Shown one piece after another: positions 1 through 64,000 of a stretch of DNA of 64,000 nt (its first letter is position 1; each line of letters starts with the position of its first letter). This DNA comes from Capniomyces stellatus (Eukaryota > Kickxellomycota > Harpellomycetes > Harpellales > Legeriomycetaceae): positions 1-64,000 of the forward strand of contig LUVW01000032.1 of NCBI GenBank assembly GCA_001661515.1. Reading direction: 5' to 3'. Both the position numbers and the translations under genes were made by a program. The notes under the pieces are model-generated. The model did no database searches. It was not told the DNA's origin and saw only the letters and a list, made by a program, of their open reading frames with translations.

Positions 1-860
1 TTTTTTTAGTTCCCCCCCCCCCCCATTGATATTTAAAGACATGTGGTTCCTTGTATTCCGAAACAACAATCAAACTAGCTGTATCATTTCGGTGTTCTAA
101 TTGCAGAGTAATCTTCATTGGCATTGTTGATTTAGAGACATCCTATTTTCATGGCAATTTGAACAATACAATCTAATTCATAAAGTCAATTGAAGCTTAA
201 ATATAATAAAGCTAATCATTCTACTGGGATTGACCGTATTTTTCTTCAGTTTTTTGAACAATCGACAAAGTCGTAGTTTAAATATTTTTTTTAAACTACG
301 AAAAAAATGGCTTAGGTTCCTTTTATTTCTTTGTTCGCTCTATTTTCATGTTCATTTTTGTCAATACTACTTGTTCAATTCTGTGTTAACTTTGTTGAAT
401 CAGCGGCTTTACAGACAAATTCAACATCACAATACTAGCAAGCTCTTCAAAAAAAAAAGTAGAAAAAAAAAGTAAAGCTGTCTCGACATTAATCCAAAAG
501 TGATATTTGCTTAATAATACTTTATTTAATCGTCAGTTTTAAGCTTTTACAAGTATCCTTGCAATGTCGTGAAACTTTTTGGATTCCAGCTTGAAAATTT
601 TCGGATTTATTTTATCTTATAAGAGAAATCTTTTTCTTCCATCTCTTTAACATTTTTCGATGTTTTAGTATCTCTACTATTATTATACTGTTTGATAAAT
701 ATTTTTTTAATATTGTAACACACTCAATATCACTCTTTCATAAACGCCAAAGCATCGGCAACAACACAATCAAGTTTGTCGAATTTTAAAGGCGCTTAAA
801 CTTTGATTATTCAAGTCTTTTCCACTACGTCTTTGCCGCATCAGCAAATATTCGCTCATC
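1..860. other. left-flank intergenic stretch with a stem-loop
   Basis: No coding region is recognised here. The window opens with a T run followed by a run of about 14 C. A perfect 12-bp inverted repeat with a 7-base T-rich loop lies at 271-301. The reading frames present are short and A/T-driven, without an ATG context or a domain. The last 150 bases are the presumed promoter and leader of the 7-TM gene that starts at 861. Confidence 0.5.
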
Positions 861-2514
861 ATGGCAAATAACCTTATCGTTTTTTATCAAATCTCAGGCG
901 TTGCGGGGGCTGTGGTGTTTTTAATCCCGTTCCTTCTTTTTGTATATCAGATACTCAGATATAAAAGCTATGTCCTTTTGTTTGCTGCAGTGTACACTTT
1001 TGGTAAGTCTAGCTAGCTTTATAAACATATATAGCAGCAGATTGCGTTTGTGTAACTATTAATAGTGATAAACTCGCGTCTTTGATTTAATATGGCTAAT
1101 GTGTATCATTTCTTTGTTAGTACGAGCTGTTGCGTTTGGGCTGGCGGGCTCAGGTGCCATAATCAGAAACTCACTTATGGTGAAATATGGTGCCCAACTC
1201 AACTTTTTGTTGTATTGGATGCTGATGGTCAGTTTTATTCTATTCTTGCTCCGATGGTAAGTTAACTCCAAAAATAAGCTAATTAATAACCCTTGGCATA
1301 TCATTTTACTCTTGAAATAACAGTGCTAGCATTAGTAGGAGGTACAAATCAAATAAAAACAAAACATAGCTGGAAAACATTAAAACTAAACGCTGTTTAT
1401 TCTGTGTGTGTGTTTTTCTGCTTTTTTATCTCCTTGTCTTCTTAGGGAATTCATTCGTAGAGGCGAAGACTGGAAAAAAAACAGAACAGTCTACTCTATT
1501 GTTTTTACAGTCATGTGTTTTATTATAGGGGCTATGGAAGCAGGAGGTGAAGTTTACTTGATTATGAACCAAAACGAACATCCACATTTAGTTTCGCTTA
1601 TTGCAGGTTCAAGTTTTTTGATTGTTTCGTTCTGTGTATGCGGGTTATACATGGCTCTTGCATTGAGAGGGTCGGTGATATTTGACGTGGTTGGATCAAA
1701 AGGACTGTTTATAGCACCAGCAGCTTTGAACATTTTGAGAAACATTGTTTATATTTTCATTACTCTGCCAAGCATTCGAGTGTCCTACGTGCAGTATCTG
1801 GAAATAACCACTGGGGCAATGTACTCTATTGAGGCAATTATTGTCAACATATGGGCATTTTCCATGATTGGAAAGCAAATGTCTGCAAGCGAATCCTCAG
1901 CAATGTACCCAACAAAGTCAAACAGAAGCACCAGGTCCGGAAAACTGGCTAACTATGATTTCAGAGGAGAGGCCAAGGTTACAGGAGACAGCAAGAGCAG
2001 TTTAAGGGAAAGCACCAGAAGCACCAAGCTTACCAAGAACGGCAGATCGATTGGAAGCCCCATAAGCCAGGTCTACGACCCAAGCAACTACAACTACAGC
2101 GTGCCTTTCCCAGCACCAATGCACAGCACAGGAGTTGTCACCAGCGTAGACACCTTGCCACACAACGAAAGAAATCTTGCAACCCATATTTCAATTGATA
2201 ATGGCGCCACCCCACACGCCAACACTCAAGTTTCGCCATTCATAATCAAGGAGCCAGAACATGTTTCGGGCCTTAACCTGTCTGAAGGCATGCCTGACTA
2301 TAAAGACTACGTTGAGCCCGAGTCTGTGGCTAAGCTCAACGAAAGCAACAACCCGCCCAAGCCCGATCCAAAGGGATTCTCTGTCTCTAGCTCAATTGGA
2401 TCTTCTAAGAAAAAGTCCAAGTCAGGAAAATCTAGCAAAAGCTCTAAAAGCAGAGATATACTAGACGCACTTTCCAAAAAAAACTCTTACTACCAACCTT
2501 CCTCCGCAAAGTAG
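861..2514 (+). CDS. seven-transmembrane receptor-like protein, 3 exons
   Basis: My model is join(861..1002,1121..1256,1446..2514), 448 residues. Both introns are GTAAGT..TAG and the joins keep frame: the phase-1 and phase-2 codons become Val and Trp. The first 235 residues hold seven hydrophobic segments at about 9-31, 37-58, 73-91, 109-131, 143-166, 180-202 and 212-234. Basic loops follow TM1, TM3 and TM5, and the C-tail is basic, so the positive-inside rule predicts an outside N-terminus and a cytosolic C-terminus, the GPCR topology. The roughly 210-residue tail is rich in Ser, Lys and Asn and ends in Lys-Ser clusters, as expected for a phosphorylated regulatory tail. No family motif is recognised; fungal RTA1-like, PTH11-like or other 7-TM families are possible. 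The ligand and role are unknown. The exon structure is well supported; the receptor role is inference from topology. Confidence 0.8.
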
Positions 2515-3047
2515 GCAGTCTAAACCAGCTCTGGAAAGCAGTATTTATTGGTTTACTCTACATTCACGGCATTTCTACTATTCATTCTGCAACCTTTTGT
2601 CTTTCTTTTCCACAAAAATTGCTCTATTATAGATGCTATAATTAGGACTAGGAATACCAAAGGTTTACTACTACTACTACTACTATTGATATTGCTTTAA
2701 CACTCGACAGCATCAACTCTACAATCTAAAATTCATTTGATTTTTTTTTCTTCTTCTTCCGACTTTCCAGAAATGTAAAAATAAACAAAATATAACATTT
2801 GGTGGTTAGGATTGACTAAAATAAATGCAATTGGTAGCTAATAAAGGTTATCTTTGCTATTGCAAAAAAAAGTAGCTAGATTTCAAGAAAGTAAAATGAC
2901 TTTTTTTTTTTTGTTTTGTCTAGTTTAGATATATAATAAATATCAAAGTCGTTTTATAACCCATGTTTCAGGAGCTACAGCTACAGTCACTTTCAATCCA
3001 TAATCACACATGACTGTAGAGATCTAGAAGGAAGGTATGACTGTTCC
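2515..3047. other. intergenic 3' region between convergent genes
   Basis: This A/T-rich spacer holds the 3' ends of the 7-TM gene (+) and the secreted-protein gene (-). It contains a short CTA trinucleotide microsatellite at about 2666-2685 and several A/T runs. No gene is seen. Confidence 0.5.
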
Positions 3048-4010
3048 TTATGCCAAAAGTGGGTCCAAATTGGCGTAAGGGTAGGGGTTGATGACACCAA
3101 AAACGCTAATTCCAATATCAGGAATCATGACTCTATCCATGCTGGGCCTAGATTCAATGTAACTATCGGTTCGTTTTTGGATTACGGGTGAGCCATTATA
3201 CTCGCCACTTTTGTGTCTAATTTTGTTTGATGTATCCAATTTAAGCAGCTTCTTGCCTCTTTTGCCAGCTAATTCAATATTTTCGCTAGTTTTCGGCCTT
3301 GCTTCAGCATTGCCATTGGATAATGGTTTCTGCCTCAAGTTTTTGAGTCGATTTTCATACTCGAAATTTGTGATTTCGTTTACGTCCGAGTAAAAGCGTT
3401 CACCCTCTGTCGGTTTAAGGTTTTTGCCCGTGATTGGCTTTATAGTTTCTAATCTGGTAGTGATTATCTCGTATTTAAGTAGAGATTTGTGTTCACCCAT
3501 ATCTTCATTCACTTGGCCAGCCATTCTTATGGTGTTTATCACAGTTTCGTGCTGTGAATGTGTGTACGTTACTGGGCTTTTTTCAGTAGCGGACCTGTCA
3601 ATAACTATTGCCTGGGATCTATACTGGCCAATAGAGCTTGGTTTGTAGGCAATAAAGTCTGCTGCAGCTGTTTCAGCATTTACAACCGTTGTGGTGTTTG
3701 CTTTGAGTATGAAAGTTTGCAGTTCCTGGTCACCGCTGTAACCATATTCATGATTATCAAAATTGGTATTAACATCGTCAGCGTCAACACAAGAGTCGTC
3801 AGCGTCCACTTCAGCATCTAGATCCTGATCTATATCCAGCCCTTGGTTCATATTTAGCTCTGGATCCGTATCCAAGCCCTGATCCATACCCAAACCTGCA
3901 ACACTGTCGGGCTCAATAACCATCGGCGTGGGTTCGTTTTCTTGTAGAGCGGCCATTGAGCCTGGCAGTACTGAAAAGATTAGAACTGCGCTTAGTATTA
4001 GTAATCTCAT
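3048..4010 (-). CDS. secreted acidic hypothetical protein
   Basis: This is a single-exon gene of 320 residues. The start is fixed by a textbook signal peptide: a basic residue at position 2, a hydrophobic core at about 3-15, and an Ala-x-Ala-type cleavage region near 18-22. The mature protein begins with an acidic, degenerate repeat (about residues 35-75) of Asp-Gln-Gly-Leu-Asp units mixed with Asp and Glu runs. After that it is Asn, Lys and Thr rich, without cysteine pairs, transmembrane helices or a GPI-type C-terminus. No enzyme motif is recognised, so the function is unknown; the protein is probably secreted or in the cell wall. It is transcribed divergently from SLX9. The coding call rests on the long open frame plus the signal peptide. 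Confidence 0.7.
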   Translation of the reverse strand: MRLLILSAVLIFSVLPGSMAALQENEPTPMVIEPDSVAGLGMDQGLDTDPELNMNQGLDIDQDLDAEVDADDSCVDADDVNTNFDNHEYGYSGDQELQTFILKANTTTVVNAETAAADFIAYKPSSIGQYRSQAIVIDRSATEKSPVTYTHSQHETVINTIRMAGQVNEDMGEHKSLLKYEIITTRLETIKPITGKNLKPTEGERFYSDVNEITNFEYENRLKNLRQKPLSNGNAEARPKTSENIELAGKRGKKLLKLDTSNKIRHKSGEYNGSPVIQKRTDSYIESRPSMDRVMIPDIGISVFGVINPYPYANLDPLLA

Positions 4011-4992
4011 TTTTGTGCTTTCAGTGTGATAAAGTAGTTATTTTTAGCCTGGCACACTGTTTTTTATAACGAGATGAAATGAGTTAAAAGAGGATGTAAA
4101 GCTGGCAATGATAATAATGTGGATGTAATTGAAGGAATTGTGGGAATTTTAGCATTGGATATTTAGAAAATATATGCTTAGATTTGTCATAAATAGATTA
4201 GTGTCAAGCCTGACTGCTTTTAGTATTGTAATCAAGTTGGCATTCAAAAGCAGAAAATATGGGATTTATACCTTTACAGTATTAAACTGAGCATATTAAT
4301 TTTATATTTGGTTTAATTTACTGGGAAAAGAGCCACGAGAAATAATATCAACTTTACTATGCTCCACAAAATTAAAATAAATTGGTTTTAATTGAGTAGA
4401 AGCAACCAAATTCGATTTTTATTTTAATCTCTAGTTGCCGCTTACAATTCACAACTAAAAATGTCACAATAAGCACACTTTATAGTAAACTGCAATCAAT
4501 TACACCTGGATAGTATGTACTATGTTGTGTGCTTGTATAAACCGGATAAAAACCATATTGCTAATTGGATAAATAGGGCCAACCCGCAACGTTAGCCTTG
4601 GAAACTCGAGTTCAACTCAACTGTTGCTTGGATGTGAAAAGGAAAAGAAAAAAAAAGCGGCAATGATGTTGTGTTTAGGGATGTTGTGTTTAGGGATGTT
4701 GTGTATAGTGTCTTTCCTGATTTGCAGTACTTTATACATAAAGCGATACTTAAACGTGTTTGGTAGGCCAACCACGAGTGAGCTATTAAAGTCAAATATT
4801 GTCAGTTTTAAGCCAATTAGCAGCGCAATCAAGTTGATTTTAAATCAAGGACATTTTTTTTTTTACAAATCAACAAAAAAAAAAAATCGACTTGGGAAAA
4901 AAAAAAAACGATGGTACTTTATTCTTTGTGATAAAATGAGTAAAGGTTTCCTTGTAATAAAGAGATCAAAAACCAACTAGATACAAATCACA
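4011..4992. promoter_or_regulatory. divergent promoter region (secreted protein / SLX9)
   Basis: This spacer of about 1 kb separates two divergent start codons, so it should hold both promoters. It includes a 15-bp minisatellite at 4666-4710, long A runs at about 4873-4910, and a TATA-like TATAAA near 4535. A frame open through 4624-4980 begins only at TTG and owes its Leu-Gly-Met-Leu-Cys repeats to the minisatellite, so I do not call it a gene. Confidence 0.4.
4666..4710. repeat. 15-bp tandem repeat, 3 copies
   Basis: The unit ATGTTGTGTTTAGGG is present twice exactly and once with two changes. It lies in the divergent promoter region, about 290 bases upstream of the SLX9 start. Confidence 0.85.
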
Positions 4993-6534
4993 ATGCCCAA
5001 GGTTAAAAAAGAAAGGACAAAGTACCATTCCAAGGTATCGGAGATAAAAAAGCCAGTAAATAATGTAAGATCTCCTTTTACTTTTTTTGTATTCATTAAA
5101 ATCAGCAACTTTCCAGGATAAAGCAAATGTAATTGGGAGTTTAAAATAAATCAAATGAAAAACAAAACGAAATTGAATGTCAGAACTGGGGCGGTTGAAT
5201 TGATGAATAGTTGTGGTTTAAAGATAAGGAAGATGTTTGATGTTTGAAAAAAAGGGGGGTGAGAGTAGACACGGTTGGTAAAATTTGAGGGTAATTGGAA
5301 TTTAGGAATCTGGGTTCGGTATTGGAAATCAAATATTTAAATCGAATTACTCAAGTTTCCAAGCACAAAAATTTGAGCAAAGCCAAGTCGAAACGGGCAC
5401 AGAGTCACAGTTTGGCAAATGGAAGGAGGCATTGAGTATAGCAAATTCGGTAGTGAAGGGGGAAATAAAAGAAAGCAAGCCAAGAGATATAGTATCAGCA
5501 CCGATATCGGTATTGACTGGGCAGCAGATTGAAAATAGTGAGAACAAACAAACGGGAGTGAACACGGAGAATCCAAATGACCAATATTTGACTATAGCAA
5601 GCAAGAGGACGAAGCAGGATGCGCGACGAAAAAACTGGATGCAGAGTAAGTGAATTTGAAATAATTTTATTTTTTAGTTTTAGTTTTAGTTTTGAAAAAA
5701 AGGGGGGGGGGGAGTGGGTGGGTGGGAAGTAAAGTGGTTGGAAGTGAAGAGAGGATAAAGAGAAAAATGAAAAATGAAATAAATGTTGGCAGAGTAAAAG
5801 AAGAAGAGAAAAGAAAGACATGGTATAGTTGGAAATGGATTGATGAACTTGGGATAAAAGGGACGAATACAATTCGAGCTTCGTTTGTTTGTTAGTTTGT
5901 TTGTTATATAGTTATACTTTGTTTAAAATTTTTAAAATGGTAATAGAACTTCAAGCTTCGCAAGTTCAGATGAAAGAAACCAGAAAAAAGGCACAGCGTA
6001 AAAAAGAAAAGTCAGTATTGTTGAGAGGAATGGATGATTTGTATGACGAACTAAACACACTAGTTGAAAATTCGAGCAAAAAGGTAAAAGGCAAAAAGAA
6101 CAAGACCAAGACCAAGACTATTGGTGCCAGTACCAGTACCAGTGCCAGTGCTAGAGTCAACAATAATGTGGTTAATATTAGCCAAGATGGTGACAGTGAC
6201 ATGGTTGGGGGCGGTGAGGTCGTTGCTGTTGAAAAGGTTGTCAAACAGAGGAAACCAAAGATAAAGAAGAAAATCAACACAAAAGCGTAAGTTTACAAGA
6301 TTGCAAGATTATATTAACCTTGGTCAGGCAAAAAGTATTTGACAATGAGGGAGGGGCGGGAGGTGTATAGTATTAATATGTTTGTTTGGTTTATGTTAAA
6401 TTGGGCGGGATGTGGTGTGGGATGTTTTTAGGTTGGAGGAAATGAATAGATTCAATCTGGTTTTGATGGATGACATGTACAAATCAAACCCGCTAGAGGC
6501 AATGAAACTACATTTAAGGAATACCATGAAGTAA
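4993..6534 (+). CDS. SLX9: SLX9-like ribosome biogenesis protein, 4 exons
   Basis: The model is join(4993..5064,5306..5645,5947..6286,6432..6534), 284 residues; all junctions keep frame and all three acceptors are TAG. SLX9 proteins act in the nucleolus on pre-40S particles, in 18S rRNA maturation and small-subunit export. The start resembles the family's short basic N-terminus (Met-Pro-Lys-Val then Lys/Arg and Tyr-His). The middle has a Lys/Arg-rich helix followed by a Leu-rich 'GMDDLYDEL' segment. The last 30 residues carry the family signature: Glu-x-x-Arg-Phe-x-x-Val-Leu, then Asn-Pro-Leu and a final basic helix. The protein is longer than yeast Slx9 (about 210 residues) because of a low-complexity Ser/Thr/Asn linker in exon 3. 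The exact exon 3 acceptor (5947 or 5956) is uncertain. The family call rests mainly on the C-terminus. Confidence 0.75.
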
Positions 6535-6915
6535 AACCTTGGTTGTAGATGTATACGCAAAAAGAAATTTTATATTATATTATATTTTATTTTTATTTTT
6601 ATTTTTATTTTTATTTTTATTTTTATTATATTTTATTTTATTCATATGGTTTATTTGGAAATAGAATTAATAAAACAAAGCATACAAATATTAAACAATA
6701 CTTGAGGATACTGCTATTTTGATGTGATAAATGACACTACTTGTTCAACACAACTTTGATCTAATTAGATGGTCCAAAAATTTAACAATAATGAATTTAT
6801 CGACTAAATAACAAATAAAATAAAAAGAAATCAAATAGTAATAAGAACAAGAATAAGAATAAGAATAGAGATATTAATTCAGAAATAAAAAAAGAAAGAT
6901 TAATAGAAAAAAAAT
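6535..6915. other. convergent intergenic spacer with ATTTTT microsatellite
   Basis: This is the 3' flank of both SLX9 (+) and DEF1 (-). It contains an imperfect (ATTTTT)n tract at about 6584-6640 and little else. Confidence 0.5.
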
Positions 6916-9900
6916 CTATTGGCCAGACCAATATTGTTGGTTAGCACGGGATTGAGAGTATGCATTATGGTAGGAGGCAGGTTGTTGGGATTGACCTTGA
7001 CCTTGACCTTGACCCTGTTGTTGGTTGTAGTTGGAAGAGATATTTGCTTGGGATTGGTGTAGCTGTTGTTGGGAAGTAGCCAGTGAGTTTGGGTTGGATG
7101 AAGAGTTTGGGTTTGAGGACTGGTGTGACTGAGATGATTGAGAGTGAGCATGTGGATGAGAGTGGGAGTGGGAGTGGGATTGTGGGTATGGATTTGGCTG
7201 ATTATGAGCATAGGAGGAGTAGAATTGCTGTGGGGAGTGGGACTGGACTTGCTGTTGAGACTGGGTAAAGCTGAGGGGATACCCAGATGGGACTTGGGCG
7301 GAATAGGAGACTTGTTGGGAGTTGCTGTAAAAAGTAGTTCCGCCAATAACAGCCTGGCCTTGACCTTGAGCTTGAGCTTGAGCTTGAGCTTGAGCTTGAG
7401 CTTGAGCTTGAGTCATACCTGAAGAATTTGGGTTTGAGGAAACAGGACCAGTACCAGTACCAGCACCAGTAGAGTTGGGGTTAGTTGAAGAGTTGGAGGC
7501 AGAGTTGGCAGGGTTTGCACTGGAAGGTTGTTTGTTGGAGGGATTGGCAGTAGAATTGGAGTTGGAGTTGAAGAAGGCAGGGAGTTGAACACCAGAAAAT
7601 CCGTACTGCTGGTTTGATGAGTTGATATCACGGTCATTATCATATGAGCTGAGGTTGGCGTTTGAGTTGGCATTGGAGTTGGAGTTGGGGTTGGGGTTGG
7701 GGTTGGGGTTGGGGTTGGGGTTGGGGTTGGGGTTGGCGGTTTGTGAATGCAGTCCGTACGACCCGTACTGGGCTACAGAACCAGCAGTACCGACATTAGC
7801 ATTGGATGTTGAGTTTGGGTTGTTGGAATTTTGGTTGGAGGATCTTTGTGAAGTTAGACCAACGTTCTGTACATTATGTGCGTTTTGTACGTTCTGTACA
7901 TTCTGGGAAGAGGAAGAGTTGGAGGACAGAATGTTTTGTTTGTTGGATTTTGGCTGTTGTTGTTGTTGTTGTTGCTGATGGTGTTGTTGTTGTTGAAGTT
8001 GTTGTTGGTGTTGTTGGTACATTTGTTGTTGTTGGTGGTGTTGGTACATTTGCATTTGTGACATTTGGGATTGTTGTAGGTTCAAGTTTGGAATGGCGTT
8101 GTTGTACATGGGGTACATTCCTTGCTTCATGAAGGGTTGGGTGTATGATGAGCCCAAATTTGGATTAGGGAATTGACTGCCTGGCTGCATAACCCCCATT
8201 CCGTAGTAGTATGGATTGTAGTAAGGAATTCCTCCAATGTTCTGGTACGATGGCAAAGGCTGGAAGTTTTGAGGATATGGTGACATGCTTTGGCCTGAAT
8301 TTACCATGGCTGCTCCTGTAACTGCTGGGGCTGGAACTGCTGAAGTGGCTGCTGCTGTTGTTGTACTTGCGTTTGTTGTTGCTGTTGTTGTTGTTGAGGC
8401 TGATGTTGGGGTTTGTTCATCCTTGTTTGCACTGTTTACTCCTGATAATGTATTGGCTCCTTGTTGGTAACTGTCGCTGTAGTAACCTCCCATCATTGCT
8501 GCACGCTGTGCATCAAATCCATACAACATTGCTGATCCAAAGTCATTAGGCAATGGTCCTTGTGGCATTGTCAAGTTGTTGCCTGCTTGGTACTGTTGGT
8601 ACTGTTGCTGTACATTTTGTTGTTGCTGCTGTACATTTTGTTGTTGTTGAATTGCTGCAAATTGTGCAAGTGGTCCTCCTCCTTGAACATTATTTCCTGC
8701 TGTATTGTTTTCTACTTCAACTTCTGCCTCCTTTTCTTTTGTCTTTTCTTCTGCTCCTAAACCAACATTTCCACTTCCTGCTGCCTGGCTAACCCCAAGA
8801 CTTCCAAACTGCAACCCCAGTCTTTCTACGTTATATGCCCCTGGTGGCATTACCACTGCTTCTTCTTGTTTCAGTGTTCTGGCTTGCTGTGCTGTTCGTT
8901 TTTGTCCTGCTACATCTTCCTTTTCTTCCTTTACCTCTTCTTCTACTTTTTCCACCTTTTCTTCCTCAACTGCTTTTACCTCTTTTTCTTCTGTTACTTG
9001 TGCTACCACTTCTACTGCCTTTATCTTTTCACTCTCTTTTACTTCCTCCACTACTTTAATTGGTTTTGTTTCTACTGCTGTTTCTCCTTCTTCTGTTGCT
9101 TTTGATTTTGGTTTTGCACTTTCCACCACTTTAACCTTTTCTTCACTTTCTACCTTTTCCTTCTTTTCTTTACTTTCCTTCTTTTCCTTAATTTCCTTTT
9201 CCTTATTTTCTTTTGTTGGTTTTGAAACTGGAACTGGAACTGGAACTGGTGCTTCTACTTTTGGCTCTGCTGCTCTTTGCGCTATTTTTGCCCATGATAT
9301 TCCTACTGGTCCTGCTGCTGGTTTTTTCTCTGCTTCTAAACTCTTCTTATTGGCCCCACTTTCCACTTCTTTACTCTTGCTTTTATTTTCTCTGGTTCGT
9401 TCCCAACTTGTTTCTTTATTTTCATTTACATTTACAGTTCTATTATTGTTGTTATTGTTGTTGCTATTATCCATGTTGGTGTTATTGTTGGTGTTGGTGT
9501 TGGTACTGTGACGATCCTTTCCCCCTCCTACTGCTGCTGCCCATGCTCCTGATGCCATTCCTGTTCCTGCTTTTGCTCCCACTGTCCCTGCTACTGACTT
9601 TATCTCGCCTTCTACCCCCTCTCCTCTTCCCTTTGCTCCCACTTGTCCCTGTCCCTGTCCTTGTCCTTGTCCTTCTGCCAAGCTTTGTCCTGGTGCTGCT
9701 CCACTCGTTCCTTGTCCTTTATTTCCTCCCGCCATCTGACTTCTATCTCCTTGGCTCTGGTAGCTCCCTCCACCTCTTCTATCCCCTCTAAACCCTCCGC
9801 GTGTGTTCCCAAAGCGTGGCTCAAATGTATTGCTCATTCGCCCAACCTGCTTGGTCACCACCTTGGCCTCTTGTTTTTTATCTTTGCGTGATTTAACTTC

Positions 9901-10433
9901 TCCCCACTGACAAGAAATACCTATTCAAACCACAGTATTCACTTTTATCTTTAGTATCTTTCCACCCCCCCCCCCTCAATCTACCTTTTCATCATCTACT
10001 CTTTCATCATCATTTCTATTCCCTCTCTCTCCCTCCCCATCTCCCTCCCTCTCTCGTTCATTTACTTTTGTTGTTGCCCCCCCTACTTACCATCTGAAAT
10101 TCGTGTTATTGCTATATCCAAATCTCCCTCGGCTTCATCTAGAGCAAACAACAGGTCCACTTCTGTCCAGTTTGGAAACACTTCCTTGGCTGTTGAAAGT
10201 TGGTCTCTATATTTGCGACGTAGTTCCCTAGTCTCTTCATTTTCATCTTTTGACCCATATTCTCTAGATCTATCTTCATCTCGCCCTTTATAAAACCGCG
10301 TACCTCTACGCTTTCCTCTGCTACTGCTGTTATTGCTGTAGCTTTGTGTTTGGCTTTGGCTCTGTTCTTGAGTTTGCCCTTGGAATCCCCGTGGCTCACG
10401 AGGATTATTTGATAGTGGTTGTACTGAAGACAT
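6916..10433 (-). CDS. DEF1: DEF1-like RNA polymerase II degradation factor (CUE domain, Gln/Asn-rich), 2 exons
   Basis: The model is complement(join(6916..9920,10091..10433)), 1115 residues. In yeast, Def1 binds stalled RNA polymerase II after DNA damage and its CUE domain recruits the Elongin-Cullin ligase for polymerase ubiquitylation. Here residues about 76-115 form a CUE-like domain (Phe-Pro-x-Trp, then a Leu-rich helix and an Asp-Leu-Asp-x-Ala-Ile end). It is followed by a Trp-Gly-Glu-Val-Lys segment at the same spacing as in yeast Def1. The intron falls between them; using the TAG acceptor at 9921-9923 restores that spacing exactly. Downstream come a Lys/Glu-rich stretch and then about 600 residues of Gln, Asn, Ser, Pro, Tyr and Met repeats, including Asn-Pro and Gln-Ala dipeptide tracts. 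Yeast Def1 is 738 residues, so this one is expanded. The assignment is by domain order and composition. Confidence 0.8.
7369..7410 (-). repeat. coding AGCTTG hexamer tract (Gln-Ala repeats)
   Basis: There are seven perfect AGCTTG units on the plus strand within DEF1. On the coding strand they give alternating Gln and Ala. The hexamer length keeps frame when unit number changes. Confidence 0.9.
7685..7732 (-). repeat. coding TTGGGG hexamer tract (Asn-Pro repeats)
   Basis: There are eight perfect TTGGGG units on the plus strand, read on the minus strand as alternating Asn and Pro in DEF1. The unit is identical to the Tetrahymena telomere repeat and has the runs of four G needed for G-quadruplex folding. 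Here it is coding, and it grades at both ends into degenerate Asn-rich codons, so it is not a telomere. Confidence 0.9.
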
Positions 10434-13400
10434 CTTTCTTATTCTCTTTACTTATTTGTTTGTTTGTTTTTTTTATTCCTTTTCTTGCTTGCTTTTTTCC
10501 TATCTCTTATTCTTTATTTATACTATCTCCTTACTTTGTAAATTTTTTACTAGTTTTAACCTTTATTACAGAAATATCTGGCTATATTTTTTTTAATGTT
10601 TATTCTCTTATATCCTTTGTTTTTTTTTTACGCTATTAGTATATTCTTTTTCAGCTTCAACAATAATATAAAATTGTGTTTTTTTTTTCATTGAAAAAAA
10701 AATTTTTAGTACCCAATTTATTTGCTTTTTCCTTTTCTTTTTCCATTTCCCTCTTATAAACCAACTTCAATATCATTATCTCTTTTTTTTATTTCTCCAT
10801 TTCAATTGTTTTGCACATTTATTTCATCTTTTTCTAATTTCATTCCATTTCAACCATTTCTTTTTTTTTTTTTTTCTTNNNNNTTTTTTTTTTTTTTTTT
10901 TTTCTTGTCTCTTTTATTTATTTTTGTTTTATTCATTTCTAACTTTGCATTAATTTTCATCTTATTATCTACTTTACCGTGTTTTTTTCTTTCTTTTTAT
11001 TCACTTTACCTTTTTTTTAATTGATTTTGGCTCGTAATAACCCCCCCCCATTAGCTAATCTTTCGTTTCTTTATGATTTCCTTTTCCCCTTCGCTTTTTA
11101 AACTAATCATCGCTCTAAGCAAATCATTTCTCTCCATTCCTCCGTTCTGCTCTTTGTTTTTTTTTAATGTTGTTTTTGTTCATCATTTTATACTGCTATT
11201 GATAGATTAATGCTTAATTAATTTTTGTTTGTTATCATCTATTTGCTCTAATCACCCATATATATCATCCATCTAATTATTTTGCTTTAGTTCCTACCAC
11301 CCACTGCTGAAATAACGTACACTCACTCAACTCACTCATACCTTCCCTTTTTTTTCATACTCACCATGCCCTTTTCTTTTCCAACTCTATATCCCCGATA
11401 CTACTCATTATACTCTTCATCTAGTTGTTGTATCGGCATCAATAGTACCACCCTTGCTTCTCTCTCCCCCCCCCCCATCTTCCACCTTTTTTGTTATACT
11501 TTTTCATCTTGCCTTTTGGCTGGTATTTTGAATTTACTATTACCTAGCATGACATCACTACTCTCCCCTTCACCATCTCACCCCTTCCCCCCTTACTTCC
11601 ATCAACATAACCAAGTTCATTTAACGTCATTAATTCGACTCATAACCTTAATATCTTTTCATCAAAACCTTTCATCAAAATCTCGTTCACCCAAACTTTG
11701 TTTTCCAGCCACGGAATATTACCTACGCCATTATATACAGTTTACTTGGCGCGCTGTTGCGATACAACACAATGCACTCTGAATACGGGTCGCCAAACAT
11801 ACACGTATTGTGTCTTTGACTCTTTGATTACACTTCCATGTACCACCACACTACTCAACACTCTTTCACTGTACTTTCCATAACACCCTCACTATTTCCT
11901 TTCCCCCCTCTTTTTCTTAAAAAATACAAAAAAAAACATTAACAATTCAATATCATGTTATTTTATTACACCATCATCCTTACCAATATTTACAATTCAC
12001 CTCAACCAGCCAATTAATCAATGGCCTCAATTATGGCCCGATAAAATCAAAACAGCGTTAAAAACAACATCATAAAAAAAAGCACCACGAGTTTGTCTTG
12101 TAAATTCTGCAAATTAAAATCATCGTTTCCTTGGTTAACCATAACTATCATGGCCAAAACCTGAACTATAATCAACGTTCAATACATCTCAATAGCTCTA
12201 ATCTGCCTCTCGTCTTTAGGTCCAATGGAGTAAGGGTTGCTATATTTAACGTACCTTTTTTTTTTCTTCTTCATCTTTTCAAGATTGTACAACAATTCTT
12301 TTTTGCCAACTATTTTTTTTCTTCAAATTAAATATAAAAAAAAACTCAGATTTAGCCGACCTTTTCAGATAAAAATATCTACACTGATAATCCATTTTTA
12401 TTTGTTGGACAATAGTTGAGCAGAAATTAAAAACCCCCTACCAATTGTTCTTGTTCTAAAGTAAATGTTTTTTGTTTTTTGTTTTTTTAGTTAGATTTTA
12501 TAGAACAAAAAAGAATCAGACTGAAAATAAAGAAAAAAAGAAGCTGAGGTTTAGAAAAGACGAAGGAAAAAGAAGAAAAAAAAAGGAGAATTATAGAAGC
12601 GCGTTGATAATCGGGTTATCTTTTACAAGTTTCAGTCATTCTCAAAGTAAACAATCATAGCCAATAGTTTCCAATCAACCGTCAAAAACAGCAAAAAAGG
12701 GAATAAAAAAGTAGAGAAAGAACACGTGTATTATTTGCCAAGTCCCTGATTTTACCACCCAGCTTGCCGTTTTAGTTTGCACAATTTTACACGGAACAGC
12801 GAATTATTGGTGCTTGTTTTACTATACTGTTTTGTTCTGTGGTTACTAAACGATAGAGCAAAACCTGGTCCATGTATTTCTCTTTTTATCTACGAAACAT
12901 TACATTGCTACAAGTGGTTGGTTAAACTGGTTTCTTGGTTGGTTTAAAATTAAGCAAAGGTCCGATTTTTGGTCTCAACTATCACCGAACAACCAAATCC
13001 AACAAAAAAAAAACACATATCTATCATATATACCTCTCACCAAGTCCACAGCTCTGTTCAAAACCAGTGCTATGCATTGCAGCAAAAGCAAAAGCAAAAG
13101 CATTAAAGCGCTACCAAGTGTAATCCACACACTAAATTAACTGTACAGTCCAAAATCAACATATACTTCATTACCCAGCATTTTTATACTCGAAAGGGAA
13201 AAACTATAGAGAAAATAAATGAGTCTACTCAAACCCAATAACAAGTGGTAGGACAAAGCAGCCATATACACACAGCCATAGAATTAGCATTGGAAAGGCA
13301 ACCTGCTTATCAGCAATAATAGTTGTGGGGGGTTCAGCTATACAATCGATATGACTTAATTCAACCAAAAACTTGGATTAATAAGGCAAAATATCAAAAA

Positions 13401-13459
13401 ACTCCAGTAGCTTAAAATAAGAAAAAAAAAGGGTGGGAGAAAAGAAAATATGGAAAGTT
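10434..13459. other. 3-kb gene-empty, pyrimidine-rich region
   Basis: This stretch lies upstream of DEF1 and downstream of the HMG gene. Its plus strand is very C/T rich (T runs and C runs of 7-10) as far as about 12.4 kb, then mixed. The open frames, the longest at 11366-11782, are pyrimidine-driven with no recognisable domain, and I found no convincing exon chain. It includes the assembly gap at 10879-10883. I see no gene that I can support. Confidence 0.5.
10879..10883. other. assembly gap (5 N)
   Basis: Five undetermined bases sit inside a long T run. The true length of the homopolymer here is probably unresolved. Confidence 0.95.
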
Positions 13460-14302
13460 CTACCAAAACCCAAAAATGGTTTGGCGAGTCTTTTCAAGCA
13501 TATTTTCTGTGCTGGTGTTTTGGTCAGTGTTCTCAATTCCATCGATTCTGTTGTGTTTGAAGTTTGGCAGCTCAGTAGCAGTTTCAAAAGTCTCGCTGGT
13601 TTTTTGGAATCGGTCATAGACACCAGCACTCATTTTTTGCGCGTTGGGTGTGACATTTCTGCTTCTGTTCCTGCTTCTGCTCCCTTCGCCATACGGATTC
13701 TGCTCAATGTCGCGGCCACTCGAGTTTCCAGCCTTTTGTGCTTTGTTTTGGATACTTCCAATATCTGGTTTTTGAGCTTTAGGGGATCTTGATGGCGAAA
13801 CACTGGTGTTTGGAAGGTCCAGCGTTGCTCCCAGCCCCGTGCTGGAGCTTTTGTGTCCCTCTGCCACATCGGGTTTCTTTTTGTATGTCTGCTCGTCCTT
13901 CACCACCTCTTGGCTATGGTCAACCAGCTGCTTTGGCTGCACCTTTTGTACCTTTTCAACTTCCAACGACGCATTCTTTGGGTTTTCTGGTGCGTTTTTC
14001 CACATACCAGCAACGCATACAAATGCTTCTTTGTGCGTTACTGAAGGGTGCTTTAGCTTGTAGACCGGAAGCTGCTCCTTCATGTACACATTGTACTTGC
14101 TTGCCTTTTTTGTCCCTTAAATTTTATTTATTTCACAACCCCCATATTAGTTTACATTCAGTTTTCACGGCAATAACAAAGTATGATCCTCTTTTCCTGC
14201 TATTCAACTGCTACAATTATTCTTTGGTTCAATTATTAATAGCTGTAAGCTTATTCTAGCAAATTTGTTGATTTTTTTACCTTTATGTGCGGTTTTCGGC
14301 AT
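13460..14302 (-). CDS. YABBY-like HMG-box protein, 2 exons
   Basis: The model is complement(join(13460..14115,14281..14302)), 225 residues. Exon 1 is seven codons; the GTAAAA..AAG intron has an ACTAAT branch-like site upstream of the acceptor, and the split Gly codon is restored. Residues about 8-55 form a compact HMG-like fold seen in fungal YABBY-like proteins: a Tyr-Asn-x-Tyr-Met-Lys-Glu helix start, a Pro-Ser-x-Thr-His-Lys-Glu-Ala-Phe helix start, then Trp-Lys-Asn-Ala-Pro-Glu-Asn-Pro. Such proteins are thought to bind DNA non-specifically or act as transcription cofactors. The rest (about 170 residues) is Lys, Ser and Gln rich and probably disordered. The AAG acceptor is rarer in this genome than TAG. 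The family call is by pattern; the target genes are unknown. Confidence 0.75.
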
Positions 14303-16223
14303 TTTAATGTTTACAATTGCTAAATCAGTAATACTATTTGAAGTTAAAGCTTAGCATATGTTTATAAACAATCTAAAAGAAACAGAGATTGGGTCACGGT
14401 ATTAACAAGCCCTTGCTCTCCAATATATACAAATTAAGTTTTGGCACACTCAAGCTGTATAAACAAGTAGACATATATATATATATACTCAAACATACCT
14501 AAACCACAAGCTGTAGTTGATGGCATAGTTTGAGCTTTAGAGTTGGTAGGTCCCAGAATTTGATAAACCAACCAACTATAACGCCCATTCTTGCAGTACC
14601 AATATGGATCAATATCAACAATTCTTTGACAAACCAGTTTTGGTTTGCTTCCAATAAATGTACACTGTAATCAACAAATTTGTGCTGAACAACAATTTAC
14701 TTTTATCACTCTTATTTCTAAAGTTTGAAATTACATCCTTACTAGTTGATAAAAAGTAAGCCCAAATTAGGCAAATGCACTTTAAAAGCTAGGAGAAAAT
14801 AAAAGCCTTCAAAAAAAAAACACTCGAGTGGTATATAACCGTTTGAAAAAGTTGGAATCAAGAAAAAAAATAATATTTGTTGACCAAAAAATTGGTATCA
14901 GCGCCCACAAATGGTAAAAGCCTGTAAATAAAGCGCTCAAGATATATATCGATTGGCCAACACAAACCTGGCAGATACCGAGCTTAAGGATTGCAGAGTA
15001 AACCCCAACGTATTTGTCCATAGCGATCAAACAGTTTGGTTGGAAGTGTAAGAACGTGCGAGTAGGCAACATTAATGGATATATACATCACATACCGAGT
15101 TATATTTTATCCTCCACAATCCGTATGTGGTAGCTATAGGGCTAGGATTACTAAAACCATTTACAAAACATTAAAGTGTAGTGCATTAATAAAAGCATTT
15201 TATGCGTTAAAATCAAGTGTATAAATAGGCAAGACGTAAATTAAAAACCAAGCCACTAAAACGTAAATAAATAATAAAGATCGATTTAAATTAAAAAAAA
15301 GATCAATATAGTTTAGGCGTGTTTGTTACAATAAATGACAGAAAGAGGGCGGAGAATCAATTTGATCGCCAAAGTCTCCCCACTCGTACATAACGTAGCC
15401 AAGAATCTTGATGCGTTTTATAAGGTTTATCAGTCAACAGCTTGAAAAAGGGGGAGGAGAAGAATAAGGGAACAAAGTGGGTTTTAAAGTAGACTTTCTA
15501 TTTACGTTGATTATTATTATTATTATTTTAGCTGACACGCAGCAATGTAAATCTTGGCTGTATAGTGCACAGGTGCACCACATTAAGTGCGGAAAGGTGC
15601 GAGGGAGATATTCTAAACACCATAAACGACTAATCGAGCGTTCAAAAAGCCAATTGCGCTTCTAATTGATTCGAAAATATATCTGCAAAGAGCTCTTTTT
15701 TGATTAAGTTATGAATTATAATAAAAAGCTAGAGCGAGTATTTTAACTGGGCCTACTTTTAATTATTCTAATTGAAAAAAAAGTTGTAAATATGACAAGA
15801 TAGAGGTATAAAAAAAAGGTTTGGAAATCTAGTATTTTGGTGTTTTACAATTGAAGGAAGATAAAAGAAAAAGGGTCATATTAAAGCGGAAAGCGCCGAT
15901 CTGGTAAAAGTTTAGCGGATGTAGTGGTTGAATCAAAGCCCAAAAAGTAATAGAAAGGTGTTGCTGCTTTTAGAAGTTGGGGATCCAAAGCAATCACACA
16001 AACGCAAACTCTCTATAAAAATTCATGTATGCTAGCTGCAAATCGCGAACAATGTCTGGAAAAAAAGAATACAAAAATAGAGCAAAGTAGAGCCATTGAG
16101 TATAAGGGTATGAAAAATAGAGGGAAAAAATAAAGTTGGAGTTGAAAGCCAACAACAATGTACATAAACACCAAGGCTCAATTGAAAAAGGGTATATATT
16201 ATCAAGCTTAGTATAATTAAGAT
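14303..16223. other. 1.9-kb intergenic region
   Basis: This holds the promoter side of the HMG gene and the 3' side of the helical-protein gene. It is A/T-rich with TA microsatellites near 14472-14486. A minus-strand frame at 14809-15072 opens with an ATG and could be spliced at a GT..CAG pair to give a peptide of about 50 residues, but nothing supports its expression. No gene is called. Confidence 0.45.
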
Positions 16224-18581
16224 TCAGTTACTTTTGCTTTCAACAGTTTTGGCAAACAGTGATCGAAGTTTCTCAGATTGGGCCAACGTGCCTAGTGGGG
16301 CAGAATCAAATGCTACCAGGTCCAGTGCCATCTCTTTGGCTACAATCTATAAGCAGCCCATAAAAAAAATACAGAGATAAAATGATGAAAAATTAGGCTT
16401 GGATAAAGCTTCCAACAGGTTATAAAAGTTAATGATTTTGAGTTGATGAATTAAAATTAAGCAAAAACAAAGTTCGATTTGATTTGAACTGATGTGGTAT
16501 ATGAAAAATCTATAGTAGACGAGGAGAGGGGGGTGGGGGAGGGGACTGTTTACCTTTTTATGGTCGTTAGAGTCATCAGCAGTTAAATGTTGTGCAATCG
16601 ATTTCCATTTTGATCTGGAAGAGGTGGACAGCAGCCAAAAATTCAAGAGCAAAACACATCTTTGGTCTTTATTTAAAGTTGCGTCGGATATTTCTGACCT
16701 AAACGTGTTTGTATCTTTCCAGCAGTCAAAAATGTCAAAGTTACTCTGGTTCCACATAAACACAGCAGAACTAAAGGAGCGCGAGTCAACAGCCTAAAAG
16801 CACAATTGATAGTTTAGATTAGTCGACAGTAGCTACAGATACAAGCAATTAAGTAAGATTAAAGTAAAGCAAAAAAAAAAAAAATATAATAGTAGTGGTG
16901 GTTGGTTCAAGTACTTTTTTGTAAACAAACTCCATAGAGCTGCTTTCGATCAGCCCATGTAGACAGTTCCACAACAGCATCAGTCTTAGGTCGCGGAATT
17001 TAATCAAGAGTGCGGAAATGTCGTTCAGCATAGCCTTAAATGTAGTAGGAGTGTTCATGATCTTTTTGGCCAATGTAACCAGCTTCTGGTCAAATCTTTT
17101 AGATTTTTCGCTTTGAGTGGGCTGTTTTTGGCTGTTGGAGGAAACAGCTGATCCAGTACAGACTTTTGCCAGAACGCATTTGACCTGTATTGACCATAAT
17201 TGTTGCATACACAATAGAAATTCATGTAAATAATAGGAAAAAGAGGAGACAGACACTTTTAGTCATGATATAGTTGGATCAAAACAAGGGTCAGAACAAG
17301 GGCTAGAATAACGATCCAAACAAGGATCAGAACAAGGGTCGATTGATAAATTATTGGTATTATTGGTTTAATTACCATATGGTCTCTGAAAACCTGTGAT
17401 TTTAGCCATATCCTATTTTAGATAACATAAACACAAAGACTTGGGTGTTAGCAAGGGTTGTTCAAACATAAACAATTGGAGTGTATCCGAAAAATACTAG
17501 TTTAAACACCAAGAGTCAAAGTGGACAAAAATATATATAAATATTAAGTAGTTACTTTAATAGAATTTCAGTATCCAAGTGGTAGATAAAGTTGGTCTCT
17601 AACAAAGTCTCAACAAAGAACGTATTGTTTTTGAAGAGAACTAGATCCAAGTAATCGTCGTTGAGTTTGAGAAACAGGCAGTTTAACATCTCGATAGCAG
17701 GTGTTGGAGCAGAGCTTGGGGTTTGGCCAGAGTTGATGATGTTAGCGACATGGAATAGGATCTGTTGGATTTTATCGGCACCTAAATTGTTGAGGCGAAT
17801 GTTGTTTTGCCGGTTTAGGACGTCGAGTAGTTTAGTTTGAGAAGCTTTTAATGCGGCGATTTGGGTTTGGATAGGAGTGATAAATGGGTTGATTAGGTTC
17901 ATTGTGTGTAAGGATTTGGAGTGATACTCGGCGTTGGAGCTTTTGCATTTGTTGACAATTTTGTTGTAGATTATAGATAAATTTGTGCCACACCAATTCT
18001 GAGCCCTAAAATCCGGTATTAAAAAAAATGGAGCAGATACGGGGGGGGGGGGGTCAAGTTAAAGGTGTTAGTGGTGGAGGATATGCGCAGATAAATAAGA
18101 AAAACAACAAAACAAAACAAAAAAATACCTGGAATCAGAGTAAACTTCGCTGGTGTATAGGCATTTAGAGAATTCAAGAATGGTTAATACGATTTGGAAA
18201 CAGACTTCTGGATCGCAGTATGAATCTTCACAGCGCACAAACAAATTCAATATTTCGCCGTATTGTGGGTAGGCCAAAGCCACCGAATATGCAGTTTGCT
18301 TGGTTTGGAATTTCTGTAAGAATATTCGGAAGATAAAATTAGAGTATACCAAAGTAAAAAATAAAATAAAAAGTTATCGATTACCAAGTGAGCAAGAAAG
18401 AAAAAAAGAAAGAAAAAAGAGAAACAACAGTAGTTTTAATATTAAAAAAGGGCAAGAGAAAGAAAGTTACTTTTTGAGCATTTTGTAATAGTCGAATCAG
18501 GATAGTTTTGTTGATGGGAATAGAGTTGGCTTGAATTGACTTGCAGTATTGTATATAAGCTGTCCGTAGTTGGTTTAGCAT
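16224..18581 (-). CDS. unrecognised alpha-helical protein, 7 exons
   Basis: The model is complement(join(16224..16346,16554..16793,16915..17184,17376..17412,17556..18005,18129..18313,18471..18581)), 471 residues. Six introns (four TAG and two CAG acceptors) join in frame with no stop, which strongly supports a real gene although each exon alone is short. The protein is almost entirely predicted helix with regularly spaced Leu, Ile, Phe and Asn, like an ARM/HEAT-type solenoid. It has no transmembrane segment, no signal peptide and no catalytic motif. I do not recognise the family. It lies 239 bases downstream of GCD11 on the same strand. The exon starting at 17184 is the least certain; an alternative acceptor nearby would change a few residues. 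Confidence 0.65.
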
Positions 18582-18820
18582 TTAAGTCGTGTGGTAGCAA
18601 TGGGGGGAGTTCAGGTTGGATAAATTAAATAAAAGGATAGTTTGAAATTAAGAATTTTAGTTGAATTGATTAAAAAAAAAAAAAAGAGCAAGGTATGTTT
18701 GGCAATAAGGTGGGAAATAAAAAAAAGGGGAGTGGTTTATTTACTTGATTAGAGAAATAAAAGTAAAAAAAATAAAAAGTAAAAGGATTAAAAAAAAAAA
18801 AGGTAAATAATGGAGGTGAA

Positions 18821-20194
18821 TTAGTTTGAGGCATTGGCGAAAACAGTGCCCTTGGTGATGATAGCCCAACCAATCAAACGCCAATGCTTGTCTATACGTC
18901 TGGAAATAGCGATTTTTTCGCCGACTTCGGTGCAAGAGGGAGTGGTCAACAAGAGTTTAGCAAGATCGGCCTTGACACCCATGACCTTGGCACCAACAGA
19001 AGTGGAGCCGATATTGATCATAAGAACTTCACCCTTGGTCATTTTAGAGACTCTGGCTTGTTTGTTGTCTTCGGTCTTTACACCAAGCAAACGACGTAGC
19101 AAAAAGTAGTTGACTTCCAAATCAACGTAAATGTCGGGAAGCTTTCCAACGCCACCGAGAACCTGGCCAACCAGACGATCGGCACGGCACAGAGTAGGGT
19201 CAACCATGGTTCCTACACCAATAAGACCACCGGGAACAGCAAAATCGAGTTGGTTCTGCTCGGCGTTGAGGGAGAGGATTCGGGAGAAAATGGGGCGGAC
19301 GTTGAAGCGGCCCTGGGTGTCCTTGGAGACGAGCCCGGGTCTGATTTCGATTTCGTCGTTGATTCTCAGGACACCCTTGAGGATACTTCCACCAGCAACA
19401 CCACCCTTGAGATCATCAACCTCGGCACCAGGCTTGTTGACGTCAAAGGAACGAATGACAATCAGCTTGGGGTCAGATGTGAAGTCTCGTACAGGAATAG
19501 GAATCTTCTTTACAATGTACTCAATAACAGCATCGATGTTGTATCTCAGCTGAGCCGAAATAGGAACAATTGGTGCATTGTTTGCTATTGTTCCTTTAGT
19601 GAAACTGAGGATCTGGTTGTAGTGCTCAATTGCCTGGTCCTCCTTGATCAGATCCACCTTGTTCTGCAGAATAATCACGTTCTCAAGCTGCATAATCTCA
19701 ATTGCAGCAAGATGCTCTGATGTCTGCGGCTGTGGACACGTTTCGTTTGCCGCAATAAGCAGAATCGCTGCGTCCATCACCGCTGCTCCGTTAAGCATTG
19801 TTGCCATAAGAATGTCGTGACCTGGACAATCTACAAACGACACGTGTCTCAACAGTCTGCATGTTCCTGCACATCCCACTCTATCACATCCAAACACCTC
19901 CTCTTTGTCCGACCGGCACGACTTGTAACACGCTGGACGTGGACATCCCTCCATATCGCACTTGTAGATCTTCGCATTCGCATATCCCAACTTAATCGTA
20001 ATGTTACGCTCCAGCTCATTCTTGAACCTAACCGTCTGTACCCCTGAAATCGACTTTACCACCGTTGACTTTCCGTGCGCTACGTGTCCAATTGTACCAA
20101 TGTTGATTGTTGCCTGTCGGTTCATCACCTCTGGTGACAACGGATTCAACTTTGTTGGATCAACTTGAATACCTCCTGTTTCTGTAATTGCCAT
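18821..20194 (-). CDS. GCD11: translation initiation factor eIF2 subunit gamma
   Basis: This is a single exon of 457 residues. eIF2-gamma is the GTP-binding core of the eIF2 heterotrimer that carries initiator Met-tRNA to the 40S subunit. The GTPase motifs are intact: G1 GHVAHGKS at 36-43, G3 DCPGH at 122-126, G4 NKVD at 168-171 and G5 SAQ at 203-205. The eIF2-gamma-specific Cys-rich zinc ribbon insertion lies at about 79-110 (Cys79, Cys84 and later pairs). Domains II and III follow and the C-terminus ends normally. It is shorter than yeast Gcd11 (527 residues) because it lacks the long N-terminal extension, and is closer to the animal protein. The start chosen is the first ATG; the leader upstream is purine-rich on the coding strand. 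CTG codons occur at conserved Leu positions. The identification is secure. Confidence 0.97.
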
Positions 20195-21020
20195 ATTGTA
20201 TTCTTGTTCTTTTTTATCGCTTCTTTCTTTCTTTCCTTTCCTTTTCTTTCTCTTATTTCAAGCTCCAATACTCTATTTCGGTCTTGATATTGTGTTCTTT
20301 TATATTCAGTACTTTCCCAATCTTTTCTAAATTCAAAATATTCAAAATAATTTTTTATTAGCCCCTTCCTTTCTTTTCCTGCTTCTTCATTAAACCTCAA
20401 TATTTTTTTTATATATTTCATGATCAACCCATCTAATTCCTCTTTTTTTATATTTGCTTATCAAGTAAAGCAAATATCCCAACATTGTACACGTAACTAT
20501 CTATACATCCTTTACTGTACTCTTTTTTTTTTTTTTAAAAAAAAGAATTCTATCCCTTATCACTTTACTCTCGACGCCTTTTTGCCAGATTACAATCATC
20601 ATTCACCTTTATTTTATTTTTTTTTGCTGTTAATCTCAAGATCTATCGATCTCCTTGCTCTCATCATCTATTTGCTCTTTGCCTCCCCGGTATCTGTTAT
20701 TTCTACACTGCTGTATATATTTAAACTCGTATTTACCTTTTATTTACTCGAATGCAAATCTGATTGAAACTGTTTTTTCTTGCTAATCCAAAACAACTGT
20801 TTTTTTAACTCCCTATATTATTTCCAACTTCATTTCAACTTTTAATCCCTTTTTTGCTCTTAATTGCCACTATTTTGTTGGATTTGAATTTCTTTTTCTA
20901 TTTACTTTTTTTTTTTTCCTTTAAAAAATTAATTCAAGACTAAATGTTGAGTTCCACAACTGTAGCCGATTAATTATATGGTTTTATTGGCTCGTTAAGG
21001 TCTGGCTTTTACCCTAGTTT

Positions 21021-21052
<32 letters not shown>

Positions 21053-21876
21053 CTTACCACTTTTCATTTGATTATACTATTTTCAAAATTCAATTTTTTC
21101 TTTTTACTCAACTCTTATTAGTTGAAACTTTTATGTTTTTAAACTTTTTTTTGCTTTTTTTTTCTTCTTTTTGTTATTAGTGTGAAATCAATTTACTTTA
21201 TCTCGAAACTTGATTTGGCAACAACAAATTGAATAGTTTAATTTTCTAACGAATCTTGGTTGACTTTTGAAAGGAAAAAAAAAAGTTGCTTGTATTATTT
21301 TCTAATGCCAACCATTTGAACACCAATCCTTTTATTCACAAACTAGCCAAACCCAAGCACAGCAATATTGCAACTCGAGCGTGGTTTATAAACAACTCCA
21401 ACAAATCGCCGATGTTTTAGACGCACGATGCTGTATTATTACCATCGGTATTTGCACAGCAATTCTAGTACATTACTGATTGTGCGTCATTATTTGTGCT
21501 CAGTTCGCCTTGTAAAGTTAACCACTTGATCAAAACAGGCCATGTCCTATGCAATGCAACAATGCTTGGCTGAGTGGACAAGACATGTAAACAAAGAAAA
21601 AGGTGTGCCAATATCCTTTATTCTTCTAACATCATATGCAGCACGGCCAATACTAGTACTACCACTACTACTTTGAGTACCAATACAACAATGTTTTCAG
21701 TTTTCAGTAATGATTATTCCTAGAATACCTCACCCAGATTATTATAAAAGAAGCAAAGGACCTGCTATTTGACATTCCCAAGCCTTTTTTTACTTTTACA
21801 AAGACATAACACAGACCTGAGATTATAAATTCAGAATCATATCTATCAACACATACCATTACAACTAAAGCATACA
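20195..21876. promoter_or_regulatory. 1.7-kb divergent promoter region (GCD11 / small gene)
   Basis: This lies between two divergent starts. Next to GCD11 the plus strand is C/T rich, so the GCD11 leader is purine-rich; T runs reach about 29 bases at 21029-21052. From about 21.2 kb the composition becomes mixed and TATA-like sequence (TTATAAAA) occurs near 21742. No gene is seen. Confidence 0.4.
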
Positions 21877-22287
21877 ATGGCGTTAAACTCAATTGCACTA
21901 AAGACGGAAATAGTTGCTGGTCAGCGGAGAGCTATAAATAACAACAGAATCAAGCAGTCCAGCAATTTCTCTCAATCAAGCAAAGATAACAGTAGCCCAC
22001 TAGTTGGTTTGCCAGCTGAAAAAGGAACCCACATGAGTTGCAAAGACGCACCATTGAATTCCGCGAACATTGATAACAGTGGTTTGGAACGCAATGAGGT
22101 CGACAAGCAAACACCGGATCCCAGTAACAACACTGTTGGTTGGGCAAGAGAGTGCGAACAGTTTGCACAGCAACAAAACTTTGATAGGAACCAGCAACTT
22201 AACAGCTACACCAACAAAGAAAGCAATGCCGATAAACGAAGTGATAAGCCTATTATCAACATTAACCAGCCAAGAAAGTTTTACTAG
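21877..22287 (+). CDS. small hypothetical Asn/Ser-rich protein
   Basis: This is an ATG-started open frame of 136 residues. It is polar throughout (Asn, Ser, Gln, Lys), without transmembrane segments, a signal peptide or a known motif; it holds one Trp and two Cys and ends in Lys-Phe-Tyr. Its base composition is richer in G/C than the flanks and lacks homopolymers, unlike the spurious frames nearby. A TATA-like element lies about 130 bases upstream. The 3' flank is a run of TTTTAC-type repeats (about 22294-22345). No homologue is recognised and the function is unknown. It could be a real small gene or a chance frame. Confidence 0.45.
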   Translation: MALNSIALKTEIVAGQRRAINNNRIKQSSNFSQSSKDNSSPLVGLPAEKGTHMSCKDAPLNSANIDNSGLERNEVDKQTPDPSNNTVGWARECEQFAQQQNFDRNQQLNSYTNKESNADKRSDKPIININQPRKFY

Positions 22288-22584
22288 GCTTTTTTTTTAC
22301 CTTTTACCTTTTACTTTTACTCTTTTACTTTTACCTTTTACTCTTTGCTTTTGCTTTTTCGTGTCATTGATTTGATTTTGATACTAGTCAGATTCGGATG
22401 TTTACCAGTTATCATTCAAAAGTCTGATGCCATCTTTAATTAAATTAGATTGACAAAGAATAAAAAAAACCCATCAACAAACTAAAAACCAACAAATTCC
22501 AATTATAAAGTCAGATACTTGTTAAAACACTGTGTAAAGAAATAAATAAAATCCAAACAGCCAGCAGCTTTGAAAAATGCCATA

Positions 22585-25500
22585 TCAGCCTGGTGCTTGT
22601 TTAAGCAGCAATTTAAAGTCTTCAGCAAGAGCTTTAGCCCTAAGAGAATAAAAATTAGGTGTAGATATGTGATAGAAAAAAAAGCTGTCAGCAAGCATAT
22701 TCAAAATCTGATCCAAAACCAACCAAGCAAAAGGATGGTTCAAAAGTTATGAAAAAAAGAAAGAAAAAAAATATGAAAGAATTGGTTACCTTTGCAGCTC
22801 CATTCGTTCATCCCACTGTCGTTTGAGCCACTTTGACTTTTGTAAAGCGCTGTCAAGAATGCTATTGGGTATTCCAGCTAGCTTAGCAACATATATTCCA
22901 TAGCTATCCACACTAATTCCGTCAACCAGTTTGTATAAAAAAGTCAACTCCACGTGGTGCTCGACTTGGTCTTGATTGCTGCTGGATTCTGCCCCATTAA
23001 TAGATGTTTGGCTCAAGTTTGGGTCCAAGCTGCTGTGATGTACAAGGGTTAATGTATCAGAGTTGAAGCTGCCCATAGTTTGTGGTTGTCCGCTAGAAAT
23101 TTGCAGAGAAGGCAGCTCGTTGGACAAGTCTGGCGAGTTGACTTTGCTGTCAATAAAAGATGAGCTTATTAATGGCGTTTTCTTGGAAACAAAATTCATG
23201 TGACAGGCCCTTGCTCGGTTAAAATTGGATTTTGTCTCGTATAGGTTCACGATATGCGAATAGTGTGTAACGAATAGCACAAGTGGTTTGGGGTGAATCG
23301 AGTTTATATTATTTTCTTCTTCTGCTAAACCACTGCTGTTGGGTGCGGTAAAGTCGCAGCTCAGTAATTCGTTTTCAATATTTTGAATGTCGTTATCGCC
23401 CAAAAAATATGACAAAACCGAACTAGCTATTGCAGACCCATCAATAGAACTAGTGCCACGGCCCAGCTCGTCCAATATAACCAGCGACCTGTTAGTTGCT
23501 CGTGAAATCGGAACTGAAGTCTCCTCCATTTCAACCATAAATGTGCTTTTTGCCTGCAACAACATATCATGCGCACCCATCCGCGTGTAAATCGCGTCCA
23601 GCGGTGTCAACTTTGCTTCAGATGCGGGCACAAAGCATCCAATCTGCGCCAATATTGATATCAACGCAACCGTCCGAATATAAGTCGATTTCCCTCCCAT
23701 GTTTGGCCCTGTTAGCAGCAACGCCTGGGTTTTGTCCGTCTATTCAGTAGTAATTATACATATTCATACAAATAATTAACCAGGACTCGGTCTGTACAAA
23801 CTCTGCCAAATTGACAACAATCAGCAATGGCACCAATCAGTACTGATAGCAACCAGTGATAATAGAAATATAAAACTTTGAGCCTAGTTTTTCAATAATA
23901 AAAAGTAATTTACGCAAAGTTCAATGTCGTTTGGAATAAAACTGCCGTTGAATCGAGCATCAAGGACTGGGTGGCGAGCGCCTTTGACTGTAATTTCAGA
24001 CTAAAAATCGAAATTATAAGGACATTTAATATAGTATAAGTTGGAGAGTTCAACTCAAAGTAACCACGAAGCTAGGCTAGTATAAGTGTGTACTCACCTT
24101 ACACAGCTCTGGAGTTTGAGAGTAATAATTATCGATTATCACTGGTCTTGTGTAGTTTGGCAGTTTGGCAACATGGGAAAGAGAAAATAGTGCATCCCAA
24201 GTTCCTAAAATCTTTGACATTCTCTGTAGCTCCGAGTAATGAACACAAATGGCACCACAAAAGCTGCGGAATTGCGCTTTGGAGGCAATCACCAAACTTT
24301 CGCAATGTTGATCGCGAGTTTTAAGCGCCTTTATGATCGAAGGTGCGTGGAACCTGGAAACTGCCTTTGTGTTTGAGATCTTAACCCAGCTTTTAGGGAC
24401 TAAGGCCACATCTTTTTTGGGGATTTCGATCAGGTACTATTTGCAATAACAGTTGTTTTAGAACAAGCTGGCTGTAGTACGATCGAGTTGTCGGTATTTC
24501 AGTCACCAAATAGTAAAAAAAAAAGCTAATAACTAAACTTTGTTCAAAAAATAAAAAAAGAATGGTTACCTCGACTCCCAGTACAGTTTTGGGACTCAGC
24601 TTCTTGTAGTTTAGCACCTTCACAACATCCTCTTCCCACAACTCTTTCAATTCGCTTACAGACGCGTCAATGTTGGAGTAGTGCTTTTCCAGACTTTTTA
24701 TCCATACATTGTTAAAACTAGCCGATTTGCGCTTCTCGCAAGCTTCACCTGTATTTAAGCTGCCATCTTCCGGCATCGAGGTTCTAGCAGTAACATTAAA
24801 CAGGTTTGACCAGTCCAATGACTTTGCCGCCTCAACATTGATACAGCCTAACAGCAGGTCTATATGGTCCCCAAGCCCGCTCCAAGCCTCTTGGTTCAAC
24901 AATGAGCTTAGCAAGGGATTTTCAGCGGCCAGGGAGCTTGAGAGTAGTTGCAAGCCCCCAGAAACAGCGTGTTTCTTTGTAATACTGGTGTCTGCATGCG
25001 GCAAAAATAGTTTGGCAACCCTTGAAAAACTGTTAAGAATACGCAAAACCTCGGCAGGCATAGCCTAAACCCAGCATAGTGATGATTAAAGATTAGATCA
25101 AATCCATTGTAGCAATTTCAATAACATAGCCAGGCAGATATACCGACTTTTTTTTCTTTTTATACCTCAACCAGAAATACATTTAATAAATGAGCTACAA
25201 CGCCTAAACGTCGACAATAGCTTCTAATAGTGCAAATTACCCTTCCAACTCGAATCCTGCACAGTCCGCATTCCAAGTCCACAATGTTTCTTAGCACACC
25301 TTTTATCTTGCCAACAGCCCATCCCATATTCATTGCATCTGTTTCTTTGCCTTGGGCTTTGTTGTCCATGTATTCCATTCTTTTAGTTTCTTTTAAGTCC
25401 AGTGTGGATAGCAACTCCTCTGCAGCAACAATGCTTTCAACCGCATCAAGCCTGCCATTAATCATAACGGGATCCAAAAGCGGCTTTAGCGTCCACTGTC

Positions 25501-27671
25501 TTAATATACGCGCTCCCATTGGTGTGACAGTATGGTTTATCAGCTCAAAAAGACTCCTGGTTTCAAAAGAATTATTTGCGCCCAAGAATGAACTGCCAGG
25601 CTTGTTTAAGCCTGAGGACAATTGGTTGGCATAGCTTGAGTCTAACATGCTTGAAAACACGCCTAGGGAGTCCAACGCCTTGGCATCGAGTAACATGTGG
25701 GCCTGCGAAGAGTATGGCGTAAATACCTTATCATTGCTGGCTCTGCCTACCAAACTAGCCTCAATTTCTCCACTTGGCAAAGCCTTGCCGCTTTCTTCGC
25801 TACAAAACATTGTCTCTAAGTTGTATTGCTTCAGGTACCGGAATAAAATTTCTATTGCACACACCGTCATCGGACCAATTCCACTAGTCAGCTCCTCAAC
25901 CGCTCTAAATGCACCAATCTGACTTAGAGCCTCAGCAACTTTGCCCATTGCATCGCTAGGTGCCATCCTCGTTACCCTTTCCGTTCTCGCAGAGTTTGAG
26001 CTGTAACTGCTCCTGCACATTTTGGCAGTCTCACTTGTCAAGTCATGAGAGAGTACCAACTCTACAGGACGTAAATGAGCCAATCGTGTCTCAAGCTCTA
26101 TTCTCGAGCAATTGTCTACAAACTCGTCAACAACTATTTGACCTGTCGTTGGATCTGCAGCCTATTTTGCCAGCAGACATTTTTAAATATTAAAAGTTCC
26201 ATTTTACCGCTCCAGGTACTATATAATTTCAATCTGCAGTATAGCATTAAGAATTTTCTTTTAAAAAAAAACAATCTCCACAACGTACCACCAGCCCGAT
26301 CCTGGCGTTGCCACAGTTAGCTGTGTCAATGTCAACTATGCTGATTATAGATCCTCCTTTATCGCTAAATAGTGACCCTGATTGGTCGCCATCGGCCTCC
26401 TCGCCTTCTATTCCTACCTCACCAATCAATGTCCCACGGGTGTAGACCTCACACAGCTTTCTTTTAAATGGCCCACCTTTATTATCGCCCGCCGCTTTAA
26501 GTGCAACCGTCTCAACCTGTCTAACAACACCAACCTTATGACCAGCATAAACCAATCGACGGACATGCACCATCAGTCTGTGCACGGGTATACTCGCGGT
26601 CATAAAGTTTTGCTGCGGAAAGCATCCAATTCCCAAAATCTTTGAAGCAACCTATTCAAACCATCCAAGTTTCATTACACCGCCACCATGCAATTTCAGT
26701 CAACCAAATTTACCAATCGCAGATCTAAACACCGGCTAGCAAATATCTCGCCAGCTAAAAGCCCACCAAAATATACCCGCATTTTTATAAGAAACAGCAG
26801 CAGTCTGAACATTGTATTAACTTTAAACCAAACTGACCTTTGCATCTTCTCCAAAAAACCTAAACTTGTAGCCAACTTCAACAATTAGCATGGTTCCAGG
26901 GTTTTTGCTTCTTATTTCAACCACCTGCTGCTCAAGCGGTGTGTACTTTACGTTTTTGTTGCCCGACACCTCTATTTCTTCTATCTTACTGGTATTGCTT
27001 TTAAACCGATACACACTTGTGTTGGTTGTTTTCCTAGGCGTATCCAAGTCCAACTCCTCGTCTTCTTCAGCATTAGTGGCACTGTTGAGATTTTGTCCGT
27101 CAGTACTAAAAACCGGAAGTGTGCTGTACTTTGGCACGTCAACACTCATCCTATGCTGGCCTGTTTGTTTTTTGTAGGAAAATTTACCCAAATTCTGCAA
27201 GTTTTCGCCTTTTTTCTTTTGATATTTTGTCCCAACAAATCCAACCTCCTCAATCAATCCATCCATAGATAATATAGAGCCCAGACTGGGGCCGCTGCTT
27301 ATTTTATTTACACTTGTGGATGACTTGCCCGTCTTTACAGCTCTGTCTATTTCAGGCTCATTGTCTGTGTCTGATAATATTGGGATAGAGTCGCCCTGTA
27401 CTTCCATGCCTTTTCCTTCTTCATTTGTGCTGCCTTTAATCTTTTTACGCGTATTTGGGGGGTTTTCGGCGTTGCTGCTTCTCAGCTTTCTTTTTTCGCT
27501 ATTGGCGCCAGCCTGGTCATCCGGTTTTGTCTCTTTACCGCGTGCTCCAGCTTCAGTCTGAGCTTGCTCATTCTTAATCAGTTCTTTTATTTTAACAGCA
27601 CCCGTCTTTTGCGTAAAGAATGCCGAAAGTGTTTTTTGAGTGCTACCTACGGTCCTCTTTGGAGGTACCAT
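22585..27671 (-). CDS. MSH3: DNA mismatch repair protein MSH3, 8 exons
   Basis: The model is complement(join(22585..22639,22790..23739,23914..24000,24098..24436,24570..25064,25166..26161,26289..26651,26838..27671)), 1372 residues. All seven acceptors are TAG and every junction keeps frame. MSH3 pairs with MSH2 as MutS-beta, binding insertion/deletion loops. The N-terminus has a PCNA-binding PIP box (Gln12..Leu15..Phe18-Phe19), then a disordered region to about 230. The MutS mismatch-binding domain I begins around 235, followed by the connector, lever and clamp domains. The ATPase holds Walker [11 protein letters not shown] at 1048-1057 and a Walker B Asp-Glu at 1128-1129. Yeast Msh3 is 1018 residues. 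The extra length lies in the N-terminus and in two Ser/Asn-rich insertions in the ATPase domain, one before the 'FVTHY' strand and one of about 80 residues after it. The MSH3 rather than MSH6 call rests on the domain I sequence. Confidence 0.93.
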
Positions 27672-28294
27672 TTTCGATTTTGTTTATTTCAGTCCGATTT
27701 TGTATTGCAAACTCCGATATATATATATCAGCGTTGTTTATTGCTTGTAACTGGCCTGTAGCGTGCTGTCCAATTGGTACTGTTGATATACTGTATTTTA
27801 CCGCTTGATAAAAAAAAACAATCAGAATTCTTGTTTATCAGTCAAGAAATCACGTTATTCGATTCACCTATTGTTTTGATCAATTATTTTCATCTTTACC
27901 CTATTAGTCTGATCAATTTAATGTTGTTGCCAATTTCAACAATAAAAAAAAAAAGAAATGTTGTTGCCAACTTTTCTGAAAGTGAGGTTTTGGAGTAAAA
28001 ACTATAACAGTTTTCATTAATTACACAACAATTAATTGGCCTAAATTGGATATTTTTGGTGTGTTTATTTTCCAAATTATTCGCCTTGTTCAATTTTTTT
28101 TCCCTTTTACTTACCAACAATAATAGCTACAATTATTAGAAAAGAAACCAAAGCTTTGGGCTTTTCTTTGTTTCCTTTACGACCATTTTGATTTCTATAA
28201 TAGATTTACATTTCACCAAGTTTGTTTTCAGCAAACCTTTGCTTTTCTTCTTTAAATTGATGCTATCTTTAAATTCTAACTCTCTGTAATTAAA
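27672..28294. promoter_or_regulatory. divergent promoter region MSH3 / DIB1
   Basis: About 620 bases separate the MSH3 and DIB1 start codons. The region includes a TATATATATAT tract at about 27719-27728 on the MSH3 side and the duplicated-flank micro-insertion at 27920-27970. Confidence 0.45.
27920..27970 (+). repeat. 14-bp direct repeats flanking a TTTCAACAAT-poly(A) insert
   Basis: Copy 1 of AATGTTGTTGCCAA is at 27920-27933 and an identical copy 2 is at 27957-27970. Between them are 23 bases: TTTCAACAAT followed by a run of A and a final GA. The layout is target-site duplication, tiny insert, poly(A), target-site duplication. Confidence 0.85.
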
Positions 28295-29094
28295 ATGGTA
28301 ATTTGATTTATACTAAATGCTTTAAAACAAGCAAGAAAAACTTAATCCTTTGAGCTGTTAATTTGTTGGTTTCACGAATTGTTGATCTGTTGGTGTATTC
28401 GCTTGTTTATATGTCTGCTACAACTAACCCTACTTGTTTGTGTTTCTGTTCCTGATAGTCCTACTTTATTCCACATCTTACTAATGGTAATGAGTACTTG
28501 CTTTATTTGCCTGTTAGCATTTTAATTTGGATTTATTTTTTTAGGGAGGGGTTTTATTTGTAGCCGCTGTTCTGACGCGCCTTTTTTATTTTTACCATTG
28601 TTGTTTTTAGGTTGGCAAGTTGACCAGGCTATTCTTTCGGAGGAAGATCGCGTTGTTATTATGCGATTTGGCCATGATTGGGTAAGTTAGAGTCAGTATT
28701 GAATTAGACAGTTTTATGAGGCTTTAAATCTCTATAGTTGCTAACACTGCAATGCGGTATGTTTTAGGACCCACAATGCATGATAATGGACGAAACACTG
28801 TACAAAATAGCCGAGAAAATAAAAAACTTTGCAGTGATTTACCTAGTCGATATAACAGAGGTGCCCGATTTTAATGTCATGTACGAGTTGTACGACCCAT
28901 GCACAACCATGTTCTTTTACCGAAACAAACATATCATGATTGATTTAGGGACTGGTAATAACAACAAAATAAACTGGCCCATTGGCGATAAGCAGGAATA
29001 TATTGACATTGTCGAAACTGTGTATAGAGGTGCTAGGAAAGGCAGAGGTCTTGTTGTGTCACCAAAGGACTACTCTACTAAATACAAATACTGA
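28295..29094 (+). CDS. DIB1: U5 snRNP 15-kDa protein DIB1 (DIM1/TXNL4A family), 4 exons
   Basis: The model is join(28295..28297,28459..28486,28611..28681,28768..29094), 142 residues, exactly the length of the human homologue. DIB1 is a thioredoxin-fold component of the U4/U6.U5 tri-snRNP that must leave before spliceosome activation. The sequence matches the family almost end to end: Ser-Tyr-Phe start, Asn-Gly-Trp-Gln-Val-Asp-Gln, the Arg-Phe-Gly-His-Asp-Trp-Asp-Pro loop, and the Pro-Lys-Asp-Tyr-Ser-Thr-Lys-Tyr tail. Exon 1 consists of the ATG alone, directly followed by a GTAATT donor; the next two exons are 28 and 71 bases. All acceptors are TAG. The gene is divergent from MSH3 and converges closely (164 bases) on the PRM10-like gene. 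The identification is secure. Confidence 0.97.
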
Positions 29095-29258
29095 TTTTTT
29101 TTTTCTTTTTTCTTTTTTCTTTTTATGTTTTTTTTTCTCAACAAAAAGCATATATAATAAACCTATCGTGTTTGCTAGAGCACCAAAGGTGTTCCTGAAT
29201 CGAATAGAAAAAAAAAAGTTTCCAATGGAACTAGTTGCTAAAAGCGAATTGTTAGGTG

Positions 29259-30818
29259 CTAAAATCTAATCAAACAAGATCTGTCGTGTCTTTTGGAGTA
29301 AAATAATATGTTGGAGATGCCGATACCAACCATAATAGACAATCCGATGTTAATTATGCTTGTAACCAACTCGATAGACATCTGATCGTTTAAGCTTTTG
29401 TAGAATGACTTAACGCTGGTGCTTCCTGGAAGTAGTAGAACCAGACACGAGTAGAAAGTCAAAATTGCAGGCTTGTTGCTGATAATGCCCACTATATTGG
29501 AAGAGATGCATAGGGTTGCGGTGGACAATATTGTTGAAAGAAACCCGGTATTTGACTCAATAGATAGTAGTATATGCACAGTATATGTGACTCCGCCTGC
29601 TATGATTATGGCAGGAAACTTTTTGTATTGAACATTCAGCGACAAACTAGAACCAACGATTCCAATAGGTAGCAGCAAAATACTCCAGAGCTTTGAGATT
29701 GGCACACACTCTGTAGGATCGATGTGTATTTTTACATCCGATGGGATTTTGTAGATGAACTTGTATGTCGACACCCCCATAAGTATTCCCAGCGATAGCG
29801 ATATTGACATTGTTAGCCCCAAAAAAAGGCTTTGGACGCCGGATACTCGCTTGATGCTAAGCAGGTCTATTATTCCCACAGTTATTGTTCTTCCCGGCAG
29901 CAAAACAGATATCGAGCCCAGGATTACACCTGAAAAGCAGACGTGGTTTCTAAACAGCATGCACACAACTCCGCTCAGGTATCCTGCAAGAAACCGAAGT
30001 ATATACCTCACTCCATTAAATTTTGGGCCATACATCATAATCACGTTTATTACTACGGCAATAAAGAAACTCAGCCCCATCTCTCCCCACCCGCCATTAA
30101 ACGAAATAAACGTAATAAATGAACACTTTAACCCATCACCTATTAGCACCACCCACCAAGGGTAGCTAAGTTTGGTTTTTCTGATAATTTCCAGTCTTTT
30201 AATTCCTTCCTCTACACTCACCTTCTTGTCAATTATATCAAAGTACAGCTCATTCAGAAGCTCTAGCTTGTAGACATCCACCTTGATGTTATACCTAACG
30301 ATCTCCTCTTCGTGGCACCCTATATTTTCCTCACTGATAAAATACACTATCACTTCGCTGTATACTATAAACTTGGCGTCCATTTCAAGATGTCTGATCA
30401 TAGGCTTCAGCGCATGTTCTAGGTTGTTTGTAGGTGACCCAAATATACCCAGTTGCTTGCTTAGCTCTATTAGAAATATCCTTTTTGTGCTGGCACGCAT
30501 TGTGTCTTCCTCACGACCACATTTGCTTTTATCCTTGCCCTTTTCCTCCACTGAATCCGTTATACCTTCTATAGTGTCCTTTTTCGGTTCTTTGCTACTA
30601 GCTTTGCCCAGCTTACCGCCAAGGTCTTTATTTCCACTGCTATTACACACTTTACTGAGCCCACACACCACACTAGTGCTGCACCTGTATTTTCTGCATA
30701 TTCGCTTGAGAAACCCCAGCCTTCTTCTGTGACTGGAGGGTTTGTTGATACTATTTGTGTTTTGCCTTTTTGGGTTAATTGCAGACAAGGACGTATGGGT
30801 TTTGGCCTCCATTGTCAT
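29259..30818 (-). CDS. PRM10/ThrE-family multipass membrane protein, paralogue A
   Basis: This is a single exon of 519 residues. The family (ThrE / DUF1212, yeast Prm10) comprises membrane proteins related to bacterial threonine/serine exporters; the substrate in fungi is not established. Residues 1-110 are basic and disordered. The ThrE domain starts at about 113 with the helical cytosolic part, where the usual Gly-Ala-Pro-x-His-x-x-Glu becomes Gly-Ser-Pro-Thr-Asn-Asn-Leu-Glu, so the conserved His is missing. About ten hydrophobic segments follow from roughly residue 215 to the end, with the typical LLPG motifs near the fifth and the last segments. The start is the first ATG, with another two codons inside. 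It is head to head with paralogue B, from which it differs mainly by a shorter N-terminal extension. Confidence 0.85.
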   Translation of the reverse strand: MTMEAKTHTSLSAINPKRQNTNSINKPSSHRRRLGFLKRICRKYRCSTSVVCGLSKVCNSSGNKDLGGKLGKASSKEPKKDTIEGITDSVEEKGKDKSKCGREEDTMRASTKRIFLIELSKQLGIFGSPTNNLEHALKPMIRHLEMDAKFIVYSEVIVYFISEENIGCHEEEIVRYNIKVDVYKLELLNELYFDIIDKKVSVEEGIKRLEIIRKTKLSYPWWVVLIGDGLKCSFITFISFNGGWGEMGLSFFIAVVINVIMMYGPKFNGVRYILRFLAGYLSGVVCMLFRNHVCFSGVILGSISVLLPGRTITVGIIDLLSIKRVSGVQSLFLGLTMSISLSLGILMGVSTYKFIYKIPSDVKIHIDPTECVPISKLWSILLLPIGIVGSSLSLNVQYKKFPAIIIAGGVTYTVHILLSIESNTGFLSTILSTATLCISSNIVGIISNKPAILTFYSCLVLLLPGSTSVKSFYKSLNDQMSIELVTSIINIGLSIMVGIGISNILFYSKRHDRSCLIRF

Positions 30819-31935
30819 ATTTGTAGCAGCTTGGTACGCTCCAAAGACGCTAGAATCTTAAAATATAATATATATACAAAATACAACGCTGGAAATATGC
30901 TAGTGCTTTGTGTCTGCTATCCAGGTGCTACAAAACGATATTGTTTTATATCATCGCTTTGATCGGGCTTTATAAAGGATAACTGGCTCACCAGCCACTT
31001 TGCGGGGTTGGGTAAATAACTAAATATTATAATTCTTACCTTGTCACACAAACTCAATAACAGATTAATGCTAATGCCAAGCTTTAATATTTTATTTCGC
31101 TTTTTTTTTTCAGCAACACGAGTTTTAAACTTGAAAATACTTTTTTTTTTTTTGAAAAAAAAACATTATTTGGATTCTTTGAGCAAACCCGACTTTGAGA
31201 ATAAAGATCGATAGTAAACGCAGTACAAATAGAACCATATCAAAATATAGTTTCTTTCTTTGTCATTTCACCTATTTGTTGAGTAAATATTTGAAATAGT
31301 ATTTTTAAAAAAGGTGTTTTTTTTTCTTTCTTTTTTTTTCTTTCTTTCCTATGCACAACAAACACACTGCATCCGGAGCAACAAAAGTTTCAAGTCGTCA
31401 TTGCCCCAATTTATACACATTTGCGAAACTTGTTGAGAAAAACTTGAATATCCAGCTCTGCTTCTGTCGAGTCGTTTATTCTAAGCGGTGCTATATAACG
31501 GATTTCGGACTGAATACCTGAACCGTAGGTCCCGAGTTCCACGCTTGACCCAGTGATTTTTCCACCAGTATACCTGCACCAACTGCGCCCCCAACTGAGC
31601 GTAGTTCATACTACGATGACACGTTTGCTCTTCTACAAGTGATATCATTTGATCATATTGACACAAGTTACCATAGTCTATTTTTTTTGCTTGCTATTTT
31701 AGGAATTTGGTATCCAAAATTCTTGGTGTTGATGGTTTCAACTGTATCTTTAAAGAGACAAACTATCAATTGGCAAATATGTGTGTCGCGATTTTTACAA
31801 GTAGTCCATAATGCTGCATTACAAAAGCTTGCATGTTTGTTACAATGATCCTTCTCTCTTTACTATATGACCCTATCCAATACTGACAGATCAAGAAATT
31901 TTCATGGGTCTCATGGTTAAACTGGATAAAAAAAA

Positions 31936-31976
31936 CTAACTTGCTCAAAAAGAAAAAAAAACTAACTTGCTCAAAA
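31936..31976 (+). repeat. direct repeats flanking a short poly(A) insert
   Basis: CTAACTTGCTCAAAA occurs at 31936-31950 and again at 31962-31976, each preceded by an A run. Only AG and an A run lie between them. Confidence 0.7.
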
Positions 31977-32892
31977 TAAAAACTTTTTTTATTATAATAA
32001 TCATAAACTGCTCCAAGTGTGCATCTAGGTTAATCAATCAACTTGTTGTATACTTTTTCAAACTTGCTTTTGTGTTGTGCCATTAAACACATTTACACAT
32101 TGTAAATAAATATTGGTTCCACCTCTTTGTTTACAGCGTTGTTCATAGAGCTTTTGAGTTCCTGCTACAAGGCTTGGCTATAAAAAGAATCTATTTTATT
32201 ATATTCATTATATTTCAAGGTGGTATATCAAGTCAAGCTATAAAGTACACTTTTCATTTCAAACTCTCTGCGTTGACATTTTCTACCTTTATTCTTGCTT
32301 TTATTCTTTGCGTTTGTTTTACGTTTATTTCTTACTTGTGTGCCCGAGCATACTTGAGAATCTCTGACGTTTAAAAATACCAAATTCGAGAATCAGAGAA
32401 TTCAAGACTCATAGATATCCGGCTTGGTATAACAAAAATAAAAATAAAACTTGTCTAGTCCAAAACTTGATATTGGGGTGGGCGAGGAGGATATAACGAT
32501 CAATTAAATGCATATTTCAGGTAATGAACTTACAGCGTGAGCATCAATAAGGTCATGTAAGTTCAAATTGTTATCCGAATAGTAGTGGGCATATATATAA
32601 ATATAAACATTTGAACAAGCCTACACTGTTTTTTTCTTCCATTGATATTTTGTATTGAAATTTAAATTGGTACTTTGATTTTTGATAATTTGTAACAACG
32701 GTAATAATGACAATAATGGTATATCCTTCAATGTCAGAGCTACCAAGTCTTTTTTAACTGAACAATCATAGATATTTTAAAGCCCAAGTTTGCCAAGGTA
32801 TGTACATACTTGCACAAAAATGTGTGATTGTTTAGTCGGTAAAGCGGACTCTTCAATATTGCTTTTTTATTTTTATTAATTGCAAGTTTAAA

Positions 32893-32970
32893 CACTGCTG
32901 TTTTTATTTATATTTTTTTATAGAAATACTGCTGTTTTTTTGTTTTTTTTATTGAAACTGCTGCTTTTTT
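32893..32970 (-). repeat. triple ACTGCTG direct repeat with two poly(T)-type inserts
   Basis: Three copies of ACTGCTGTTTTT-like sequence lie at about 32894-32905, 32928-32941 and 32957-32970. The second gap (32942-32956) is a T run followed by ATTGAA, and the first gap (32906-32927) is a T run ending ATAGAAAT. Read on the minus strand, these are TTCAAT-poly(A) and TTTCTAT-poly(A) inserts between A-led direct repeats. Confidence 0.75.
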
Positions 32971-33010
32971 ATATTCTAATTTATTCTTGACCATATCTAG
33001 TATTAAAAAG

Positions 33011-35467
33011 ATGACAGATAATCCCAATGAGATGGAACAGGGTGAAGGAGATATTAATCTAAGCCAGACTAGCGTTGATGGTGGAGCCGGTTTAAGACTC
33101 AACATAGATAGTGCTAGCAAGCTGCCAGGTTGCAGAGAACCAAGTAGAATTAAATCAGCCAACGACGTTAGAATTGATATTGAGCCGGTGTGTACAGTGC
33201 AAAAGGCAGCTTCAATTTATGACCTTTCGGTCGATAAAAGCAATGCTAATGTGCTACCGCACACTGGTGTTTCTAGAACCAATTTTGGCAACCTCTTTGA
33301 GAAAAGTGCCAAGAAAGAAAAAATAGGCAATGTGCTAAGCAGATATCTTCACTTTGGACACAAAAGCAACAACAACAACGATCCAAAAGAGGGATTCAAT
33401 TTGGGTTACACAGCGTCTGGAGGCAAAAAAGGTAGCAAGAATGAAGTAACTAACAGCACAGATGTTGAGAACAGTGAAGGAGTAAATAGAGGTAATGAAC
33501 CCCAAAGAAAAATGGAGAGAAGGGTGAGTAAAGTAAGTAGCAGGACAAAGAAGAGTGTAAAAAAAAGGGATAACCCAGTGTTAGCAATGCCGTTTATCAA
33601 AAGACGCTATGCACTAAATGGCAGAAATGTTGGTGGCTTCGAATCTGCTCGAAATGGTTTGATGGAGTCAAAGGATGTTAAATGGCATCCAGGCGAGCTT
33701 ACAACAAGAAATATAGTTATTAAACCATTTAATTTGGGGGAAAGAAAGAACTCACCGAGATATTTAAAGGAAAACAACTTGGTCCATTCAAAAAGCATGA
33801 CAAATATGATGAGCACAAGGCTGGCTGATAACTGGATAGACGAGGATGCGTTGTACAGCAACTGTTTAAACTGTCGAGATAATGATAACATGAAAAGCGA
33901 AGAAAAGTCAAAAGCTCACCAAAATGCCGCCGGTGAAAGGATGCAGGGCTGTGTTGATAATGTTAAAGTAAACACCGACGGTGCTGTGGCTACAAGGGTT
34001 AAAATAAGTAGGAATAGAACCAAAACCGTGGATGGAAGCCAAATACGGCAGAGTAGCGTCATAAAGAATGCGCAAGAGGGCGAGGATAAGGAAAATGACA
34101 TTTGTGATCAGAGCAAGGAGTCCTGTAGCTTTGAAGATGATTCATCCAAGACAGGCTTGGATAAACGGTCTGGATCCATGGATACAACAGTAAAGAAAAA
34201 TAACAACAAAAGACTCTGCCCAGAGATAGATAACAAGCTGAAGCTAGAGCTAATAATAGCATTCAGTATAAAGCTGGGTGAGTACGGCTCGCCGCTGCAC
34301 CATCTGGAATCGAACCTGGAAAGAATGTCAAAGTTTCTTGGTATAAGTGCAAGCTTTACTGTCATGCCCGGGGTTGTGCTTGTGTTTTTTAGCGAGAATG
34401 AGTTTAGAAACACTCGGTCGCGGGTGGTTCGGGTTGTGCAGGTGTACAACATGCATAAGATGGAGCTAGTAGACGAGGTGTACGAGGATGTGCTAAGAAG
34501 ACATATATCTATTGAGGATGCTATACTGGCGCTTGACACAATTGGGTGTTTGCCCGAACTTTACTCGTGGAAGGCAAAGCTGATATCGTGGTGTTTGTGT
34601 GCAATGGGAGTCTCTCAGGTGGCGTTTAATGGTGGGTGGAAAGAAATGGGGCTGGCGTTTTTTTTAGGAGGAACATCGTTTTTAGTGGATATGGCTGGGA
34701 ACAGATTCAATGGGTTTCGAAACATGGTTGAGTTTGTTGCCGCGTTCATTGTTGGGATTGTATCTGCGTCTCTCCAAAAGTATGTTTGCGTGGGGTCTGT
34801 AGCCCTGTCGGCGCTGATTATAATGCTACCTGGAATAACAATGACAATTGGAATAATCGAGCTAATGGGCAGAAGCATGCTTTCAGGAACCATCCGGATA
34901 TTCTACTCTTTGGCAATAGCCTTTTCGCTGTCCTTTGGGATACAGATAGGCAACTCTTTATACTCGTTAATGGTACTGGGCACAGTTGATCATGGAATAA
35001 AACACAATCCTGCTCTATGCGTGGGCTTGTCCAGCTGGTTTATGATCTTGTTTTTCCCAGTCACACTGATTTCAATATTTATCTCGCTCAACATCCCAAT
35101 CAAAAGATGGCTACTTGCACTGCTTGTGTCGGCTTTGATGTACATATCTTATATGCTATGCAATAGCTACTTGAGCTCTACATATTTTTCCACATTTATT
35201 TCCTCCCTTGTCCTGGGGCTACTTTCAAATACTATTGGTAGATTTTTTGATATCCCGCCGTTTATCTGTATATTACCAGCTGTCATGCTTTTGGTTCCCG
35301 GAAGTGTGGGGGTACGCTCTGTTTTGGAAATTTTTGTTGATGGCCAATCGTCTGAGCTGCTCAACCAGATGCTAACAACCTGTTTGTTTATAATGATTGG
35401 AATGTTTATCGCATCATTCGTTGTCTTTCCAAATGGCAGGAAACGATCTGCCTTGGTTACTTTTTAA
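33011..35467 (+). CDS. PRM10/ThrE-family multipass membrane protein, paralogue B
   Basis: This single exon gives 818 residues from the ATG at 33011; the frame is open a little further upstream but has no ATG. The first 400 residues are hydrophilic, Lys, Asn and Ser rich, with no motif recognised. The ThrE domain begins at about 409 and reads Gly-Ser-Pro-Leu-His-His-Leu-Glu, keeping the conserved His that paralogue A lacks. About ten transmembrane segments follow, with LPG motifs in the middle (near 605) and near the C-terminus, matching paralogue A in order and spacing. Both proteins end in a short basic tail before a hydrophobic-aromatic finish. In yeast, Prm10 is pheromone-responsive; nothing here shows that control. 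The duplication is old, since N-termini and many core residues differ. Confidence 0.87.
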   Translation: MTDNPNEMEQGEGDINLSQTSVDGGAGLRLNIDSASKLPGCREPSRIKSANDVRIDIEPVCTVQKAASIYDLSVDKSNANVLPHTGVSRTNFGNLFEKSAKKEKIGNVLSRYLHFGHKSNNNNDPKEGFNLGYTASGGKKGSKNEVTNSTDVENSEGVNRGNEPQRKMERRVSKVSSRTKKSVKKRDNPVLAMPFIKRRYALNGRNVGGFESARNGLMESKDVKWHPGELTTRNIVIKPFNLGERKNSPRYLKENNLVHSKSMTNMMSTRLADNWIDEDALYSNCLNCRDNDNMKSEEKSKAHQNAAGERMQGCVDNVKVNTDGAVATRVKISRNRTKTVDGSQIRQSSVIKNAQEGEDKENDICDQSKESCSFEDDSSKTGLDKRSGSMDTTVKKNNNKRLCPEIDNKLKLELIIAFSIKLGEYGSPLHHLESNLERMSKFLGISASFTVMPGVVLVFFSENEFRNTRSRVVRVVQVYNMHKMELVDEVYEDVLRRHISIEDAILALDTIGCLPELYSWKAKLISWCLCAMGVSQVAFNGGWKEMGLAFFLGGTSFLVDMAGNRFNGFRNMVEFVAAFIVGIVSASLQKYVCVGSVALSALIIMLPGITMTIGIIELMGRSMLSGTIRIFYSLAIAFSLSFGIQIGNSLYSLMVLGTVDHGIKHNPALCVGLSSWFMILFFPVTLISIFISLNIPIKRWLLALLVSALMYISYMLCNSYLSSTYFSTFISSLVLGLLSNTIGRFFDIPPFICILPAVMLLVPGSVGVRSVLEIFVDGQSSELLNQMLTTCLFIMIGMFIASFVVFPNGRKRSALVTF

Positions 35468-38020
35468 ACCAGAGTAACTTTGGCCTACAAATCCATTATG
35501 TCGGACTCGGTAGCTATTGTTATATTATTTTTTGATATTGTTCACTTTTTGGCTTATTTACTATTTAATTGTTTTTATTACTTTATCATTACTTTATTAT
35601 TATTATTGGATTTAATACTACCTTTTAATACTTTTTATTATTATTGGGCTTATTGTTTATTTACTATCTGGATGTACTTTATTTTACTTTAGCACATTGT
35701 TTTGATATTTAATTTTGAACAGATTCATCGTTACCCTAGAGTTGTGAAGATAACCAAAGTTTAAACCAAGTACAGGACATAAAAGTACGTGCTGGATATT
35801 TTAAATACAACGTACAAACATGATATGGTGCTATGCCGCAAAGTACGATTGTTATTAGCTGATGTTAAAAAGCCTAATTACCAACCCCTGGTTTGCATTT
35901 TGCTTGGTGTACATAGTACAAGCAACGACTTTAGCTTATACATTTTCAAGGCGAATGAAGAAAAAAAAAAGAAAAAAAATAAGCAAGCATAAATAAACAA
36001 AGCTATATTAAAATCATCAACACAAGAGTATACTTTGAATATGGGGTTTCCAACACGTCCCAAGCTTGGAATTTTTTTTTTTTTTTGGATTATTGTTTGC
36101 TTTTTATAATTCCGACATAAAGAGTACAATTTTATGCAGTTTTCAAGGCAAACAAGGGTTATAATTATTCGTTTTTCCATAGTAATGAGAAAAAGAAAAA
36201 AAAACACTAGTTTGCATTGATGGTGCAAGAGAGTAATACTTTGTTTTAAGAGGCGGGGCTAGTAATAGCTAGCCAAACAAGCGGTCTATATGTTGATTGA
36301 TTAAGCTGTAATTGAATACATTTCCGTCAGGATAAATGACTAGTTGAAGCTGAATTACTTGTATAATCCTACACTGCAATATTTTTTTTGTTTTTGCTTT
36401 GAAGGGTGATTAATACTGCCATAATCGTTTTCAAGTTGTGGATAATGGAGAGTAGACAAGTACCAAGAATAAATCTAGCATAAACAGCTCAATTAAATCA
36501 TAAAATATAAATCTAGCTAGGTTCAGGCTAACAGCAACTCGGCCAGCATCATCGAGTACATTCGAGTTGCAGAATTAACCCTGCTTAGTCTAGACTTGTG
36601 TACCCTAATTTTTATTTTGCTTTTAAGAAACGCTGTTAATCCTATTAAATGTGATAAGTACTACTAGCACTAATGTGTTGTGATATTAAAAATAAAAATA
36701 AAAGATGGTATTGGTTTTCCAGCAAACAGCGAATAGACTAGAACTTTGATGTATTTGCTTATAGAATTTATTAAAATGATAATCGTTTGGAGTCAAGCGA
36801 ATGCCCGAAAAGCAAAATCTGGCAGTCCAATAACAACTTCGGTAAACATGAGTTGATTTTATAGCTTAGAGCGTAGACTTATTCTTTCCATTTTTGCCTT
36901 TTCAATTGCGGAAAACATAAATTAATAATAGTCTAGTTAAAGTAAAAAGGGGCGCCAGAGTAAGTTGGGGATGATATGGGAGGAGGGGGTATGTATTAGA
37001 GCAAATCTAATTAAAAGTATCGGTCTTATTCTTGGTAAATTTGTATTTAAAAACTAGACCCAAGTAAGAAAAAAGCTGGACCAAAAACAATTTAACTTGA
37101 CAATACTAGCCAACACTCTAGATGAGTGAGATTGCCTGTATACGCTTTAAAATAAAAGTACAAATTCCTGGATTAACAGTTGATTTATTAGTTATAAATG
37201 TAATATTGAGTAAAAAAAATATTACTGTATTGTATTATTATTATTGTTGTTGTTGTTTTTGTTGTTCGAGCATATCACTGCAAGTTTGTGAAGTCTAGTT
37301 TGGAAAAAGTTATACATACATTTGAGCTTTATGGGTTAAATGGGCTTTAAAATCAAGGATTAGATTTATTGGAACCAATTTGCATATTAATTTTTAATTT
37401 TCAAGTAAATTCAAAAGAACCCGAAGCCACACTTTAAAGAAAATAATGCAAATACGATATACATTATTTACTGTTAAACGTACCAATATAAATAAAAAAG
37501 TAAATAAATAACTACTTGGTAAAGTAACAATAAAGAAACACAAAGTCGAGTTATGGTGTTGATTAAAGTACGGCAGATAAAAATATAAATACAAACTAAT
37601 GAGTACACTTTCAACAAGGTATAAAGCCAAAACTTTTAATAAAACCCTTGTTAACTTGTACTAATATATTAAATACACATTTAGTTTATTAAAATTAATT
37701 TTGTGATTTGCAACAACCTCTGTTTCCGCCAGCAACTACTACACCACTACCTTCCCACCCAAAGATCTTGTAGTAATTTATACTTTTGACTTTATTTTCA
37801 AGTAAAAAAACCCAATACAGGAAGAAGAAAACATTTAGAGAGACCAGATATACTATACAGATATACTGTACAGACATACTATACAGATATACTACAAAGG
37901 TGTACTATACAGACATACAAAGACTAGGAATAGAAAATATCAAGCTATACAAGTAAATTGTATCTCAATTGGAAATTTTGGTTGTTGGGTAAAGGAAATT
38001 GCAGTGTTATTAAACAAAAA
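35468..38020. other. 2.5-kb gene-empty region
   Basis: A/T-rich spacer between paralogue B and the kinase, both on the plus strand. It contains T runs (36069-36085), A runs (35959-35980) and the 13-bp repeat at 37845-37918. A minus frame at 37695-37877 has one hydrophobic segment and a Gly/Cys-rich end but starts inside the repeat, so it is not called. No gene is supported. Confidence 0.45.
37845..37918. repeat. 13-bp tandem repeat upstream of the kinase gene
   Basis: There are about 5.7 copies of CAGATATACTATA-like units with a strict period of 13. The fifth unit is the most diverged. The array ends about 100 bases before the kinase start and probably lies in its promoter or leader. Confidence 0.85.
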
Positions 38021-39688
38021 ATGTTATCAATGATCAAGTCAAACAAATGCAAGAAAGTAGGGAATTTGATAATAAAAGGCGATGAAAGCTACAAGATACT
38101 CAACATAATAGTAAAAGGGTCGTATGGCCCAATATATTTGGCAAAGCTGCAGTCGTTTCCACACACCTACCACGTAGTCAAAACACTCAATAAAAGTGCA
38201 GTTTCAGAGAACAAGCAAGCATACTGCGGCACATCGTATCACCAAAAAGAAATAGAAATCCAAGCCATGCTACAGAGACACGCCAACATTGTAGGGTTGG
38301 ACTTTATATGCGAAACCTCAGCAAACTACTACATAGGAATGGAATACTGCTGCTACGGTGATCTATACGATTCGATAACATCAAAAACAGAGATCAGTCA
38401 TCCGTGGCACAACCTCAAGGGAAACCAGTACATGATAAAGAAGGCGTTCAATGAGCTGCTGGACGGACTGATTTATACTCACGAAAAAGGTGTTTACCAT
38501 AGGGATTTAAAGCCAGAGAATATATTTGTTGGAAAAGATGGAAGGCTGAAGCTAGCTGATTTTGGGCTGGCAACAAACAACTTTTGGTCAAACGAGTTTG
38601 GGTGCGGGAGCAGCTTTTATATGAGCCCTGAGCTACAAAACAAGAATTTCAACTTTCCAGGAAAGGACTTTAAGTACTTCAACGAGAATGGCGAGCCAAT
38701 CTACTGCACGGCGTTCTGTGATATTTGGGCTTTGGGGATTATTTTTATAAACCTGTGTTTTGGGAGAAACCCGTGGAAAACAGCAACGATGTGCGATCCA
38801 ACTTTTCTGGCGTTTGTAAGAAACCCCCGAGTGCTATTTGATTTATTCCCGCTGACAAATGAGGGATTCAACATCATAAAAAGAATGCTGGAGCTTGATC
38901 CAACAAAGAGAGCGTCAACTTATGAGCTTAGAAAAATGATTAATGACTGTGGAAAGCTTTTCTACCTTCCAGGAGAGCCAAATACAGAAATAGAGTATAA
39001 CAAAGCCTACTCGGCACCAAGACAAAGTAAACAATTTGAGGTGTTTGGAAGCGTCAGCTCAAAGCCAAACGTTGCCTATGGACACTCAAATAGATATACA
39101 GGCTCAAATAATGGGGAGCTGTCATCCCAAGAAAGTTCAGGTGGGTTTTTGGGGAATGGGAGACTGAATGTGGAGCTACCGCAAAGTGGGTCAAAATACC
39201 ACGATTCAAATACCAAGACAGCAAACACACACTACAATTCAGATCTGAGCTACTACAAAAGCCTGAACAAGAATTTTGAGTTGATGTATAGCAGTAACGA
39301 GAAAAAGACTCAAGAAGTTAGACACATACTGCCAGAACAAAGCAACAACGAAAGCATTTCAGATACAGACTCACACAATTCTTCATACACGCTAAAAGAG
39401 GGACATTTGAATGCAGGGGCCAACTCAAAAACGGACAGGTTTAGGGACATGAACCCGGTGTATGTGGAAAACCAACTAGGCAATTTTACAGATCGTTTCA
39501 TTGGAAGTGACAAGAAGCTGCGGGATAACGGCGTTCGGGTTGATTTTGATGTTGTTAGCAAGGAGTCGTATCTGCCAGATTACATCAAAACCGAGATAAT
39601 TAGCGCAAATGGCGAAAGAAACAATTCAAATATAAAGGGCATGTATGGCAGCAGCCAGGTTATTGAGATTGACGAAATTTACCAGTAG
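38021..39688 (+). CDS. Ran1/Pat1-like serine/threonine protein kinase
   Basis: This single exon gives 555 residues from the ATG at 38021; another ATG lies three codons inside. The kinase domain spans about 24-300. It has the catalytic loop HRDLKPEN at 150-157, DFG at 170-172, Lys54 as the ATP-anchoring lysine and Glu79 in helix C. The activation segment ends Met-Ser-Pro-Glu (191-194) instead of Ala-Pro-Glu. The glycine loop reads Val-Lys-Gly-Ser-Tyr-Gly, so the first Gly is replaced. Domain order and the '[12 protein letters not shown]' style suggest the fungal Ran1/Ksp1/Sks1 group, which act in nutrient and meiosis signalling. The C-terminal 250 residues are Ser and Asn rich and probably disordered. 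The kinase call is secure; the subfamily is inference. Confidence 0.88.
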
Positions 39689-40581
39689 ATAGTGCTGTGT
39701 TGTTTACGTTTGTAAATTTAGTTTGGTTCAGTTTACCTTTAGCGTGATTTGATCACTAGAATTTTTATTTTTTTTAAAAAATAAATAAAGAAGCTGGTTT
39801 TGACTTTAAGTTTTTATTTTATTTTGGCAATGGATATGGGATGTTTTGTTAGTTATGGCGGGTTAATGGAAGTCAATAAGTGCTAGGCTGTACAATGTAC
39901 AAATGCTACAATTAAAAGAAACACATAGTAGTTATTGCAAATCAAACAGTAATAGTAGCAAAGTTAAAATATTGAATCAAGAAAAAAAAGATAAAGGTGT
40001 AAATGAGTAAATGTAAGAGTACACAAGAGAGAGAAAAATGATTGGTGGTTAAAGAGCGATTAATTTAAATTGCGAAATAAATTGAACAAAGAAACATGAA
40101 CAAAAATAAATAATAACAAAAATAAAAGAAAAACACGTAAAATTGGAAAAAATAAATTGAGATACGTGAAGATTTTGAAATTTTTGAAAAAAAAAAAGAA
40201 AGAAAAAAAAGTACAGGAGTAACAAGAAAGGAAATGAAGTAAATAAAGACAAAGTGATAAAACACAACAATAAACATACAAGGCAAAAGCGTGGAAAATA
40301 AAAGTAAAGTGAAGATTTAATTAGAGAATTATAAAATTAAATAAAACAAAGTAACGAGATTCGAAAATAAAAGAAATTCAGCAGTAATCAAGCGCATTAA
40401 AGATTAGAAAGAGCGGGTAAAAGATTAAAAGGGATTTGATGATTTAAAATAATAAGAATTTTGGATGTCAAAGGTCAATGAGATATATAGATATAAAATA
40501 TAAAATATACAACGGGATTGGCAATTTAAATTAAAGCTAAAGCATCAAAGTTTTTTTGAAGTAAAAAAAAAAAAGTAGCAG
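39689..40581. other. A/G-rich intergenic region upstream of VID21
   Basis: About 0.9 kb of strongly A-rich plus strand (A runs with G), the presumed promoter and leader of VID21. Minus-strand frames at 40049-40286 are Phe-rich shadows of the A runs. No gene is seen. Confidence 0.45.
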
Positions 40582-43500
40582 ATGATTGAGGATGATGAAA
40601 ATCACAACCAGGTAAGCGAGAAAATCAGAGTATAATTAAAAGAATGGGGTGTTTTATTATAGAAACTTTGGGACAAAGGTGACAAAATAATGTAAATGAA
40701 TATTATGGGAATAGATTGAGAATGAAGCAAAGCTGCTCTTGAGCGAAGAGATTGGGTAAGTCAGTGTGTGAAGAGGAAGTGGGGGGAGGGGTGTTTATTA
40801 TTTTATTTTGTTAAATGAAGAAAAGAATATGGTGTTGGAGAGATTTAAATCAAATGGGCAACAGAAATGAGTTAAAAAAGTGAAAATAGAAATTAAAACC
40901 AAAACTAACGGTTTGATGGTAATTTGTAGAGAATTAAAACAGAAGCAAAAGGCGATCGACTTAAAGATAGAGTATTACAGGGCGATAGTAATTGGAGAGA
41001 GCGGGATTGCAAAGTTTTTCAGGCGGGAATTTGAAAAAGGAGAGGAATTAAGAGAAAATGAAGAGAATAGAAGCGAACTAGAGCGTGAACAGAGCAATGA
41101 AAACGACAGAGAGATAAAAGCGGAGACTGGAGAAGGGGTTGAAAGTATAAAGGGAGGCATTGAGAAGGTTGAGGAGAAAAGAAGAGTAGAAAAAGAAGAA
41201 AATGAGTTCAATGAAAAGGTAGTGGAGGAGAGGGGGGTGAGTGAGGAGGAAGGGGTGAGTAAGGAGGAGCGAGTGAGTAGCGGAGGAGAAGCAGAGAAGG
41301 AGGAAATAGCTGGTATCGAGGAGTCAGAAGGGCGGACAGAGATTTATAGTAAGGACGAGAAGGAGGAAGGAGAGAAGGGAGTTGGAGATCAAGAAGGGTT
41401 GGCAGAAGCTAAAGTGGAAGGCAAATTGGATGGTAAAGTAGATAGTAAAGTGGAAGGCGATGAGGGGGTAGAGTTAGTGGGGGCTGATAAGAAGGATGGA
41501 GGTGTAGGGGAAGTTAATGAAGCTGAGAGTGGAGGAAATAAGGAAGGTGGAATTGTGGAGATTGAGTTGGAAGAAACAAGGAGAGAAAGTGTAGAAGCGA
41601 TGGAGGTGGAAGAAGTAAGTTTAGAAAGCATAATGCAGAGTAATAAGGGGGTGATGAAAGAAGCAGAAGTAGCTGGCCCAGTAGAAGAGAAAAGTATGGG
41701 AGAAACGACCGCGGTAGAGGACAGAGAGCTGGAGAAAATAAAGCAAGAAAAAGAGCAAGAAAAAGAACAGGTAGAGATGGTGGGGTTAATTGTAAAAGAA
41801 GGGGAAGGGGTTGGAGAGATAGGGGAGGATGAGGATGAGCAAAAAGTGGCGGATTGGGAGAATGTAGAGTGGGAAAAGATAGAAAAAGTGGGGCCAAGGG
41901 TAAGAGAGTTTGTTCCCGAGTACACAAACGAGTACCAAGAAATGGCAAAGGCCGAGACGCGGATCAGCAGTATGAATATGTATGGGATGTTGAGTCGGAT
42001 AGAGGAGCAGCCACTGATAGAAGTGATGGGGGGATCGAACAAGGGTAAGAATGTGCGGATGTATAACATGGTGATGGAGGAGGTGATTAATCGGCGATGT
42101 TTACAGCGGATCGAGGTGCTCAAGAATACAAACAAGTGGTCGTTTTGGCAGATGAGGCAGCATAAGGCGGTTAAAAGACCAAAGACTCATTGGGATTACT
42201 TGATGGAGGAAATGAAGTGGATGTACCAGGATGTGGTTGAGGAGCGGCGATACAAGAGGGTTGCGGGAATGGCGGTGAGCAGGGAAGCAAAGGAATTTGT
42301 AATGTATAATAGAGAAGAAAAAAGTAAAGTAGATATGGAAATAGAAGAGAAAAACAAGGTAGATATGGAAATAGAAGAGAGAATGGAAAAGAGTAGTGAA
42401 CTGATTAGTAGCCTGAAGAGCAAAGAGTTTTTAGAAAGAGAAATTGAGCGAGATGCGGTGTACTCGGGGATTGAGGATAGTGGGGAGTCGGTATATGTGG
42501 ATGTTGTTGAGGCATCGCTGCTAGTTCCAATAAGCAAAAACATGTTTTACAAGGAAAAGGAGGCGGTAAGAGCGATGGGGCGGGAGGGTAAGGAGGCTGA
42601 GGAGATGGAGAAGGTGTTGGTGCGAGAGCTGGTGGGTAGTATGGAGGAAAGGATGCATAGGTTTGAGCGAAGGTGGATATACGAGATGGTGAGGCCGGCA
42701 GTAGACATAGAAGAGCTGCGGATGGAGAGGTCGTTGGAACTGATGGAGGAGTTGTCAACAATGAACGTGACGATGCTGGAGAGGTTTGAGGCAGCACCAA
42801 GCACAATTGACCTGTTTACGGTGGAGAACTCGCGAGTCAAGGACAGCATGGTGATTCTGGAGCCATCAAACCTGCATATAGGTAGACACAGCCAGGTGGT
42901 GGGCGGGGGAAGCCGGAACAACAGTATAGACAGGACAGGCAGGCCGGGGCGAGCAGGAAATTACAGCGAGCCATTGGAGTTTATGGACAGCCGACACATG
43001 GACAGCGGCTCAACAGCGACGAGCTCATCAGTGGGGACGTTCCAGTTTTGGCAGAAGCACGATAGTCTACTGACAATGCTGATTCTGACGTACGGGAGCA
43101 ACATGGACCTGGTAGAGAGTTCGTTCAATGCGGCGTTTCAGCTGTACGGAAAGCGACAGGTCAGTGGGCTGCACCTGTACAACAGGTACTTGCAGCTGAC
43201 AAGAGGCGAGTTGAGGCCTGACGGGTCAATAGTGCTTGGGGGCAGCAGTATGAAGAGAAAGGATAAGGATAAGGATAAGGATAAGGATAAGGACAGGGAT
43301 AATGATAGAGATTTGGATGCAGGTAGTGGGAAGGAGCTGACGGTCAAGGAGTTATCGGGTAAGGTGAACCGGATATTTGACTGGGAGGAGGAGAGGAGTC
43401 GGCTGCTGAGCTGGTCGGTGATGTTTGACAAGTGGCAAAAGACTTTGAACAACAACTTTTTCGCCAGGACAAGAGATGTCCTGTGGTCTGAGCGGCTGTC

Positions 43501-46420
43501 CGTGTACCCAACCGGTCGTTTTATTCCTGCGGTTCCGTCTGAGCTGGCATCGGCGCTGGTTGCACATGCTCCAGTGTACAAGATTGTGCGGCAGACGGCC
43601 AAGAAGCGGCAGCTGGAGATGGCAAAGTCGGGTTCAGAAAGCGACACGGGCGCGGCGTCAAGGAAGAGGCAGAATACTGGCCAGCAGGCCGGGGGAGTTG
43701 GCAGCGGTACCCGGGTGTTTACGCCCCTGGAGCTGTCGAGGTTCAAGGCTGAGCGGGACCGACAGGTACAGCAGTATGTTCTTGATCAACGACAGGCTGC
43801 TGCTGCTGCGGCTGCTCTGGCTATACATCAACAAAGAGCCATGGCGAGCGGTCAGATGCACCAGTTTGGCCAGCTGAACCAATTGAACCAGTTGAACCAG
43901 TTGAACCAGTTGAACCAGTTGAATCAGTTGAATCAGTTGAATCAGTTGAACCAGATGAGTGCCAGTAGTAACATTCCATTATCATTGCAGAACAGCCGCC
44001 AAGCTCCTCTAGTAAACAGGGCTGTTGGCCAGCAACTTGGCGAACAACTGGCCAACAAACAGATGTTGGCAAATGTTATTGCCGCAGCAAATGCAGCAGG
44101 AATAAAAACTAACCCCAACATTTCTACCCAACAACAACAACAACAGCTACAATTACAACTACAACAACAACAACAACAGGCAGTAGGTGCAACCCCGGCA
44201 TCTGGAGGATTAGGCCAATCACAAGGCTTACTACCCGAAACCAACATGAATACAAACACCAATGTCAATGCCAATGCCAATTCTAATTCCAACTCATTGC
44301 TTGCTAGACCTACAACCAGCCAACAACCTTCAAATTCAGTTGCAGTTTCAGCATCAGTGAGCAACAACACACCAACTGTCGATAATACCAATTTACAACC
44401 CACCATCACGAACAGCAATAACAGTAATAATAATAGTAACAGCGGAAGCGTACATGCCGGACCAATCGCTCAATCACAGTCACAATCTCAGTTGATGGCC
44501 CAAGCTTACAGTCAAATGAGTAATGCCAATAAGAATACACTGGCCAATCAGCTACATCAACAACAACAACAACAACAGAATATTCAACAGCAACAGCATC
44601 AAATGGCAATGAACAGTCAAATGAATAACCAAATGAATAACCAAATGAATAACCAAATGAATAGTCAAATAAATATGGGAATGAACATGACTGCATTGCA
44701 AGCAGCAAAAGCACAACTGCTGGCAAATAGAAACAAACAGGTTCATCAGGTTCAAGGACAGCAACAGCCAAACGCAAGTGGTGGTGCAGGTGTAGGTATG
44801 GGTGTAGGTGTAGGTGTAGGTGCAGGTGTTGGGTTTGGAAACTTGGCTCAGCAGGCTCAACAGTTACAGAGACAAATACAAATATCTGTACAGATGATAA
44901 ACCTGGCTCAGAACCAAACGGCTTTGCCAATGCAAGTGAAGCAGCAACTGGCTGTACAGATGGTTCAACTGCACAGGTTATCACAAACCTCAATTTCCCA
45001 AATGAACGCAAATGACATTCCAAGTCTTATCCAGTCGCTACATCAGCAGCAGTTACAAGTCCAGAATCTGGTTTTGGCCGCCTCAAACTCTGCATCTAAT
45101 ACTACAACAACCTCAGCTAATGCTACACCAATCACTGGTCCAGCTACTAACACAGCTGGTGCTGGTGGGGACACCAACAACAGTACTACTGCTAGCACTT
45201 CAACTGGTGCTGTTGGTGGTGTTGGTGGGACAAACTTACCAGGTGGGTTCGCTAATGGAAATAGAAATCCAAATCAATTGCAACAAAACCAGCGTAACAT
45301 GCTTCAAATGGCCCAACTATCAAACCAAATGTCTAAAAACCCTCTTAATTCGCCAATCCCATCAAACGTCAGCATCAACATGACCCAAAATAACGCCAAT
45401 TCACCAGTTACCAACAACAACAGTGTTGCCAACATGGCCCAAACCCCACAGTTAGCCAATAGAATGTTACAAGCCCAACTTAACACTATCAACGCCACCA
45501 GAAACATGAACAGTACAAACTCAAATCCAAACCCAAATACTAGTACCAATACCAATACCAATACCAACACTAATAACAATGCCAATACCAACACAAGTAA
45601 TAATTCCGGAATATCAGGATCACCGTTAAACCAAGTCCAATTACTACAACTGCAACAACAAATGGCCAAACAACAACTGCAACAACAAATGCAGCAACAA
45701 CAACAACAACAAATGCAGCAACAACAACAACAACAGCAACAACAGCAACAACAACAGCAAATGCAACAGTTACAACAGTTACAGCAACAACAAAGACTTT
45801 CTTCAGCTGTTTGGCAGCGACAAATGAAAGATTCGAATGGAAATTTACTTGGATCTCCAGTAGTAGCAAATCAAGTGCCTAACATTACAAATTCACCAAC
45901 AGCCAGTATAAAAAGTCAACCAACTCAAAACAGTAATGCAGCACCACAAACTCCAGCAACTCCAAATTCGAGCAATCAATTCAACTTTAACAACACCAAC
46001 AGTAGTAACAGTGGTAACAATGGCAACCAAAGTCCCTCTGCTCAGTTACCTGATTCAAATCCAGCTAGCAATGTAAATGCAAGTATTGGAAATGAAACAA
46101 ACGTAACAACACCTAATGCAGTGTCATCTTCAATCCTGACCCCATCAATAATAGTTACAACACCAACAGGCCAACAACAACAACAACAACAGACAAACAA
46201 TGCAAGTGCGACAACATCAACAACTAAACTGACCAATGCAAACACGTTAACTGATGCAGCAATGTCGGCTGGATTTGACGCCAATGTAGCAAATAAACTA
46301 AGCAGTTATTGGTCTTCGTTAACACCAATGCAACTTGCCCAATTGACTTTACAACAACAACAAAAGCAACATAACATGCAAATGAACATTAAAAACCAAC
46401 AACAACATAATCAGCAAATT

Positions 46421-46473
<53 letters not shown>

Positions 46474-48244
46474 TCAGCAACAACAACAAGCTCATCAACA
46501 ACAACAGTTGAGACTTCAACAATTACAGTTACAACAACAGCTACAACAAAATGGTAATATCCAACAACAACAACAACAACAACAACATAATATACAATTG
46601 CAGCAACAATTACAACAACAACTACAACTTGGTTTATTGCAAAAATCTGCTCAACAACAACAAATTAACCAACAACAACATCTCAATCAACAACAACAAC
46701 AACAAAATGCCCTTTTACAAAGACAAAAACTCGAATTGTTATTCCAGAAAGCACAGCAACAACAACAACAACAAAATCTACAACAACAAAATCTACAACA
46801 ACAAAATCTACAACAACAGATACAACAAAGTAGTAATCTTCAGCAACAACACCAACAACTTCAACAACATCAACAACATCAACAATACCAACAAGCCCAA
46901 CAAGTCCAACAGCAGCAGCAACAACATCAACAACAGCAGCAACAACAACAACAGGCTTTATTGGCGTTAATGGCACAAAATGCATTGAAATCAGGTCGCC
47001 AATTAACTCCACAACAAATGGCTGCAATAATATCAATTCAGCAAGCAAGATTGAAAAACTCTACTGCAACACCACCAACTACTGCCGCCAATATTGCCGG
47101 TTCTCCAAGCCAACAACCCAAACAAAACAATCCAACCACAATTACACCAGGTAACCTTACAAGTGGTGAGAGTAACAGTGCAGGTTTACCTTTGCAATTA
47201 GGAACCCCCAATTTCCAGCAAAATCAACAAAATCAACAAAATCAACAAAATCAACAAAATCAACAAAATCAACAAAATCAACAAAATCAACAAAATCAAC
47301 AATTTATGAATCAGTTACATCGTACATTACAATCGCCTCAACCTGCTGCAAACAACCTGGCTAACCCTAACGCAGTGCAAAACGCAGCAACTCCAAATCC
47401 AGCAGGGTCTAATGTCTCAACCCCAAATGAATCAACTCCAATCCAACAGGCACTAACTGTCAATTCAAACACGTCAACGCCATCACGCCAGCCACAACAA
47501 CAACAACAACAACAACAACCACAACCACAACCACAAACTGCTAACAATAGTAATCCTAATCAAAATCAAGGTCAAAATCAAGGTCAAAATCAAGGTCAAC
47601 AGCATGCTATGGACCAAACCAATCAACTGGCACTGCTCCAATTACTTGCCTCCAAAAATTCTCAATTCCAAAACAACCCTCAAATGCAACAAAATGCCCT
47701 GATGCAGCTACATTTGCAGAGAACAAAGTTGCAGCAAATGGCTGCTTTATCCGGCAACAGTACCAGTGGTAGTGGTGGTGGTGGTATTGGTTCGTTGACT
47801 CAGCAGCAACTATTGCAGTTACAGTTCCAACTTCAACAGCAAAAAATGCACGCTGAAAACAGCAGTAGTGCTGGTGGCTCAGTTCCTGGAAACTCTGACT
47901 CATCAAACAACTTGTCCAACTTTAACTCTCCAATCCCTGTAAACAAACCCAGCTTGGCACAGCACACAGTTTCACTTTCACAAACCAATAGCAACTCGAG
48001 CGTTATCAATACCAACGCTTCTCAACTAAATGCTAATAATGCTGCAAACACGTCTACTTTATCTGCCTCAAACACTCCAACAACCACCACCACTACTTCC
48101 TCAAACAACGAGCCTGACCCACTAACTGCCACCAACACCCCTGCCAAAGCCAGTACTCCTACAAAAGTTAAATCTTCTACTAAGGGTGCATCTAAATCCG
48201 CCAAATCCTCATCTGCTTCTAAATCCAAAACTTCAAAACAATAA
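40582..48244 (+). CDS. VID21: NuA4 platform subunit VID21/EAF1 (HSA and SANT domains, giant polyQ), 3 exons
   Basis: The model is join(40582..40611,40715..40755,40930..48244), 2461 residues. Two short 5' exons with TAG acceptors join in frame and supply the only ATG. Eaf1/Vid21 scaffolds the NuA4 histone acetyltransferase. Residues 20-50 are a basic helix. Residues about 40-320 are extremely Glu-rich. An HSA domain (about 435-485: His-Trp-Asp-Tyr-Leu, then a basic helix with Glu-Glu-Arg-Arg-Tyr-Lys) binds actin-related proteins. A Myb/SANT domain lies at about 728-781, preceded by a Phe-Gln-Phe-Trp start. A conserved region follows to about 900, after which some 1500 residues are Gln/Asn repeats built mainly of CAA and AAT/AAC. 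Yeast Eaf1 is 982 residues, so the tail is greatly expanded. An alternative first-intron acceptor at 40662 would break the frame. Confidence 0.85.
43260..43306 (+). repeat. coding AAGGAT repeat (Lys-Asp) in VID21
   Basis: Consecutive AAGGAT hexamers encode alternating Lys and Asp in VID21, grading into Asp-Arg dipeptides. Confidence 0.8.
43871..43954 (+). repeat. coding 9-bp repeat (Asn-Gln-Leu) in VID21
   Basis: About nine units of TTGAACCAG or TTGAATCAG encode Leu-Asn-Gln triplets. The AAC to AAT change is shared by adjacent units, which suggests duplication of unit blocks. Confidence 0.9.
46420..46980 (+). repeat. dense CAA microsatellites (polyglutamine) in VID21
   Basis: Repeated CAA tracts, some longer than ten codons (for example 46430-46471), are separated by His, Leu or Asn codons. 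Glutamine is coded almost only by CAA with scattered CAG, so the DNA itself is a pure microsatellite and probably length-variable. A shorter imperfect tandem of CAA-based 15-mers lies at about 46780-46815. Confidence 0.85.
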
Positions 48245-48443
48245 CTTTTTCTTTCTTTTTTTTTTCTCCCCTAGTTTACTTTTTATTAATATTTTTACTA
48301 TTCTTGTGATTTTTTCTTTTCTTTTTCATTTTAATCTGTCATTTTATCATAAATATACATCTATATATCTACCATTCTACCATTCTACCATTCTTTCCAA
48401 CAACAGCAAACCCGAACAACCACCCAACCAATCCAACTTTAGT
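48245..48443. other. short convergent spacer VID21 / MSK1
   Basis: Less than 200 bases, pyrimidine-rich, holding both 3' ends. A CTACCATT repeat of about three units lies at 48369-48394. Confidence 0.5.
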
Positions 48444-50198
48444 CTACTTTTTAACCTTGTTCATTGGAAACGATAGCGTTTCTCTCAAATGGCCTGAATT
48501 CGTCAGAATTGATACCATCCTGTCTATACCCATTCCCCACCCTCCCGTTGGCGCTAGTCCAAACTCCAAAGCATCGCAAAACTCGGTGTTTGGCAACAAA
48601 CTTTCCTCATCCCCATTCATCCTATCTTTGTTTTGCTGATCAAACCTGGCCCTCTGTTCATCCGGATCGTTAAGCTCCTCATACGCATTCACTATTTCTT
48701 TTTTGTTAACAAACAACTCAAATCTACCTGCAATTCCATTCTCTGCATCTGACAGCTTTGATAATGGCGACATAACCTTTGGGTGCCCTATTAAAAACGT
48801 AGGCTGTGTACACAGTGGCTCTATATATCTCGATATCAAGTCGTCCAGTATCTGCGAAACAGTCTGCTCTTTTCTTACCCCTCCCTCCCCCCCTTCTTCC
48901 AGTCCACCCTCGTCCCCACCACCCCCTCCAGCAATCGACCCTCCCAACCCCGCATCCTTCATTACCTCCAAAAGCCTAACGTTTGCATCTTGCTCGTTCA
49001 GAAAATCCAGCTTAGTTCCCAGTTTCTTCTCCAAAAACGGAACTATCTCAATCCGGTTATAAGGCGGTGTAAAGTCCAGCACCAACTCACTTCCATCCCC
49101 ATTACCATCTCCTGCATCTACTCCCAAACCCCCCCTTTTTTCAACTTTCAGCTTTAGTGTGCCGTTGACTTTCACAAGTATCTCTGAAATCAGCTCCTGT
49201 GTTATTTCCACCAACCCCTCAATGTTTGTATAAGCTTGGTAAAACTCAATTGACGTAAACTCTGGGTTATGGTCCTTGTCAATCCCCTCGTTTCTAAAAA
49301 CCCTTCCAATCTCATAAACCCTATCAAATCCCCCAATAACCATCTGCTTCAAAAACAGCTCAGGCGATATCCGCAAAAATAACTCCTCCTTATTCAACGA
49401 AGTCGAATTCGTCACAAACGGCCTGGCATTCGCCCCCCCCAACGACGGCCACAAAATTGGCGTCTCCACCTCCACAAACCCTCTCTCATCAAAAAAGCTC
49501 CTCATTATCGACAACACCCTGGCTCTAGCCACAATTGTTGATCTAGCCTTCTCGTTCACCAAAAAATCCACATGTCTGTTCCTAAACCTTGTCTCTGGAT
49601 TCCCCAGCTTTGATCGAAACGGTATAGTTTGGTAACATGCTGATAGTATCTCTAGTTTTTTTCCTGCAAACACACTCAGCTGCCCAGTCTTTGTTTTCCC
49701 CACCACTCCAATCGCCCTAACTATATCTCCTGGGTGTATAACACTGTTGGACTTTGTAAACTCTTCTAAACTCCCCCCTTCAAAGTTGCTTAACGAACAC
49801 ACCACTTGAATGCTCTGTCCGTTTTGAACCACTGAATAAAATACCAACTTTTTGCTCGATTCACGCTTTCCCACTATCCTACCCTCCACCCCAAATCGAT
49901 CCGCAGTCCTTTCCCCTGACAAAACCCTCCCATTATACAGCTCATGTAACTTTGAAACTGTCGCCAATTCTATATCTTTTGGTGCTGTATACCGTGGAAA
50001 GGGATCGATCTTGTTTACCCTAAATTCCTCCTCTCTTTGCTTTTTAATCGGCCTGGTATCTGAGGACACCAGATTTGAATAACACTTGGTATCTACTCTG
50101 CTTTTACCGCATAAAATAATCCGCGCAGTTGATTTCTGGATCGAATTCAACTTCAACAAGCTAGCTATGCCTCTGGAACTGAAATTGCATTTAAGCAT
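48444..50198 (-). CDS. MSK1: mitochondrial lysyl-tRNA synthetase MSK1
   Basis: This is a single exon of 584 residues. It charges mitochondrial tRNA-Lys. The first 40 residues are rich in Arg, Lys, Ser and Leu with almost no acidic residues, as in a matrix-targeting presequence. The anticodon-binding OB fold lies at about 100-190. The class II motifs follow: motif 1 at about 238-262, motif 2 at about 272-320 (Phe-Arg-Asn-Glu then Asn-Pro-Glu-Phe-Thr), and motif 3 at about 547-565 (Gly-Gly-Trp-Gly-Met-Gly-Ile-Asp-Arg). Two insertions are low complexity: an Asp/Gly stretch near 360 and a Gly/Glu stretch near 430-455. The mitochondrial rather than cytosolic form is inferred from the presequence and the short N-terminus. 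The gene is divergent from POL32. Confidence 0.93.
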   Translation of the reverse strand: MLKCNFSSRGIASLLKLNSIQKSTARIILCGKSRVDTKCYSNLVSSDTRPIKKQREEEFRVNKIDPFPRYTAPKDIELATVSKLHELYNGRVLSGERTADRFGVEGRIVGKRESSKKLVFYSVVQNGQSIQVVCSLSNFEGGSLEEFTKSNSVIHPGDIVRAIGVVGKTKTGQLSVFAGKKLEILSACYQTIPFRSKLGNPETRFRNRHVDFLVNEKARSTIVARARVLSIMRSFFDERGFVEVETPILWPSLGGANARPFVTNSTSLNKEELFLRISPELFLKQMVIGGFDRVYEIGRVFRNEGIDKDHNPEFTSIEFYQAYTNIEGLVEITQELISEILVKVNGTLKLKVEKRGGLGVDAGDGNGDGSELVLDFTPPYNRIEIVPFLEKKLGTKLDFLNEQDANVRLLEVMKDAGLGGSIAGGGGGDEGGLEEGGEGGVRKEQTVSQILDDLISRYIEPLCTQPTFLIGHPKVMSPLSKLSDAENGIAGRFELFVNKKEIVNAYEELNDPDEQRARFDQQNKDRMNGDEESLLPNTEFCDALEFGLAPTGGWGMGIDRMVSILTNSGHLRETLSFPMNKVKK

Positions 50199-51031
50199 TT
50201 TTTTTTTTTTCTTTTCCTTTTCTTTTTCCTTTTCCTTTTCCTCTCTGCCCTTTATACCCTATATCTAACCCTTTATCGCTAAAGCTTATCCGGATCAAAA
50301 AAAAATTATGCTTGCAGTATCTTCACTTTTTTTTTTGGCTACTCTGGGTATACTCAACTATTGTTTTTTTTTCTTGGCCTACAATTTATTGAATAGAATG
50401 GTTTATTTAAATTTGTATGTTTATCCTACTACAAAAATAACACCCACCCAACATATATGATCAAGCGCTTGTGGATTAGGTGGTAGCAAACACTTCGGCT
50501 TTTTGTTGGTGAAATCTGATTTTTGGATCAGCTTTACTCGGTCTTGTTAAATTTAATTCAGTAATGAAGAGTTGGTGAATGAAAAATAAAACTTGAATCT
50601 CTTGCTTTATCTTTGAAAATGATAAACTTGATCAAGTAGTTTTACCAATTTTATTCAGCGTTGATTTGCACCAATCACACCCAATAATCACCTTTTATTG
50701 TTCAATTTCCCAAAAGTCCTCGAAAGTTGGATTCTTTTTTTTTTATTGAAATAAAAAGTTGGATTCTTTATTATTGAGTTTTGAATGCTGAATTTAAAGA
50801 ATATTGATTTGTTGATTCTATTTATGTATTCAAAAAAAAAAGCTGTTGGAAACTGCATCCACAAATTTCAAAACAAACAGAATTACCCACCTTTTCTTTA
50901 TAAAATAAAATATATTAAAGTCATTTTGTGGAATCTGTTCTGCTTTATTCTACATTGCTCGAAATTAAAATACCACTACACTAAAAGAATACTAACACAG
51001 TTGCATGAGATAGTAGCAGAAACAACCAAAC
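50199..51031. promoter_or_regulatory. divergent promoter region MSK1 / POL32
   Basis: About 830 bases separate the two starts. The MSK1 leader is a CTTTTC-type pyrimidine repeat on the plus strand (50201-50243), that is, purine-rich in the transcript. A duplicated-flank micro-insertion lies at 50723-50769. Confidence 0.45.
50723..50769 (-). repeat. 15-bp direct repeats flanking a TTTCAAT-poly(A) insert
   Basis: AAAGTTGGATTCTTT at 50723-50737 is repeated exactly at 50755-50769. Between them are 17 bases: seven T then ATTGAAATAA. On the minus strand this is a TTTCAAT core followed by an A run, between direct repeats that begin with A. Confidence 0.9.
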
Positions 51032-51563
51032 ATGGTAAAAGTAGAAACTAACCAAAGATGCGAAGATTTTTTGAAAAAGCGAGTTTTCCAAGAGAACGAC
51101 ATCATTACCTGTAGAGTCTTGAGCCAGGCTATGAACATCAACAATGAAGCTTCACAAAAGTAAGAATTACTCGATCTTTTCTGAAGAAATTACGGGTTTA
51201 GAACGTCTACACGTTATACATACCAGGGTATAGCTTTACACGAATATAATTCCGCATTGAGTTACCCGTCTGTGTTGAGCTGCCCGTCTGTGTTGAGCTG
51301 TCCGTATGTACTAAACTTTTTGATTGATTGCTTTTCTTTTGATAGAGAGTTAGAGTCGTTTTTTTCCAAGTACAAAACTCAATGCCAAGCAAATTACATT
51401 GTCACTGGTTATAAAAACTTGGCTATTGATACCCCAGATAGTCCACAAGCTAGCACGGACACCGCTGGAAATAATGAGCAAATAGTCAACTATGTATTTG
51501 AGGTTATCCCCCAGGCCGACGTGGAAGGTACTATGGGTCAACAAACCCCTTTAGCAAAACTGC

Positions 51564-51594
<31 letters not shown>

Positions 51595-53832
51595 CAAGAT
51601 TTGTTGTATAAATGAAATAATACCTATTTCAGCACCATGATCATTAAAACTTTGTAATATCGGTTACCGAAAGATGCCAAGCTGCATGTAAAAGATGCGC
51701 AAGTCTCGATCTTTTCTTTAGGGGCGATAACGGATATGGTAAAGTATATAAACACCAGTCTCAATAAAAACTACTTTTGCATCTACATCTATAAACTGTG
51801 GCTAGAAAGTGTCAAAAAAAATAGTGAATACATTCTAAAGCTAGTCAAAGTGTCCGATAACCTAAACAGCTAAGCTATATTGTTCTAATTAGAACGATGT
51901 TGAAAAACAGAGGTTGGATTTATTGGAAAAAATCAAAAGCACTGGAATAAAAGAGTTTGAAGAAGAGTAAGTCGCAATCACCTGTTGCTATACCCACAGC
52001 AATTCATTTATCTATTCAATAAACTGTCTTTGCTTTTTGCTGGAATTTTTGGGCAAAATATTGCTAAATAACAGGTGAAATTAGTTGGTACTAACGTCTG
52101 GCCGTAAAAATAACATAATAATACCATAAAAAATATCAGATATCTGTTAAAAGCACCGGGCATCCTCAAAATCAAAAGGAACGGCTCGGTTCCTGAGAAT
52201 ATCGCTAATTCTGTACAACCCGTAAAAATCGAAAAGGTAAAAACACAATCAAACATAACCACAAACACGAGTACATAAACACAGATGTAAAGTGAATAAT
52301 ACGTCATTGTGTGCAAATTGGATAGTATCATGAACGCGTTTTTCTGTCTTTGTAATACAAGCATTTAAATACTCGGCAGCCTAACTATCAATTCTGCTTA
52401 AACTTTTTTAGATTGAAACGAACTCCAAACCTCCAAAAAACCAGGAATCTCTAACTCGCCAAACCAACACTGCTGCGAACAAAGAAATAAAGACAGAGAG
52501 TAAACCGATTGGCAAAACTGAAAACAAACCGGCAGTTAAAACAGAAAATAAACGAAAAAATAACTTTTTCAAGGTATGATCCCTGTTGTTTTGTTTTGAT
52601 TTGTTTATAGTCATCATATGACTGTTGTCATAAATCTACTTGGTTTAAACATTTTTTGTTCTGATTTTGTTTTGTTTAAGCTTGTGAATCAAATGCCTTT
52701 TCACAACTCTAAATTTGAACGCTTGGAATCAAATTTTGTTAAACTTGGATACAACACATGCATATATGAACTTTACATCAAAAATTAGACTGGGCCTGCA
52801 CCTTTGATTAAAACGGAGAAAGTCAGCATTAGCAAGCCCAGCCAGAAGTTCGTATCTACAAACTCGGCAAAAGTTGGCTTTGTTTCTATGAAATCTGATC
52901 TTGGAATCAAAAAAAAAGCTGTTGCTGGCTTGGAGCTAAGAGAGTATGACGAAGATGAAACGTTAAATATTTCTGATGACTGCGAAGACGATGCTGGGAT
53001 GGATGTTGACATTAAAGCGGAACAAGAGAGTATGAAGAAAAGAGCAAAACGGCTGTTGATAGCTGAGGACTCGAGCAGCGATGAGGAAGTTATTGAACCT
53101 AAATTAGAATCACTGGAAATAAACGATACTCGTGACGCATATGATTTGTTTAACGACGATTTAGCCGACACTCCAGCTGGAAATGCCCAAGATAGTGGGT
53201 TGAAACCTGTAGATGAAATAGGTAAGTATTATCGTCAATTGAATGACACTTTTTAAAGCCTTTATTTGGTTGGTAAACATAATGATACACAGTACTATTA
53301 AGCTAATTACCCCCTCGCTACTTTTTTTTTTACAACTGTGACCAATGGTTTACTTTTGACAAACTACAATGTATACGTTTGATTCACTCTGCGGTGCGCT
53401 TTACAACTCCAAGATTTAGTCGATACAACCAATCAGGAACTGGGTGCTACCAAAAACACTCGGATCAGAAAAACCAGAAAAGTTACCAAAACCAAACATT
53501 TTAAGAATGACCGGGGGATGCTGGGTAAGATTTCATGTTTTAGGCTTTCTGCTTTTATACTCCAACCAGTATAACCACATCTCTGGGTTCTTTGCATACA
53601 TACATAATGACCACAAAACATTGACTTTTGTTTCTGCTTACTGTTTGTAGTTACTAAAACTGTTGAAGAAATCGAGTCTTACTCCGAGTCTGAAGTTGAA
53701 AAAACAATGCCCACTTCAGTTGAAAGCATCTCCATTTCAAAATCCAAATCGAGTACAGCAAAACCAGCTCCCACGAAGCCAAAATCGAACTCGGGAAATC
53801 TGATGAGTTTCTTTGGAAGAAGTAAAAAGTGA
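51032..53832 (+). CDS. POL32: DNA polymerase delta subunit POL32 (POLD3/Cdc27), 9 exons
   Basis: The model is join(51032..51159,51346..51527,51674..51738,51893..51966,52140..52236,52412..52573,52789..53221,53420..53524,53651..53832), 475 residues. All junctions keep frame; six of the eight acceptors are TAG. POL32 is the non-catalytic pol-delta subunit that contacts PCNA and Pol-alpha/zeta. Residues 1-150 form the winged-helix region that binds the second subunit, with the family pattern of a helix, Val-Thr-Tyr-like and Leu-Ser-x-Ala-Met-x-Ile-Asn, and an 'AxVSIFSLGAI' strand. The middle is Lys- and Glu-rich with acidic Ser clusters that look like CK2 sites. The end is a PIP box of the form Asn-Leu-Met-Ser-Phe-Phe-Gly followed by basic residues. 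The exon 3 acceptor (AAG at 51673) and the exon 8 acceptor (53413 or 53419) are the weakest points. Yeast Pol32 is 350 residues and S. pombe Cdc27 372. Confidence 0.82.
51257..51310 (+). repeat. 18-bp tandem repeat inside POL32 intron 1
   Basis: There are three units (51257-51274, 51275-51292, 51293-51310) of TTGAGCTGCCCGTCTGTG type, the outer ones with two to four changes. The array ends 35 bases before the TAG acceptor of exon 2. Confidence 0.85.
51569..51595. repeat. TA microsatellite in POL32 intron 2
   Basis: About 12 TA units lie in the second intron, between the donor at 51528 and the acceptor at 51673. Confidence 0.8.
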
Positions 53833-54574
53833 ATTTACACATTTGAACCTTCCTGGCCGTCATTTGTTTATTTGTTTATTTCTTTTTCTTTTCTTCAGTG
53901 TAGCTGGCCACCATCCATTTATTGGATTTTGTCAACCCATGTTATATATACTTTTAACACATTTTTAGTGCTTGACAAGGTTGAAATCGACAATTATACC
54001 TCTTATTTTTTTTAATTGAAACTATCTCTTTTCTTTATTTTCATTAAACTCATCGATTTTTAACTTTGTAACATTAATAAGAAGGGCTGATCTGGGTTAT
54101 TTCCTGAGCTTTTGTTTCTTTGTTTTTCATCCAATGGTATATCTACGCTGAAGTCCGTTTATACATAGGCCTTCTTCCAGTACGAATAACCGAACAAGGT
54201 AAAACATAAGAATACTCGATGACATGATGCGACAAACTTTTAAAGCATAAAAAAAGCCTTTGGAAAATAAAAGTGTTATAGTGTTATAGTGTTATAGTGA
54301 TACATCCGTGCACTAAAAGTGCAGAGTGTGCTTTAGCTCTAACCAACGTTTAATAACTGTGTATTTTATATACTCTTGGGTCTGTTTGACTCGTTTTTCT
54401 TATTTATTTTCTCTTATTTATTTCAATTTTTTTAAAAAATTACATTAACAAGCCTTGCTACCAAGGGATTCGTAGCCGGCATACGATCGTATTCCTTTGG
54501 GGGATAGCGTTGTGAGTATTTGTTTGTAAATAGTGCGTTGAACTCTGTTTTCAATCGTATTTATTCTGAAGTAT
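53833..54574. other. convergent intergenic region POL32 / DUF2015 gene
   Basis: A/T-rich 3' flanks. It holds a GTGTTATA repeat of three units at about 54273-54298 and a T-run followed by AATTGAAA near 54004-54020 with imperfect flanking repeats. No gene is seen. Confidence 0.45.
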
Positions 54575-55260
54575 TTATCTCCCAAAGAACACTGCTTTTG
54601 GATCTAGAGGAATCCCGGTTCTGGGATCAATATTATTCTTGAGCATGATTCTTTCTTGTCTTATCAAGCGAGCAGTGTCAAACGACACTTTTTCGTCCTT
54701 CATTATCATTTTTACTTCGTCGCTGTCTAAACCTGTTCTCGTGTCGCCTGAAATAACGTTAATGCTCACGTCAAAAGTTTGGCTGTTTAGCCCGTCAGCA
54801 TAATCTTGAGCAAATCCTGATCCCATTCCTAGCCCCATTGGTAAGCGGCTTTCCATTCTGATTGGAAACATGGCCCTCGTGGGTTCGTGCGGTCTTAGTC
54901 TTGAATACATTGGATTTCGTCTTAGTAATAAACTCAAAATATAATACAGTGCTATCAAAGTAGTTTAATCAAATCCAAGCTTTTATTAGTACTAGTGGGT
55001 AATGTTTAGAAATATTTTTTTGCAAAAAGCAGACAAGAAAAAATATCGTGGGTTGGCGAGCGAATTTATTAATTCAATCCTACTCAGCTCAGCACCATCC
55101 CAGTTCAACTCTCTTATTAAGCTCACCAATCCAATTCAGAAGTTTGAACTAACCAAATTTTATAGTCGGGAATATGTAATTGTAAATATTAGAATTAATA
55201 TTAATAAAAGTAAATACCTAGAAATGTTAATGATAAAGTTAACCAATATACATAATCCAT
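54575..55260 (-). CDS. DUF2015 (UPF0357) small membrane protein, 2 exons
   Basis: The model is complement(join(54575..54951,55218..55260)), 139 residues. The main frame has no upstream ATG, but a 43-base first exon starting at 55260 ends in a GTATTT donor in phase 1 and joins a TAG acceptor, completing an N-terminal transmembrane helix (about residues 5-25, Tyr-Trp-Leu..Leu-Leu-Leu) followed by Arg-Arg. The C-terminal 75 residues match the fungal DUF2015 family: Gly-Leu-x-Ser-x-Thr-Phe-Asp, Gly-Asp-Thr-Arg-x-Gly-Leu-Asp, Phe-Asp-x-Ala-Arg-Leu-Ile-Arg, and Ile-Asp-Pro-x-Thr-Gly-x-Pro-Leu-Asp-Pro-Lys. The family is fungal, usually 120-150 residues with one N-terminal helix, and of unknown function. 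A shorter start at 54910 would lose the helix. Confidence 0.8.
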
Positions 55261-57248
55261 CATACTTGCGACATTAATATATATTTATACTAGTCTCCAC
55301 TTTGTTGTCCTCAAAGCTATACTATAATTACTATTTTGAACTCAGAACACAGTCCACTCTGGCTTTAAATGGTAGTATATGATACTGGTTGAAAGCTTGG
55401 TAATTTAAAAGAGAAAAGTGAATAATGATTTTGTCATTTAAAAAATAAAGTTCAATTTTAATAGCTAATTTCAGCGCCTAACTTTCTACTATTTGATCAC
55501 TAATTGCAACACTTTTGGAATTTAAATCTACCTAAACTAATTGTCTACTTTACAATCAATCAAATTCAACAGCTTGAAATGCAGGTAAATAAAGCTAATT
55601 CACGACAATAGTCTCTATTGTAACGTCAAAGTGATTTTGCTTTGTACAATTCAACTCAACCCCATTCAGTTCATTTTAATACAATTCAAGTAGCTGCACC
55701 ACCACAATTACGCCTTCGACCTCAACATAATAGCTACTCTATGCTTTTTTAATATAATTTCTTTTTTGCCATGATTGTTCCAACATGTTTCAAAAAACTT
55801 TGCCTGATTTCAGCTTTCTTTTTGTTTCTGCATTTTTTTATTTTTTTTTCAATTGAGTTCTCTATCTATTTTTATTGTGAGAAAACTGACATATTCTCTT
55901 TTGTGCTTGTTAAATTGCTTTTTTTTTTAGTCCTAATTTTAGAAAAGCAACGCCAATTGGACAAAACTCTGAATTGACATGTTTATTGGCTGTTATTTTG
56001 CTTTTACAATAGAATTATTAATATCTCCCCCCCAATTAGTCAAACAAGCACACAAAGTTCCACAAGTCAACCCTTCGTGTATTTGTTAAAACCTTAATGT
56101 ACCACACAATTAATGAAACTACGGAACCATGTTTACTATTGATATCAGCCACCATGACACAGACATCAAGTGTACATTGACTACTTGGCTGTTCTTTAAT
56201 CAACCAAGTATAAATGTTGGTCTGGTGTAATTTACTTTAGCCAACTTGCACATTTTTGAAATATTAAGCCCACGGCTTTGAAAATGTCGCTATTAGCATT
56301 AACCATCCACTCAATACTGTATGTATGTGAGTATGTTTGTGTGTGTTTGTGTGCGTGTGTGTGTGTGTTTCTTTTCTATTCTGGCGCGAGGCTTTTAAAA
56401 TATCATGGCTGGCTATAAAAGAAACTCAATAATATCAGCACAGTTATTAAATACATTTCTCGCCTAAGCCACAATTTATATTGTTCGTTTGGTTTTCGAT
56501 TTAAAAGCTTAAAGCTCAAACCATGCTGCTTTTGGATTGTTCCAAAAATATTCTATAATGCATTCGTTTCAACAAATGCTTTTTATTCAAACTCAAACTC
56601 AAACTCAAACTCGAGATTACTATCCAACTAGCTGTTCGCCCTTACAAATCACCCATTGGGACAGCTACTTGTTCACTTAGAACCACAAACCCAATTCTCG
56701 GACGAACAAATGTGGAAAGCAACAAGGCACTAGAGTAGTAATGAGTAAGAGGGAGGAAAATTAGGTCATACAAAGCTAAAGCTGATGTAAAGCTAGTCGA
56801 CCTGTGTGCTATCTAAAATGGTGCTAAGCCGATATGTAAGCCTTTTCTAGAATAAATCTGGTCGCTTATGTTACCAGGGTGTCAGAGTACTATTTAGTAC
56901 TAGCTAAACTTGTGCAATAAGTTCGCCAAGTGACATTTTTCCAAGGATATAGTGTGCCAAGATACACAACTGAGAGCGCCATTTTAAAAGAGAGAAAGAG
57001 AAATACAGAGACGGCTCAAACAGCACAAAATTGGTTTTGATGAGCTATATTAAACACACATTGATAGCTGTAATAAAAGCAGCTAAAAGGCCTACCGAGC
57101 TGTATCTTTGCAAAGAAAACAAAGACGTGGTTCTAATGTGTGTAGTGGGCATAACTTGCTTAAATTATAAAATATATTGATAGTTTTAGTCTTAATTATA
57201 AAGAATCAAATTTTAAAAAAAACTAATTCCGACTTGAGATAAGATTAA
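55261..57248. other. 2-kb gene-empty region
   Basis: A/T-rich spacer upstream of the DUF2015 gene and downstream of RPS11. It has a GT microsatellite near 56323-56370, a CAAACT tandem at about 56587-56611 and a C run at 56028. A plus frame at 55771-55977 is Phe-rich and T-run driven. No gene is supported. Confidence 0.45.
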
Positions 57249-58230
57249 TTAAAACTTTTGGAATTGCTTTGATCCCTTGAAGACCTTCTTGGTGTGCTTA
57301 AGAACGTTGAAACGAACGGTCTTTGACAATGGACTATAGAAACACATTAAACAAAATAACCAAATTAATAAAAAAAACCCAATAACCATTTTTTTTGAAA
57401 TAAAAAAACAGCCATAATAAAATAGCAGTAGCAAACACAAGTTGATACATCAAGTAGTCAATAAATACTTACCGGCATTCACCAACAGTGACTGAATCTC
57501 CGTTTTGTACACCAATGAAAGCTGGACTAAGATGGGCAGCAATGTTCTTGTGACGCTTTTCGTAACGGTTATATTTTGTGATATAGTGAAGGTAGTCACG
57601 ACGGATGATGATTGTGCGCTTCATTTTGCTTGAAACAACAATTCCTGAAAGGATACGTCCACGGATGCTAACATCTCCGGTGAAAGGACATTTCTTATCA
57701 ATATAAGTTCCCTCGATGGCCTCACGTGGGGTCTTGAAACCGAGACCTACATCTTTGCTCCAACGTGCGTTCTTCTTTTCGACTTGTCTAGCGAGGATTG
57801 AAACTCCTGCTTGTTTTTGGTATGAACGTTCAGTCTATTTTATTTAATTATCAGTTAATTCGAATTTAGTCTTAGCGCGGCTCAACCAAGAAGAAGAAAA
57901 AAAATGAGATGACCATTTAAATCTCGATCTAGTAATATCAAGAACAATTTATTTTTTTGCGCAAAGCAGTAAACGATCCATAAATCACAATCAATCCTTT
58001 AGACACAAACATAACCATGTTACAAAACAGTTACGTTTTTTAAAGGTATTTTTTTTGACCAGATTAGCAGGATCATTAAGCATAAAAAAGAAGCTCATCA
58101 TGATTTACAGCAAAAAGAAAAAATAAAGCAGAGATTGGGGATTTAAATAAAGGTTCCCCGAGTTATCAGTCCGTCATACGTAGCAGTATATCATAGTGTT
58201 TAAGAGTGTATTATTTACCTGTTCTGACAT
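57249..58230 (-). CDS. RPS11: 40S ribosomal protein S11 (uS17), 3 exons
   Basis: The model is complement(join(57249..57333,57473..57834,58219..58230)), 152 residues. Exon 1 is four codons, followed by a 384-base intron (GTAAAT..TAG); a second intron of 139 bases splits an Arg codon. uS17 binds 18S rRNA in the body of the small subunit. The sequence follows the eukaryotic family closely: Phe-Lys-Thr-Pro-x-x-Ala-Ile-Glu-Gly-x-[10 protein letters not shown], then Arg-Thr-Ile-x-Ile-Arg-Arg and [11 protein letters not shown], and the Ser-Lys-Thr-Val-Arg-Phe-Asn-Val motif near the end. An early intron after the start codon is typical of fungal ribosomal protein genes. The first intron was checked for a C/D snoRNA and none is convincing. 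Confidence 0.97.
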
Positions 58231-60875
58231 TGTGTAGGTTTGAGATCGGTATTAGTTAAGTATCGCAAAACAACCTTTGTTTGAAAGAGGGAATATCTAT
58301 TATTTACCTGCTACTAGGAGTAATCATTATTTTGTAAATTATTGCAAATATTTTTCTGCTAGTTTCTTCTTTTTTTTTTCCACTTGAAAAATCTTGCATT
58401 TTTTACCATTGGTTGTCAAATTATTTTTTTTGCTTTGGTTTTTTTATTGTACTTATCAACCCCTTCACTAATACTACATTTTTTCAGTCGAATTTTTTTT
58501 TTTTCCTTCTACATTTGAATTTCATACCGCTCTTACTTTCTGGATAAACTGCAAACCAATTTTTAAACTTTCTCCTTGGGTCTGCCCTTTTCACTTTGAT
58601 TTTAACTGTTTTTGCTTTTGTATGCGTCCTGAGATTTGGCTTAATTTAAATGATTATATAACTTTACTCCAATAGAAATCTTATAAATATCATTGACAAT
58701 TTTTTTAAGCCTATTATCTTTCCCTCAGCTTGATTTTTTTTTTCCACGGAATTTGCAATATTTTTTTTCTTATTTTACAAAGCATAAATAAACAACATTA
58801 AAATAGCACAAAAAAAAAAGAAAAAAAAAGTAAGAAATAAGAAATATGAAATATAAATAAAAAGCAATAAACATTAAAAAAGGTTAATAATTGAAAAATA
58901 AAAAAAAGCTACAAAAAACTCCTACAATTTACTCGGATATAAAGCACAGTTGACATTAGTTGTCAAATCATGTTGCGCAATTTTGTCAATATTGACCTTA
59001 TTCGTGCCCTGTAATATGTTTACGTTTATCTAGTTATCTTCATATTGAAACTTTGATGTGGTTTGATGTTGCAATTAAATGTACAACCAACTAACTTAAA
59101 AGTCCAATGGTAGCAAGGACTGCCATATCGCGGATAGGAATTCAGTACCATTTCTGTATCGCAGTGTTAATGTTTGCACACAATGGTCGGGGTGCACTGT
59201 TTAGCTTGACAAGATTGTAAATCCAGATATCTGGCCGATTTCTTTGAGCCCGAAAGGCTAATTTACTTGCAATGAACCTGAGGGCAGCAGAACATGAGTA
59301 TACATCCTGTAAAGTATTAGAAAACAAAGCAAAGCTGAATGAAGCGCCATTTTGGCAGAACAGCCATTTGGGTAGTAAGTTTGGTCAGCGATTTAATGGT
59401 TGCTTAAGCTTATCGCGGGCTTTGTATATAGGCTTTCAGTACTGTTTACTAGCTATCAAACACATCTAACAGTGATGTATAATGACGTAGTTAGTTTGAT
59501 TAAACTAGCAAGTTCTCAAATCGGCCATTGAGATTTTCCGCAGTGAAAAGTAGGGCAAGGCAAGTCAAGACAGGGCAAAACAAATCCAGTTTTACTTTTT
59601 TACCATACTCAAAAGTGCCGCCTCAGTGCGTGAATTACGCTCTGAAGGCTAACCAAAAACATAAAGTAGAAGGTTTAGGGTCACAGTGCTGGTTTCACTG
59701 GAGTGGCCCTCTTGGCTATTATCCGCCTTATTTAAAGGACAAAATAGGTAAATTGTTTTTCTTTTGAGTACTTTGTAAAAAAAAAAAAGACCAGTCAATC
59801 AAGTTCACTTAAAAAGCCAAATTCTGCGTTGGTTCTTGGTCAAGGCAGCCCATTTGATTTCCGCCTTAACAACTTTTGCCCGCTAGTTTTACGAGTGGAT
59901 TGTTTATGGAAAAAATCCAGAAATAAAAAAATTCGCGAATTTGATTTGCTGAAAACATTGTTTAGGGTCAGTTGTTTAGACATTTAAAATGGATAAACAT
60001 TAAATTTGTATTTGTTAATTTTTAATTAGTTGTTTTAGTCCATTGGAACAATTGCCGATTTATTTGTATTTCAGGTTAAGAGTAACGACAAAAGACTTCA
60101 ATAGCAAATCTAGAAGAAAGTTACCCAGTTAAAATAAATCGGAAAGTAGTCCTTGGTTTACGGCTAAAGCCGAGCAAAAACAAGTCAAAATTAGTTGAAA
60201 GTACTGATAGTTTTGTTAATCAGCTTTCAAATGCTACACCATTAGTTTGATAAGAAGAATGCTACGCTGTTTTCTTTTGCTTTAAAAGTTGCTTCGCCTT
60301 TAACATACTGCTGCACAGAGTTGCCAGGGAAATAAGAATTGAGCTGCTGTAGTTCGCCAGCCCTGATTAAAAGCGAATATGTTAATTTAATAGAATGCAG
60401 AAGAGAATTTCTGCTTTTCTCGATTGGTTAGAGAAAATAGAGTCTCTTGGCTAGGTGGGAAACTGACTGTTTATAAACTCGAAAGGAAAAAAGAAATTGG
60501 AGACGGTAAACACCCAATCAATCAGTAATTGGGCTGAGACTCGCTAGATTTCTGACACCAAGTGTGTGTGTGTGTTTTTTTGTTTTTTTTAATTAAAAAC
60601 GATCAACAATCTGCGAATGGAAAGTTTTAGTGCATATACTATTATAATAATTACACTACCATTCCCACCCGTACAAAACAAGAAAAAAAGAGGCAGTACC
60701 GCCCTTTGATATTACAGCTAGTATGTGTACGAGCTTAGCTTGTTGTTGTTGGATTGAGAAAGCTAACCCAAGCACCAAGCTGCCCATGAGGACTTGGCTA
60801 TTTTTTTTATAAAAAGTGTCAACTTTTGAGGGTTACAGCAAGTGCCAAATGTCAAGTGAGTGAGATGTGATGATC

Positions 60876-60950
60876 AAATGGGTCGAAATCAAATGGGTCG
60901 AAATCAAATAGGTTAAAATCAAATAGGTTAAAATCGAATGGGTTAAATTT
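60876..60950. repeat. 15-bp tandem repeat, 5 copies
   Basis: Five consecutive units of the form AAATGGGTCGAAATC. Units 1 and 2 are identical; units 3 and 4 are identical to each other (AAATAGGTTAAAATC); unit 5 is mixed. The pairing suggests stepwise duplication. Confidence 0.9.
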
Positions 60951-60994
60951 TTTGAAGCGTTTCAAAATTGATACAAAAACCAAAACTCGTTATT

Positions 60995-61042
60995 GAATTT
61001 GTTAATTTTCTTTTTTTTTATTGAAAGAATTTGTTAATTTTC
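60995..61042 (-). repeat. 16-bp direct repeats flanking a TTTCAAT-poly(A) insert
   Basis: GAATTTGTTAATTTTC at 60995-61010 is repeated exactly at 61027-61042. The 16 bases between are nine T followed by ATTGAAA, that is TTTCAAT plus an A run on the minus strand. Confidence 0.9.
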
Positions 61043-61865
61043 ATTGTAATTTTCTAATAACAAAAATTAAATTTGAGGGAGTTTTCTTTAGAGACCAGTT
61101 GATTTTTTTCACCGGAAATTCATACAGAGCAAAATTAGAGCCAGCTTCATTAGAATTGACCCAAATGTTTACTAAAGATTAGGGCCCTATCTCGATGAAT
61201 TCCAAGATATATCGAGTTGTTACTGGGGTTTGTTTGTAGATGTATTTCAAAATCTACGTGCACCCATATACTTTGAGTTGGAGGTTTACAAAGATAAAAC
61301 CACAACATTCAATATACCCAACACTCATATTTGTTAGTGAAAGCTCGCCGTAATTAATTTTCTCATTTATGAAAGCATATACGAGCTGCAGCAGAATATG
61401 AAATAACAAGAGTGCTAAAATATTTTGAATAAAAGGGTGAGAAGAGCTAAGATTACACCAAAACCAAACTATAACACAAGGCGATAATTTAGTACAGGTA
61501 GACTATGGCGTTGGTGTAATACAGGTCCATTATTATTTTATATAATCATATTCTAGTAGTTACCACAATGGTTAGTTCTTGGCAGGATAGAACAACTTGC
61601 ACCATCTCGTGAACAATCGTTGACATATCAATTTCCATTTGACTTGAAAAATTTGCATAAATATTATCTCATTTTTTAGTCAATAAAAAAAATAATCAAC
61701 GACAGCTTGCATAAACAGTACAGTTGTACGGCAGTATTTTAATTTAAAAGTAGGAGAGGTTGTTATGTGGGAACCGATCCAACGAGGCTACATAATATGA
61801 AAAGAGGATATTAAAATAAAGGATTAATATCAGTTTTATTAATTTAAATCCTTTAGCCAACATCA

Positions 61866-64000
61866 ATGCCAATAATCCACATTTGTTTATGCTGTGTACC
61901 TGTTGCACATATTATTTTAAATTGTGGAGTTAGTGATGAAAAAATAAAAGTCAATGAGCTTGCGTTAAAGCTATTAAATGGGTATCCAAGTTAGAATTGG
62001 CGTTGCAGATACCAAAATTTTAAAATTGAACCACCTTTAACACTTGGGCAATATGCACAATATGCAACATAACAATGTATCAATGTGGTTTTCCAGTATC
62101 GAATATCAAGGAGATAATTAAAATTTGTATTTTCTTGGAGACAGTTATTTTTCCTCTATCTAAATTTATTACACTTATTATAATTTCACTAAAAAAAACA
62201 AGCAAACATATATATATTTTTCAGGCTTAATATATTGACATACTACGAAAATAACAGGGTCTACTGAAAACACCGAGTGTTAGTCAGAAACGTTGACCTA
62301 GGATTGATTACAACGAGAGGACTATATGATACTCAAGAAGAAACTAGAAGCAACCAACTCAAAAAACATCCAAAGCACAGCAAAAACGCTCTGTTCCCAC
62401 CCAAAATACAGTTAATAATAGATCATTGGAACATGAAAAAGAAAAATAGAGCAGGCGGCTTAGCAAAAAGCTATATAAAAAGCGCCGAATACAAACTCGG
62501 GCTAAACCCACACGTTGAAGAATATGGTAGAATTATCGACAGGTTTGTTCCTGATAAGAAAAATCGAATAGGCAGAAAAAGGGCCGATAAGATAGATATC
62601 CTGCTTAAAAAAGAGAAGAATGTACAAAAAATGTACAAAATGAGCAACAGTGTAGAATATGTAGATTTTATAAGAACAATGTACCTAAACCACGGCTTTG
62701 GATCGATATTTAAACTGGACAGTAGTCTGGGGTTTGCCTGCACCAACGAAGACGTTATTAGTGTAGGTTTATCAAAAGGAGCAATTGGAAACAGTGCACT
62801 AAACAAAGATTCAACAGTAATAGATATCGAAAGCCGAGGTACCACGCCACAAGTAGATGTGGGTCCTAATGTGCCAAGCGACCAAGACATTGGTCGGCAG
62901 CAAAATAAAACATCACCAGGAAGTTCAGGAATCAAAGAGCTTAGCGAGCCGTCTCCTTCTTTGACAAAAAAGAACCAAGGCTCTCAGTCGGATTTAAAAA
63001 CAGAAGCTGCTCAGATTGAAGGGAGTATAGAGACGGATCCATTGAGAAGCCAGGGCCAGGATTCGAAACCCACTACATCAAACTTGGACACTAAGGCTTC
63101 AAGTACACCAGCGTATGAAGATAACATTAGGTCACATAGGGCCACCGCGTATGGCAAAAGTAAACGAGTGATTAATACTAGTGTCCTAAAAGAGGCGTCA
63201 AAGAACAATTTGGGCCACTATCTAAACAGCCCCTTTGAAGATTCTGAAGATTTTTTTTTGTACAAGATCTCAAACACCAAAAGCAGAATGAACTGCGGGT
63301 CAGATGATATGATAGTGCAGGCTTTGAATAACTTTAGGCTATCAGCATACTCAGAGGTGGTAAAAGGCAGCAAGATAGATACGCGCCCCAATAGCTTTTC
63401 GGATTTATTTGAAAATGACAACTATTTCAAGTCAAACGTAAGGGAGCTGAGAAATAATAAATTCAATAACGATTATAACAGCAATAATATCAACATAGAA
63501 AAGGCCGGGAGTAGAGGTGGTGGCATGCCAAACCCAAAAGACTCACAATTGCTGCCCACCGAAAATATGAGCTGTATGAGATCGAGAGGTAATAAACAAA
63601 TAAAGCGAATACAGTTGTATTTTAGTTTGAATAATTCTAATAAGTGCTGGAGCGGAATATAATTGGGTATAAATAAACAGGCAAATGCGTATATTAACTT
63701 GAGTTTTCTTATTTATGAAAATTAGAGTATGCTTTGAAGGACTTTAAGCAGAAAGTCCAGTCATTATTGTATGTGATTACCGACATTCTGAATGTAATTC
63801 AGTATAAGAAACCTGTTGAGAAGAGAAATTGCAATAACTATCAGTACACAGAGAATGCAAAGAAAATAGATCCGTTTTTGGCTATTTCAAAAGCTTTGGA
63901 CCAGTCTGATGGCCACCTATTTGCATACGAAACACAAAAGCTATTTTATTCTACCATGAATCTGATTATGAGCAACTGCTATGATTGCAGCGAAATTATT
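61866..64000 (+). CDS. unrecognised protein, 3 exons seen, cut by the right edge
   Basis: The supported exons are about 62288..63588 and 63726..>64000, joined by a GTAATA..TAG intron that keeps frame and turns an otherwise terminating frame into one open to the window end. The big exon has no ATG near its start and is closed upstream by a stop at 62265, so a first exon is needed. A candidate is 61866..61981, an ATG frame of 39 codons with a hydrophobic, Cys-containing signal-like start, whose GTATCC donor fits the CAG acceptor at 62287 in phase; this exon is tentative. The protein is basic in its first 130 residues (Lys/Arg clusters), Ser/Thr/Asn-rich in the middle, and helical again in the last exon (Tyr-Ala-Leu-Lys-Asp-Phe..). 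No domain is recognised and the function is unknown. Confidence 0.5.

What the first reader, a model, noticed from the sequence alone, without database searches (positions are those of the whole stretch)
27920..27970. Micro-insertion TTTCAACAAT-poly(A) between perfect 14-bp direct repeats (one of a recurring family)
The sequence shows a 14-bp direct repeat around a 23-base insert that starts TTTCAA and ends in an A run. Sites at 32.9, 50.7 and 61.0 kb have the same core (TTTCAAT-A run) inside unrelated direct repeats of 13-16 bp. Shared insert plus unrelated duplicated flanks is the mark of insertion, not slippage. Target-primed reverse transcription by LINE-type elements makes duplications of this length, with poly(A) and heavy 5' truncation; AATAAA at the junction would fit an element's 3' end. 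A mobile unit of about 7 bases plus poly(A) would be an extreme case, and I know of no such described class.
Basis: partly seen in the sequence, partly recalled or inferred. Interest (0 to 1): 0.75.

Follow-up and report, generated by a model that had tools for sequence, protein, structure and literature searches.

The report
Eight-base stubs of aborted LINE insertions
A fungal genome carries hundreds of tiny insertions, only about eight bases plus a run of As, that are the extreme tail ends of a jumping gene whose copying apparently stopped at the same place almost every time, which records a normally invisible early step of how such genes jump.

Summary
The window lies in a 24.5 Mb genome, probably of a Kickxellomycotina fungus. 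TTTCAAT-A7 occurs 456 times there, the reversed word 6 times. Of the first 100 sites in contig order, 57 sit in flanking direct repeats, against 4-5% when flanks are re-paired.

The insert is not an independent mobile unit. It is the exact 3' end of an L1-type LINE: longer copies end in ...ATTAATAAATTTCAAT(A)n, the longest with LINE C-terminal coding sequence. The window's variant TTTCAACAAT(A)n is the 3' end of one such copy.

What is unusual is the truncation. 89 of 100 sites lack the LINE sequence upstream, 56 of them in repeats. In 50 of those 56 the base before TTTCAAT is A, as in the LINE; over the 89, the next base is at background. Sites one or two bases shorter rarely have repeats. 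Target-primed reverse transcription therefore seems to stop about 8 nt past the poly(A) in roughly nine insertions of ten.

The favoured cause, a template anchored at a predicted 3' stem-loop, is inferred, and the family-1 stem is weak.

The parts
27920..27933 (+). 5' copy of the target-site duplication AATGTTGTTGCCAA
   Evidence: exact match to 27957-27970
27934..27943 (+). insert body TTTCAACAAT, the 3' end of a LINE (variant end)
   Evidence: same end...ATTAATAAATTTCAACAAT(A)n, in LINE copy L103 at C18:206298
27944..27954 (+). poly(A) tail A11, followed by GA at 27955-27956
27957..27970 (+). 3' copy of the target-site duplication
60995..61042 (-). micro-insertion TTTCAAT-A9 (61011-61026) in perfect 16-bp repeats (60995-61010 and 61027-61042)
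50723..50769 (-). micro-insertion TTATTTCAAT-A7 (50738-50754) in perfect 15-bp repeats (50723-50737 and 50755-50769); the A-run continues into the repeat
32929..32970 (-). micro-insertion TTTCAAT-A8 (32943-32957) in imperfect repeats (12 of 13; 32929-32941 and 32958-32970)

Best explanation
Each site is a near-total 5' truncation of an L1-type LINE. An L1-like endonuclease nicks an A-rich target, the nick primes reverse transcription on the LINE RNA's poly(A) tail, and synthesis stops after the tail plus about 7-8 nucleotides (10-11 in the TTTCAACAAT variant). The stub is joined to the other end of the break, sometimes with 1-3 bases that do not match the LINE, leaving a target-site duplication. 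Shown here: identity with the LINE 3' end, the A tail, the duplications, the A-rich target and the sharp stop position. Inferred: the nicking and priming steps, which follow from what is known of L1-type LINEs, and that the stop happens because the RNA is held at a short stem-loop just 5' of the last bases, so only the free tail is copied before release, in the way RNA polymerases make abortive products before promoter escape. I put about 0.92 on the LINE/TPRT identity and about 0.4-0.45 on the stem-loop anchor as the cause of the stop.
For: 456 v 6 sites genome-wide. Flanking repeats in 57 of 100 v 4-5% of re-paired controls. Unique repeat length median 13 nt; an A-run of 3 or more directly 5' of the unique part in 31 of 56 v 10% background. 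Longer copies with the same 3' end: 39 v 0; in the 30 fetched, similarity to two reference copies extends 17 to 520 nt, 520 being the length compared; the longest carry LINE C-terminal coding sequence. A related LINE in the same genome has an APE-type endonuclease, RT and zf-RVT, with human LINE-1 ORF2p as best solved match, E 5.7e-61. Stop position: base -1 is A (the LINE base) in 50 of 56 repeat-flanked short sites (75 of all 89), base -2 at background in the 89. Shorter ends: VTTCAATA7 2 of 15 with repeats (both really ACTTCAAT ends), VTCAATA7 2 of 20 (control 4.7%), other CAACAATA7 1 of 20. A second end, ACTTCAAT(A)n, matches the 3' end of LINE family 2 (L105) and has repeats at 8 of 25 sites v 3.5%; the family-2 base before it, C, is present in only 3 of the 25. 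Predicted stem-loops end 6 nt (family 1) and 8 nt (family 2) before the poly(A).
Against: The family-1 stem is weak (-3.1 kcal/mol, all A-U): 3, 30 and 60 of 500 shuffles fold as well in the three copies tested; only the family-2 stem (-7.2, 1 of 500) is clearly better than chance in its single copy. Family 3 and the L023 LINE show no such stem. In family 1 the stop lies 2 nt inside the stem, in family 2 at its foot. A fixed 8-nt stop fits both; only the TTTCAACAAT variant argues against it, and of its four micro-sites the window's has a clear repeat, L172's is modest (score 10; with three sites the re-paired control is uninformative, 21%), and L173 and L174 have none. ACTTCAAT sites may be mutated family-1 ends rather than family 2, and bodies shorter than 8 were not searched for in that class. 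43 of 100 sites have no recognisable repeat at the threshold, 33 of them short sites. No RT match lies beside the family-1 copies, so the active source is not seen.
Confidence: 0.85

Rival explanations
1. Fixed-length abort: the RT simply falls off after about 7-8 nt past the tail, whatever the template, when it changes from initiation to elongation; RNA structure plays no part.
For: Family 1 (ATTTCAAT) and the ACTTCAAT class both fit 8-nt bodies; the family-1 stem is weak.
Against: The TTTCAACAAT variant keeps the same start and so is 10-11 nt long (window; L172), and of 20 fetched of the 25 other CAACAATA7 sites only 1 has a repeat, at the threshold. Few sites.
Confidence: 0.3
2. A protein on the AAUAAA hexamer (AATAAA|TTTCAAT), such as cleavage/polyadenylation factor, blocks the RT or protects a short 3' RNA fragment.
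For: In family 1 the stub starts at the hexamer's 3' edge or last A, and the TTTCAACAAT variant does too.
Against: If ACTTCAAT sites come from family 2 (AATAAATTCACTTCAAT), the stop is 3 nt 3' of the hexamer edge.
Confidence: 0.12
3. The template is a separate short RNA, for example a cleaved 3' fragment AUUUCAAU(A)n or an unseen SINE sharing the tail, copied to its 5' end.
For: The sharp end and the 1-3 extra bases at some junctions resemble RTs running off a template end (the comparison is from general knowledge).
Against: No second shared body: among the 60-nt left flanks of the 89 short sites only 4 of 3,916 pairs share 14-17 bases, and none of these forms a family. The 11 longer sites were picked out by their match to the LINE end, so they are not independent evidence. 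A cleaved LINE fragment is not excluded. No RNA data.
Confidence: 0.12
4. Ordinary random 5' truncation; the stubs are merely the short end of a broad distribution.
For: Longer copies do show a broad spread.
Against: 89 of 100 sites have no LINE sequence upstream (fewer than 15 of 22 bases alike), and bodies of 5-6 nt are almost absent among repeat-flanked sites: a sharp peak, not a tail.
Confidence: 0.05
5. Chance, replication slippage or local tandem duplication in AT-rich DNA.
For: The genome is AT-rich and A-runs are common.
Against: 456 v 6, 57 of 100 v 4-5%, unrelated repeats around the same core.
Confidence: 0.01

Closest known systems
5'-truncated L1-clade LINE copies made by target-primed reverse transcription
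   Same: poly(A) end, target-site duplications, A-rich nick site, 3' end of a LINE
   Different: truncation at essentially one nucleotide, leaving 7-11 bases of element in about nine of ten sites sampled
Ylli, the L1-type LINE of Yarrowia lipolytica (PMC5014426, passages read)
   Same: fungal L1-type LINE with many short 3' fragments
   Different: that paper reports 104 fragments of 30 bp to 1 kb and no identified target-site duplications. I recall, without having seen it in a call, that the original description noted many copies of about 134 bp
Poly(T)-only insertion among L1-endonuclease-dependent insertions in human NF1 (PMC3219598, passages read)
   Same: an insertion said to be possibly a severely truncated Alu, L1 or processed pseudogene
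   Different: one disease insertion of tail only; no constant element bases and no genome-wide class
Stringent-type LINEs whose protein binds a 3' stem-loop, zebrafish ZfL2 and eel UnaL2 (PMC4176376, passages including the start of the abstract)
   Same: a stem-loop near the 3' end, proposed here as an anchor
   Different: L2-clade elements with demonstrated binding; here only a predicted fold, weak in family 1
3'UTR stem-loops of human L1 and Alu (PMC5135761, passages read)
   Same: stem-loop suggested to matter for RT recognition in an L1 element
   Different: no link to a stop position in the passages read
Early switch or abortive retrotransposition in human LINE-1 (PMC7617806 and PMC2912911, passages read)
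   Same: an early switch to second-strand synthesis, or end-joining of an abortive intermediate, is proposed to alter or truncate insertions
   Different: no preferred stop position is reported in the passages read

Membership tests
L1-type LINE insertion by target-primed reverse transcription | 3' poly(A) tail | tested here: met
   present at every site by construction of the search (A7 or more); also seen in the motif-free scan of A-runs
L1-type LINE insertion by target-primed reverse transcription | target-site duplication of about 7-20 bp | tested here: met
   57 of 100 v 4-5% control; unique part median 13 nt, range 8-26
L1-type LINE insertion by target-primed reverse transcription | A-rich endonuclease target (TTTT/A type) | tested here: met
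   A-run of 3 or more at the nick in 31 of 56 v 10% background; no T preference beyond it can be claimed
L1-type LINE insertion by target-primed reverse transcription | insert is the 3' end of a LINE | tested here: met
   longer copies with the same end plus LINE C-terminal coding sequence
L1-type LINE insertion by target-primed reverse transcription | endonuclease and RT encoded by the source element | tested here: inconclusive
   found in the related family-2 LINE at C35; no RVT_1 match lies next to family-1 copies
SINE | own body with RNA polymerase III promoter or small-RNA origin | tested here: not met
   bodies are 7-11 nt and the left flanks of the 89 short sites share no body
Stringent-type LINE (3' stem-loop recognition) | stem-loop at the 3' end | tested here: inconclusive
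   predicted in families 1 and 2, clearly better than shuffles only in 2; absent in family 3
Stringent-type LINE (3' stem-loop recognition) | ORF2 protein binds the stem-loop | not testable with these tools
   needs protein

The most novel reading that the evidence does not exclude
The genome preserves abortive-initiation products of target-primed reverse transcription: the RT copies only the free tail of an RNA that stays anchored at its 3' stem-loop, about nine of ten attempts fail to escape, and host repair fixes the failed attempts as 8-base stubs with target-site duplications.
Probability: 0.4. Interest if true: 0.82.

Novelty: new variant of a known kind. Interest (0 to 1): 0.68.

Why it matters
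Very short LINE insertions are normally unrecognisable. Here a constant end and intact duplications make hundreds of them readable, so the position and frequency of early RT failure can be measured from a genome. If failed attempts outnumber longer copies about nine to one, LINEs mutate genomes far more often than their recognisable copies suggest, and part of the many A-runs in AT-rich genomes may be such scars. It also makes a specific question testable: what lets a LINE reverse transcriptase pass from initiation to elongation.

Tried and rejected
Rejected: (1) a self-standing 7-base mobile unit, because longer LINE copies share the end. (2) The L023-type LINE as source: its end is ...CCACATAAATAAATAAA. 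(3) The RVT_1 places as direct 3'-end donors: ten stretches downstream of 11 of the 34 places showed no TTTCAAT with A7; the other 23 were not followed downstream in that way. (4) An AAUAAA-edge stop as the only cause: it does not fit the ACTTCAAT class if that class is family 2. (5) A T preference at the base 5' of the nick: it seemed present, but the repeat-extension rule largely excludes A there and T is then at its background share.

Led nowhere: TTCAAT and TCAAT counts were above the reversed control (130 v 12, 250 v 67), but the fetched sites (15 of 130 and 20 of 250) hardly ever had repeats, so that excess is unexplained. No related genome is held, so no empty-site test was possible. 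Paper searches (open-licence PMC only, listings plus passages of nine papers) gave no description of LINE stubs of this kind; that is not proof of absence.

Rows dropped: in the stop-position count, 11 of 100 sites were set aside as longer copies (15 or more of 22 bases alike to the LINE upstream) and the 33 short sites with a repeat score under 9 were left out of the 56. The one further repeat-flanked site, L066, is a longer copy. In one search, L008 was dropped because L059 holds the same stretch; other overlapping loci were kept. In one search only the 30 of 39 long copies that were fetched were measured.

Full report
What is in the window. The reported site is exact: 14-bp repeats at 27920-27933 and 27957-27970 around TTTCAACAAT-A11-GA. 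Three more sites on the minus strand (32943, 50738 and 61011) have the core TTTCAAT-A(n) within unrelated repeats of 13, 15 and 16 bp; the 32.9-kb pair differs at one base. The word TTTCAATA7 is expected 0.04 times in the window and occurs three times.

Genome-wide. The window lies in a 24.5 Mb, 59-contig assembly. A lysyl-tRNA synthetase encoded in the window is closest to proteins of Furculomyces, Smittium and Mycoemilia at 48-51% identity; no closer protein is among the 120 listed. Furculomyces and Mycoemilia are Kickxellomycotina, so the host is most likely a fungus of that group without a close relative in that database. TTTCAATA7 occurs 456 times and the reversed word 6 times. I fetched the first 100 listed places, in contig order and without selection. 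With ungapped repeat scoring, 57 of 100 reach a score of 9 or more; when left flanks are compared with right flanks of other sites the share is 3.9% or 4.9% (more shuffles). At a score of 12 it is 41 of 100 against 0.3-0.6%. Seven of the short sites have perfect repeats of 12 or more, as do three of the window's four, so some insertions are probably young.

Source of the insert. ATTAATAAATTTCAATAAA occurs 39 times, its reverse never. Upstream the longest copies share a 3'UTR of about 110 nt and then a coding end. A search with the 114-residue coding end gave 48 matches, including one, at 40% identity, in a reading frame of 986 residues at C35. That related LINE (family 2) has an APE-type endonuclease, a reverse transcriptase and a zf-RVT domain and is closest to human LINE-1 ORF2p among solved structures. 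So the element is an L1-type LINE. No RT match lies beside the family-1 copies themselves. One copy, at C18:206298, ends in TTTCAACAAT(A)n, the variant in the window; with A7 that end occurs only five times in the genome.

Where copying stops. Of the 100 sites, 11 extend into the LINE sequence and 89 do not; 56 of the 89 are repeat-flanked and 33 are not at this threshold. Since only about 6 of 456 sites are expected by the reversed-word control, the 33 are probably older insertions with worn repeats, but that is inference. In the longer copies similarity to two reference copies extends from 17 to 520 nt, the length compared (30 of 39 measured). Among the 56, the base before TTTCAAT is A in 50; over all 89, that base is A in 75 and the base before it is at background (46% A against 44%). 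The body is thus ATTTCAAT, or TTTCAAT plus one A. Between repeat and TTTCAAT lie no extra bases in 13 of 56, one in 18 and two in 8; 19 of 56 junctions carry 1-3 bases that do not match the LINE, and 4 carry 7 or more and may be false repeats. Shorter ends: 2 of 15 VTTCAATA7 sites have repeats, both of them ACTTCAAT ends, and 2 of 20 VTCAATA7 sites, where the control allows about one. The target is A-rich at the nick (31 of 56 with three or more As, background 10%), and the unique repeat length has a median of 13 nt. The left flanks of the 89 short sites share no further body (4 of 3,916 pairs with 14-17 bases alike).

Other ends. ACTTCAAT(A)6 occurs 43 times (reverse once); 8 of the 25 sites fetched have repeats, control 3.5%. 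It matches the 3' end of LINE family 2 (L105), though a mutated family-1 end cannot be excluded; the next family-2 base, C, precedes it in 3 of 25. Locus L209 seems to hold two stubs stacked in one target (read by eye, the scoring did not pick it up).

Why it stops. RNA folding puts a 9-bp stem in family 1 ending 6 nt before the tail and a 9-bp stem in family 2 ending 8 nt before it. Family-2 stubs would begin at the foot, family-1 stubs two weak pairs inside it. The TTTCAACAAT variant keeps the same start with a longer tail, which speaks against a fixed length, but of its four micro-sites only the window's has a clear repeat, L172's is modest and two have none. The family-1 stem is weak (-3.1 kcal/mol; 3, 30 and 60 of 500 shuffles as good in three copies) and is kept in 23 of 30 long copies; family 2 is -7.2 (1 of 500); families 3 and L023 have no such stem. 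I therefore hold the anchor model as the best single mechanism but at less than even odds.

Known work. A stem-loop near the 3' end is needed for stringent-type LINEs (PMC4176376, passages) and has been suggested for human L1 and Alu (PMC5135761, passages). A premature switch to second-strand synthesis has been proposed to explain 5' truncation of human LINE-1 (PMC7617806, passages). Extra nucleotides (about 40%) and microhomology (about 50%) occur at 5' junctions of zebrafish ZfL2-2, where end-joining factors limit insert length (PMC2666801, passages). A poly(T)-only human insertion was read as possibly a severely truncated retroelement (PMC3219598, passages). The Yarrowia LINE has many short fragments but no identified duplications (PMC5014426, passages). 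None of the passages read describes a genome-wide class of stubs with one stop position; the searches are listed under Tried and rejected.

Verdict. The sharp, near-universal early stop is the new part. Function for the host is neither shown nor claimed.

Noticed in passing
window 31936-31976, + strand: A second kind of scar: a perfect 15-bp repeat CTAACTTGCTCAAAA (23 bp if the shared As are counted) around AG-A9, i.e. a tail with almost no body; L062 + near 2641 shows A8 alone between near-identical 21-mers.
   Followed up: partly
L001, + strand, near 2680-2720: Insert GACATCAATGAT-A7 in a perfect 12-bp repeat: a short insert with another core, perhaps the 3' end of another RNA moved in trans.
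   Followed up: no
window 32894-32941: A further copy of ACTGCTGTTTTT next to the 32.9-kb site, as if two insertions were stacked in one target.
   Followed up: no
window 6600-6778: Degenerate piece (about 72-75% identity) of the 3' end of a second, abundant LINE family (L023 type, copies about 93-98% alike) whose tail is AAATA-rich rather than pure poly(A).
   Followed up: partly
L209: Two stubs in one target, read by eye: ACTTCAAT-A6, then the repeated target, then ATTTCAATAA.
   Followed up: no
L155 and L166: Two stubs in contigs C5 and C6 sit in targets that both contain GCTAGAATTA.
   Followed up: no
G000 C8, C10, C13, C15, C35, C36, C54, C58, C59: Several RVT_1 matches lie within some 15 kb of contig ends on these contigs, and some share repeated pieces; possibly subtelomeric LTR or other elements.
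   Followed up: no
genome-wide: TCAATA7 not preceded by T is nearly four times commoner than its reverse (250 v 67) although 20 fetched sites hardly ever have repeats; unexplained.
   Followed up: partly
window 10879-10883: Run of five N inside the window.
   Followed up: no
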